44,319 nucleotides of DNA, from NCBI GenBank assembly GCA_944325935.1, contig CALVCF010000017.1, positions 1 to 44,319 on the forward strand. Direction: 5' to 3'. This DNA is from an uncultured Erysipelotrichaceae bacterium (GTDB taxonomy: Bacteria > Bacillota_I > Bacilli_A > Erysipelotrichales > Erysipelotrichaceae). Below, piece after piece: positions 1-44,319 of the stretch; position 1 is the stretch's first letter; each line of letters starts with the position of its first letter. Made by a program: the position numbers and the translations under genes. The notes beneath the pieces are model-generated. The model was not told the origin of the DNA. It saw only the letters and a program-made list of their open reading frames with translations, and ran no database searches.

Positions 1-1
1 C

Positions 2-1228
2 GTCTATCGCCAGTTGCAGGCCGGCAGCAACGGTTCGATCTTTTTGTGCCGTGCCAAATGGGAAGCTGCAGGTAAATACAGTCCCTTAAACGAAGTTCCA
101 GTCATACAAAAGGTGATGCTTAGAAGCCCGATCATCATTTCACTTAAGCACAACAAGAGGATCGGCACCTTTACTAGGACGCTCAATGACCCTATGGTAG
201 AAAAACTTGATCTAGAGGATTTTATGTGTTTTCCGATCTTAGTGGGATCATCTTTGACTTATGTCTATTTCCATAAAGACTTCACCGCCAGTGCCATGGG
301 TCTGGCCAACCTTTTTGCCTTTGTCGATTACGATCGTGTCGATCAGAAACCGGAGTGCATCATGTTGTTTGGGGTGAAAGATGGCAAAGAAGAGACGACC
401 TATTATTATGACGAAGAAAACGATATCTATATCGGCAAGATCTCCTATATGCCGATCATTGAATATTTCGGCTATTTCAAAAAGATGGCCTTGACCTTGC
501 ACAATCTTGTCATGATCAAAAAGGGTTTTTTGCCCATACATGGGGCGATGATGGACTTTTATCTCAAGGATGGGCGTGTCAAGGGCGTTTGCTTAATGGG
601 CGATAGCGGCGCCGGTAAGTCCGAGACGATCGAAGCTTTGAACCATATTGATTCCAATATCGAAAGACAAGAACTCGTCTTTGATGATATGGGTGCGATG
701 TATATTAATTCAGAGGGTCAGATCGTTTGTATCGGCACAGAGACCGGAGCTTTCGTCCGTTTAGATGACCTTGACGCCTCTACGGCCTATAAAGATCTCG
801 ACCGTTCGATCTTCTTTAATCCGGGTGGTCAAAATGCCAGGGTCATCACCCCAGCTTCGCCCTATAGCTATATCATGCAAGAACATAAGGTCGATATCTT
901 CCTTTATGCCAATAACTATACCGACCAAAAAGGGATCCATTTTTTCAAGGACCAAAACCAGGCTAAACAGGTCTTTGTGGAAGGTAAGCGCCAGGCAATC
1001 GGTACGACTAATGAAAAAGGCCTTTCTACGACTTATTTTGCCAATCCCTTTGGACCGATGCAGGAAAAGGATCGCTGTGAAAAGATCATTGACAAGGTCT
1101 TTGAAAAGCTTTTAGAAAATAAAGTCAAGCTTGGTGAGATCTATACTAATCTTGGCCTGGCTAATAAAGGTTACGGGGGCTTAGAAGTAGCGGCCCGCGA
1201 ACTTTTAAAGATCATTGAAGAAGAATGA
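2..1228 (+). CDS. HPr kinase / PEP carboxykinase-like P-loop ATPase (5' partial)
   Basis: The reading frame is already open at the window edge, so the N-terminus is missing. At least 408 residues are visible. About 195 residues in there is a P-loop, GDSGAGKSE, which is the form seen in HPr kinase/phosphorylase and PEP carboxykinases. It is followed about 30 residues later by LVFDDMG, matching the acidic Walker B-like segment of that superfamily. A further stretch (TGAFVRLDD, then FFNPGGQNARV) fits a PEPCK-like nucleotide/metal site better than classical HPr kinase. The protein is longer than HPr kinase (about 310 residues). I see the superfamily clearly; the substrate is not determined. The stop overlaps the next start (ATGA), so it is probably cotranscribed with the radical SAM and ZIP genes. 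It could be a PEPCK-like enzyme, or a kinase of unknown target. Confidence 0.7.
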   Translation, partial: VYRQLQAGSNGSIFLCRAKWEAAGKYSPLNEVPVIQKVMLRSPIIISLKHNKRIGTFTRTLNDPMVEKLDLEDFMCFPILVGSSLTYVYFHKDFTASAMGLANLFAFVDYDRVDQKPECIMLFGVKDGKEETTYYYDEENDIYIGKISYMPIIEYFGYFKKMALTLHNLVMIKKGFLPIHGAMMDFYLKDGRVKGVCLMGDSGAGKSETIEALNHIDSNIERQELVFDDMGAMYINSEGQIVCIGTETGAFVRLDDLDASTAYKDLDRSIFFNPGGQNARVITPASPYSYIMQEHKVDIFLYANNYTDQKGIHFFKDQNQAKQVFVEGKRQAIGTTNEKGLSTTYFANPFGPMQEKDRCEKIIDKVFEKLLENKVKLGEIYTNLGLANKGYGGLEVAARELLKIIEEE

Positions 1229-2832
1229 TGAAGGTTGCCCTGGTCGCATTAAATGCCTCTTATATCCATCCTAATCTCGCTTTGCGTTATCTTTATGTCG
1301 CGCGTATAAAAGATTGTGAAGTAAAACTTTTTGAATATACGATCAAAGACGATCTGGAGCGGATCAGTCAAGCTATTAAAGCTTTTGATCCCGACTATAT
1401 CGGTCTATCGACCTATATTTGGAATGCGCCTTTGATCAAAAAACTCGTCTTGATGTTAGAACCTTATCGAATCATCTTAGGTGGTCCGGAAGTATCCTAT
1501 GACTTTGATGAATGGTTAAAGCTTCCTATATACGGCTTGATCAAAGGCGAGGGAGAAGTGAGTTTCTGGCAGGTCATCAAAGGGGAAAAAGAAGTTGCCG
1601 GCTTTTATCAAAAAGGGCATGAACCCAAGATCTCGTATGCCTATACGCCGCTGGCTTATCTTGAATCTTTAGAAAGCCCCTATTATTTAAAGATGGATGA
1701 ACTAAACAAAGATAAGCGCTATCTGTATATGGAGACCTCGCGTGGTTGTCCTTTTAAATGCTCCTATTGTTTAGCAGGAAGAGATAATCGCTTGCGCTAT
1801 TTTTCGCTTGATCATGTAAAAAAAGAATTAAAGAAATTGGAAGGCATTTCAGTCAAACAGGTCAAATTGCTCGACCGCACTTTTAACGCCAATCCGCAAA
1901 GAGCCTTAGAATTAGCGCGTTTTATCAATGAGCTGAAGGTCGATTTCTCTTTTCAATTCGAAGTAGTCCTGACGACTTTTGATGATACGCTTTTACAGTT
2001 TTTTATGAACGAAGCAAAAAAGGAGCGTTTCCGCTTTGAGGTCGGGGTGCAAAGCTATAATCCCTTGACCCTTGAGGCGATCGACCGCCATCAAGACTGC
2101 GACATGCTTGACCAAAAGATCAAAATGATGGTAAAGGCTGGTCTTATTTTGCATACCGATCTGATCGCCGGGCTTCCCTATGATACTTTTGCAAGCTTTA
2201 AGGCGTCTTTTAAACGTCTATTTAAACTAAGGAGCGCTGAGATCCAAATGGGGACTTTGAAGCTTTTAAAGGGTACTCCATTAAGAACTGAATACGAAAA
2301 AGCGGGTTATCTATTTGAAAGTGAAACACCCTATGAAGTAGTAGCGACCCCCTGGCTTAAGAAAGAAGAGCTAGATCAGATCAAAGATGTCGCATATTTG
2401 TTGAACCGTCTTTATAATAGCGGACTGATGCGTGATAGTCTTGATAAGCTTGATGAGCTGGGTTTTGATGTCTTTGAGCTTCTCTTAAAGGGAAGGGCGT
2501 ATCTAAAAAGAAGGAAACAAGTCCAGATCAAAGATTACTTTTTGAGCATTTACGAGCAGATCAAAACATTGGTTTTTGCGAAAGGACTTTTGTTAAGCGA
2601 TTACTATCGTCATTTTAAGGAAAGGCCCGCACCTTTATTTGAGCGAAAGGATTATCGCTATCTGTATCCCGTTTTGATCAAACAGGGTCTTAAGGAACAT
2701 GAGCTTTACGAGTATAGCTTGATCGATGTGGCTTACAAAAATGATGAACTTTGCCTTCAGCTAGTGCTTTACAATCACAAGCATGAATTGCCCACGATCT
2801 ATTATCTAAATGAAGAAGGAAGGATCCGATGA
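1225..2832 (+). CDS. B12-binding-domain radical SAM protein (DUF4080 type)
   Basis: This is a 535-residue protein. Residues 1 to about 130 form a Rossmann-like cobalamin-binding region, ending in a GGPEVS segment and KGEGE, as in the B12-binding radical SAM group. At about residues 170-185 is the cluster motif ETSRGCPFKCSYC, whose CxxxCxxC cysteines bind the SAM-reducing 4Fe-4S cluster. The TIM-barrel core follows, and the C-terminal 170 residues resemble the DUF4080 extension. The cobalamin His-containing DxHxxG motif is not evident, so B12 binding is uncertain. The family is described as probable methyltransferases or other radical enzymes of unknown substrate. The start overlaps the upstream stop by 4 bases, and its own stop overlaps the ZIP start by 4 bases, which suggests one operon. 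The precise function cannot be stated. Confidence 0.8.
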   Translation: MMKVALVALNASYIHPNLALRYLYVARIKDCEVKLFEYTIKDDLERISQAIKAFDPDYIGLSTYIWNAPLIKKLVLMLEPYRIILGGPEVSYDFDEWLKLPIYGLIKGEGEVSFWQVIKGEKEVAGFYQKGHEPKISYAYTPLAYLESLESPYYLKMDELNKDKRYLYMETSRGCPFKCSYCLAGRDNRLRYFSLDHVKKELKKLEGISVKQVKLLDRTFNANPQRALELARFINELKVDFSFQFEVVLTTFDDTLLQFFMNEAKKERFRFEVGVQSYNPLTLEAIDRHQDCDMLDQKIKMMVKAGLILHTDLIAGLPYDTFASFKASFKRLFKLRSAEIQMGTLKLLKGTPLRTEYEKAGYLFESETPYEVVATPWLKKEELDQIKDVAYLLNRLYNSGLMRDSLDKLDELGFDVFELLLKGRAYLKRRKQVQIKDYFLSIYEQIKTLVFAKGLLLSDYYRHFKERPAPLFERKDYRYLYPVLIKQGLKEHELYEYSLIDVAYKNDELCLQLVLYNHKHELPTIYYLNEEGRIR

Positions 2833-3563
2833 TATATTTTTTTATACCGCTGTTAGGAACGATAATCGGCAGTTCCCTGGTCTTTTTTGTCAAAGAAGAA
2901 CTGCCTGAAAGAATAGAGAAGGCCCTTTTAGGTTTTGCCTCCGGCGTCATGATCGCCGCTAGCGTCTTCTCTTTACTCTTGCCAGCTTTTGAAATGAGCT
3001 CCGATCTTGGCGAGCTGGCTTTCTTGCCGGCGCTAGCTGGTTTTTTGGTCGGTATCTTTTTTCTTTTGGGTCTTGATGAACTCATACCGCATATCCATGT
3101 CGTGACCAATGAAGAAGAAGGGCGTGTCTCAAAGCTATCGCGTTCTTTTAAGATCCTTTTAGCTATTATTTTGCACAATATCCCCGAAGGCCTTGCCACT
3201 GGTGCCGTGATCGGTGCAGGCGATGTGGCATTGCCCTTAGTCTTAGGCATTGCCCTTCAAAATATACCAGAGGGGATCATTGTAGCTCTGCCCTTAAGAA
3301 ATGAAAGCGGTAAAGCTATAAAAGCTTTTATATGGGGTACTGTCAGCGGTATCTTAGAGACCGTAGCCGCCCTAGTCGCCTTTTATATCAGCAGTTTCGA
3401 TTTTATCATGCCGTATTTCTTGGGCTTTGCCTCTGGGGCGATGATCTATGTCGTGAGTGAAGAATTGATACCAGAGATGAGTTTGGGCAAACATTCTAAT
3501 ATCGGCACGATCTTTTTAGCTCTGGGCTTTGCGCTTTTGATCGCTATGGACGGCTTGTTGTAG
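2829..3563 (+). CDS. ZIP family divalent metal transporter
   Basis: This 244-residue membrane protein has about eight hydrophobic segments. The ZIP signature is clear: HNIPEGLATG in one helix (about residues 117-126) and QNIPEGIIVALPL in the next (about 143-155). The His, Asn and Glu residues there form the binuclear metal site of ZupT/GufA-like proteins. The family moves Zn2+ or other divalent cations into the cytoplasm. The loop before this pair carries HIH, typical of the variable metal-binding loop. The start ATG overlaps the upstream TGA, and a GGAAGGATC stretch just before it serves as the ribosome-binding site. It is probably the last gene of the operon; a clear terminator is not visible behind it. 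Metal specificity cannot be read from sequence. Confidence 0.88.
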   Translation: MIYFFIPLLGTIIGSSLVFFVKEELPERIEKALLGFASGVMIAASVFSLLLPAFEMSSDLGELAFLPALAGFLVGIFFLLGLDELIPHIHVVTNEEEGRVSKLSRSFKILLAIILHNIPEGLATGAVIGAGDVALPLVLGIALQNIPEGIIVALPLRNESGKAIKAFIWGTVSGILETVAALVAFYISSFDFIMPYFLGFASGAMIYVVSEELIPEMSLGKHSNIGTIFLALGFALLIAMDGLL

Positions 3564-3569
3564 GGGTTT

Positions 3570-3775
3570 GTTTTAAGCTTGTTTAAATAGTGCAGGGAAC
3601 TTGACGATGTCAGAAAGTTTTGCTCAATGCAGGCATCACCTTTGAAGAAATGGAAGTTTGTAAAAAGATCGATTTGGATCGCTTGCAAAATAGATATAGA
3701 ACAGACTAATATTGGTAAGTAGGATGAGCCAAGCCATGACATTATCATGAGTGAGGCCATTAAGTATATTTAGTT
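3570..3775 (+). pseudogene. Possible decayed gene remnant, family unknown
   Basis: Between the ZIP gene and the DUF3784-type gene no intact reading frame fits. Short protein-like segments appear in different frames. One, from about 3617, reads KVLLNAGITFEEMEVCKKID and runs on for about ten more residues to a stop near 3705. A second, in another frame near 3721-3771, reads DEPSHDIIMSEAIKYI and ends at a stop just before the next gene. Their composition is that of a soluble protein. The arrangement suggests the C-terminal end of a small gene broken by frameshifts. I do not recognise the family, and this may be chance. Confidence 0.3.
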
Positions 3776-4503
3776 ATGAGAGTTGTATTATTGATCGTCG
3801 GCATCTTATCTTCGCTTTTAGCAGTATTGTTTCTAAGGGTAAAGGGGCTTTTTTAGCAGCGGGCTTCAATACGATGTCCGAAAAAGAAAAAGCTTTAGTC
3901 GATCAAAAGAAACTGGGGAAGATCATGGCTCTTTTGATGGCTGTTTTAGGACTTGCGTTTTTCTTGGCCTATTTTGATACCGATTACATGGTATTTATGA
4001 TTTTTCCGCTTTTTGCTCTAGTTTTAGCTTTTGTGATCTTTGGGCAAAGATTTATCTTAAATGAAGCGGGAAAGAGCGTCTATGATCGCAAAAAACACTA
4101 TTTGAAGTATTTTCTGGGGATTCCTTTTTATCTTTTAGCCTTATTTTTAATGTTTGATCTTTTGTATCTAGGGAAGATCGAAGTCATTCAAGAAGATAGC
4201 TATTTTAGTTTAAGGAGCGATAAATATAAAGAAGTGTCGATCGACTATCGCGATATCGAAGAAGTTGCTTATCAAAAAGATTTCAGGATTGGAAAGAAAT
4301 TGAACGGGGTCAATAATCTCAAGATAGAGGCAGGGAAATTTGAAAATGAAGATGGCCGCTATCTTTTGTATGCTGAAAATAATGCGGAGGCCTATCTGTT
4401 GATAAGGGTCAAAGGTCTAGGCCTTGTGGTATATGGCGCCAGCGTCAAGGAAGTTGAAAGTTTGCATGATAACATCGACGAGAATTTATTATTTTTTTCT
4501 TAA
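3776..4503 (+). pseudogene. DUF3784-type membrane protein with bPH-like C-terminus, apparent -1 frameshift
   Basis: From 3776 one frame encodes a hydrophobic N-terminus, MRVVLLIVGILSSLLAVLF, and stops at 3856. The neighbouring frame, from about 3832, continues SKGKGAFLAAGFNTMSEKEK, which matches the conserved SKGKG-(A/S)-FL-AG-NTMS motif of DUF3784 proteins. Joining the two at the TTT of 3830-3832 would restore a normal protein of about 242 residues. The restored protein has an N-terminal helix, two central helices, another pair, then a soluble C-terminus of about 110 residues resembling a bacterial PH (bPH_6-like) domain. Read without the shift, an in-frame ATG at 3751 gives a non-hydrophobic N-terminus that does not fit the family. 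A single-base deletion, a sequencing error or phase variation could all explain it. The function of DUF3784 is unknown. Confidence 0.62.
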
Positions 4504-4518
4504 ATTCTTGTAGTCTTG

Positions 4519-4547
4519 TTGAAACTGTTAATATTTAAAATTAAAAT
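4519..4547 (+). promoter_or_regulatory. Sigma-A-type promoter for the AI-2E family gene
   Basis: TTGAAA at 4519-4524 and TAAAAT at 4542-4547 are separated by 17 bases. The -10 box ends six bases before the ATG at 4554, so the predicted transcription start coincides with the start codon. Confidence 0.6.
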
Positions 4548-4553
4548 AAGAAC

Positions 4554-5624
4554 ATGGACATGAATAAAAAGAAAGACTTTATCGTCAATATACTGTTTTA
4601 CGGTATTATTCTAGGCGCTTTTTTTATCGCCTTTCGCTATCTTTTGCCGATCTTAGTTCCCTTCATTATCGCCTTTTTGATCGCTTGGGCCATGCAAAAG
4701 CCCTGCAAGTTCTTATATAAGCGGTTTAAGATCAACAAAAAATTGAGCGGACTTATTTTATTGATCGTTTTTTACCTTGTGATCGGCGGCTTGATCGTTT
4801 TGATCTCTTTGGGACTTATCTCTTTTGTCAGCGAGATCATAAGAGATCTTCCGGCTATTTTTGAAAATGAGATCCGCCCCTTTTTGGACAATCTGGGGAT
4901 GGATATCACCAGCATCGTTCACCAGTTGCCGCCAGAGATCGAAGCCGGCTTGTTGACGATCATGCACAGCCTTGACAGCGCCCTTGATAATCTTATCAGC
5001 GTGATCTCGACCTGGGCCTTAAATTTTGCTACTTCAATGGTCACAGTCGTGCCATCCTTCTTTATCTCGACTGTCTTATGCATTATCTCGTCCTTTTTCT
5101 TTGTCGTTGACTATGACAAGGTCACAAGCTTTGCCTATTCTAAATTAAAGGGGCGCATTAAGACGATCTTTGATGACCTTTGTTTCTTTATGAAAAACAA
5201 GGTCGTCGTTATCATCAAATCTTATGCCATGATCATGTCGATCACCTTTGTGGAATTGACTATTGGCTTTTTCATCATCGGCCTTGACGGTTTTATCTGG
5301 ATCGCTTTAGGTATCGCTATTTTTGATATCCTGCCGGTCTTTGGAACTGGTGGCATCATGATCCCATGGTGTGTGATCACCCTGATCGGGGGCGATATCG
5401 TCACCGGGGTCGAACTGGGCGTAATTTATGTTATTGTGACGATCATCCGCAATATCATCGAGCCTAAGATCGTCGGAGGAAATTTAGGACTGCATCCAGT
5501 TTTGACTTTGGCATCGATGTTAGTGGGAGCGCAGTTTTTTGGAGTCATCGGCTTATTCGGCTGTCCGCTGCTCATCTCCTTTCTTTTATACGCCAATAAG
5601 GCACATGGCGGTCTAAGATTATAA
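4554..5624 (+). CDS. AI-2E family transporter (YtvI/PerM-like membrane protein)
   Basis: This 356-residue membrane protein has the AI-2E/UPF0118 layout. Two N-terminal helices carry the family-typical LLPILVPFIIAFLIAW segment (about residues 28-43). A third helix and a long soluble segment (about 95-170) follow, then a cluster of C-terminal helices containing IFDILPVFGTGG (about 258-270). Family members have been proposed to be AI-2 exporters, sporulation proteins (YtvI) or Na+/H+ antiporters, so the transported molecule is not known here. An ATG six bases downstream (4560) is an alternative start. There is no good ribosome-binding site for either, and the promoter lies directly upstream. It stands alone, with the XRE regulator 81 bases further on. 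Confidence 0.82.
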   Translation: MDMNKKKDFIVNILFYGIILGAFFIAFRYLLPILVPFIIAFLIAWAMQKPCKFLYKRFKINKKLSGLILLIVFYLVIGGLIVLISLGLISFVSEIIRDLPAIFENEIRPFLDNLGMDITSIVHQLPPEIEAGLLTIMHSLDSALDNLISVISTWALNFATSMVTVVPSFFISTVLCIISSFFFVVDYDKVTSFAYSKLKGRIKTIFDDLCFFMKNKVVVIIKSYAMIMSITFVELTIGFFIIGLDGFIWIALGIAIFDILPVFGTGGIMIPWCVITLIGGDIVTGVELGVIYVIVTIIRNIIEPKIVGGNLGLHPVLTLASMLVGAQFFGVIGLFGCPLLISFLLYANKAHGGLRL

Positions 5625-5705
5625 ATTCCACCCAAATTCACCTTTTAAGGGCTGTTTGATCAGCGGGATTTGACTTATGCTTTAAGCGAAAGAAGAGGTA
5701 AGCAT

Positions 5706-6158
5706 ATGAATCAAGAAAAGATTGGCTGCTTTATTGCCAAGAAAAGAAAAGAGCATGGTTTGACCCAAGAAGCCCTTGCTGGCAAATTGGGAGTGTCTTT
5801 TAAAAGCGTTTCTAAATGGGAGCGGGGGAAATGCCTGCCCGACCATTCTTTGATCATGGATCTTTGTAATAATCTAGATATCTCGGTCAGTGAATTGATG
5901 AACGGTGAAGAAAGAGAAAGTGATGAAGCGACGGTTGAACTTTTAGGGCGTATTCAAGCGATCGAAAGACAAAGGAAGATCTTAGAAGGAGCTTTTTTAG
6001 TAATAATCGGCATCATTTTGACGATCGCTTCTAGCTATGTTGAAGGCAGTACATTTAGCGACTTTGTCTCCGGCTTTTTAATGGGGATCGGCGTTGGCGC
6101 ATGTGCGGCAGGAATCATTCTAATGCTTATGCGCATCATACAAGAAAATGATAAATAA
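5706..6158 (+). CDS. XRE-family transcriptional regulator with C-terminal membrane segments
   Basis: This 150-residue protein starts at the ATG at 5706, preceded by AGAAGAGG at suitable spacing. A TTG-initiated frame begins 36 bases earlier but has no such site. Residues 1 to about 66 are a Cro/CI-type helix-turn-helix: KIGCFIAKKRKEHGLTQEAL, then LGVSFKSVSKWERGKCLPD, the usual second and recognition helices. After a charged linker (about 72-95), two hydrophobic helices follow (about 97-112 and 122-144), anchoring it in the membrane. This HTH-plus-membrane layout is common in Bacillota and often senses the cell surface or antimicrobial peptides, but the ligand and targets are unknown. No cognate transporter lies next to it. 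Confidence 0.8.
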   Translation: MNQEKIGCFIAKKRKEHGLTQEALAGKLGVSFKSVSKWERGKCLPDHSLIMDLCNNLDISVSELMNGEERESDEATVELLGRIQAIERQRKILEGAFLVIIGIILTIASSYVEGSTFSDFVSGFLMGIGVGACAAGIILMLMRIIQENDK

Positions 6159-6201
6159 AAGAAGGTATAAGAAAAGTATCCCTTGTGGTAAAATGGGTCA
6201 T

Positions 6202-6233
6202 ATACAATATCTCCTTTGTCAAAGATATTGTAT
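6202..6233. other. 11-bp perfect hairpin in intergenic region
   Basis: ATACAATATCT (6202-6212) is exactly complementary to AGATATTGTAT (6223-6233). The loop itself contains TTTG/CAAA complementarity. It lies between the XRE gene and its predicted terminator. There is no T-tract after it, so it is not itself an intrinsic terminator. It could be an mRNA 3' structure, a protein-binding palindrome or part of a small RNA. Confidence 0.55.
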
Positions 6234-6240
6234 CAAATAC

Positions 6241-6275
6241 GGCTCCGGGTTAGATTCCCTGAGCTGTTTTTGTCG
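6241..6275 (+). terminator. Rho-independent terminator after the XRE gene
   Basis: GGCTCCGGG (6241-6249) pairs with CCCTGAGCT (6257-6265) with one mismatch and one G-T pair, around a seven-base loop. GTTTTTG follows. It is reasonable as the plus-strand terminator of the XRE gene. Confidence 0.6.
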
Positions 6276-6285
6276 TAGACATAAG

Positions 6286-6341
6286 AAAAGGGCTGTGATA
6301 TTAGCCCAATTCAGAATTAGGTTTTCTTACAGCCCCTTTTT
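6286..6341. terminator. Convergent terminator between XRE gene and ispG
   Basis: AAAAGGGCTGT (6286-6296) pairs with ACAGCCCCTTTTT (6329-6341), with one bulged C, around a 32-base loop. A T-rich tail is present on both strands. It lies directly at the ispG stop codon, so its main role is probably on the minus strand. Confidence 0.6.
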
Positions 6342-7374
6342 ATAATTTGGCGATCTCCTCTTTCAAGATCCTGACCGCGTCTTTTTGATCGATCGTTTTA
6401 ATGATCTCACCTTTTTTAAACAACAGCGCTTTATCCTTGCCCCCGGCTATCCCAATATCAGCACGTTTGGCTTCTTGGGGCCCGTTGACGGGACAGCCCA
6501 TGATGGCGACCTTGACATCCTTGTTTAAGGTATTGAGATATTCCTCCATTTCTTTGACAATGGGCAACATATCATATTGGATCCTGCCGCAGGTAGGGCA
6601 GGCGATCAGGGTCGGGGTGTCTTTGAAAAGACCAATGGTTTTTAAAAGCTTTTTAGCGACAATGACTTCTTTGACAGGATCGTCACTGATCGAGATCCTG
6701 ATGGTATCACCGATCCCCTCGTCTAGGAGCTTGCCAAGCGCAAAAGAAGATTTGATGGCGCTGTCTAAAAGTCCGCCGGCTTCAGTTACCCCTAGATGCA
6801 ATGGGTAGGGGAAGATCGTGCTGGCCTTTTCATAGACGGCGATCGTTTCTAAGGCATCACTTGATTTAAATGATAAGCAGATATCGTCAAAATCATATTT
6901 CGCTAAGATCTTCAGATGATCTTTAGCGCTTTCGATCATGGCATCGATCGAATGCGTATATTTTTTATTTAAAGAGCCAGCATTAATGCCGATCCTAAGA
7001 GGCACCTTTTTTGCCTTGGCCAAGTCGATGATTTGATGGATCTTCGTTTCATCTTCGATATTTCCTGGATTCAAGCGGATCTTATCGACACCCGATCTTA
7101 AAGCTTCGAGGGCGAAATCGGGATTGAAGTGGATGTCGGCGACAAGAGGGATCTTTATTCCTTCTTTGATCTTTTTTAGAGCCTTAGCATCTTCCATATC
7201 CAAGACCGCGCATCTGATTATTTCACACCCAGCTTTTTCTAACTCTTTGATCTGTTTGATGCTTGCCTCCACATCCTTAGTCTTGGTGTTGGTCATCGAT
7301 TGGATGACCACGCGGTCTTGACCGCCTATGAAAACATTGCCGACTTTGATCTTTTTAGTATCTGTTCTTTTCAT
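6340..7374 (-). CDS. ispG: 4-hydroxy-3-methylbut-2-en-1-yl diphosphate synthase
   Basis: IspG (GcpE) carries out the penultimate step of the MEP isoprenoid pathway: it reductively opens MEcPP to HMBPP using a 4Fe-4S cluster and an external electron donor. The protein is 344 residues, the usual length of the bacterial two-domain form. The N-terminal TIM barrel shows VIQSMTNT (about 24-31), VADIHFN and KIRLNPGNI. The C-terminal cluster domain carries CPTCGR (about 259-264) and MGCPVNGPQEAKRADIGIAG (about 293 onward), supplying the three cluster cysteines and the conserved Glu. It is a lone gene on the reverse strand, diverging from glgP. AGGATAAG before the ATG could serve as a ribosome-binding site but also overlaps the -10 box, so a near-leaderless transcript is possible. 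Confidence 0.96.
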   Translation of the reverse strand: MKRTDTKKIKVGNVFIGGQDRVVIQSMTNTKTKDVEASIKQIKELEKAGCEIIRCAVLDMEDAKALKKIKEGIKIPLVADIHFNPDFALEALRSGVDKIRLNPGNIEDETKIHQIIDLAKAKKVPLRIGINAGSLNKKYTHSIDAMIESAKDHLKILAKYDFDDICLSFKSSDALETIAVYEKASTIFPYPLHLGVTEAGGLLDSAIKSSFALGKLLDEGIGDTIRISISDDPVKEVIVAKKLLKTIGLFKDTPTLIACPTCGRIQYDMLPIVKEMEEYLNTLNKDVKVAIMGCPVNGPQEAKRADIGIAGGKDKALLFKKGEIIKTIDQKDAVRILKEEIAKL

Positions 7375-7380
7375 ATTCTT

Positions 7381-7389
7381 ATCCTAGCA
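7381..7389 (-). promoter_or_regulatory. Extended -10 promoter element for ispG
   Basis: On the minus strand the sequence reads TGCTAGGAT, an extended -10 (TGnTAnnnT). It ends six bases before the ispG ATG. No convincing -35 hexamer is seen at 17 bases. Confidence 0.45.
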
Positions 7390-7396
7390 CAAAAAG

Positions 7397-7426
7397 TTGC
7401 GCTTAGAGGTCCTTTTATTTTATAAT
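7397..7426 (+). promoter_or_regulatory. Sigma-A-type promoter for glgP-pulA
   Basis: TTGCGC (7397-7402) and a perfect TATAAT (7421-7426) have an 18-base spacer. They lie about 45 bases before the glgP start, back to back with the ispG promoter. Confidence 0.65.
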
Positions 7427-7470
7427 AGGCATGCTTTCGCGTTATATTGATCAGAAAACAGGAGAAAATT

Positions 7471-9861
7471 ATGTTTCAAAACAAAGAGCATTTTAAAGCG
7501 ACATTGATCGATTACATGGAGAAGAATTTCGGCAAGAGCTTAGAGGAATCGACGCTCGTCGAAAAGTATCTTGTTTTGGCATCAATGGTCCAGGCATCTT
7601 GCGCTGAATCATGGAAGGCTTCAAAGGAAATCACGCGCAAGGAGCATCATAAGCAAATGTACTACTTCTCGCTTGAATTTTTGATGGGAAGGATGTTGGC
7701 GAACAACCTCATGAATCTTGGGGTCTATGGCGTTGTCAAAGATGGCTTAGATGATCTTGGCATCGATATCAATGAGATCGAAGACGTCGAGATGGATGCC
7801 GGTCTTGGCAATGGCGGCCTAGGTCGTTTAGCTGCTTGTTTTTTGGATTCATTAGCTTCAAATAGCTATCCTGGCAATGGCAACACCATCCGTTATCAAT
7901 ATGGTTTATTTAAACAGCTCATCATCAATGATGAACAAGTCGAGGTACCTGACCAATGGTTGCGCTATGGAAACCCTTGGGAAGTACGCAAGGCCGATAA
8001 GGCGGTGACGATCCGCTTTTATGGCAAGGTCAACATCTCGCGTGATGAAAGCGGCAAACTCGTCTTTGATCATGTCGATACGGAAAATGTCATTGCCGTG
8101 CCTTATGATATGCCGATTGTTGGTGAAGATCGCAAATTCACCAATACCCTTCGCATGTGGTCGGCTGAACCCAGCGAGATCTTTGCGAAAGATTTCCGCA
8201 AGTATTTAAGCGATGTCAATGATATCTGTTTGAATGTCTATCCTGACGATTCGACTGAATATGGCAAATACCTTCGAATCAAACAGGAATATTTCTTTGT
8301 TTCAGCGGGCTTGCATTCCATTATCCGCGAACATTTGCAAGTATATGGAACGCTGTCCAATTTCCATGAAAAGGTCGTCATCCAACTGAATGATACCCAT
8401 CCCGCTCTTGCGATCCCTGAGCTCATGCGGATCTTGATGGATGATTATCACTATGACTGGGATACCGCTTTATATATTGCCCGCAATACTTTTGCTTATA
8501 CCAACCATACGGTCATGGCTGAAGCTTTAGAGAAATGGCCGGAAGAATATATTAAGAAATTATTGCCTAGAATCTACTTGATCATCGAAGAATTAGACCG
8601 GAAATTTGAAGAATTTGTCTACGCTATGGGTGAAAGCAAAGACTTCTTTAACCGCGTCCGCATCATCGGCGACAAAAATATGCGTATGGCCAATCTTTCA
8701 ATCGTGGGTTCTTTTAGCGTCAACGGGGTTGCTAAACTGCATTCTGAGATCTTAGTTCAAGACCTGTTTAAAGATTTTTATAAATTATATCCTGAAAAGT
8801 TCAACAACAAGACCAACGGCATTACGCACCGCCGCTGGCTCTTGCATACCAATGAGGAGCTTGTCACTCTACTGAAGGATGTGATCGGCCCGGACTTCTT
8901 ACACGATTTTTCTAAGATCGAAGACTTGATGGATCATGTCGATGACCCCAAGGTCCAGGACGCTTTCTTAGAAGTTAAGAAAAAGCGCAAGCTCGCCCTT
9001 AGCCGATATCTTGAGAAGCATTACGATATCAAACTGGATGAGAACTCGATCTTTGATGTGCAGGCTAAGCGTCTTCATGCCTATAAACGTCAGCTTTTGA
9101 ACGTCATGCATATCATTTACTTATATAAACGTCTCAAGGATGATCCAGGCTTTACGATTCCCAAGACGACCTATATCTTTGGGGCCAAAGCTGCTTCAAG
9201 CTATTATTTTGCGAAAAAGGTCATTAAACTTATCAATTGTGTAGCGAAGGTCATCGATGCCGATCCAGAGGTCAGCAAGTATCTCAAAGTCGTCTTCATT
9301 CCTAATTATCGCGTTACGATCGCCGAAAAGCTCATGAATGCCGCCGATGTTTCGGAGCAGATCTCTACCGCCGGTAAAGAAGCCAGCGGGACGGGCAATA
9401 TGAAATTCATGATGAACGGGGCCCTTACCTTGGGTACACTTGATGGTGCCAATGTTGAAATTGCCGAGCTTGTGGGAAGAGACAATATCGTTATTTTTGG
9501 TCTGACGGAAGAAGAAGTTGTCAATCTGAAACGCTCGCATTATGATGCTTATCGCTATTATCGCGAAGACGGACGCTTGCAAGCGATCATCGAACTTTTA
9601 CAAAACGGGACCTTCTCAAGTGTCCATGACGATTTTAAGGTTATTGTGGATGAATTGTTGATCAATGGCGATGAATATATGTTGATGGCGGATTTTGACG
9701 CCTACACCAAAGCCCATGAAAGAATCAATGAGCTATATCAGAATAAGAGGGAATGGGCTAAGAAATGTCTGATCAATATCGCTAAGAGTGCTTATTTCTC
9801 AAGCGATCGTACAATCGATGACTATGCCAAAGATATTTGGCATATTAATAAAGCGAAGTAA
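7471..9861 (+). CDS. glgP: Glycogen/alpha-glucan phosphorylase
   Basis: This GT35 enzyme releases glucose 1-phosphate from the non-reducing ends of glycogen or maltodextrin with inorganic phosphate, using pyridoxal phosphate. The start is the ATG at 7471, with AGGAGAA seven bases upstream; the frame continues upstream but without a better site. The 796-residue length is normal. Diagnostic segments in order are YFSLEFLMGRML (about 72-83), DAGLGNGGLGRLAACFLDSL (about 110-129), HDT-like QLNDTHPALAIPELMR (about 304 onward) and GITHRRWL. The PLP-lysine signature EASGTGNMKFMMNG is at about 637-650, with the Schiff-base Lys at about 645. It is followed two bases later by pulA, so debranching and phosphorolysis are cotranscribed. 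Whether stored glycogen or imported maltodextrin is the main substrate is inferred from the nearby glgCDAB genes. Confidence 0.97.
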   Translation: MFQNKEHFKATLIDYMEKNFGKSLEESTLVEKYLVLASMVQASCAESWKASKEITRKEHHKQMYYFSLEFLMGRMLANNLMNLGVYGVVKDGLDDLGIDINEIEDVEMDAGLGNGGLGRLAACFLDSLASNSYPGNGNTIRYQYGLFKQLIINDEQVEVPDQWLRYGNPWEVRKADKAVTIRFYGKVNISRDESGKLVFDHVDTENVIAVPYDMPIVGEDRKFTNTLRMWSAEPSEIFAKDFRKYLSDVNDICLNVYPDDSTEYGKYLRIKQEYFFVSAGLHSIIREHLQVYGTLSNFHEKVVIQLNDTHPALAIPELMRILMDDYHYDWDTALYIARNTFAYTNHTVMAEALEKWPEEYIKKLLPRIYLIIEELDRKFEEFVYAMGESKDFFNRVRIIGDKNMRMANLSIVGSFSVNGVAKLHSEILVQDLFKDFYKLYPEKFNNKTNGITHRRWLLHTNEELVTLLKDVIGPDFLHDFSKIEDLMDHVDDPKVQDAFLEVKKKRKLALSRYLEKHYDIKLDENSIFDVQAKRLHAYKRQLLNVMHIIYLYKRLKDDPGFTIPKTTYIFGAKAASSYYFAKKVIKLINCVAKVIDADPEVSKYLKVVFIPNYRVTIAEKLMNAADVSEQISTAGKEASGTGNMKFMMNGALTLGTLDGANVEIAELVGRDNIVIFGLTEEEVVNLKRSHYDAYRYYREDGRLQAIIELLQNGTFSSVHDDFKVIVDELLINGDEYMLMADFDAYTKAHERINELYQNKREWAKKCLINIAKSAYFSSDRTIDDYAKDIWHINKAK

Positions 9862-9863
9862 AG

Positions 9864-11867
9864 ATGGCTTTGCTGACGGCTTATCTAGATAGTCCTTCTA
9901 TTATCAAGGCTTATATCGATAAGTCGTTTTCTTATGCCGCGCTTGATCATATCAAGATTTTCCGATCGCATGTCGAGATCAATAAAAAAATCATCAATTT
10001 AGAAGACTATGGCCATAGTTATAAGATCACTTATGAGATCGAAAAAGTCGATCATCATCAAAGTTATCTCATGACGCTGAATGAATTCAGCACACGCGTC
10101 ATCTATCGTCATATCGCAAATGATCTGAAATTGCCCGATCTCAGTACCTTAGGTCCCTGTTACCACAAAGAAAAGACAGTCTTTCGGATCTTGGCAGTTG
10201 ATGCGATCAAGGTCAAACTGTACGATGTCAAAAACAAGATCGCCATTAATATGACCAAAGTCGAAGATGCCGTCTATGAGTTAGAGATAAACGGGGATCT
10301 TGAAGGCTTTGCCTATTATTATCTTGTCCAAAGGTACGAGGAGACCTTGCGGGTATCGGATCCCTTCGCCTATGGTGCCGCCTTAAATGACGCTTACTCG
10401 ATCGTTTTAGATCCAGCCAAGTTTATCAAAGAGAAGGTCAAGCTCAAACACAGCAGTGCCGTCGACAGCATCATCTATGAGATGAGTGTGCGCGATTTCA
10501 GCTCGTCTGACACTTCTAATATTAAGAAAAAAGGCAAATTTTTAGGCCTGATCGAAGAGGGAAGCGCCTATCATGGCGTGGCGACCGGACTTGATTATTT
10601 AAAGGAGCTCGGGATTACCCATATCCAGCTGATGCCGGTCATGGACTTTGGCAGTATCGATGAGCTCGATCCTAAGAACAGTTATAACTGGGGCTATGAC
10701 CCCGTGGCTTATAATCTGTGCGAGGGGACTTATCTCTTTGATACAGAGGACTATTATAGCCGGATCAATGAGCTTCGGACCTTGGTCAATACGATGCACA
10801 AAAACATGATCAAGGTCAATTTGGATGTCGTCTTTAATCATGTCTATCACTGGAAGGAGTATTCGCTTCATAAGCTTTTCCCTTATGGAGTCTATCGTTA
10901 TGAAAATGACGAGACTTTAGCCAACGGCTCTTTTTGCGGCAATGAGATCAAAAGCGAAGGGCCTTTGATGCGTGCGTATATCAAGCTTATGTGTCTTCGC
11001 TATCTAGAATTATTTGATATCGACGGCATGCGCTTTGATCTGATGGGCCTCATCGATAGTGCGACAATGAATGAGATCACCGAATTGTTAAGAGAAAAGA
11101 AAACGGATTTCATGATCTATGGCGAGGGTTGGGATATGCCATCCCCCCTAGATTTCTATCAGCGTTCATCGATTGCCAACCGCCACAATCTCAATACCAA
11201 CATCGCCTTCTTCAATCCAGAATTCCGCGATGTGATCAAGGGCGCGACCAGCGAAGATTATATCGAAGAAAAGGGCTTTGTCTTAGGTAGGATCGAACTG
11301 AAAGAAGAAGTCAAAAAGCTTCTGGCCGGTCATATCTATGAGAGCGATAAGCGTTCGATCAACTATGTTGAGTGTCACGATAATCACACTTTCTTTGATA
11401 AGATGGTCTTGTGCAAGATCGATCATAGCGAGTACAAGCTGCGGGCTCAATTAGCTATCGCTTTAGTTTTGCTTGCAAAGGGCATTCCCTTCATCCATTC
11501 CGGGCAAGAGTTTTTAAGAACAAAACACCTAAAGGGCAATACTTATAACAGCGGCGACTACGATAATGAGATCGACTATGCTTTGCGCAATCAAAACGAA
11601 GATCTGGTCACTTACTTTAAGGACCTGGTCAAGATCCGCAAGGATTATCACAACTACTTTGATCTGGAAGCCAGTTTTGAAGATTATTATGAAGTTCTCA
11701 TCTATAAACTGGGCGATCTGCGGATCTTTATCAACGCTTGCATATACGAGCATATTTATCCGCTTACAAAGGCTAAACTCATCTATCTTGGCAAGCGTTT
11801 TGCGGAAGAAGAAATACATGAGCGCCTAGTCATTCCCGCCCTTAGTATAGCGATTGTAAAAATGTAG
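9864..11867 (+). CDS. pulA: Type I pullulanase / glycogen debranching enzyme
   Basis: This GH13 enzyme hydrolyses alpha-1,6 branches in glycogen, limit dextrin or pullulan. The protein is 667 residues with no signal peptide, so it acts in the cytoplasm. The N-terminal 100 or so residues are pullulanase-specific, followed by a CBM48-like module (about 100-175). The YNWGYDP motif of type I pullulanases is at about 273-279. The catalytic triad is visible: Asp in GMRFDLMG (about 391), Glu in YGEGWD (about 421) and Asp in ECHDNHTFFDK (about 505). Its start lies two bases after the glgP stop, with only a weak ribosome-binding site (GCGAAGTAAAG), suggesting translational coupling. No glgX is present in this locus, so this enzyme probably supplies the debranching step for GlgP. 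Confidence 0.94.
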   Translation: MALLTAYLDSPSIIKAYIDKSFSYAALDHIKIFRSHVEINKKIINLEDYGHSYKITYEIEKVDHHQSYLMTLNEFSTRVIYRHIANDLKLPDLSTLGPCYHKEKTVFRILAVDAIKVKLYDVKNKIAINMTKVEDAVYELEINGDLEGFAYYYLVQRYEETLRVSDPFAYGAALNDAYSIVLDPAKFIKEKVKLKHSSAVDSIIYEMSVRDFSSSDTSNIKKKGKFLGLIEEGSAYHGVATGLDYLKELGITHIQLMPVMDFGSIDELDPKNSYNWGYDPVAYNLCEGTYLFDTEDYYSRINELRTLVNTMHKNMIKVNLDVVFNHVYHWKEYSLHKLFPYGVYRYENDETLANGSFCGNEIKSEGPLMRAYIKLMCLRYLELFDIDGMRFDLMGLIDSATMNEITELLREKKTDFMIYGEGWDMPSPLDFYQRSSIANRHNLNTNIAFFNPEFRDVIKGATSEDYIEEKGFVLGRIELKEEVKKLLAGHIYESDKRSINYVECHDNHTFFDKMVLCKIDHSEYKLRAQLAIALVLLAKGIPFIHSGQEFLRTKHLKGNTYNSGDYDNEIDYALRNQNEDLVTYFKDLVKIRKDYHNYFDLEASFEDYYEVLIYKLGDLRIFINACIYEHIYPLTKAKLIYLGKRFAEEEIHERLVIPALSIAIVKM

Positions 11868-11870
11868 AAG

Positions 11871-11898
11871 AAAATCGACCTTCAAGGGCGATTTTTTT
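11871..11898 (+). terminator. Intrinsic terminator after pulA
   Basis: AAAATCGACC (11871-11880) pairs with GGGCGATTTT with one mismatch around a five-base loop. A run of seven Ts closes it. It ends the glgP-pulA operon. Confidence 0.85.
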
Positions 11899-11908
11899 GT
11901 CTGGAATC

Positions 11909-11937
11909 TTGAAAAATGATACAGTGGGAGGTATGAT
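11909..11937 (+). promoter_or_regulatory. Sigma-A-type promoter for the PTS operon
   Basis: TTGAAA (11909-11914) and TATGAT (11932-11937) are separated by 17 bases. The palindrome GAAAGCTTTC (11944-11953) lies at the expected transcription start and could be an operator. It does not fit the cre consensus. Confidence 0.65.
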
Positions 11938-11977
11938 TTAGGCGAAAGCTTTCATATAGGAGAAGGGAGGTTGAATC

Positions 11978-12445
11978 ATGCCAAATATCTTATTGACCCG
12001 CATCGATAATCGTTTAGTTCATGGACAAGTCGGGGTGACTTGGACCAAGACGATCGGCGCTAACTTGTTATTGGTGGCAGATGACGATGCAGCTAAAGAT
12101 GAGCTTCAACAACGCTTGATGGCCGTAACGGCGAAGTCTTCAGGTTGTGGTATTCGTTTCTTTACGATCGAAAAGACGGCTGCCATCATTAATAAGGCCG
12201 CTCCTAACCAGAAGATCTTCATTATCGTCCGCACACCACATGATGCAAGACGCTTGGTTGAGGCGGGAGTTGATCTTAAGGAGATCAATGTGGGGAATAT
12301 GCATTTCTCCGAGGGTAAGCATGCGATCACAAAAAAAGTCTATGTCGATGATAAAGACATGGAAGATCTGCATTTCTTAGCTTCGAAGGGTTCTAATGTC
12401 TATGCCCAAGATGTTCCTGGAGATCCAAAGACACAAATTGAATAA
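11978..12445 (+). CDS. PTS mannose/sorbose-family EIIB component
   Basis: This is the cytoplasmic phosphotransfer subunit of a mannose-class PTS. The protein is 155 residues, the standard length. It opens with LLTRIDNRLVHGQVGVTW, in which the His at residue 15 is the family's phosphorylated histidine. The typical LLVADD segment follows. It resembles AgaV/SorB-type proteins more than IIAB fusions. The start has an excellent ribosome-binding site (GGAGAAGGGAGG). It is first in an operon with IIC 28 bases downstream and IID overlapping IIC. No IIA domain is fused or adjacent, so the phosphate must come from an EIIA encoded elsewhere. Sugar specificity (N-acetylgalactosamine, mannose, glucose or other) cannot be settled from sequence. 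Confidence 0.9.
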   Translation: MPNILLTRIDNRLVHGQVGVTWTKTIGANLLLVADDDAAKDELQQRLMAVTAKSSGCGIRFFTIEKTAAIINKAAPNQKIFIIVRTPHDARRLVEAGVDLKEINVGNMHFSEGKHAITKKVYVDDKDMEDLHFLASKGSNVYAQDVPGDPKTQIE

Positions 12446-12473
12446 TTGAATTTTAGGGGAGATGAATTAACAA

Positions 12474-13283
12474 ATGGAAATCACATTGATGCAAGGATTA
12501 CTCTTGGCCCTGATGAGTATCATCGTCGGTCTAGATTTCTTCCTTGAGGCATTCTTTGTTTTCCGTCCATTAATGGTCTCTACTTTTACTGGCTTAATTT
12601 TAGGTAACGTCGAATTAGGCTTAAAAGTAGGGGCATTGATCGAGCTGGCTTTCGCCGGTCTAACGCCGGCTGGAGGAACGCAGCCGCCAAATCCAGTTAT
12701 GGCTGGTTTGATGGGTACCGTTTTGGCTTACACGACTGGTTGTACGCCAGAAGCAGCTTTAGGTCTTTGCTTGCCATTCTCATTCTTAGGACAATATGTT
12801 ATCTTGTTCTACTACTCAGCATTCTCATTCTTCATGGGCAAGGCTGATACGTACGCTGAAAACGGCGATACCAAAGGCATTCGCAGAATTAACTTGACGA
12901 CCATGTTTATTATTTCGGTCACTTATGGCGTTTTGGCTTTCCTTTGTGCCTATGTTGCTCAAGAACCTATGCAAGCCTTTGTCAAATGGTTACCGGCTGT
13001 CATTACTCATGGTTTGGAAGTTGCCGGCGGTATCTTGCCAGCAGTTGGTTTCGGCATGCTTCTAAGAGTCATGATGAAGGCCAAATATATTCCTTATTTG
13101 ATCGCCGGATTCTTAATGGCTTGCTTTATCGAAATGCCAAACTTATTGCCGGTCGCTTTATTAGGTGCGGTCTTTGCACTTATTGACTTCTTCGGCAGCA
13201 AACAGCGCAAACAAGAGATCGAGGAAGCTCTTAACAACGCGAATTTGAATGGAAATGGAGGGGACTCTGATGTCGGCATCTAA
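12474..13283 (+). CDS. PTS mannose/sorbose-family EIIC component
   Basis: This 269-residue integral membrane subunit forms, with IID, the sugar channel of the mannose-class PTS. It has about seven to nine hydrophobic segments. The family-typical polar region GALIELAFAGLTPAGG (about 53-68) and AGGTQPPNPVMAG follow the second helix. The C-terminus is short and rich in Asn and Gly. AGGGGAGATG upstream is the ribosome-binding site. The 3' end overlaps the IID start by 14 bases. The sequence is closest in style to the AgaW/AgaC type, but that is an impression. It is one of three PTS genes placed between glycogen breakdown and synthesis genes. Confidence 0.9.
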   Translation: MEITLMQGLLLALMSIIVGLDFFLEAFFVFRPLMVSTFTGLILGNVELGLKVGALIELAFAGLTPAGGTQPPNPVMAGLMGTVLAYTTGCTPEAALGLCLPFSFLGQYVILFYYSAFSFFMGKADTYAENGDTKGIRRINLTTMFIISVTYGVLAFLCAYVAQEPMQAFVKWLPAVITHGLEVAGGILPAVGFGMLLRVMMKAKYIPYLIAGFLMACFIEMPNLLPVALLGAVFALIDFFGSKQRKQEIEEALNNANLNGNGGDSDVGI

Positions 13284-14064
13284 TAAAGTCACAAGTCGTG
13301 ATATTACCGTACTTGGTATCCGTTCTTCTTTCTTGCAAGCTTCATTCAACTATGAAAGAATGCAATCTTGCGGATTTACTTGGGCAATGTGTCCGATCCT
13401 AGAAAAGATCTATGGCGACGATAAGAAACAATTAGCCGGCGCCATGGTCGACAATATGGAGTTCATCAACACCCACCCCAACTTAGTTGGATTCTTGATG
13501 GGTCTTATGATCTCTTTAGAAGAAGGCGGTGCGACCCGCGAGGCTGTCAAAGGTCTAAAACTTGCCTTATTCGGTCCGATCGCCGGTATCGGTGATGCGA
13601 TCTTCTGGTTTACGATTCTTCCGATCGTCGCCGGTATCTCTTGTTCATTCGCATCGCAGGGCTCGATCTTAGGTCCGATCATCTTCTTCACAGTCTATCT
13701 TGCGATCTGGATCTTGCGTATCGTTTGGACTCACTTAGGTTATCGTTTAGGTACTAAATCGATCGATATCATCACTGAAAACTCTGACACGATCGCTAAT
13801 TCGGCAACGATCTTGGGTATCACTGTCATTGGCGCTCTTATTGCGACCTATGTATCAGTTACCTTATTGCCGGTAATTACGGTCGATGGGGGCATCGAGG
13901 TTGCTGTTCAAACTGAATTCTTTGACAGGATCTTCCCCAATTTGATCCCAATGTGCATTACTTTACTATGCTTCTATTTGCTCAAGAAGAAAGTAAGCCC
14001 GATCGTTTTGATCGTTGGTATCATTGTTCTTTCGATCCTTGGAGCTTGGATCGGTCTAGTCTAA
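13270..14064 (+). CDS. PTS mannose/sorbose-family EIID component
   Basis: This 264-residue membrane subunit partners with IIC. I chose the ATG at 13270 because GGAGGGG lies seven bases upstream; an earlier in-frame ATG at 13249 has no such site. The EIID hallmark regions are present: RSSFLQASFNYERMQSCGF (about 18-36), then FINTHPNLVGFLMG (about 64-77). The conserved cytoplasmic segment ALFGPIAGIGDAIFW (about 98-112) comes before the membrane helices. The first 14 bases overlap IIC, indicating translational coupling. A hairpin terminator follows, so the PTS operon is three genes: IIB-IIC-IID. Confidence 0.9.
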   Translation: MSASNKVTSRDITVLGIRSSFLQASFNYERMQSCGFTWAMCPILEKIYGDDKKQLAGAMVDNMEFINTHPNLVGFLMGLMISLEEGGATREAVKGLKLALFGPIAGIGDAIFWFTILPIVAGISCSFASQGSILGPIIFFTVYLAIWILRIVWTHLGYRLGTKSIDIITENSDTIANSATILGITVIGALIATYVSVTLLPVITVDGGIEVAVQTEFFDRIFPNLIPMCITLLCFYLLKKKVSPIVLIVGIIVLSILGAWIGLV

Positions 14065-14088
14065 ACCAGATAGAATATTACTTGAATA

Positions 14089-14120
14089 TAAGGTCGGGGT
14101 CCTTGCCTCGGCCTTATTTA
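14089..14120 (+). terminator. Intrinsic terminator or attenuator after the PTS genes
   Basis: TAAGGTCGGGG (14089-14099) pairs along 11 positions with CCTCGGCCTTA (14106-14116), with two G-T pairs and a six-base loop. The tail (TTTATA) is short, so some read-through into the HAD gene 15 bases downstream is plausible. Confidence 0.65.
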
Positions 14121-14131
14121 TAGGAGTTTAA

Positions 14132-14902
14132 ATGATTAAAGCAGTATTTTTTGATATCGACGGAACTCTGATCGCGCATGATCTAAAAGTTGTGCCAAAG
14201 GATACAAGGCGTGCTTTAGATCTTTTAAAACAGAAGGGGATCAAGTGCGTCGTGGCATCCGGCCGTCATCTTTTAGAGTTTGCGTTTTTGGATATTGCCG
14301 ATATCAGTTTTGATGCCTATGTCTTATTAAACGGACAGTTATGTTTGAATGAGCGCCATGAGATCATCTTTGATAATCCGATCCCGCCGGATGATTGCAT
14401 GAAACTGGTAAAGGCTTTTAGCGAACGCCTTTTGCCTTTGGCGATCGTTGAAAAGGACCGCTTATATATCAACTACAACAACGATGACGTCCAAAAGGCC
14501 CAGGATTCGATATCTTCGCCTCTTTTTGAGATAGGGGAATATCAAGGAGCCGCGATCTATCAGATCACCGCTTTTGGAAATGAAGATAAGCTTAAAAAGC
14601 TCACAGAAGATCTTAAGGGAGTCAAAGTGACAAGATGGAATCCTTTTGGGGTCGATATAATTCCAAGCGATGGCGGTAAGGCCAAGGGGATTGCAGCGGT
14701 TTTAGAAACTTTGAAAATCACCGCAGATGAAGTCATGGCCTTTGGCGATGGCGAAAATGACATCGACATGCTGAAGAGCGCCAAGATCGGGGTGGCGATG
14801 GGCAACAGCGCAAAAGCTTTGAAAGAGGTTGCCGACTATGTCACTTCCGACGCTGGCAAAGGCGGTATTTTTGAAGCGCTTAGTCATTTTGGCATCATCT
14901 GA
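14132..14902 (+). CDS. Cof-type HAD-IIB sugar-phosphatase-like hydrolase
   Basis: This is a 256-residue cytoplasmic phosphatase of the haloacid dehalogenase superfamily. Motif I is FFDIDGTLI (nucleophile Asp at residue 8), motif II is VVASGR (about 44-49), the motif III Lys lies in GGKAKGIA, and motif IV is FGDGENDIDML (about 205-215). The alpha/beta type IIB cap sits between motifs II and III. Family members dephosphorylate sugar phosphates and related metabolites; the substrate cannot be predicted. AGGAG lies seven bases before the ATG. It sits just after the PTS terminator and before the glgC promoter, so it may be transcribed by read-through from the PTS promoter. Confidence 0.9.
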   Translation: MIKAVFFDIDGTLIAHDLKVVPKDTRRALDLLKQKGIKCVVASGRHLLEFAFLDIADISFDAYVLLNGQLCLNERHEIIFDNPIPPDDCMKLVKAFSERLLPLAIVEKDRLYINYNNDDVQKAQDSISSPLFEIGEYQGAAIYQITAFGNEDKLKKLTEDLKGVKVTRWNPFGVDIIPSDGGKAKGIAAVLETLKITADEVMAFGDGENDIDMLKSAKIGVAMGNSAKALKEVADYVTSDAGKGGIFEALSHFGII

Positions 14903-14922
14903 TCCTAAAAACATGTTAAAAC

Positions 14923-14945
14923 AAAGCCTTTTTAGGGCTTTTTTT
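14923..14945 (+). terminator. Intrinsic terminator after the HAD gene
   Basis: AAAGCC (14923-14928) pairs with GGCTTT (14936-14941), followed by a T run. It separates the HAD gene from glgCDAB. Confidence 0.75.
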
Positions 14946-14957
14946 GATATTGTAAAA

Positions 14958-14971
14958 TCAAAGCGCTTACA
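14958..14971 (+). promoter_or_regulatory. Candidate CcpA cre site at the glgC promoter
   Basis: TCAAAGCGCTTACA matches the cre consensus TGWNANCGNTNWCA at every defined position but one. It covers the expected -35 position of the promoter whose -10 is at 14986-14991, an arrangement that usually gives repression when CcpA binds. Confidence 0.5.
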
Positions 14972-14985
14972 TCTGACATCTGTGC

Positions 14986-14991
14986 TATAAT
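14986..14991 (+). promoter_or_regulatory. -10 element of the glgCDAB promoter
   Basis: Perfect TATAAT, 30 bases before the glgC start. The -35 region (GCGCTT at 14963-14968) is poor and coincides with the candidate cre site. Confidence 0.6.
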
Positions 14992-15021
14992 GAGTCTATA
15001 GAATTACAGGGGTAGAAAACG

Positions 15022-16185
15022 ATGAAAAAACAGAAAATGGTAGCCATGATCTTAGCCGGAGGTCGTGGCACGCGCCTTTTCGACCTAACGAAAAAGGTAG
15101 CAAAGCCGGCTGTTCATTTTGGAGGGAAGTATCGTATTATTGACTTCCCCCTGTCCAATTGCGCCAACTCGAATATTTCGACCGTTGGAGTCTTGGTCCA
15201 ATATGAATCGGTCTTGTTGAATTCTTATATTGCAAGAGATCATGTCTGGGGCTTAGATATTGCCGGGGGCGGTGTATATTGTCTTCCACCACGCGAAAAA
15301 GATACTACTGGTTTTGGCGAGTATCGTGGCACGGCAGATGCCATCACTCAAAACCTCGATTTCTTAGATCAGGAAGAAGCGGAGTATGTCTTGATCCTGT
15401 CGGGTGACCACATCTATAAGATGAACTATGATAAAATGCTTCAAGCCCACATGGATTCACATGCTGATGCAACGATCGCGGTCTTGGAAGTACCTTTAAA
15501 AGAAGCGAGCCGTTTTGGCATTATGAACTGCGATGAAAGTGATCAGATCGTGGAATTTGAAGAAAAACCTAAAGAACCTAAATCTAATTTGGCTTCGATG
15601 GGTATCTATATCTTTAACTACAAGACTTTGCGCAAGTATCTCAAAGAAGACGAGAAGAACAGCGCCTCAAGTCACGACTTTGGCAAGGATATCATCCCCA
15701 CCTATCTGAAAGATGGTCTCAAGTTACAGGCCTATCGCTTTAAGGGTTATTGGAAGGATGTTGGGACGATCTCGAGTCTCTGGGAGGCCAATATGGATCT
15801 TTTAAGCGACAAGGATGCCTTAGATCTCAGCGATCCGTCCTGGAAGATCTATACGGGCGACAATAATGTCATACCGCAGGTCATAGGGCCGGATGCCGAA
15901 ATCGATACCGCTTATATTACCCAAGGTTGTGCGGTCAACGGGCTTGTCAAACACTCAGTCTTATTTACCGGATCAAAGGTCGACAACAAGGCGGAGGTCT
16001 ATGATTCAGTCATCATGAATAACGCCGTGATCGGCGAAGGGGCCAAGGTCACGCGCTGCGTCGTCATGGATAATGAGAAAGTACCGGCTGGAATGGTTTT
16101 AGGTGATAAGAATTCCAAGGATATCCTGCTTGTCACCAAAGCAGTCATCAACGCAAAGAAAGCAGAGGAACAAGTCAATGGATAA
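15022..16185 (+). CDS. glgC: Glucose-1-phosphate adenylyltransferase, catalytic subunit
   Basis: GlgC makes ADP-glucose from glucose 1-phosphate and ATP, the committed step of bacterial glycogen synthesis. The 387-residue length is typical. The N-terminal nucleotidyltransferase fold has [13 protein letters not shown] (about 12-24), then [25 protein letters not shown] and SGDHIYKM mark the sugar-phosphate and metal sites, and the C-terminal third is a left-handed beta-helix. AGGGGT nine bases upstream is the ribosome-binding site. It is the first gene of a tightly overlapping glgC-glgD-glgA-glgB operon. In Bacillota GlgC usually works as a hetero-oligomer with GlgD, which is present here. Confidence 0.97.
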
Positions 16186-17290
16186 GATTTTAGGAATCGT
16201 CAATCTTGAATCTTCAGGAGTGCATGTCGAAGGGATCGAAGACTATCGTCCGGTCTCTGCCGCCAGTTTTTTAGGACGCTATCGGGTTTTGGATTTCATG
16301 ATCTCCAATATGACCAATTCCAAGATCAACAACATTCAAGTCTATATCAAGAATCGTCCCCGTTCGACGATCGATCATATCAATGGCACTAACTACAATA
16401 TCAATACTAAAAAAGGTCATATTCAGATCCTACATGGTGAAAAGAGCTTCTCTTCGGAAGTCTATAACACTGATATTGCCAACTTCTGGGCTAACCGGGA
16501 ATTTATTGAAAATGCCGATACACCCTATGTCGTGATCGCACCCTCGCACTTTGTCTATGTTCAAGACTTCAATGTGCTTTTACAGAGTCATGTGGAAAGC
16601 GGAGCTGATATCACGATCATGTATCAAAGCGTCTTTAATGCCAAGGAAGCTTTCAATAACTGCGACACCTTAGAGTTAGGCGATGATAAATGCGTCAAAG
16701 CGATCGAAAAGAATCGCGGCAAGTATAAGAATCGCGATATCTCCTTAGAGTGCTATTGCATGTCGCGGACCCTGCTTCTCGATCTGATCGACAAGGCCCG
16801 CAAGACTTCGTCTCTTTATTGGCTCAGTGATATCATCTCTGATAACGTCGACGAACTAAAGATCCAAGCTTACCAGCACAAGGGTTATGCAGCCTGCATC
16901 AACTCGCTCAAAGCTTATTATGATGCCAACATTGAATTGAGCGACTATTACACTTTAAAGAGTCTTATCAATGATGATTGGCCGATCTTTACCAAGACTA
17001 ACGACACCTGTCCGACCTTATACAAGGAAGGCGCGAAGATTACCGGATCTTTAGTCGGTAACGGTTGCATTATTGAAGGTGAAGTTATCAACTCTGTCAT
17101 CGGCCGTGATTGCGTCATTAAAAAAGGCGCTGTAATCAAGGATAGCGTTATCTTGCCCTCCTCGCTCATCAATCGTGGGGCCAAGATCGAAAATGCGGTG
17201 ATCGATCGATATGCGATCGTCTCTCACATCAAGGAACTCAGGGGCGATAAAGATAAACCTCTTTATGTAAAGCGCAGGGATAGAATATGA
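16178..17290 (+). CDS. glgD: ADP-glucose pyrophosphorylase accessory subunit
   Basis: GlgD is a GlgC paralogue that stimulates or modulates GlgC in Gram-positive bacteria. I place the start at 16178, overlapping the glgC stop by 8 bases with AGAGGA upstream. The frame extends 25 codons further up, inside glgC, without support. The 370-residue protein keeps the fold ([19 protein letters not shown] at about 31-49 and a beta-helix C-terminus). It lacks the GGRGTRL nucleotide-binding motif, as expected for the non-catalytic subunit. It overlaps glgA by 4 bases. Confidence 0.93.
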
Positions 17291-18732
17291 AAAAAGTATT
17301 ATTTGTCAGTTTTGAGTCATTGCCTTTTGTAAAGACCGGGGGCTTGGCTGATGTCGTCTATGCCTTGCCTAGGGCTTTAGATAAAAGTGAATTTGAAGTA
17401 AAGGTCGTTCTTCCGCTTTTAAAAGTGATCAAAGATAAGTACTTCGATCAGATGGAATATCAAGACCATATCTATATCAACAGCGGTCTCTTGCATGAAG
17501 AAGCCAATGTCTATAGCTTGTGGATGGATGAGATCGAGTATGTCTTTATTGAGAATGATATGTACTTCTATCGCGACAGCGTTTATGGCTATCAAGATGA
17601 TGCAGCCCGTTTTGCCGTATTCTCTAATGCAGTCTTAGAGATGATGATCAAGATCGGCTATTATCCCGATATTTGTCATGAACACGATTATCATACAGCG
17701 ATCTTGCCGGCTCTTTGCAAGCTACGCTTTAATGCGATTGAAAATATTCGCCGCATCAAACATATTTTCACGATACATAACTTAGCCTACCAAGGCGTCT
17801 ACAACAAGAAAGTCCTCTTTGATCTGTTAGGCTTTGAATATCGCTATTTTGAAGACGGTTCGCTGCGCTTTAATGACGACGCAAATTTCATGAAGATCGG
17901 AATCGTCTTTGCGGATATTGTCACGACGGTCTCGCGTACCTACGCTAGCGAGATCCAGACACCGGAATTCGGCGAGAATCTCGATATCGTTTTAAGGTAT
18001 CGCCACAATGATCTCTATGGTATTGTCAACGGGATCGATACGGAAAGCTTTGATCCTGAAAAAGATGACATCTATAAGAACTTCAATGTCAGGACTTATA
18101 AAAAGGGTAAGGAAGCCAACAAACGTTCCCTGCAATATGAATTAGGTCTTGAAGATCGGCCGGATACGCTTCTAGTGGGCATGATCTCACGCCTCACTTG
18201 GCAAAAGGGCGTTGATCTTGTGATCAATTCGATCGAGCATTGGCTTGAAAGCAATGTCCAAGTGGCTATTTTAGGAACAGGCGAATCGAAGTATGAATAT
18301 CGTCTCAGGATGATGGAAGAAAATCATAAAGGAAGAGTCGTCTATTACTGCGGCTATAACGAAGGCTTGGCTCATCGCATGTATGCAGGCCTTGATATGT
18401 TACTGATGCCATCGCTGTTTGAGCCCTGCGGTATCTCGCAACTTATTGCGATGCGTTATGGAACACTGCCTTTAGTAAGGGAGACCGGCGGTTTAAAGGA
18501 CACAGTTGAACCTTTAAATGAATACACCAGAGAAGGTCGGGGCTTCAGTTTTGCGCCCTTTGATCACTTCGCGTTTAATCACGTCTTTGAATATGCCTAT
18601 GATCAATATTACAATCACCGCGATACCTGGAATGCCTTGATCCGTAATGCCATGCGCTATGATGTCAGTTTTGCCAAGTCAGCGCGCGAATATGAAGATC
18701 TATATCGAAAGATGACGGACTACAATGGATAA
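17287..18732 (+). CDS. glgA: Glycogen synthase (ADP-glucose)
   Basis: GlgA is a GT5 enzyme that transfers glucose from ADP-glucose to the growing alpha-1,4-glucan. It is 481 residues, the normal length. The ADP-glucose-binding KTGGLADV motif is at residues 16-23, HEHDYHTA-type residues lie near 137, and FTIHNLAYQG is at about 160-169. The C-terminal Rossmann domain has SRLTWQKGVD (about 301-310) and the catalytic-site loop FEPCGISQL (about 378-386). The ATG overlaps the glgD stop (ATGA), and the 3' end overlaps glgB by 8 bases. These overlaps argue for strict coexpression of the synthesis genes. Confidence 0.97.
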   Translation: MKKVLFVSFESLPFVKTGGLADVVYALPRALDKSEFEVKVVLPLLKVIKDKYFDQMEYQDHIYINSGLLHEEANVYSLWMDEIEYVFIENDMYFYRDSVYGYQDDAARFAVFSNAVLEMMIKIGYYPDICHEHDYHTAILPALCKLRFNAIENIRRIKHIFTIHNLAYQGVYNKKVLFDLLGFEYRYFEDGSLRFNDDANFMKIGIVFADIVTTVSRTYASEIQTPEFGENLDIVLRYRHNDLYGIVNGIDTESFDPEKDDIYKNFNVRTYKKGKEANKRSLQYELGLEDRPDTLLVGMISRLTWQKGVDLVINSIEHWLESNVQVAILGTGESKYEYRLRMMEENHKGRVVYYCGYNEGLAHRMYAGLDMLLMPSLFEPCGISQLIAMRYGTLPLVRETGGLKDTVEPLNEYTREGRGFSFAPFDHFAFNHVFEYAYDQYYNHRDTWNALIRNAMRYDVSFAKSAREYEDLYRKMTDYNG

Positions 18733-20557
18733 GTTTGAATTGTTTTTTAAGGGCGAAGAGCTGGAAGCGGATAAGCTTTTTTCCCCAAGAAAAACTGAAG
18801 ACGGGCTAGTTTTTACACTTTGGGCCCCCCACGCCTATAAGGTTGAACTTATAGGCTCTTTTGACAAATGGCAAAAAGGTATCGCATTAAAAAAGATCGA
18901 TTATCGCGGGATCTGGCAAGTGACAGTTAAAGATATGGAGATGGTCTATTCCTATCGCTATCGCATTTATAAGGATGATAAGACCTATCATGATAAGATC
19001 GACCCCTACGCCTACTATGGCGAAAAAAGGCCCAGCAATGCCTCGGTCATGTATGATCTTGACTGTTATAAGTGGAGCGATGATGAATATATGCAAAAAA
19101 GAAGCTTCTCTTATGACAGACCTATGAGCATTTATGAAGTGCATATCAACGGCTTTAAAAAGAAAGAGGGCGATGATCTCAATTCTTATCGCTATTTAAA
19201 AGAAACACTGATCCCCTATGTTTTAGAAAACGGCTATACGCATATCGAGCTTATGCCGATCTTCGAACATCCCTTTGACGGTTCTTGGGGATATCAGTCT
19301 ACAGGTTTCTTTTGCGCCACCTCGCGCTATGGAACTCCTTATGACTTGATGGACTTCATCAACGAGTGTCACAAAAAGGATATCGGCGTCATCTTAGATG
19401 TCGTCTATGCCCACTTTGTACCGGATGATTTTGGTTTAGCCTATTATGATTTTGCGCCTCTTTATGAATATCGGGAAGCACATCTGCAAAAATCAGAATG
19501 GGGTTCTAATTATTTTGATCTAAACTCAAATCCAGTCATCTCTTTCTTATTGTCAAGCGCCAACTTCTATTTATCGCGCTATCACTTTGATGGTCTACGC
19601 TTTGATGCTGTCTCGCATCTCATCTACCATCAGGGAAATCGCGACAAAGGCGAGAATGTGGAAGGGCTCTCTTTTATCAAGCGCATGAACTATCACTTGA
19701 AAAAATTACACCCTTCTGCTTTACTGATCGCCGAAGACAGCACGGACTTCCCCTATGTCACTAAAAAGATCGAATGGGGCGGCTTAGGTTTTGACTATAA
19801 GTGGGATCTAGGCTGGATGAATGATACCTTGCGCTATTATAAGATGGATCATGAATATCGCAAATATCACCATAATCTCATCAATTTCTCGATGGCTTAT
19901 TTCTATAACGAGAAATTTATCTTGCCTTTATCACATGATGAAGTCGTCCACTCCAAAGGTACGATCATCGATAAGATGTTTGGTACATATGAAGAAAAAT
20001 TTCACTTGTGCCGCAATCTCTTTGTCTTAATGTTTACTCATCCTGGTAAAAAACTCAATTTCATGGGTAATGAGATCGCAATGTGGCGTGAATTCGACGA
20101 GAAGAAAGACCTCGATTGGTTCTTGTTGGATTACCCGGTCCACGATGCCTTCCATCGCTTCTTCCGCGATCTCAATATGATCTATAAAAATAGTGAGGCT
20201 TTCTACCGCAACGAGTTTGATTGGCATAATTTCCGCTGGATCGATGCCGACAATGCGAAGCAATCGGTCTATTCCTATTATCGCGAAGACGACAAATACT
20301 GTTATGTAGTCGTTTTAAATATGATGCCTATCTCTTATGAAGAATTTGAGATCGGGGTACCTCATGGCGGAACCTATGTCGAGATCATGAATTCCGAAAA
20401 GGATATCTACAGCGGCTGCAATATGTGTAACTTCACGCCGATCAAAGCCAAAAGAAGAAAGAGACATCAGCAAAAATACGCGATCACTCTGCGCTTAGCA
20501 CCATTTGCCGGCATCATCTTCAAAACGAGGATCCATCGTCGTAAAGTTAAGGCTTAA
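18725..20557 (+). CDS. glgB: 1,4-alpha-glucan branching enzyme
   Basis: GlgB is a GH13 transglycosylase that makes the alpha-1,6 branches of glycogen. The protein is 610 residues, with a single N-terminal CBM48 domain (FTLWAPHAYKVELIGSFDKW at about 29-48) rather than the longer two-module form of E. coli. The family-typical WGYQSTGFF follows at about 194-202. The catalytic residues are Asp in GLRFDAVSHL (about 293), Glu in LIAEDS (about 337) and Asp in LSHDEVVHSKG (about 403). The basic C-terminal tail (KAKRRKRHQQK) is slightly unusual. It is the last gene of the operon; rpmG follows with its own promoter. Confidence 0.96.
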   Translation: MDKFELFFKGEELEADKLFSPRKTEDGLVFTLWAPHAYKVELIGSFDKWQKGIALKKIDYRGIWQVTVKDMEMVYSYRYRIYKDDKTYHDKIDPYAYYGEKRPSNASVMYDLDCYKWSDDEYMQKRSFSYDRPMSIYEVHINGFKKKEGDDLNSYRYLKETLIPYVLENGYTHIELMPIFEHPFDGSWGYQSTGFFCATSRYGTPYDLMDFINECHKKDIGVILDVVYAHFVPDDFGLAYYDFAPLYEYREAHLQKSEWGSNYFDLNSNPVISFLLSSANFYLSRYHFDGLRFDAVSHLIYHQGNRDKGENVEGLSFIKRMNYHLKKLHPSALLIAEDSTDFPYVTKKIEWGGLGFDYKWDLGWMNDTLRYYKMDHEYRKYHHNLINFSMAYFYNEKFILPLSHDEVVHSKGTIIDKMFGTYEEKFHLCRNLFVLMFTHPGKKLNFMGNEIAMWREFDEKKDLDWFLLDYPVHDAFHRFFRDLNMIYKNSEAFYRNEFDWHNFRWIDADNAKQSVYSYYREDDKYCYVVVLNMMPISYEEFEIGVPHGGTYVEIMNSEKDIYSGCNMCNFTPIKAKRRKRHQQKYAITLRLAPFAGIIFKTRIHRRKVKA

Positions 20558-20561
20558 GGCC

Positions 20562-20590
20562 TTGAATCGCTATTTTGAATATGCTAGAAT
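20562..20590 (+). promoter_or_regulatory. Sigma-A-type promoter for rpmG
   Basis: TTGAAT (20562-20567) and TAGAAT (20585-20590) have a 17-base spacer, directly after the glgB stop codon. Confidence 0.65.
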
Positions 20591-20621
20591 GTAACAGCAA
20601 TCAAATGGAGGAATGATACAA

Positions 20622-20771
20622 ATGCGTGATGATATTATCTTCAAGTGCTCAGTTTGTGGTGAAGAAAACTACATTGGCACTCGCAACAAGAAAAAACATC
20701 CCGAAAAGATGGAAATCAAGAAATATTGCCCTAGATGCAATAAGATGACCGTTCATAAGGAGAAGAAATAA
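20622..20771 (+). CDS. rpmG: 50S ribosomal protein L33
   Basis: This is a small 49-residue ribosomal protein. The sequence reads MRDDIIFKCSVCGEENYIGT, then KKYCPRCNKMTVHKE. The two CxxC pairs (Cys9/Cys12 and Cys36/Cys39) make it the zinc-binding L33 form. Genomes often carry a second, cysteine-free L33 expressed under zinc limitation, which is not in this window. GGAGGA lies about eight bases before the ATG. It has its own promoter and a strong terminator, so it is a single-gene unit next to the glycogen operon with no functional link to it. Confidence 0.95.
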   Translation: MRDDIIFKCSVCGEENYIGTRNKKKHPEKMEIKKYCPRCNKMTVHKEKK

Positions 20772-20792
20772 GCCTTGTCATAAGGCTTTTTT
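20770..20792 (+). terminator. Intrinsic terminator after rpmG
   Basis: AAGCCTT (20770-20776) pairs perfectly with AAGGCTT (20782-20788) around five bases, followed by Ts. The left arm includes the last bases of the rpmG stop codon. Confidence 0.88.
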
Positions 20793-20803
20793 CATAGCTT
20801 GGT

Positions 20804-21421
20804 ATGGAAGTAAAACGATATGTAGCAGGTCTTTTTCAAACCAACAGTTACCTTGTCATCAAGGGTGATAAGTGCCTTTTGATCGACCCAATGCTGCGCC
20901 TTGAAAAACTCGCTGCCCTATTAGAAGGAAAGGAACTTTTGGGAGTCTTATATACCCACGGTCATTTCGACCACATTCAAAAAGGGGACATGATCTATCA
21001 AAAGTATGGGGTTCCGCTATATTTAAATAAGGGCGATTTTGATCTGGTTGATCCAAATAAGTCCTTTAAGACCAACGCCATGAGCGTAGCTCGCCAGATC
21101 TTTACAGGCCATATCGCTTCGCCTTTACACGACCTCTGGGAAGGCCGGCATCAAATCGATCCTTTTGAATTTGAAATCGTTTTGACAAGAGGTCATACGA
21201 TGGGTTCGGTAGCGATCATTATGGAAGATGCGATTTTTTGCGGCGATACGCTTTTTAAGGGCAGTGTGGGAAGATGCGATCTGTATGGTGGGGATGAGCG
21301 CCTATTAAAAGATTCGCTGCGTTTTTATAAAGAGCTTGAGAAAAATTATATCTTATATCCAGGTCACGATGAGATCACTGATCTCGCCTTTGAAAAGGCC
21401 ACTAATCCCTATCTTAAATAA
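20804..21421 (+). CDS. MBL-fold metallo-hydrolase (glyoxalase II-like)
   Basis: This is a 205-residue metallo-beta-lactamase-fold hydrolase. The metal site is clear: THGHFDHI (about 53-60, the HxHxDH motif), a later His in RGHTMGS (about 128-134), Asp in FCGDTLF (about 147-153) and the C-terminal PGHDE (about 186-190). This pattern fits the YcbL/GloB-like branch, which cleaves small thioesters such as S-D-lactoylglutathione. The actual substrate is unknown, and many Bacillota lack glutathione. The start has only a poor ribosome-binding site and lies 11 bases after the rpmG terminator, so expression may depend on read-through. A strong terminator follows. Confidence 0.88.
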   Translation: MEVKRYVAGLFQTNSYLVIKGDKCLLIDPMLRLEKLAALLEGKELLGVLYTHGHFDHIQKGDMIYQKYGVPLYLNKGDFDLVDPNKSFKTNAMSVARQIFTGHIASPLHDLWEGRHQIDPFEFEIVLTRGHTMGSVAIIMEDAIFCGDTLFKGSVGRCDLYGGDERLLKDSLRFYKELEKNYILYPGHDEITDLAFEKATNPYLK

Positions 21422-21447
21422 AAAAGATGAGCTGCTCATCTTTTTTT
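21418..21447 (+). terminator. Intrinsic terminator after the MBL-fold gene
   Basis: AAAAAAGATGAG pairs perfectly with CTCATCTTTTTT around a three-base loop. It works in both directions in principle. Confidence 0.88.
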
Positions 21448-21494
21448 ATTGGGATAGATTGGACTTTGCGGCAATAAATAAGCGGAGGGTGGCT

Positions 21495-22469
21495 ATGGAA
21501 GAAAGATTAAACGCATTACTTAGGCTGGCCTTAAGACATCATGCCAGCGACATCCATTTTACAAGGCGCTATAATGATTTTCTGATCGAAATGCGGATCG
21601 GCGACAAGATCTATCCGGTCAAATCAAAAGTCGGAGATCTGAAGCTATTGCGATATTTAGAATATCTCGCCAATCTAGATATCGGTAATCTTTTAAAGCC
21701 TCAGACCGGTCAATTTGAATGGGTCGTAGAAGATCACAATCTTTCCTTGCGCTTTGCCCTGATCCACGAATTGCATATCGAAAACGGCGTCTTGCGGATC
21801 ATGGATGAACATTTAAAACTTGATGAAGATCATTTATCGATCGACAATGAACAAAATCGCTTTTTTGCGAAAATGCTCAGACAAAAGATGGGGCTCTTTA
21901 TTTGTGCCGGCCCGACTGGCTCTGGCAAGACGACTACGCTGTATACCCTTTTAAAGAAAGCGAAGACAAAGAAGATCTTTACGATCGAAGATCCTGTCGA
22001 GGTCCACTATGATGATCTCATGCAGATCAGCGTGAGCGAGGGGACGGGGATCGGCCTTGACGAAGCGATCAAACAAGTACTGCGCCATGATCCTGACATT
22101 ATCATGATCGGCGAAATTCGTGATGAAAAGACCGCTAAGATGGCGATCCGGGCGGCCAATACCGGTCATCTTGTCCTTACTTCACTGCATGCCGGGACTT
22201 CGCTTTTGGCGATCGAGCGCTTATTAGAGTTAGGGGTCGAAAAGGGCCAGCTTCGCAATGTGCTTTTGGGGATCGCCACGCAAAGGCTTGTCAAACTAAG
22301 AAACAGTACTAAGAAGATGGTAGTTTATGAGACAGTGGAAAGAGAGGTCTTGCTCAGATATCTAAATGGGGAAGATATCAAAGGCAAGTATAGCGATCTA
22401 AAGGATAATCTAGACTATGCTGCTAAAAAAGGACTTATTGAAAACGAAAGAGAAAATCTCCTATTTTAA
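21495..22469 (+). CDS. comGA: Competence pilus secretion ATPase
   Basis: ComGA is the hexameric traffic ATPase that powers assembly of the competence pseudopilus for DNA uptake. I place the start at 21495, preceded by GCGGAGGGTGG; the frame continues 53 codons upstream through the terminator, which is not credible. The 324-residue protein has the type II/IV secretion ATPase core: HHASDIHFT (about 15-23), Walker A CAGPTGSGKTTTLY (about 137-150), the Asp box FTIEDPVE (about 162-169) and Walker B IIMIGEIRD (about 203-211). The His box TGHLVLTSLHAG follows at about 222-233. It is shorter than PilB-type ATPases and lacks their zinc-binding C4 element, as in ComGA. It heads a seven-gene overlapping operon. 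Confidence 0.93.
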   Translation: MEERLNALLRLALRHHASDIHFTRRYNDFLIEMRIGDKIYPVKSKVGDLKLLRYLEYLANLDIGNLLKPQTGQFEWVVEDHNLSLRFALIHELHIENGVLRIMDEHLKLDEDHLSIDNEQNRFFAKMLRQKMGLFICAGPTGSGKTTTLYTLLKKAKTKKIFTIEDPVEVHYDDLMQISVSEGTGIGLDEAIKQVLRHDPDIIMIGEIRDEKTAKMAIRAANTGHLVLTSLHAGTSLLAIERLLELGVEKGQLRNVLLGIATQRLVKLRNSTKKMVVYETVEREVLLRYLNGEDIKGKYSDLKDNLDYAAKKGLIENERENLLF

Positions 22470-23436
22470 ACTGGTCGATCTTTTATCGTTAGACCGTCTA
22501 TTAAATAGCGGAATCGATCTTAAAAATGCCCTCTTTTTATTAAAGACCAAGCAGAATAAAAAACTTATTACAGACCTTTTGACAAAGCTCGATCGCGGTC
22601 TAGCTGTCAATGAGGTTTTCCCCGCTTATCTAAGGCCTGAACTTAGAAGCTATTATTTGGCCTTAGCACCCTACCTTGGCTTAAGAGAGGATCTTCATCT
22701 ATGTCTTCGCCTTTTTGAAGAAAAAAGAGAGCTGGCCAGGGCCGTTCAAAAAGCTTTAGCCTATCCTTTGGGCTTGCTGTTTATAAGTCTAGCGGGGGTC
22801 TATTTGTTCAATGCCTATTGTTTCGAGGCGTTGTTAGGAGCCTTTGCGGCTATGAATACCAATCTTGCTGGGCTTAATGTCTTCCGGGATGTCCTAGACA
22901 TCATGATCAGCATCATCTTTGCCTTTACTGCCTTGATCCTTCTTTTGATCCTCTATTTTACCCGTCCCAAAAGACAGGTCTTCGCCTACGTCTTTCTTCT
23001 TAAGCATTTCTCTTTCAGTGTCTTGAAGGATTATTTCACTAATGAATTCATGATTTATTTCAGAGAATGTCAGCTGCTTGGCATCAAGACTTATGATACG
23101 ATCAACATTTTGAAGCGCCTTAAAGATAAACCCCTGATCGCCCATTTGGCCAAAGAAGTCGACAAGGCCCTCTTAAAGGGCAGTGACCTTAAAGAAGCTT
23201 TGTCATTACCGATCATTGATGAGCGGCTGGTCTATTTTATTAAGATCGCCACCAATATCAAGAATGGTCAAGAGATGATCAAGTTTTATTTAGCTGATTT
23301 TAAACGCCGCTTTCGCAATTTGTGCTTGAAGGTCGCCAAGGGCTTGCAGCTTTTAGCCTACGCCCTGATCGGTCTTCTAATCATCTTTGTCTATCAGATC
23401 TTATTTATCCCCATGAGCATGTTAGGAGGATTATGA
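22417..23436 (+). CDS. comGB: Competence pilus inner-membrane platform protein
   Basis: This 339-residue protein of the type II secretion F (GspF/PilC) family forms the membrane platform that ComGA acts on. The hydrophobic helices lie at about residues 115-130, 170-188 and 310-332, with two cytoplasmic helical-bundle repeats between them, as in the family. The ATG at 22417 overlaps comGA by 53 bases. A TTG start about 20 bases further down is an alternative, since both would leave the conserved YFKLVDLLSLDRLLNSG start of the first domain intact. Sequence identity to known ComGB looks low, but position and topology are decisive. Confidence 0.88.
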   Translation: MLLKKDLLKTKEKISYFKLVDLLSLDRLLNSGIDLKNALFLLKTKQNKKLITDLLTKLDRGLAVNEVFPAYLRPELRSYYLALAPYLGLREDLHLCLRLFEEKRELARAVQKALAYPLGLLFISLAGVYLFNAYCFEALLGAFAAMNTNLAGLNVFRDVLDIMISIIFAFTALILLLILYFTRPKRQVFAYVFLLKHFSFSVLKDYFTNEFMIYFRECQLLGIKTYDTINILKRLKDKPLIAHLAKEVDKALLKGSDLKEALSLPIIDERLVYFIKIATNIKNGQEMIKFYLADFKRRFRNLCLKVAKGLQLLAYALIGLLIIFVYQILFIPMSMLGGL

Positions 23437-23735
23437 AACAAAAACTAGCCGCATTTACTTTATTAGAAATGGTCGTTGTCGTCCTTATCATTTCGATCTT
23501 ATTTCTGTTGACGATACCAAATGTCGCCAAGGTGATGGATTCAGTGGAAGGGGTTGGTTGCGAGGCCCTGACCAAGGTCGTCGATGCCGCGATCGTGGAA
23601 TTCAAGTTAGATTATGGTGAATATCCGGGCAGTGTTGAGGATCTTGTCAGTGCCGGTTATCTTACAAGTGATCAGCTAAAGTGCTCAAATGGCCAAGCTA
23701 TCAGTATTGCCGATGGCCACGCCTATGCAAACTAA
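23433..23735 (+). CDS. comGC: Major competence pseudopilin
   Basis: This 100-residue prepilin forms the shaft of the competence pilus. It starts at 23433 (ATGA overlap with comGB) with AGGAGGA upstream. The N-terminus MKQKLAAFTLLEM carries a class III prepilin signal cleaved before Phe8, with Glu at mature position 5. The usual Gly before the cut is Ala, which is also found in other ComGC-like proteins. A helix of about 20 hydrophobic residues follows (VVVVLIISILFLLTIPNV). Cys43 (GCEAL) and Cys84 (KCSNG) correspond in position to the intramolecular disulfide cysteines of Bacillus ComGC. The LDYGEYP stretch resembles that of known ComGC proteins. Confidence 0.93.
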   Translation: MKQKLAAFTLLEMVVVVLIISILFLLTIPNVAKVMDSVEGVGCEALTKVVDAAIVEFKLDYGEYPGSVEDLVSAGYLTSDQLKCSNGQAISIADGHAYAN

Positions 23736-24033
23736 AGGCTTTACTTTAGCTGAAGTACTCGTCGTCTTATTTATTATCAGTATTATGACAACACTTTCCC
23801 TAAACAAGCTCCCATCGCTCCACTTTGAAGACGATATCTTTATCAGCGAGTATCATTTATCGCTAGCCAAAGCCATGGCTCAAAAGGAAACGACCAGTGT
23901 TGCCCACCCATTAAGTCCCTATCTTTTGCGCTTTAATCAAAACGGCACGATCGATAAGGCTGCTACGATCAATGGTTATCAAAAGGAAATGATAGCTCAT
24001 TTAGGGTCGAGCTATCTTACTTATGAAGACTAG
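23725..24033 (+). CDS. comGD: ComGD-like minor pseudopilin
   Basis: This 102-residue prepilin is read from the ATG at 23725. Earlier in-frame ATGs at 23713 and 23689 would give a longer, unusual leader. The signal MQTKGFTLAEVLVVLFIIS is textbook: Gly at -1, Phe at +1, Glu at +5, then a hydrophobic helix. It overlaps comGC by 11 bases. The remainder is a small globular domain typical of minor pseudopilins that prime pilus assembly. The ComGD assignment rests on position. Confidence 0.82.
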   Translation: MQTKGFTLAEVLVVLFIISIMTTLSLNKLPSLHFEDDIFISEYHLSLAKAMAQKETTSVAHPLSPYLLRFNQNGTIDKAATINGYQKEMIAHLGSSYLTYED

Positions 24034-24232
24034 GGCCTTCTTGTTGGGGGATGGGATCGTCATTGTGGCGCTTGTCGCCATGATGGTCCTTATAACTAAC
24101 GCCGTTTCCAGAATCGTCTTAAATTATGAAAGACAAAAAGAAGAAGTCTTCAAGGATATTGCCTATTATGAAAGCTATTATGAGTTAGTGCCATGCTTGA
24201 TCATAGAAGAAGATTCAGCGGATTCTTACTAA
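24023..24232 (+). CDS. Minor pseudopilin-like protein (ComGE position)
   Basis: This very short protein of 69 residues overlaps comGD by 11 bases and the next gene by 40. Its N-terminus reads MKTRAFLLGDGIVIVALVAM: a short basic leader, Ala-Phe junction and hydrophobic helix. The residue at mature position 5 is Asp rather than Glu if cleaved before Phe6. The soluble part is only about 40 residues. It occupies the ComGE slot and is probably a minor pseudopilin. The sequence alone would not identify it. Confidence 0.65.
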   Translation: MKTRAFLLGDGIVIVALVAMMVLITNAVSRIVLNYERQKEEVFKDIAYYESYYELVPCLIIEEDSADSY

Positions 24233-24591
24233 AGGATATGCTGGTGCTCTTGTTTATCGCGCTTTTGATGTTGCCGCTGGCCTCTAAAAGTCTAGAGATC
24301 TTAGCTTCTTTTAAAAGGCAGGATAGCTCGATCGGCGATCTTCTATCTTTAGAGAAATTGAAAAGGGAGCTGATCATAGCTGATGAGCTGGATCTTGGCT
24401 TACATGAATTGAGCTTTAAAAAGGGAGAAGATACATGGCGCTTGATCTATCAAGACAAGCGTTTATATCTCACTCCTGGTTATCAGCTCTTTTTAGACGA
24501 TGTCGATGATCTCAGGTTTAGTGTGGAGAATGGAAGGATCTATGTTGAATACTACAAGGATGAAAAATACGAGAAGCACCTATTGCGTTAA
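24193..24591 (+). CDS. ComGF-like minor pseudopilin
   Basis: This 132-residue protein starts at the ATG at 24193, inside the previous gene. The next in-frame ATG (24238) would cut into the hydrophobic helix, so the upstream start is preferred. The N-terminus MLDHRRRFSGFLLKDMLVLL has a basic leader, a Gly-Phe junction and a following helix, with Asp at mature position 5. The C-terminal domain (for example DDVDDLRFSVENGRIYVEY near residues 102-120) resembles ComGF, where a similar strand pattern occurs. It is followed by an overlapping ComGG-like gene. Confidence 0.75.
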   Translation: MLDHRRRFSGFLLKDMLVLLFIALLMLPLASKSLEILASFKRQDSSIGDLLSLEKLKRELIIADELDLGLHELSFKKGEDTWRLIYQDKRLYLTPGYQLFLDDVDDLRFSVENGRIYVEYYKDEKYEKHLLR

Positions 24592-24913
24592 TGCCTTTGT
24601 CTCCTCCGCCTTTTTACTGATCTTCTTAGTTGTGATAGCCTTAGCGATCAGTCTGGCGAAGATCATGCGCAATGATCTTGAAAGTCTGCTCTATTTAAAA
24701 AAGATCAAGCTCGATACCATTAAAGAGCGATTAATTATTGATACATTTACCTGCAACCTCTTTAATGGTCATGATAAAGATTTTAGCGTAGCTGATCTTG
24801 AGGTAGAAGTTTATCAAACAGATGAGGGCTATCGTTTACTTTGTGATGATCTTGATCTCTATTTGGACCTCGAGGATAATACAGTCAAAGATTATACCCA
24901 CGGCCCAAATTAA
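24560..24913 (+). CDS. ComGG-like minor pseudopilin
   Basis: This 117-residue protein starts at 24560, overlapping the previous gene by 32 bases, with AAGG just upstream. An N-terminal hydrophobic helix (FVSSAFLLIFLVVIALAISL at about 13-32) is followed by a small acidic domain rich in Asp and Leu. No clear prepilin peptidase site is visible, as in ComGG of other species, where the protein is poorly conserved. The call rests mainly on its place as last gene of the comG cluster and its topology. Confidence 0.68.
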   Translation: MKNTRSTYCVNAFVSSAFLLIFLVVIALAISLAKIMRNDLESLLYLKKIKLDTIKERLIIDTFTCNLFNGHDKDFSVADLEVEVYQTDEGYRLLCDDLDLYLDLEDNTVKDYTHGPN

Positions 24914-24936
24914 ACTTCTTTAAAATCGCTGTATTT

Positions 24937-24942
24937 TATAAT
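24937..24942 (+). promoter_or_regulatory. -10 element of the efp promoter
   Basis: Perfect TATAAT, 33 bases before the efp start. The best -35 candidate nearby is weak (TTCTTT at 24916-24921, 15-base spacing). Confidence 0.45.
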
Positions 24943-24975
24943 AAAATAAAGGGCGGCAAAAAGGAGGATTTAAAA

Positions 24976-25533
24976 GTGCTAATCGTCAATGATCTACGTC
25001 CTAATATTTCGTTTGAATATGAAGGCAATATCTATACGGTGCTTGATGTCGATCGCAATAAGACGGCAATGCGTCAGATGATCGTCAAGGTCAAAGTTAA
25101 AAACGTCCGCACTGGTGTCATCAATGAATTATCTTTTACCGGCGGTGATAAAGTCGAAGTTGCCCAAATCGAAAAAAAGAAGATGCAATATCTCTATGAT
25201 AGCGGCGACAGCCTTGTCTTTATGGATAATATGACCTATGATCAGATCGAGATACCCAAAGATAATCTTAAATGGGAGATGAATTTCTTGACCGCAAATC
25301 TTGAAGTAGATATCGCGATGTACGAGAATGAGATCTTAGGGATCACCCTGCCAGATAAGGTTGAGCTGGCGTTAGTCGAATGTGAAGCGGCTGTTAAAGG
25401 CGATACAGCGACCAGCGCATTAAAAAATGCCAAGTGTGAAACAGGTCTTGAGGTCAAAGTTCCTCTATTTATAGATCTCGATGATCACATCATCGTTTCC
25501 ACTCTTGATGGCAAATATTCAAGTCGTGCCTAA
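24976..25533 (+). CDS. efp: Translation elongation factor P
   Basis: EF-P binds between the P and E sites of stalled ribosomes and helps form peptide bonds at polyproline stretches. The 185-residue length and three beta-barrel domains are normal. The GTG start has AAGGAGG nine bases upstream. Family segments include KNVRTGVINELSFTGGDKVE (about 42-61), LYDSGDSLVFMD (about 75-86) and the C-terminal signature region KCETGLEVKVPLFI. The odd feature is the domain I loop. Bacterial EF-P usually has PGKG-type residues there, with a modified Lys or an Arg at the tip, whereas here the loop reads DRNKTAMRQM. Met falls at residue 32 and Arg at 33. The usual lysine-modification enzymes are not in this window. 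It has its own promoter and terminator. Confidence 0.95.
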   Translation: MLIVNDLRPNISFEYEGNIYTVLDVDRNKTAMRQMIVKVKVKNVRTGVINELSFTGGDKVEVAQIEKKKMQYLYDSGDSLVFMDNMTYDQIEIPKDNLKWEMNFLTANLEVDIAMYENEILGITLPDKVELALVECEAAVKGDTATSALKNAKCETGLEVKVPLFIDLDDHIIVSTLDGKYSSRA

Positions 25534-25550
25534 AAAGCACGGCTTTTTTT
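25523..25550 (+). terminator. Intrinsic terminator after efp
   Basis: GTCGTGC (25523-25529) pairs with GCACGGC (25537-25543), including one G-T pair. A run of seven Ts follows. The stem overlaps the last efp codons. Confidence 0.85.
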
Positions 25551-25623
25551 ATATCTTTAAAGAATCACCTTTTAAACAGCCAAAAAGCGTTCGATCTTTT
25601 TAAAAAGTGCTTGCGAGAAAAAC

Positions 25624-25652
25624 TTGCCAATTTGGAGTTTAATAGCTAAAAT
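25624..25652 (+). promoter_or_regulatory. Promoter for the FMN riboswitch-ribU transcript
   Basis: TTGCCA (25624-25629) and TAAAAT (25647-25652) are 17 bases apart. They place the transcription start just upstream of the riboswitch. The 70 bases between the efp terminator and this promoter show nothing else. Confidence 0.6.
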
Positions 25653-25660
25653 AAGGATGT

Positions 25661-25777
25661 AAACTTTCAGGGCAGGGTGCAATTCCCGACCGGCGGTAGA
25701 CCCCGCGAACCTCCCAAAGGAGGCCGAACTTGTGCAATTCAAGTGGCGACAGTAAAGTCTGGATGAGAGAATGTTTC
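25661..25777 (+). ncRNA. FMN riboswitch (RFN element)
   Basis: The conserved RFN core is unmistakable: GGGCAGGGTGCAATTCCCGA, then CCGGCGGTAGACCCCGCGA, a variable hairpin (CCTCC-AAA-GGAGG), CCGAACTTGTGCAATTCAAG and AGTCTGGATGAGAGAA. It binds flavin mononucleotide. A terminator hairpin downstream and the ribU gene indicate control by premature termination when FMN is plentiful. The P1 boundaries are approximate. Confidence 0.96.
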
Positions 25778-25804
25778 TTTTTTATTCTTTCATATGTAGC
25801 CATG

Positions 25805-25828
25805 AGGTTTATTATTAAACCTTTTTTT
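25805..25828 (+). terminator. Riboswitch expression-platform terminator
   Basis: AGGTTT (25805-25810) pairs with AAACCT (25817-25822) around ATTATT, followed by seven Ts. It lies between the FMN aptamer and the ribU ribosome-binding site, as expected for an OFF switch. Confidence 0.82.
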
Positions 25829-25843
25829 GTTAGGAGGCTAGAA

Positions 25844-26443
25844 ATGGAAAACAGGGTTTTAAGTGTTTCGATGATCGTCAAGGTGGCGATCTTGTCGGCG
25901 ATCGCCGTGGTGCTTATGATGTTTCAAATGCCGCTCCCCTTTATCGCTCCACCTTTTTATCAGATCGATCTTTCAGAAGTGGCGGTCTTGGTCGGTGGTT
26001 TTGCCCTAGGGCCTATCCCGGGGGTACTAATTGAGTTATTTAAGAATCTTTTGATGCTTATTATGACAGGGACACAAACAGCTTGTGTAGGTGAGCTTTC
26101 AAATTTTATTGTCGGTTGTGCTTTTGTGGTACCAGCAGCCATTTATTATCAAAGACATAAAAGTAAAAAAGGAGCTCTATATGGGATGGCGCTTGGAACC
26201 TTGGTGATGACCGCAGTCGGCTTTATTACCAATTACTTCTTTATCATCCCCGCTTATGTCATGTTTATGGATCTGGACCTTGAGGTGATCGTCGGCATGG
26301 GCCAGGCAATTTTTAGTTTCATCAATTCTAAGTTTATGTTGGTACTATGTTGCACGACGCCCTTTAATCTGATCAAGGGTATCGTGATCTCGCTTGTCAC
26401 TACCATCATCTATAAGCACATCTCGCCCCTCTTACATCGCTAA
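25844..26443 (+). CDS. ribU: Riboflavin ECF transporter substrate-binding subunit
   Basis: RibU is the membrane-embedded S component that captures riboflavin and works with the shared ECF energy-coupling module (EcfA, EcfA', EcfT), which is not in this window. The start at 25844 has AGGAGG upstream; the frame extends further up through the riboswitch, which is not coding. The 199-residue protein has about six hydrophobic segments. Family-like features are the N-terminal helix, FIAPPFYQIDLSEVAVLVGG (about 30-49), GPIPGVLIELFKNLLMLIM and the TTPFNLIKGIV segment near the C-terminus. Control by the FMN riboswitch supports the substrate assignment strongly. Confidence 0.95.
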   Translation: MENRVLSVSMIVKVAILSAIAVVLMMFQMPLPFIAPPFYQIDLSEVAVLVGGFALGPIPGVLIELFKNLLMLIMTGTQTACVGELSNFIVGCAFVVPAAIYYQRHKSKKGALYGMALGTLVMTAVGFITNYFFIIPAYVMFMDLDLEVIVGMGQAIFSFINSKFMLVLCCTTPFNLIKGIVISLVTTIIYKHISPLLHR

Positions 26444-26456
26444 GAGGGCGTTTTTT
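26424..26456 (+). terminator. Intrinsic terminator after ribU
   Basis: CGCCCCTCTTA (26424-26434) pairs with TAAGAGGGCG (26441-26450) with one bulged C, followed by six Ts. The stem covers the ribU stop codon. Confidence 0.87.
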
Positions 26457-26462
26457 AAAAAT

Positions 26463-26492
26463 TTGGAATATCGCTTAAGCTTGATGTATAAT
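26463..26492 (+). promoter_or_regulatory. Promoter for the acidic protein-cmk-der-gpsA operon
   Basis: TTGGAA (26463-26468) and TATAAT (26487-26492) are separated by 18 bases. The 5' leader of about 50 bases contains the palindrome AAAAGCGCTTTT, whose role is unclear. Confidence 0.58.
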
Positions 26493-26549
26493 ATACAAGT
26501 ACAAAAGCGCTTTTTAAGCGTGCTTAGATAGATTGATGGAGGAATACCA

Positions 26550-27608
26550 ATGGCGAGATTGACACGCACCCAAAAATATGCCGAATTGCGCAATCAATTA
26601 GAACATAGTCCTGAAGTTGAAGTTACCAGTAAGGATCTTAGTAAATACGAAGATCGGATGAATGATCTGCATATTGAAACGACAACGGTCAAAAACGACG
26701 ACTTGAATGTGATCGAAACGATCGAAGACGCTCCTTCTGTCAAGGAAAAGGAGAATGCTTCTTTTGAAACTGACAAGACCGTACAAGAAACGGAAATGGC
26801 TAGTGTTCCTCAAAATGAAAGCCCTGTTGAAGAAAAGGGCGATGAGGTTTTAGAAGAAGAGAGCTTTGAAGATTTTGAACCCTTTGATCTTGAGGAAAGC
26901 GTTGATAAAGACTCTTTTGAGGAACTAAAGACCGATGATATCGTCGAACTTGATGCCGACGAAGAAAAGATCGACGATAATTATTTAAATGAGGCTTTAA
27001 ATGAAGTCAATGAATACAATAAAGCCCAAGGTCTTTTGACAGCAGATGATGTCTCGGATGCGATCGTCCAAGAGATCCGCTCTTCTAAAAACCAGGATGA
27101 GCACGAAGATGACCTCACTAATACGGTAACCTTAGAGATCAAGAAGATCTTATCGGAATTAGATGCTTCCAATAAAGAAGAAGAAACATCAAGTCAAGCA
27201 CCCAGAGTTGAAGCGCAAAAAGAAGAGAGCGTTAAGGAAGAAGATAAAGAAGCCGAGCTTTCAAGTGAAGTGACCGATCTTTTAAAGACTTATCTGAATG
27301 ATGATGACGACACTGCCACTGGCGGGGATATCGATCAAACGATCGTCGCTACTAATATCGCCAATTTAGAAGACGATCTGCAAACGACTAAACAGGCGCT
27401 GAAAGCCGAGGCTGATAAGACATTGATGAATGAGACTCTGCCTTTAAAGGTTGATCAAGATAAGAAGGTGCAAAAGGACGAAGAACTCGATGTCGAACCG
27501 CGGCCGAATAAGGTCCTCAATTTCATCCTGACCGTTTTGATCTTGGTTCTTATCGGTATTTTGATCTATATCGCCTATCTCATTTTGGCGGCTAGAGGTA
27601 TTATCTAA
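26550..27608 (+). CDS. Acidic protein with C-terminal membrane anchor, unknown function
   Basis: I do not recognise this 352-residue protein. The first 45 residues are basic to neutral (MARLTRTQKYAELRNQLEHS at the very start) and look like a conserved head. Residues about 60-310 are strikingly acidic and low in complexity, rich in Glu, Asp, Lys and Ser, and probably disordered or partly coiled-coil. A single hydrophobic helix at about 328-347 (FILTVLILVLIGILIYIAYL) is followed by only a few residues, so the bulk should face the cytoplasm with a C-terminal anchor. GGAGGA precedes the ATG. The stop shares a base with the cmk start (TAATG), so it leads an operon with cmk, der and gpsA. A role in cell envelope or division is a guess from its shape alone. 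Confidence 0.85.
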   Translation: MARLTRTQKYAELRNQLEHSPEVEVTSKDLSKYEDRMNDLHIETTTVKNDDLNVIETIEDAPSVKEKENASFETDKTVQETEMASVPQNESPVEEKGDEVLEEESFEDFEPFDLEESVDKDSFEELKTDDIVELDADEEKIDDNYLNEALNEVNEYNKAQGLLTADDVSDAIVQEIRSSKNQDEHEDDLTNTVTLEIKKILSELDASNKEEETSSQAPRVEAQKEESVKEEDKEAELSSEVTDLLKTYLNDDDDTATGGDIDQTIVATNIANLEDDLQTTKQALKAEADKTLMNETLPLKVDQDKKVQKDEELDVEPRPNKVLNFILTVLILVLIGILIYIAYLILAARGII

Positions 27609-28264
27609 TGAAGATCAACATAGCGATCGATGGCCCTAGCGCTGCCGGCAAAAGCACTGTATCCGATCAATTAGCCCAGTTATTGGGCTATGTTCATCTT
27701 GATACCGGCGCAATGTATCGCTTAGTAGCTTACCTGGCCTTAGAGAATCAGCTTTCCTTAGATGATGAAAAAGCGATCGTGGAACTTTTAAAAAAAGCTG
27801 ACGTCAAGTTTGAGGATAATGGCGATATTTATTTAAATGGAAATTTAGTAAACGAAGTCATCAGGACCAACGAGATCTCGATGGCTGCCAGCACTGTCTC
27901 CAAAAATCCTTTGGTGCGTGAGGCCTTAGTTGCCCTTCAAAAAAAGATCGCTGCCAATAAGGGCTATATCTTAGATGGGCGCGATATTGGAACGGTCGTC
28001 TTAAAAGATGCAGAAGTAAAGATCTTTTTGACCGCCAGCGCCCAAGATCGGGCTAGGCGCAGAATGCTGCAAAACAAGGCCAAGGGCATCAAAGATGATT
28101 ATGAAAAGTTGTTAAACGAGATCATTGCCCGTGACAAGCAGGACATGGACCGAGCCATCTCACCCTTAAAAAAGGCTGATGATGCGATCTTGGTCGACAG
28201 TTCAAATCTTAGCCAAGAAGAAGTAGTAAATAAGATCTATCAAATTGTAAAAGAAAAATTATAG
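27608..28264 (+). CDS. cmk: Cytidylate kinase
   Basis: Cmk phosphorylates CMP and dCMP to the diphosphates for nucleotide recycling. The protein is 218 residues, a normal length for the Gram-positive form. The P-loop IDGPSAAGKSTVSDQLA is at about 6-22, the family substrate segment HLDTGAMYRLVAY at about 31-43, and LDGRDIGTVV at about 118-127. The DRARRRMLQ lid region follows at about 147-155. It overlaps the upstream acidic protein gene by one base. The cmk-der order, commonly with a glycerol-3-phosphate dehydrogenase gene nearby, is widespread in Bacillota. Confidence 0.96.
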   Translation: MKINIAIDGPSAAGKSTVSDQLAQLLGYVHLDTGAMYRLVAYLALENQLSLDDEKAIVELLKKADVKFEDNGDIYLNGNLVNEVIRTNEISMAASTVSKNPLVREALVALQKKIAANKGYILDGRDIGTVVLKDAEVKIFLTASAQDRARRRMLQNKAKGIKDDYEKLLNEIIARDKQDMDRAISPLKKADDAILVDSSNLSQEEVVNKIYQIVKEKL

Positions 28265-28276
28265 GAGGAGAAAACT

Positions 28277-29587
28277 TTGATCGATGGAACCATTGCGATC
28301 GTCGGACGCCCCAATGTAGGCAAATCGACCCTGTTTAATCGTATGTTAGAAGAGCGCTTGGCCATCGTCGAAGATGAACCGGGCGTTACCAGAGACCGCC
28401 TTTATGGCGAGTGCTCTTGGTTAGCTAAGACTTTCCGCATCATTGATACCGGCGGGCTGACGTTTGATGATGCACCCTTTCAAAAAGAAATCAAGGCCCA
28501 GGTCGACCTGGCGATCGAGGAAGCAGATGTCATCATCTTTTTGGTAAATGGCAGACAGGGTCTGACTAGTGAAGACGAGTATGTTGCCAAACTTTTAAGG
28601 CAGTCTAAAAAGCCGATCGTCGTCGCTGTCAACAAGATTGATGATGGATCGCAGATCGCCAATATTTATGATTTTTATAAACTGGGACAAGGGGATCCGA
28701 TCGCTGTTTCAGCTAGTCATGGGATCGGAGTAGGTGATCTCTTAGACCGTTGCGTAGAACTAATTGGCGAAAAAAAGATGGATGATTATGAAGGAATGAT
28801 CAAATTTGCGATCATCGGCCGTCCTAATGTCGGTAAATCATCTTTAACTAATGCCTTGGTGGGCGAAAATCGTGTGATCGTCTCCGATATCGAAGGGACA
28901 ACTAGAGATGCGATCGATACTCTTTTTGTTGCCAATGATAAGACTTATGTCGTTATTGACACGGCTGGAATCAGAAAAAGGGGAAAGATCTCGGAAAATA
29001 TCGAAAAATATGCCCTCTTAAGAGCGAAGGCGGCGATCGATCGCGCCGATGTCGTCTTGGTCGTACTTGATGCGACTAGGGGTTTGATCGAGCAAGACAA
29101 ACACGTCGCCGGTTTAGCTCATGAGGCTTTAAAAGGAGTGATCCTTGTTGTGAACAAATGGGATGCCCTTATAAAAGATGATAAGACAATGGCTAATTTT
29201 GAAAAGAAACTGAGGATCGATCTGCCCTATCTTGACTATGCGCCGATCTGTTTTACCTCGGCTTTAAGGGGCCAAAGAATGAAGCCGCTTTTAAAGACGA
29301 TCGATCTTGTCTTCAACAACGTCAACCTGCGCATTAAAACTAACGTCTTAAATGAGGTCATCATGGATGCGCAGTATTCAAATCCGCCCAAGACCCATAA
29401 TGGTAAACGTTTAAAGATCTATTATGCTTCACAAGTGGAGACGGCGCCCTGCGTGATCGTCTTATTTGTGAACGATGTGGAACTTATGCATTTTTCATAT
29501 GAGCGCTATCTAGAAAATCAATTAAGGCAGGCCTTTGGTTTTGAAGGGGTGCCGATCAAGATCATTGCGAGGAAAAAAGAATCATGA
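28277..29587 (+). CDS. der: Ribosome-assembly GTPase Der (EngA)
   Basis: Der is a double-GTPase needed for maturation of the 50S ribosomal subunit. It is 436 residues with two G domains. The first has GRPNVGKSTLFN (about 10-21), DTGG (about 57-60) and NKID (about 118-121). The second has GRPNVGKSSLTNAL (about 180-193), DTAGIRKRGK (about 227-236) and NKWD (about 293-296). A KH-like C-terminal domain follows. The start is a TTG at 28277, supported by AGGAGGAG eight bases upstream and by the residues MIDGTIAIVGRP right at the start of the first domain. There is no in-frame ATG nearby. Its stop overlaps the gpsA start (ATGA). Confidence 0.97.
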   Translation: MIDGTIAIVGRPNVGKSTLFNRMLEERLAIVEDEPGVTRDRLYGECSWLAKTFRIIDTGGLTFDDAPFQKEIKAQVDLAIEEADVIIFLVNGRQGLTSEDEYVAKLLRQSKKPIVVAVNKIDDGSQIANIYDFYKLGQGDPIAVSASHGIGVGDLLDRCVELIGEKKMDDYEGMIKFAIIGRPNVGKSSLTNALVGENRVIVSDIEGTTRDAIDTLFVANDKTYVVIDTAGIRKRGKISENIEKYALLRAKAAIDRADVVLVVLDATRGLIEQDKHVAGLAHEALKGVILVVNKWDALIKDDKTMANFEKKLRIDLPYLDYAPICFTSALRGQRMKPLLKTIDLVFNNVNLRIKTNVLNEVIMDAQYSNPPKTHNGKRLKIYYASQVETAPCVIVLFVNDVELMHFSYERYLENQLRQAFGFEGVPIKIIARKKES

Positions 29588-30576
29588 AAGTAAGAATAGT
29601 AGGAAGCGGCAGCTGGGCTACGGCCTTGGCCCAGGTCTTAGTAGACAATGGGGTCGATACCATGATTTATGGTATTTCAAAAGAAGAAGTTGATGATATC
29701 AATCAAAACCATCAAAACACTCATTTTTTCGATTGCCAGATCAATCCTTTGATCAAGGCTTCGACGGATATCAATATCATAAAAGATGCCGATGTGATCT
29801 TATTAGGGATCCCGACGATCGCAATGGAAGATGTACTATCTAAGATCAAGACACTTATGGATCACGACTACATGGTGATCAATGTCGCCAAGGGTTTCCA
29901 CGTTCAAACCAAAGAGCGCATGTCGGTCTTGATCAAAAGGATCTTGGGTGAAGATATAAAGGTCATTTCTCTGATCGGGCCTTCACATGCCGAAGAAGTC
30001 ATTATGCGTCAATTGACAGTTGTCAATGCTGTAGCGGAAGATCTGAATGTCGCAAGAAAGATCCAAGAGCTCTTTTCTAACGAATACTTTAGAGTTTATA
30101 CCAACGATGATGTAACAGGGGCAGAGATTGCAGCCGCCATCAAGAATGTTATGGCGATCGCATCAGGCTGTCTTGCCGGGATCGGTCAAGGAGATAATGC
30201 CCGGGCCGCCCTTATTACAAGAGGTCTTCACGAGATGACGCGTTTTGGCCTAAAGCTGGGCGGGCGCAAGGAGACCTTCAGTGGTCTTAACGGTGTTGGA
30301 GATCTTGTGGTCACAGCCTCGTCGATTCATTCGCGCAATTTCCAAGCAGGCATGGCGATCGGCAAGGCCTTAGGTGCTAAGGAATTTTTGGCCACTAATC
30401 AAAAGACAGTCGAAGGCATCAATACTACTAAAACAGTTGTCATGATGGCAAAGGAATTAGGGATCGAGATGCCGATCTGCGAAGCGGTCTATGCCGTCCT
30501 GTTTGAAGAAAAAGATCCAAGAATAGCGATCATAGAACTCATGTCTCGCCCCTTGAAAGTAGAATACGAACATTAA
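29584..30576 (+). CDS. gpsA: NAD(P)-dependent glycerol-3-phosphate dehydrogenase
   Basis: GpsA reduces dihydroxyacetone phosphate to sn-glycerol 3-phosphate, the backbone for phospholipids. The protein is 330 residues. The dinucleotide site VRIVGSGSWATALAQVL is at 3-19, VAKGFHV at about 102-108 and SLIGPSHAEEV at about 131-141. The catalytic Lys is in IAAAIKNVMAIASG (about 184-197), and NARAALITRGLHEM is at about 208-221. It overlaps der by 4 bases and is the last gene of the operon, ending in a strong terminator. Confidence 0.96.
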   Translation: MKVRIVGSGSWATALAQVLVDNGVDTMIYGISKEEVDDINQNHQNTHFFDCQINPLIKASTDINIIKDADVILLGIPTIAMEDVLSKIKTLMDHDYMVINVAKGFHVQTKERMSVLIKRILGEDIKVISLIGPSHAEEVIMRQLTVVNAVAEDLNVARKIQELFSNEYFRVYTNDDVTGAEIAAAIKNVMAIASGCLAGIGQGDNARAALITRGLHEMTRFGLKLGGRKETFSGLNGVGDLVVTASSIHSRNFQAGMAIGKALGAKEFLATNQKTVEGINTTKTVVMMAKELGIEMPICEAVYAVLFEEKDPRIAIIELMSRPLKVEYEH

Positions 30577-30599
30577 AAAACTGGTTTAAACCAGTTTTT
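30576..30599. terminator. Bidirectional terminator between gpsA and the PBP gene
   Basis: AAAAACTGGTTT (30576-30587) and its exact complement AAACCAGTTTTT (30588-30599) form a perfect 24-base palindrome flanked by A and T runs. It touches the stop codons of both convergent genes. Confidence 0.85.
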
Positions 30600-32862
30600 A
30601 ATTTCTAAACCATAGGAAGCTTGATGGATAAAACTCCTTTAAGATATATCCTTCGTTGCCAAAAGGGGAAGTGCGGTAGGGGAAACTGCCCCAAACCGTT
30701 TTGATCGAGGTTACATCATCAGGCTTTTTAACATATCCTGGATCATAGTTGAAGTGTTCATATTCGGCATCCAAAAGATAGCGCGCCATATCTCCTTTGG
30801 TCGTTTCAATGCCATAGAAGTAAGTGCCATAACCCATCTTATCCCAACCGAGCCAGACGACATTGGTATAGGTATCAGTCGAGGCGACTTGCCAATTATC
30901 ACGAGCCGCTCCTTTGGGTATCCCATAGGCTAGTCCGGAATCGCCCCAGTCAGTCGTCCCGGTCTTGGCATAGACGGGATAGCCCGTCCTTAACATGTTC
31001 ATTAAATTGAGATAGGGTCCATAGACATTATTGTATTCAAGCTGTGCCATCATATAGGCAGCTCCTGGTTTGACGACCTGTTCGCCGATCGTATCAGGCT
31101 CATAGATCGTCTCACCATCAACAACGATCCTATCGACTGTATGGGGCTTGATATAGCGGCCTCCGTTTAAGATAATGGCATGTGATGCAGCTAGTTGCAA
31201 GGGCGTGACCTGCAAGGTGCTGCCGCCGATCGCATATTGTAAGTCAAAGGTCTCAGTGCTGCACTTGATGCCGATGGAATTGAGATAATCGACGACATAG
31301 GGGATGCCCTTGGCTTCAACGACATCTTCCAAGGCTTGGACCGCCGGGGAATTGAGTGAATTGCCCAAGGCGTCTTTAAGTAACATCTTCCCGCGATACT
31401 TACCATCGGCATTATAGATCTGGAGATCTTTATCGTCATATAGATAGACCGGTTTATCATCGACGACATGCGAGGTGGCCCAACCCAGATCATTAAAGGC
31501 CAAAAGGTATTCAAAGATCGGCTTGATCGTAGAGCCGGGCTGAAGCTTAGCCATGGTCGCGCGGTTAAAATGACGCGCTCCCAGTTCTTCTTCTTCTCTG
31601 CCGCCGCCTAAAGCGATGATCTTTCCATTTTGATTGTTCAAGACGACGATCGCGCTTTGCATATTGGCTTGAGGATAGCGAATGTAGGTGTTTTCATTTT
31701 GCAAGTCATAGACTGTTTTTTGGATCGTGGGATCCATCGAGGTATAGATCTTCATTGAAGAATAATAGGGATCCTTGCCTGTGATATCCTTGACTTCTTC
31801 GACCACGGCGTCGATATAACTTTGATAATATGGCGAAACTTCATTCCATTTATCATCATCGCGGGCCAATTCATCTTCTAAGTCGATCATCTTAGCCAGC
31901 CTTGCCTCATTTTCGCTGATATAGCCATGATACAGCATCATATCGATGACCTCATCCCTTCTTCTTTGCCCATTAGCTAGATAATCGATATTGGGATTGA
32001 CGTAGATATTGCCGCTGTCTTTGATGAGGTTATTGTAGGGGTTATAGATATTGGGTGAATTGATGATGCCAGCTAAAAAGGCCGCTTTGGAAAGGTTGAG
32101 TTCGCTGGCGCTGATATCAAAATAATAGTTGGCTGCTTTTTCGATTCCGCGGATATTATTGCCGAAGTTGATGCGATTTAAATAGTCGGTGAGGATCTCT
32201 TTTTTCGACAGATCCCGATCGGCTTTGATCGCCAGGATGATCTCTTGAGCCTTGCGCGACAACTTCTTTTCCGCAAGGGTCGAATCTTCGCCGTCATCCT
32301 TTTGGAAGTAGGTGTTCTTGATTAGCTGCATAGTAAAAGTACTTCCGCCCTGTTCAAAGTCACCGGCTTTGATATTTTCAAGAAGAGCTTTTAAAAAGCG
32401 CGGTATGTCAAAGCCAAAGTGCTCAAAGTAGCGGGAATCTTCAATGGCCAAAAAGGCATCGATGAGCACATTGGGCAAATCTTCGTATTCGACATTTTCT
32501 CTTTTATATTCGCCAAGCTCTTGCAAGATATTGCCATCGGCGTCATAGATGATCGTAGAATCCTGCGATTTCAGGTCTTCGCTATGATATTCGGGCATGC
32601 CTTCTAAAAGCCCTAGACCGTAATTAAAGCCGATAATAGCGCTGATCAGGCCTATAATCACCAATAAAGAGACAAGACCAGCCATGATCGTCGTCAAAAG
32701 ATGAGCTTTAGGACGTCTGGTTTGATCGATGTGTACTTCTTCTTTTTTGGCGGGGCTGGTTGTTTTCTTATGCAATAAAAACCATCGTTTATGGACTTGA
32801 CGATGGTTTAAATTATATGTTTCGTTTCGAAAAGAGTGACGAGTTTTTTTCATACTCCGCAT
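30598..32862 (-). CDS. Class A penicillin-binding protein (PBP1A-type)
   Basis: This bifunctional peptidoglycan synthase polymerises glycan strands and cross-links peptides on the outer face of the membrane. It is 754 residues. A basic cytoplasmic N-terminus of about 55 residues is followed by one membrane helix (about 58-80). The GT51 domain follows with EDSRYFEHFGFD (about 142-153, catalytic Glu) and GGSTFTMQLIKNTY (about 170-183). The transpeptidase has PGSTIKP (SxxK, about 444-450), SLNS (SxN-type) and YAKTGTTDW (KTG, about 632). There is no PASTA domain. Translation could start at the first ATG (32862) or at the fourth codon (32853), and neither has a good ribosome-binding site. It stands alone, downstream of a DegV gene in the same direction. 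Confidence 0.93.
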   Translation of the reverse strand: MRSMKKTRHSFRNETYNLNHRQVHKRWFLLHKKTTSPAKKEEVHIDQTRRPKAHLLTTIMAGLVSLLVIIGLISAIIGFNYGLGLLEGMPEYHSEDLKSQDSTIIYDADGNILQELGEYKRENVEYEDLPNVLIDAFLAIEDSRYFEHFGFDIPRFLKALLENIKAGDFEQGGSTFTMQLIKNTYFQKDDGEDSTLAEKKLSRKAQEIILAIKADRDLSKKEILTDYLNRINFGNNIRGIEKAANYYFDISASELNLSKAAFLAGIINSPNIYNPYNNLIKDSGNIYVNPNIDYLANGQRRRDEVIDMMLYHGYISENEARLAKMIDLEDELARDDDKWNEVSPYYQSYIDAVVEEVKDITGKDPYYSSMKIYTSMDPTIQKTVYDLQNENTYIRYPQANMQSAIVVLNNQNGKIIALGGGREEEELGARHFNRATMAKLQPGSTIKPIFEYLLAFNDLGWATSHVVDDKPVYLYDDKDLQIYNADGKYRGKMLLKDALGNSLNSPAVQALEDVVEAKGIPYVVDYLNSIGIKCSTETFDLQYAIGGSTLQVTPLQLAASHAIILNGGRYIKPHTVDRIVVDGETIYEPDTIGEQVVKPGAAYMMAQLEYNNVYGPYLNLMNMLRTGYPVYAKTGTTDWGDSGLAYGIPKGAARDNWQVASTDTYTNVVWLGWDKMGYGTYFYGIETTKGDMARYLLDAEYEHFNYDPGYVKKPDDVTSIKTVWGSFPYRTSPFGNEGYILKEFYPSSFLWFRN

Positions 32863-32880
32863 TTTAACATAATTACAATC

Positions 32881-33738
32881 TTAATGATCTTTTTTCTCAA
32901 AATATTGGATCGCAAGACAACCCAGACCGGTGTGCAAGGCTACTGGCGAACAAAGTGGAATGATCTTGATCTCATTATGAGGGAAGAGTTTTTGGGCCTC
33001 TTCTTTAAAAATAGCGGCCCTTGCAAAACAATCCACATGAGCTAAATAGATGACGTAATTTTCGTTTTTGATCTCTTCCTGCATGATCTTTAGGGCCAGT
33101 TTTTCAACTTTAGCGCTGGTACGAACCTTGGCGAGCACATCGATCTTGCCCTGCGTTTTCTCATTGATCACTAAAAGGGGCTTGATGCTCAAAAAGGTAC
33201 CGATGCTGGCGGCGGCCTTTGATAAGCGCCCGCTTTTGGCCAAATGATGCAGATCGTTTGGCATAAGGAGGGTATTGCAGGAAGCTACGACTTCGCGTGC
33301 CAATTCAAAGGCCTTTTTTTCTTCCATTTTTTCATCGCTGATCTTTTTTTGTAAGAAGTGGATAAGATAGTCTTGAAGGCAGGCGGTAACATGGATATCA
33401 AGGCAAGATATCGGAAGATCGTGGTTATCGCCAGCCATATAAAGGGCATTCATCGTTCCGCTTAGACCGCTGCAGATCGGCACACAGATCGCCTTGTCAA
33501 AGCCCTCCATTTTGATCTTTTCAAAAAGATCGTCGATGAGACCCAGAGCTGGCAAAGATGAAGAGAGCTCTCTTCCTTCGTGTAGGGCCTTCAATACATC
33601 GCCGACCCCGACATTCTCAAGATCGAAGTAATTTTTATCATCAATACCGATTTGAAGAGGGAGACTGAAGATCTTGTCTTCGGCCATCTCGTCGATCGAT
33701 TTACCAGAACCACTGTCTGTGATATATGCTATTTTCAT
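32881..33738 (-). CDS. DegV family fatty-acid-binding protein
   Basis: DegV/FakB proteins bind a fatty acid and present it to the FakA kinase for incorporation into phospholipids. The protein is 285 residues from the ATG at 33738, preceded by GAGGTG at six bases. A GTG three codons upstream is less likely. Family marks are IAYITDSGSG at the N-terminus, the SSLPALG segment (about 80-86) in the TSQPS-like position, GLSGTMNAL (about 114-122) and HHLAKSGRLSKAAASIG (about 186-202), then LSIKPLLVI. The TSQPS motif is altered to SSLPA, so ligand preference may differ. fakA is not in this window. Confidence 0.9.
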   Translation of the reverse strand: MKIAYITDSGSGKSIDEMAEDKIFSLPLQIGIDDKNYFDLENVGVGDVLKALHEGRELSSSLPALGLIDDLFEKIKMEGFDKAICVPICSGLSGTMNALYMAGDNHDLPISCLDIHVTACLQDYLIHFLQKKISDEKMEEKKAFELAREVVASCNTLLMPNDLHHLAKSGRLSKAAASIGTFLSIKPLLVINEKTQGKIDVLAKVRTSAKVEKLALKIMQEEIKNENYVIYLAHVDCFARAAIFKEEAQKLFPHNEIKIIPLCSPVALHTGLGCLAIQYFEKKDH

Positions 33739-33770
33739 AACTTTCACCTCTTATTCATCATAACATATTT

Positions 33771-33776
33771 TATAAT
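33771..33776 (+). promoter_or_regulatory. -10 element directly upstream of dnaE
   Basis: Perfect TATAAT ending six bases before the dnaE ATG (33783). No ribosome-binding site fits between them. The divergent DegV gene has a TATGAT on the minus strand at 33757-33762, so both promoters share about 45 bases. Confidence 0.5.
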
Positions 33777-33782
33777 AGATAT

Positions 33783-36752
33783 ATGAAGACAATTTTAGCG
33801 GTAAGGAGTGCTTTTTCCTTGCTCAAAAGCGAGATCCGCTTAAATGAATATCTCGATCAATCACAAAAAAGCGGCTTGAAGATCGTATCTCTCATCGACG
33901 ATCAAACGATGGCGGGGGCGATGGCTTTTTATAAGGGCGCGACAAAAAGAGGGCTTAGAGCGATCATGGGGATGGAATTTTTGGCTGAAATGGATCTCTA
34001 TAGTTTTTCGCTTATCGCAATCGCCCGAAACGAACAGGGTTTTTATGATCTTTTGAAGTTGTCGTCGCTTATCAATATCGAGGGCTACCGCTTTAGTTTT
34101 GACAGCGATCTTTTAAAAAACTGTCTTTTGATCGTGCCAAGCGATAACGAAATAAGCGATTGGGAAGAGTTAGTCAAATCTTTAAAAAAAGAATGCAGTA
34201 GCTTTTATCTTGGTTTGACCAGACCCTATAGCCAAAGCCAGCAGCTCATATATCCAAAACTCAGAGCGATCGCTGCCAAGGAAAATGTTTTTACGATCGC
34301 TTTACCGCGTGCCTTTTATTTAAATAAAGAAGACGCTCCAAGCTTTGAAGTCTTAAGGGCGATCGCCTTGAATCAGACGATCGATGATCTCGATCTTAAA
34401 AAAGAAAGCGGCAATCATTTTTTAAATGAAGAAGAGCTAAGCGAATTATACGAGGAAGACGATCTTTTAAATATTGACCGCCTGATCGATCGGATCGAAG
34501 ATTATAAACCTTTAAGAAAGAGCTCCTTGGTCACTTATAAGACTAATCAAGGCTATGATAAGCGCGACTATCTCATCAACCTGGCCCACAAGGGATTGAG
34601 CCTGCGCTTAAAAGGCGATGTGAAAGAAGAGTATCAAAGGCGCCTTAACTACGAGCTCAAGGTGATCATCAAGATGCACTTCGAAGATTATTTTCTGGTC
34701 GTCTACGATTTTATTCTATACGCTAAAAAACATGATATCTTGGTTGGTCCCGGACGGGGGAGTGCGGCTGGTTCATTGGTAGCTTATGCCCTGGGGATCA
34801 CTGAGATCGATCCCTTAAAATACGGGCTGCTGTTTGAAAGATTCTTAAATCCCGAGCGCGTTTCCTTACCCGATATCGATACCGATTTTCCCGATGATAA
34901 AAGATCGATGGTGATCGATTATGTCAAAGCGCGCTATGGTGAAAAACATGTCGCCCATATCGTGACCTATGCGACCCTTAAAGCGCGTCAGGTCATGCGT
35001 GATGTTGGGCGTGTCCTCAACAATAAGAAGATTGATCAATTAGCTAAAGCGATCGGCAATGACCCCAAGATCACTCTTAGGGAGGCCTATCAAAGAAAGG
35101 CTTTTCAAAGGATCGTGAACGAAGATAAATTATCGCAAAAAACCTATGAACTGGCTTTAAAACTTGAGGGCCTGCCGCGCCATATATCAACTCACGCCGC
35201 CGGGATCATCATGTCTCAATTGGAGCTTGACCAAGTCATTCCGCTTGTCAAAGTTGAAGAAGATCTGTATTCCAGCGCTTATACGATGGAATTTTTAGAA
35301 GAGTTAGGCCTTATCAAAATGGATTTTTTGGGTCTTAGGAATCTTTCGATCATCGAAGAAGTGGTAGCGGAAGTAAGAAAGAGCGAAGACTTTAAGCTTT
35401 ATCAGATTCCTCTTGACGATCAAAAGACCTATGATCTGATCGCCAAGGCCCATACCTTAGGGGTTTTCCAATTAGAATCCTTTGGCATGAAAGACCTCTT
35501 AAAGAAGATGAGACCTAAAAATCTCGAGGAGCTGGCCGTGGCGATCGCTTTGTTTAGGCCAGGACCCATACACAATATTCCCACATATCTGGCAAATCGT
35601 GAACATCCCGCCAAGATCAAGTATTTTCATGAGGATCTTGAGTCGATCCTTAAACCGACCTATGGCGTTATCATTTACCAAGAACAGATCATGATGATCG
35701 CTCAGAAACTGGCTGGTTTCTCTTTGTCCAAAGCCGATATCTTGCGCAAGGCAATGTCTAAGAAAAAGAAAGCGGAATTAGTGTCCTTAAGGGCCGATTT
35801 TATCAAAGGCGCCCTAGAGAAAGGTTATCTGGAAGATCTAGCTGTTGCGATCTATGAACTCATCTTACGCTTTGCAGATTATGGCTTTAATAAATCGCAT
35901 TCGATCGCTTATGGCCTGATTGCCTATCAAATGGCCTATCTCAAGGCCCATCACCCTTTGTATTTTTATAAGGCCCTTTTAAATGCGGCGATCGCTTCTA
36001 ATGTCAAGACCTATGAATATCTTAATGAATGTCTATCACAAGGGATCAAGCTAGCCTTAGTTGATATCAATATCTCCTTGGATAGCTATCGCATATTTGA
36101 AGATCGCCTGTATATGCCCTTTGGCCTTATTAAAAACCTCGGGCGCGTCACGATCGAAAAAATACTCAAAGAAAGAGAAAAAGGCCGATTTAATAGCTTT
36201 GATGAGTGCGTTTATCGCCTAAAGGGCGCTGTTGATCGCCAGGCCTTTAACGCCCTGATCGATGGCGGAGCCTTTGATCGCTTTGGTTTGAATCGGACGA
36301 GTCTGCGCTACAATCTCGACGATCTTTTAAAGGGCGATCTCAATATGCAGGGTTTTGATCGGATCGTTATCAAAGATGTCAAGGACGATCTAAGCGAGAA
36401 TGTCAAAAGGGAGAAGGAAGTATTGGGCTTTAATTATTACTTCAATCCCCTCTTGATCTATAAAAGGCGTTATCAGATCGATACACAAGCACTGGAACTT
36501 TTAAAAAGCGGTAGCGTCGAGGGCTTTGGCGAGATCGTACGCGTTAGGGAGATCACGACTAAGACGGGAGAAAAGATGGCCTATATCAAGATCCAGGATG
36601 ATAGTGGCAGCCTTGATTTAAGTATCAATCCTAGGTTATATTTAAATCTAAGAAGCGAGCTTTATCGCGCCTTAAACAAGTTTGCCCTTTTTAAGGGACG
36701 GATCTATAAAGAGGGCGCATGTGCTGTTGAGAAATTAGAGATAAAGGGGTAA
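33783..36752 (+). CDS. dnaE: DNA polymerase III alpha subunit, DnaE type
   Basis: DnaE is a C-family replicative polymerase; in most Bacillota it works beside PolC and extends primers. At 989 residues it is shorter than most DnaE proteins (about 1,100-1,160). Domains in order are an N-terminal PHP region (1 to about 250), then the palm with GPGRGSAAGSLVAYALGI (about 321-338) and PDIDTDFPDD (about 363-372, catalytic Asps). The fingers segment HISTHAAGI follows, then FRPGPIHNIP, a HhH region, and a C-terminal OB domain (about 915-985). The PHP metal residues are lost: the usual HTHSEYSLLDG is VRSAFSLLKS here, and the TDH motif is IDD. No proofreading by PHP is expected. A response regulator starts 4 bases after the stop. 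Confidence 0.95.
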   Translation: MKTILAVRSAFSLLKSEIRLNEYLDQSQKSGLKIVSLIDDQTMAGAMAFYKGATKRGLRAIMGMEFLAEMDLYSFSLIAIARNEQGFYDLLKLSSLINIEGYRFSFDSDLLKNCLLIVPSDNEISDWEELVKSLKKECSSFYLGLTRPYSQSQQLIYPKLRAIAAKENVFTIALPRAFYLNKEDAPSFEVLRAIALNQTIDDLDLKKESGNHFLNEEELSELYEEDDLLNIDRLIDRIEDYKPLRKSSLVTYKTNQGYDKRDYLINLAHKGLSLRLKGDVKEEYQRRLNYELKVIIKMHFEDYFLVVYDFILYAKKHDILVGPGRGSAAGSLVAYALGITEIDPLKYGLLFERFLNPERVSLPDIDTDFPDDKRSMVIDYVKARYGEKHVAHIVTYATLKARQVMRDVGRVLNNKKIDQLAKAIGNDPKITLREAYQRKAFQRIVNEDKLSQKTYELALKLEGLPRHISTHAAGIIMSQLELDQVIPLVKVEEDLYSSAYTMEFLEELGLIKMDFLGLRNLSIIEEVVAEVRKSEDFKLYQIPLDDQKTYDLIAKAHTLGVFQLESFGMKDLLKKMRPKNLEELAVAIALFRPGPIHNIPTYLANREHPAKIKYFHEDLESILKPTYGVIIYQEQIMMIAQKLAGFSLSKADILRKAMSKKKKAELVSLRADFIKGALEKGYLEDLAVAIYELILRFADYGFNKSHSIAYGLIAYQMAYLKAHHPLYFYKALLNAAIASNVKTYEYLNECLSQGIKLALVDINISLDSYRIFEDRLYMPFGLIKNLGRVTIEKILKEREKGRFNSFDECVYRLKGAVDRQAFNALIDGGAFDRFGLNRTSLRYNLDDLLKGDLNMQGFDRIVIKDVKDDLSENVKREKEVLGFNYYFNPLLIYKRRYQIDTQALELLKSGSVEGFGEIVRVREITTKTGEKMAYIKIQDDSGSLDLSINPRLYLNLRSELYRALNKFALFKGRIYKEGACAVEKLEIKG

Positions 36753-36755
36753 TTT

Positions 36756-37418
36756 ATGACAAAAATCTTGATCGTTGATGATGAAGAACGGATCCGTGAA
36801 GTGGTCAAGGAATATGCTTTGATGGAAGGTTATGAATGCTTGGAGGCCAGTGATGGCTTAGAGGCTGTGGATATCGCGTTGAGCGAAGATCTGGATCTCA
36901 TTATTTTAGATATAATGATGAATAAACTCGACGGCTTTGCGACCTGCCAGAAGATCAAAGCGAAAAAGGATGTCCCGATCATTATGTTGAGTGCGCGCTT
37001 TGAAGAACACGATAAGCTGTTCAGTTTTGAGATCGGGGTCGACGACTATGTTACCAAGCCCTTTTCACCGCGTGAATTGATGGCTAGAGCCAAGGTCGTC
37101 ATCGAAAGACATCAAAAGGATGCCAAAGAGGCGATTCGGGTCAAAGACCTGGTGATCGATATCAAAGGCCATGAGGTGCGCATAGCTGGGACAAAACTCA
37201 ATCTGACGCCCAAGGAGGTCGATCTTTTGATCTATTTGGCCTCGCATCCCAATACCGCCTTTTCGCGCGAACAATTATTAGAGGCCATATGGCGCTATGA
37301 CTATATGGGCGATGAAAGAACGGTCGACACTCACATCAAGATGCTGCGCCACAATCTTGGCGCCTATCGCGATCGCATCGTGACGATCCGTGGTATGGGG
37401 TATAAATTTGAAATTTAA
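36756..37418 (+). CDS. OmpR/PhoB-family response regulator
   Basis: This 220-residue two-component regulator has a receiver domain at residues 1 to about 115: acidic pocket VDDEE, phosphoacceptor Asp52 in LDIMMNKLDG, and KPFSP with the conserved Lys at about 103. A C-terminal winged helix (about 125-220) contains LTPKEVDLLIYLASHP and RTVDTHIKMLRHNLG, the recognition helix of the OmpR family. AGGGGTAATTT precedes the ATG. The 3' end overlaps the histidine kinase start by 11 bases. Target genes cannot be inferred; the neighbours (dnaE, a methyltransferase, an SNF2 helicase) give no clear hint. Confidence 0.94.
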   Translation: MTKILIVDDEERIREVVKEYALMEGYECLEASDGLEAVDIALSEDLDLIILDIMMNKLDGFATCQKIKAKKDVPIIMLSARFEEHDKLFSFEIGVDDYVTKPFSPRELMARAKVVIERHQKDAKEAIRVKDLVIDIKGHEVRIAGTKLNLTPKEVDLLIYLASHPNTAFSREQLLEAIWRYDYMGDERTVDTHIKMLRHNLGAYRDRIVTIRGMGYKFEI

Positions 37419-38859
37419 TTTTAGGTCGATCCGTTTTAATATCTGGTTGTATTTTTGTCTGTTCTCGCTATTGATCTTAGCGCTTTTCGGCATGTTGCAA
37501 GGCGTTTTGATCCGCCCTTATTATCGTGAGAACCGCTTGGCGACCATCACCGAGGTGGCGGACCGTTTGGAGGACTTGTTGTTGAAGGATGAAGAAGTCA
37601 GCTTAGACAATGCCGAAAAGGCGCTTGATGTCGTGGTCGATAATGGACTATGCGTCGCGATCACCAACGCCAAGGGCGAGCGGATTTATGAAAATGACGT
37701 CTTGGGCAATACCTGTATTTTGAATACTTCGGCCAATATCGATGACAAAAACTATGATTTGACAAGCGAGCTTGGATCTTTGAATGCGTTAGTCGATGAT
37801 GAAGACACATCCTTTAATGTCGCCTCGCCTCTATCGGGTGATGATATGTTGTTGTTCGCAAGGAAGATCGAAGCTGGTTTTGGCAACTATTATCTATATA
37901 TTAATTCACCCCTAGAACCAGTCGAATCGATCATCAATTTCATCTTTGATCAATTCTTTTACATCGCCTTAGTAGTTTTGGGGGCTGGCATTATCATTTC
38001 TTTGTTTGTATCGCGCAGGATCACCTATCCTATCATCAAGATAAAAAAAGAAGCCGATCGTTTGACGCATGGGGACTATAAGGCTAGTTTCGCTGTTAAT
38101 TCTTATTCTGAGATCAATGATCTAGCTCAAACGCTGGATCGGGCCACCAAACAATTGGCCCAGACCGACGAACTAAGAAATGATTTGATCGCCAATGTCT
38201 CCCACGACATCAAGACCCCTTTGACGATGATCAAGGCCTATAGTGAGATGATCAAGGACATTTCGGGAAATGATCCCAAAAAACGCAACGAGCATCTTGA
38301 TGTCATAATATCTGAAGTCAATTATCTGGATAAGCTTGTCAAGGACATGGCTCTTTTATCAAAGATGCAGGCGGGGGTCGATACCTTGAAGAAGACCAAT
38401 TTCGACTTGCGCAGTGCTGTTTTAGAGATCATTAAACTGCACGACGGGCTCTTTAAGGAGCATTCGATCAATGTTAAAACTAATTTAGAGCGGGTCTTTG
38501 TGTTTGCTGATGAACTTAAGATCAAACAAGTCATCGCCAACTTCATTTCTAATGCCATCAAGCATTCGCATGACGGTTCAAAGATCGAGATCGACCTAAA
38601 ACAAGATGAGGAGCGCGTACGTTTTGAGGTCAAAGATGAAGGAGAGGGCATCAGCGAAGAAGATCTGCCCTATATATGGGATCGCTATTATAAAAAGGAT
38701 CGCCATTTTCATCGCGAAGTCGACTCTTCGGGTTTGGGCTTAGCGATCGCCAAGACGATCTTAGAAGCACATAAGGCCAAATTCGGGGCTTATTCCAAAT
38801 TAGGAGTGGGTTCGACCTTCTATTTTGAATTATCAAAGGATTATGAAGATGAGAACTGA
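37408..38859 (+). CDS. Membrane sensor histidine kinase
   Basis: This is the partner of the preceding regulator. I favour the TTG at 37408 (483 residues), with GGTATGGGGT a few bases upstream; an ATG at 37390 in the same frame is possible. Layout: membrane helix about 11-33, an extracellular sensor of about 145 residues, a second helix (about 182-204) and a HAMP linker. HisKA follows with the phosphorylated His in NVSHDIKTPLTM (about 264-275), then HATPase_c with N box NFISNAIKHS, G1 DEGEGI and G2 SSGLGLAIA. No PAS domain is seen. The extracellular domain is not a family I recognise, so the signal is unknown. Confidence 0.93.
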   Translation: MKFNFRSIRFNIWLYFCLFSLLILALFGMLQGVLIRPYYRENRLATITEVADRLEDLLLKDEEVSLDNAEKALDVVVDNGLCVAITNAKGERIYENDVLGNTCILNTSANIDDKNYDLTSELGSLNALVDDEDTSFNVASPLSGDDMLLFARKIEAGFGNYYLYINSPLEPVESIINFIFDQFFYIALVVLGAGIIISLFVSRRITYPIIKIKKEADRLTHGDYKASFAVNSYSEINDLAQTLDRATKQLAQTDELRNDLIANVSHDIKTPLTMIKAYSEMIKDISGNDPKKRNEHLDVIISEVNYLDKLVKDMALLSKMQAGVDTLKKTNFDLRSAVLEIIKLHDGLFKEHSINVKTNLERVFVFADELKIKQVIANFISNAIKHSHDGSKIEIDLKQDEERVRFEVKDEGEGISEEDLPYIWDRYYKKDRHFHREVDSSGLGLAIAKTILEAHKAKFGAYSKLGVGSTFYFELSKDYEDEN

Positions 38860-39502
38860 TTATTTACCCTATATCAATAAAGAGTTTTATCAAGATGAAG
38901 ATGCTTATCATTTCAATTCTGATACGGTGCTTCTAGGCATCGAACTCAACTTTAAGAAAGATCTCAGCATCCTTGATATCGGTACCAATACAGGAGCCTT
39001 GCTTATATATGCCAGTATCTTTGCTCCCAGGCTGATGGTTGGGATCGATGTCGATGAAAGGGCCTTAATGATCGCAAAGCTGAATCTAGCCTTACACAAT
39101 TTAAAAGCAGAGCTTTATTGTAGTGATCTTAAGGATTTTATGTATGAGCCCTTTGATGTCATAATTACAAATCCGCCCTTTCTTGAGATGGATAAAAGTC
39201 GCCGGCGCTATAATCAAGCGATGGATCAAAGTTTCCTTTCGCTTGAGGAGCTTTTCAGGGGTTTTAAGCGCCTGTTAAAAGACAATGGCAGCATTTATAT
39301 GATCTATGCCAGTGAGTATTTAGAGGATATCATTGTCAAGGCTCATGGGCATGGATTTAAAATTATGAGTATCAAACCCGTCTATGACACCAAGAAAAAA
39401 GTAGCGCATAGGGTCATACTCCAACTAAAAAAGGGTAGACATCAAAAAACCAGACTTTTAAGCCCGACTTTTATACATGATGGCAAGATCTCAGAACGTT
39501 AA
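38849..39502 (+). CDS. TrmN6/YfiC-like SAM-dependent N6-adenine methyltransferase
   Basis: This 217-residue protein has a Rossmann methyltransferase fold. The SAM site is ILDIGTNTGALLIYAS (about 41-56) with GIDVDE at about 66-71. The catalytic NPPF motif at about 108-111 marks N6-adenine or related amino methylation. The N-terminal YHFNSDTVLLG segment is typical of the group that methylates A37 of tRNA-Val in E. coli. In Gram-positive genomes the same family often sits beside a GIY-YIG gene and rsmI, which is not the case here. I choose the ATG at 38849 because AAAGGA lies eight bases before it; it overlaps the kinase gene by 11 bases. Confidence 0.86.
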   Translation: MRTDYLPYINKEFYQDEDAYHFNSDTVLLGIELNFKKDLSILDIGTNTGALLIYASIFAPRLMVGIDVDERALMIAKLNLALHNLKAELYCSDLKDFMYEPFDVIITNPPFLEMDKSRRRYNQAMDQSFLSLEELFRGFKRLLKDNGSIYMIYASEYLEDIIVKAHGHGFKIMSIKPVYDTKKKVAHRVILQLKKGRHQKTRLLSPTFIHDGKISER

Positions 39503-39526
39503 ACTTATGTTAGAATTAAAAGGTAT

Positions 39527-42500
39527 ATGCGTTTAGTTGACCAGGCAATCTTGATCAAGATCAGTCTTAAAAATCGCTCTTTAGGCTTTAAATACGATCG
39601 CGAAGACTGCATTGAGAAAATCAGCGTCAAAAAGCTCGCTGATAATAAATACGATGTCGCCTCGACCTTGAAGATCAAAGGTTATCAAAACAGCTGTCAT
39701 TTTATCTTGGATACTTTTAAAAAAGAGATCTTAGAAGCCGATTGCGATTGCCCTTTCTTCGATAAGAGAGATCTTTGCGGCCATATTGCGACCGTTTGTA
39801 TCTATTTAGAGAAGACCGATATCGATCATTTTCCCTATGCGCGCGATCTTAAAGAAGAGCGGCAAGTTAATAGCGATGGCTTGTTACCAATGTCTTACAA
39901 AGAGGAAAGGAAGAAAGCCGCTATCAAGGAAAAAAGATCAAAGCTGATCGAACTTTTGACAGGCTCTTCGCTGGCCTTGATCGATCATGAAAAAGAGCGC
40001 TATGAAAGGATGGTCGAAGGGATCACACTATCTGGCAAGTATCAGATCATACCGCATATAGAAAAAGATGGCTCTGGCTATTATGTGGATTTTTCCATCA
40101 GGAGTTCCAGGGATTATATCATAAAGGACTACATTACCTTTATCCACGACCTCAATAACCAGGCTTACCATTCTTATGGCAAATATCTCGCCTTTTTTCA
40201 TGACCGCGCTTGTTTTGAAGAAGGATCCGTAAAATGGATCGATTTTATGGCGGAGGCCTACCAGAGTTTAGGTCGAAATTACTATTCCTATGACTATTTG
40301 AGCGGTTTTCGCAATACTAAGCGCTATATTCCCCTCAACGATCGAACGCTGGGGAAGCTTTTTAAATATTTCAGGGACGAAGATGACGAGTCCATCCATT
40401 TTGAAGAAGATGAAAAACTCGTCTTTGAGCTTATGATAAGTGAGCTTTATGATAAAACAGTCCTCAAGATCGAACTTGGGGCGTCAAAGCGCTATCTTTT
40501 CTACGATGAATATAATATCTATGAATTAAAGGGCGAGCAAAGTCTTGAGATCAGCTACCATCCCCTCAAGGATCCCGGACTCTTTGACCGTCTTTTCAAG
40601 TACCTTGACAATGCGCCGCTCTATGTTTTGAAAAAGCGCTTTGGCGAGCTTTATGACTATTTTTTATATCCACTAAAAGATGTTCTTTCTTATGATGAAA
40701 ATATGATCAGCACCTATGATTTGAGTTTCGTCGAAGAAAAGATCATCATTTTGGGCGATATCGATGATAAGGGAGCGATCTTTTTTAAAGTAGAAGGAGT
40801 CTATCAAAACGCAAGGCGCAATCTCCTATTAGAAAATGCTATCTTAAATCATGATGCGCTATTTGTGGTCAGTACCATCAAAAAGTATGCCAGCTATCTT
40901 TTAAAGGATGAGGGTATAGCTTTTTTTGATGACAGCAATGAAAGGACGCTGATCTTTTTAAACGAGGGTCTGAGTCTTTTGAAAGATTATGCAAAGATCT
41001 ATGTTTCGGATAGCCTTAAGAAACTGGGGCGCCGATCATCCTATAGCCTGAGTGTTGGAGTGCGCTTAGAAAGCGATCTTTTGCATATCGATATTGAAAG
41101 TTTCGATTTTGATATCGAAGAGATCGGCGCAATCCTTAATGCCTATCAAAAAAAGAAAAAGTACTATCGTCTTAAAGATGGCATGCTCTTGCATCTAGAA
41201 TCAGATGAACTGAAAGAGCTCGATGAATTGGCGCGGTCTTTACATATCAAGGCCGAGGAGATTAAAAACGGAAAGCTGGTCTTGGATCGATACGCTGCCT
41301 TTCACTTCATGGATGAATTTAAGGCCATCAAGCTCAAGCGCGATGAAAGCTTAAATACTTTTTTAGCCGCCTTTCAAAATAAGCAAGCCAATTACCAGCT
41401 TTCGCATTTTTATCAAAAGACTTTAAGAGATTACCAAAAGATCGGAGTCGGCTTTCTTTTGACCTTGTACGATTATGGCTTTAATGGGATCTTGGCCGAT
41501 GAGATGGGCCTTGGCAAGACGCTGCAGGTTATCGCTCTTTTACAAACGATCAAAAGCGGTACCAGCATCGTCGTTTGTCCTTCGTCTCTTATCTATAATT
41601 GGCTCGATGAGATCAAGCGTTTCAGCGACCTTAAAGCTTTAGCGATCATGGGTGTAAAAGAAGAAAGACAAAGAAGGATCGCTAGGCTGGGCTCTTTTGA
41701 TGTCGTTATAACTTCTTATGATTATTTAAAAAGAGATATTGAAGAATATGCATCCTTCTGTTTTAACTATTGCATTCTGGATGAAGCGCAGAATATCAAG
41801 AACCTCAAAACTAAAAATGCCCATGCTGCCAAGCTGGTCGTTTCAAAACATCGTTTGGCTCTAAGTGGGACGCCGATCGAAAATTCTTTGGCTGAACTTT
41901 GGTCGATCTTTGATTTTTTAATGCCGGGTTATCTGTATAATTATCAGTATTTCCGGACCTATTTTGAAAATCCGATCCTTTTAGACAATAATGAAGCCCG
42001 AAGTAAAGAACTCAAACGCTTGATCAGTCCCTTTATCTTACGAAGGGTAAAAAAGGAGGTCTTAAAGGAATTGCCTGACAAGATCGATCATGAGTATCTG
42101 ATCGACTTCAGCAAAGAAGAGAAAAAGATTTATTTGGCCAATCTGGCCTTGGTGAACCAAGAGCTCAAGGAAAAGCTGGATGCGGAAAAGATCGATCATA
42201 TTGCGATCCTTGCCATGCTGACGCGTCTTAGGCAACTTTGTCTTGATGATCGATTGATCTACGATGATATCAAGACCCCCTCCAGCAAGGTCAAAGCTTG
42301 CGTCGAGCTTGTCAAACTTTATAGAGATCACCATAAGAAAATCCTGCTATTCTCATCTTTTACCTCGCTTTTAGCTCTGCTTGAAAGAGAATTGATCAGC
42401 GAGGGCATCAGCTTTTACACGCTGACTGGAAAGACTGCCAAGAAAATGCGCCATGACCTAGTCAGTAAATTCAACAAGGATGATACGACGGTCTTTCTCA

Positions 42501-42790
42501 TCTCGCTTAAGGCGGGTGGGACTGGTCTTAATCTCACCAGTGCCGAGGTCGTGATCCACATTGACCCCTGGTGGAATGTTTCTTTGCAAAATCAAGCGAC
42601 TGATCGTGCGCATCGCATTGGACAAAACGCCAATGTGCAGGTCTACCGCCTGATCATGAAGGATTCGATCGAAGAAAGAATTACCGATCTGCAAAACAAG
42701 AAGAAAGAATTGTCCGACGCTTTTATCGAAGGTAACGATGCCAGTCTGGCCAAGATGAGTAAAGATGAGATAATGGCTTTATTTTCTTGA
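39527..42790 (+). CDS. SWIM-domain SNF2-family DNA helicase/translocase
   Basis: This 1,087-residue protein has a SWIM zinc-binding motif near the N-terminus, CDCPFFDKRDLCGHIA (CxCx8CxH, about 75-90). A middle region of about 500 residues resembles the bacterial SNF2-associated domain. The C-terminal 460 residues are a complete SNF2 ATPase: DEMGLGKTLQV (motif I, about 659-669), DEAQNIK (motif II, about 754-760), LSGTPIENS (motif III), then GGTGLNLTSA and QATDRAHRIGQ (motifs V and VI). Such proteins translocate on duplex DNA; their cellular role in Bacillota is unsettled. AAAGG and a -10-like TAGAAT (39511-39516) lie just upstream, so the leader would be very short. Confidence 0.93.
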   Translation: MRLVDQAILIKISLKNRSLGFKYDREDCIEKISVKKLADNKYDVASTLKIKGYQNSCHFILDTFKKEILEADCDCPFFDKRDLCGHIATVCIYLEKTDIDHFPYARDLKEERQVNSDGLLPMSYKEERKKAAIKEKRSKLIELLTGSSLALIDHEKERYERMVEGITLSGKYQIIPHIEKDGSGYYVDFSIRSSRDYIIKDYITFIHDLNNQAYHSYGKYLAFFHDRACFEEGSVKWIDFMAEAYQSLGRNYYSYDYLSGFRNTKRYIPLNDRTLGKLFKYFRDEDDESIHFEEDEKLVFELMISELYDKTVLKIELGASKRYLFYDEYNIYELKGEQSLEISYHPLKDPGLFDRLFKYLDNAPLYVLKKRFGELYDYFLYPLKDVLSYDENMISTYDLSFVEEKIIILGDIDDKGAIFFKVEGVYQNARRNLLLENAILNHDALFVVSTIKKYASYLLKDEGIAFFDDSNERTLIFLNEGLSLLKDYAKIYVSDSLKKLGRRSSYSLSVGVRLESDLLHIDIESFDFDIEEIGAILNAYQKKKKYYRLKDGMLLHLESDELKELDELARSLHIKAEEIKNGKLVLDRYAAFHFMDEFKAIKLKRDESLNTFLAAFQNKQANYQLSHFYQKTLRDYQKIGVGFLLTLYDYGFNGILADEMGLGKTLQVIALLQTIKSGTSIVVCPSSLIYNWLDEIKRFSDLKALAIMGVKEERQRRIARLGSFDVVITSYDYLKRDIEEYASFCFNYCILDEAQNIKNLKTKNAHAAKLVVSKHRLALSGTPIENSLAELWSIFDFLMPGYLYNYQYFRTYFENPILLDNNEARSKELKRLISPFILRRVKKEVLKELPDKIDHEYLIDFSKEEKKIYLANLALVNQELKEKLDAEKIDHIAILAMLTRLRQLCLDDRLIYDDIKTPSSKVKACVELVKLYRDHHKKILLFSSFTSLLALLERELISEGISFYTLTGKTAKKMRHDLVSKFNKDDTTVFLISLKAGGTGLNLTSAEVVIHIDPWWNVSLQNQATDRAHRIGQNANVQVYRLIMKDSIEERITDLQNKKKELSDAFIEGNDASLAKMSKDEIMALFS

Positions 42791-42815
42791 TATTTTTAAG
42801 CATATAGCGTATGAT
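42787..42815 (+). promoter_or_regulatory. Sigma-A-type promoter for rplK-rplA
   Basis: TTGATA (42787-42792) and TATGAT (42810-42815) are separated by 17 bases. The expected start near 42822 lies immediately before the leader hairpin. Confidence 0.72.
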
Positions 42816-42823
42816 ATTTAAGC

Positions 42824-42857
42824 ACGTGGGAGGAGTGCAACTACTCCATTTACCACA
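42824..42857 (+). promoter_or_regulatory. Candidate L1-binding mRNA leader
   Basis: GTGG (42826-42829) pairs with CCAC (42853-42856), and GGAGT (42832-42836) pairs with ACTCC (42843-42847). They leave an asymmetric internal loop of GA against ATTTA. The GUGGGAG...UACCAC pattern matches the known L1 target used for feedback control of L11-L1 operons. Direct translational repression by L1 is the likely role. Confidence 0.65.
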
Positions 42858-42881
42858 AAGCCAATAAGGAGGAAACAAAAA

Positions 42882-43298
42882 ATGGCTAAAAAAGTTGCAA
42901 AAGTTTGTAAACTTCAGTTTGAAGCCGGTGGCGCCAGACCTGGTCCGGCCCTTGCTTCAGCAGGCATCAACATGCCTCAATTCTGCACCGCCTTTAACGA
43001 TGCGACAAAAGATCGTAAAGGTGACATCGTTCCTGTAATCATTACAGCTTATGAAGACAAGTCCTTTGATTTCGTCTTAAAAACGACTCCTGCCGCTATC
43101 CTTTTAAAGAAGGCTGCTGGCATTTCGAAGGCTTCCGGTAACGCTAAGGCCAACAAGGTCGGTAAAATTACCAAGAGCCAATTAAAGGAGATCGCTGAAT
43201 ACAAGATGCCCGATTTGAACGCCAATGACGTTGAAGCCGCAATGCGCATCATTGAAGGAACTGCCCGCAATATGGGTATTGTTGTAGAAGGAGAATAA
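42882..43298 (+). CDS. rplK: 50S ribosomal protein L11
   Basis: L11 is part of the GTPase-associated centre of the large subunit. The protein is 138 residues, slightly short but complete. The N-terminal domain starts [20 protein letters not shown], then [17 protein letters not shown], with the proline-rich hinge. The C-terminal RNA-binding domain includes [14 protein letters not shown] and ends with [13 protein letters not shown], the family signature. AAGGAGGAA lies just before the ATG. It is translated with rplA five bases downstream. Confidence 0.97.
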
Positions 43299-43303
43299 GA
43301 ACG

Positions 43304-43987
43304 ATGCCAAAACATGGAAAGAATTATCGTAATGCCCTCGAGAAGATCGAAAAAGGCAAACAATATCCCGTTTTAGACGCCGTCAAATTAGTTAAAGAAA
43401 CTTCTACGGCTAAATTTGACGCTTCGGTGGAAGTATCCTTCCACTTAAATGTTGACCCGCGTCATGCTGACCAACAGATCCGTGGAGCTATGGTCCTTCC
43501 AAATGGCACTGGCCGTACTCAAAAGGTCTTGGTCGTCACGCAAGGTGCCAAGGAAGAAGAAGCCAAGAATGCCGGTGCTGACTTTGTCGGCGGCAAAGAC
43601 ATCCTGGAAGAGATCAAAAAAGGCTGGTTTGAATTCGATGTTATCGTAGCAACCCCGGATATGATGGGTGAGCTTGGTAAGCTTGGTAAGATCTTAGGTC
43701 CAAAGGGCTTGATGCCTAATCCTAAGACTGGTACCGTCACGATGAATATTGCTAATGCGGTCGAAGAGATCAAAAAGGGTAAGGTCGAATACCGTGTTGA
43801 TAAAGAAGGTAATATCAATTGCTTGATCGGTAAGACTTCTTTCAGTGATGAAGCCTTAGCTGAAAACTTCAGAGCTCTTTATGGAGCGATCGCTAAAGCG
43901 CGTCCAGCTGCAGTCAAAGGTAACTATATCTTGAACATGGTTCTATCTTCTACGATGGGCCCTGGTGTTAAAGTTTTAGCTGAATAA
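43304..43987 (+). CDS. rplA: 50S ribosomal protein L1
   Basis: L1 forms the mobile stalk that handles the E-site tRNA and represses its own operon. The protein is 227 residues, the standard bacterial length. Characteristic segments are [19 protein letters not shown] (about 45-63), the central domain GADFVGG, and [20 protein letters not shown] (about 125-144, the L1 signature). The C-terminal GPGVKV is also present. It is cotranscribed with rplK behind the candidate L1 leader and is followed by a strong terminator. Confidence 0.98.
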
Positions 43988-43990
43988 GAA

Positions 43991-44020
43991 AAAATGGTGT
44001 GTCAGAGGGCACACCATTTA
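43991..44020. terminator. Bidirectional terminator after rplA
   Basis: AAATGGTGTG (43992-44001) pairs with CACACCATTT (44010-44019) around an eight-base loop, with A-rich and T-rich flanks. It also covers the stop codon of the convergent gene. Confidence 0.82.
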
Positions 44021-44319
44021 ATATGAGCGGATAAAGAAGGCGTAAGCACATTTAGCATCTTTCAAGCTATCTTTTGAAGGAAGTTCATTGCTGAATTCAA
44101 GCTGCGCTTTTTTTGCGTCATCGCCAACATAGATCAAGGCCAAAGGCAATTTATTGCCGCTTTGAACACCAAAATTCGTACCGCTAGTCACTAGGCGTAT
44201 GTCGTCATTCTCGCTATAGTTGCCCGCTAGTTTGAATTCCTTGTGTTCATCATTAAACGAGAAGTCAACGATCAGCTCTTCTTTTTCGTATTTGAGCTTG
44301 GCCTCATAATCAAATGTAT
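44018..44319 (-). CDS. Unrecognised protein, 3' end only
   Basis: The reverse strand is open from the window edge to a TAA at 44018-44020, giving the last 99 residues of a gene whose start lies outside. The visible part is hydrophilic with alternating charged strands. It includes LIVDFSFNDEHKEFKLAG, then LVTSGTNFGVQSGNKLPLA, and ends in KCAYAFFIRSY. No membrane helix or motif I know is visible. The beta-rich look could fit a secreted or lipoprotein domain, but that is only an impression. Coding is supported by codon use like that of its neighbours and by the terminator at its end. Confidence 0.65.
   Translation of the reverse strand, partial: TFDYEAKLKYEKEELIVDFSFNDEHKEFKLAGNYSENDDIRLVTSGTNFGVQSGNKLPLALIYVGDDAKKAQLEFSNELPSKDSLKDAKCAYAFFIRSY

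Follow-up and report, generated by a model that had tools for sequence, protein, structure and literature searches.

EF-P assists the ribosome in translating stretches of consecutive prolines, and it is usually described as dependent, at a single position, on a Lys or Arg that carries a modification. A Met residue at the EF-P tip is already in print (PMC2821294, PMC6544042, and PMC11611912): Arg, Met, Asn, and Gln have been listed as tip residues (PMC2821294; the list is repeated in PMC11611912), and among 1166 sequences Met occupied the tip in 0.77%, never together with Pro at position -2, with Asn, Gln, and Ala as further tips (PMC6544042). The Met-tip entries of PMC2821294 and PMC6544042 are counts, and the passages concerned mention no Arg33, clade, coexisting Lys-type EF-P, or cassette in connection with them. 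With the arginine-type proteins, such as that of Thermus thermophilus (Arg32), the EF-P described here shares the EF-P fold, a seven-residue loop, the absence of Pro at -2, and an Arg near the tip, and its clade sisters have NKTAR loops; it differs in that its Arg lies one position later, with Met at the apex. EfpL (YeiP) of Escherichia coli is an EF-P relative found beside a Lys-type EF-P, and the TAR of its loop, SPTARGAAT, recalls NKTAR (PMC11611912), but that loop is extended by two residues, while the one described here is of canonical length. Genomes with two EF-Ps have likewise been reported, 29 in PMC6544042 and, with EfpL included, 660 with two EF-P-type sequences in PMC11611912. The Geobacter, Pelobacter, and Alcanivorax pairs combine one Lys and one non-Lys EF-P per genome, as is the case here, but with Ala or His in the non-Lys protein and a modification of the YjeA/YjeK (EpmA/EpmB) type (PMC2821294). 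Finally, the second EF-P of the genome under study shares with the 5-aminopentanol pathway of Bacillus subtilis (YmfI, YnbB, and GsaB) the loop KPGKGAA, an adjacent SDR gene, and a YnbB-family gene; it differs from that system in an SDR that falls below the YmfI cut-off and in the lack of a GsaB/HemL-type match in its own genome.

The window, i.e., the whole stretch of 44,319 nucleotides that was analyzed, encodes an EF-P (Table 1) which scores 212.8 bits against the family model TIGR00038 (cut-off, 185.8) and exceeds the cut-offs of all three Pfam EF-P domains (PF08207, PF01132, and PF09285), and which stays below those of the EfpL/YeiP models (NF003392, 122.9 of 216 bits; TIGR02178, 103.5 of 264.05 bits). 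An AlphaFold model based on a 41-sequence alignment (mean pLDDT, 82.8), which replaced a single-sequence model with a pLDDT of 35.6, retrieved EF-P or EfpL chains at Foldseek ranks 1 to 21, followed by IF5A, the best match having a TM of 0.91 and 46% identity; one of these chains, 1yby, is titled "hypothetical" there and is named EF-P elsewhere. The original prediction had described the remainder of the protein as normal, which is borne out by these models, domains, and fold, and had argued against decay. Comparison of the window efp with ten relatives gave a pN of 0.08 to 0.15 versus a pS of 0.70 to 0.88 (pN/pS of about 0.11 to 0.17, with pS near saturation), which rules out decay or a frameshift.

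Table 1. Features of the window around efp, with the cassette of the second EF-P (last row, at L059 from contig C19 of the same genome)
Feature	Position	Strand	Details	Basis
efp, lysine-free NKTA-lineage EF-P	24976..25533	+	185 aa, GTG start, TAA stop	Profile models, Pfam domains, fold
Domain I beta3-omega-beta4 loop	25057..25077	+	Residues 28-34, NKTAMRQ	Reading, alignment, predicted structure
Met32 codon	25069-25071	+	ATG	Direct reading
Arg33 codon	25072-25074	+	CGT	Direct reading
Ribosome binding site	24960..24967	+	AAAGGAGG, 8 bases 5' of the efp GTG	Direct reading
Terminator-like hairpin and T run	25521..25545	+	Overlaps efp stop codon; 9 pairs, loop of 7	Consensus match (1 found versus 0.5 expected)
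Pilus/competence-like genes	21336..24913	+	Directly 5' of efp	Recur upstream of NKTA efp in relatives
T2SSE ATPase	21336-22469	+		
T2SSF	22417-23436	+		Weak match, below cut-off
Stretch without family	23322-23735			No match in Pfam search
N-methylation motif gene	23689-24033	+		
Stretch without family	24193-24591			No match in Pfam search
Gene without assigned family	26550-27608	+	Recurring downstream context of efp	
Cytidylate kinase	27608-28264	+	Recurring downstream context of efp	
EngA/Der GTPase	28277-29587	+	Recurring downstream context of efp	
KPGKGAA EF-P, SDR, and YnbB-family gene	3827-6474		L059 (G000:C19)	

Direct reading and gap-free alignment agree with the loop originally given, NKTAMRQM, with Met at residue 32 and Arg at residue 33. 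Over its seven residues, the loop aligns without gaps to KPGKGAA of the paralogue that this genome also encodes, Met32 standing in the Lys32 column of this paralogue. The strands predicted at residues 18 to 29 and 35 to 43 flank the loop, so that T30-A31-M32-R33-Q34 would form a turn with M32 in its middle. The PGKG sequence is absent, with T30 at -2 instead of Pro and M32 at the tip instead of Lys, and the protein is thus not of the Lys type; with Met at 32 and its Arg at 33 it is not of the arginine type either, to which the sister NKTAR proteins do belong.

The genes that surround efp in the window recur in relatives. Among 80 named Erysipelotrichaceae loci, which were counted by locus and many of which end early at contig ends, a T2SSE-like gene was located upstream of the NKTA efp in 42 and a cytidylate kinase gene downstream in 46; the loop in these loci reads NKTAMRQM in 79 and NKTAMAKM in 1, under a search pattern that partly selected for NKTAMRQ. 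The pilus/competence-like genes 5' of efp presumably correspond to those that carry comG names. Among the named carriers of a TAMRQ-type EF-P are Holdemania filiformis and H. massiliensis, both with NKTAMRQM, as well as Anaerorhabdus furcosa and Bulleidia extructa. The gene context (pilus/competence-like genes, cytidylate kinase, and Der) recurs in named Erysipelotrichaceae, and we read this protein as the EF-P native to its lineage and passed on vertically. The gene without an assigned family downstream of efp specifies an acidic-looking product of 352 aa with a hydrophobic C-terminal stretch, which was matched in 44 of the 80 related loci and had no Pfam match at an E value of 1e-4. An FMN riboswitch (RF00050, 106.8 bits) is present at 25659-25778, 5' of an ECF transporter substrate component read from 25844, which is probably a riboflavin transporter.

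Loops of this kind are widespread among relatives. Among 72 NK-type loops, many of them from related sequences, so that the counts are not independent, 37 carry Met32 (27 NKTAMRQM, 5 NKTAMRKM, 4 NKTAMAKM, and 1 NKTAMRGM) and 35 carry Arg32 (19 NKTARAAA, 9 NKTARSAM, 4 NKQGRLSG, and 3 others). A basic residue at position 33 or 34 is present in every one of the Met32 loops (Arg33 in 33, Ala33-Lys34 in 4) versus none of the 35 Arg32 loops. The simplest reading of these sequences would be that an NK-type loop needs one basic residue, the position of which is negotiable. Arg33 itself is variable, as the 4 of 37 Met32 loops with Ala33-Lys34 illustrate, and two Arg32 loops with Ser33 (G016 and G017) fall among the Met32 loops on the tree. 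At the nucleotide level, the NKTAMR codon pattern was detected in 94 of 392 sampled genomes, own genome included, and a hand count by family (designated here by f numbers) yielded 26 of 41 for f1, 42 of 48 for f8, 19 of 19 for f23, 3 of 8 for f19, 1 of 1 for f29, and 0 of 16 for f2. Single matches in f11 and f30 (G290 and G415) have no EF-P at the site and one in f15 (G167) lies away from EF-P; most other matches were taken as counted rather than read one by one. Recurrence across NK-type loops, named loci, and sampled genomes rules out chance or a sequencing slip as the source of Met32.

On a tree built by a quick method from which the loop columns had been left out, a branch with an SH-aLRT of 99 sets apart a group that holds the 41 Met32 rows and 50 of the 59 Arg32 rows but no PGKG row, while the remaining nine Arg32 rows (f9 and f11) fall elsewhere. 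Three long-branch rows (G006 L084, G030 L086, and G060 L176) had been dropped beforehand, and the trees carry one row for G001, which has both kinds of EF-P. The lysine-free clade thus delimited comprises f1, f2, f5, f8, f16, f19, f23, and f29, and spans Erysipelotrichaceae, uncultured families, and Mycoplasma-like families. The original prediction had asked whether TAMRQ is a clade feature; it is, the NKTAMRQ EF-P being ordinary within a lysine-free clade of many genomes rather than a singular case. Well-supported branches require that the Met32 state changed no fewer than two times, the deep order inside the clade not being resolved. An in-frame TGA was found in most f5 and f16 EF-Ps and in two of the three f23 sequences read; Mycoplasma likewise uses TGA within genes, as a Trp codon. 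The notion that such Mycoplasma EF-Ps carry NKTAMRQ proved wrong for f5 and f16 (e.g., SKTGRQQG and SKQGRGQA); the f23 loop reads NKTAMREG.

The window protein is not the sole EF-P of its genome; the canonical second EF-P that the original prediction had named as a counter-indication does exist, whichever of the two does the main job. A family search of this genome (1.36 Mb in 81 contigs, 95.7% complete and 1.71% contaminated) located it on contig C19; its loop reads HVKPGKGAA. An SDR gene lies 3' of the PGKG EF-P gene, on the same strand and within about 30 bases, and a YnbB-family gene (PF06838, 518 bits in own genome) converges on it from the opposite strand. Across 60 genomes, i.e., own genome and 59 relatives, SDR matches of at least 64% identity (268 bits or more) occur in 28, the best match among the others having 44% identity, and full-length YnbB (490 bits or more) also occurs in 28, the best match elsewhere reaching 32 bits; PGKG EF-P, SDR, and YnbB occupy the identical set of 28 genomes. 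In 26 of these, YnbB shares the contig of the EF-P gene, from which it is no more than 5 kb away and oppositely oriented, and in G023 and G044 it is encoded on another contig. In a class sample of 159 genomes (155 with an EF-P match, of which 136 were read), full YnbB was present in 24, every one of which has a PGKG EF-P, and in none of the 48 read genomes without a PGKG EF-P. Since 64 of the 88 read class genomes with a PGKG EF-P have no full YnbB, a PGKG EF-P can do without YnbB outside the order.

On the tree, the PGKG EF-Ps of the order (31 rows) group in a single clade (SH-aLRT, 99), apart from most of the remaining families of the class. It is adjoined (support, 90) by a sequence from family f17, the second EF-P of genome G102, in which EF-P, SDR, and YnbB are likewise found together (L298). 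Although the two EF-P genes of own genome are located on different contigs, contamination as a general source of the second EF-P is ruled out, as both EF-Ps share a contig in six genomes: G001 (C95, about 3 kb apart), G008 (C29), and, on contig C1 in each case, G037, G041, G050, and G139.

A wider reading of the order establishes which of the two proteins is the constant one. Among 66 genomes (the 58 with an EF-P match among the 60, all read, plus 8 same-family genomes from the class sample), 30 have both kinds, 34 have the NK-type without PGKG, and 2 have PGKG only (G003, 81% complete, and G044, 100%). As the NK-type was kept in 64 of the 66, it represents the constant EF-P, and the canonical protein is optional. 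A Met32 EF-P with no PGKG EF-P was found in 22 genomes (14 f1, 4 f8, and 4 f19), which are drafts of 87 to 100% completeness, so that a second EF-P may be missed in single cases. The same-genus genome G007 (95% complete) has a Met32 EF-P only and is also without the SDR and full YnbB. There was no EF-P match in G035 (83% complete). Genome G024 (2.3 Mb, 98% complete) matched none of seven queries, including families matched almost everywhere, and perhaps has an unusual sequence; its missing EF-P was left out of the evidence.

On balance, and with moderate confidence, we favor the reading that the window encodes an unmodified, working EF-P which uses Arg33, and that the Lys32 EF-P cassette is dispensable. 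Of the options named in the original prediction, acting unmodified and relying on Arg33 are those best supported by our comparisons. The protein would most likely occupy the E site as other EF-Ps do and support the end of the P-site tRNA without a tip modification, through a tip loop that is without Pro30 and Lys32, as it is across the whole lysine-free clade. Arg33 (Lys34 in the NKTAMAK variants) would do the job of Arg32 in the sister proteins, while Met32 would fill the apex. In own genome, the NKTA EF-P is proposed to work beside a Lys32-type EF-P that is probably modified and whose gene travels with those of an SDR and a YnbB-family enzyme.

The presence of both kinds in 30 of the 66 order genomes could also reflect a division of labor, in which polyproline work falls to the Lys32 EF-P and its cassette, with the NKTA EF-P active in other contexts or in a helper role comparable to that of EfpL beside E. 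coli EF-P. Five of the six longest NK-type branches indeed belong to two-EF-P genomes (loops NKQARGAM, NKQGRLSG, and NKTAMAKM), and NK-type distances within f1 are slightly larger where a PGKG EF-P is present (median of 0.55 versus 0.48; Mann-Whitney p of 0.017, with G001 misfiled), but f2 shows no such difference (p of 0.83), and the comparison of rates between two-EF-P and other genomes is weak and inconsistent. Such a specialization appears rather unlikely to us, given that the NK-type is the constant partner, with 34 genomes lacking PGKG against only 2 with PGKG alone, and that NKTAMRQM itself is found both with and without a PGKG partner.

Enzymes that could modify either protein were sought as the original prediction had suggested. 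EpmA matches remained below the family cut-off in all 27 genomes searched, including own genome and 20 of the 22 Met32-only genomes (controls, 2 of 14 above it); the best of them lie in open frames of about 440 to 660 aa, which is presumably the size of lysyl-tRNA synthetase. Deoxyhypusine synthase was detected in 0 of 23 genomes (own genome and all 22 Met32-only genomes) versus 7 of 14 controls, and the EarP search matched 0 of 27 genomes but also 0 of the 14 control genomes. The SDR of the cassette reached 162.3 bits against a YmfI cut-off of 238, and it was also below the cut-offs of the other SDR models listed (the best being PRK12826, 208.3 of 222). GsaB/HemL (TIGR00713) had no match in own genome G000 and was over the cut-off in 5 of the 60 genomes, 1 of which has a PGKG EF-P. 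The Lys32 EF-P of the cassette is probably modified; as the SDR stays below the YmfI cut-off and GsaB/HemL gave no match, this modification may differ from 5-aminopentanol.

A modification of Arg33, Lys29, or Met32 of the window protein itself by an enzyme not yet described seems improbable. It would accord with a report that over half of bacteria have no gene for any of the known modification enzymes (PMC6544042) and with the invariance of N28-K29-T30-A31-M32 in 41 aligned rows, a figure that is biased, as these rows derive from a search with NKTAMRQ as one of two patterns. What recurs next to the window efp, however, is a set of pilus/competence-like genes together with cytidylate kinase, Der, and a component of an ECF transporter, none of which is enzyme-like for this purpose. 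Moreover, the clade holds Mycoplasma-like reduced genomes, and the Mollicutes studied in PMC4014445 are all described there as being without E. coli-type EF-P modification enzymes.

That an unmodified Arg can serve, as our preferred reading of an unmodified EF-P using Arg33 supposes, is indicated by T. thermophilus EF-P, in which Arg32 contacts C75 and 23S phosphates (PMC2821294), and by E. coli EfpL, in which R33 was found by MS to be unmodified (PMC11611912). In E. coli EF-P, K34R retains only 20% activity and K34M, with a Met tip, is inactive (PMC6544042); both are single changes in a PGKG loop, which leaves undecided the case of NKTAMRQ, where Pro, Gly, and the next residue are changed as well. 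The inactivity of that Met tip, together with the action of ABCF or YebC-type factors on stalls in B. subtilis without EF-P (PMC11381351 and PMC11990639), would fit a further scenario, in which the NKTA EF-P has left polyproline rescue for another task and such factors resolve PPP stalls. We regard this scenario as very improbable in view of the full set of EF-P domains and fold, the strong constraint on the gene, and the retention of a basic residue in all 72 loop tips.

The proline triplet of valyl-tRNA synthetase was also counted in favor of a working EF-P. This PPP belongs to a conserved motif; its sequence PPPNVTG was detected in all 22 Met32-only genomes and in 70 of the 76 genomes searched, the six in which it was missed (G016, G018, G021, G024, G055, and G132) including none of the 22. 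This PPP would probably be kept in any case, and other factors could serve it.

More tentatively, as a plausible account that we would not yet call probable, a clade of several families may run on an EF-P without tip lysine and modification, in part of which the basic residue has slid one position, with loop length unchanged and Met at the apex. Some members would have added a Lys32 EF-P as a three-gene self-modifying cassette (EF-P, SDR, and YnbB), the modification of which, without GsaB, may be new. Among the papers listed in searches of the open literature, none dealt with the NKTAMRQ clade, the shifted Arg, or the Erysipelotrichales EF-P/SDR/YnbB cassette. The occurrence of a Met-tip EF-P without a PGKG partner in 22 genomes opens to direct test the question whether a basic residue is required at position 32 or a neighboring Arg suffices. 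The species with two EF-Ps and the cassette-free same-genus G007 represent natural experiments in what modification buys, and the identical distribution of the Lys32 EF-P, SDR, and YnbB suggests which enzymes make up the core of one EF-P modification of the Firmicutes type.

Further loop types were encountered outside these two kinds. Third, divergent EF-P-like proteins are encoded in the two-EF-P genomes G006 (L084, SKSGRNAA) and G030 (L086, IKAGNGAG), the latter protein being below the family cut-off. In G129 (family f21; L191 and L192), both of two EF-Ps read MHVLQNK-VAYV, a loop that lacks one residue, aligns a Lys with Lys32, and contains no PGKG. At L189 and L186 (f15) and L171 (f17), the EF-P loop reads KSANSMA, with Asn at the tip and no Pro at -2, in contrast to PMC6544042, where Asn-tip EF-Ps are reported to have Pro in 100%.
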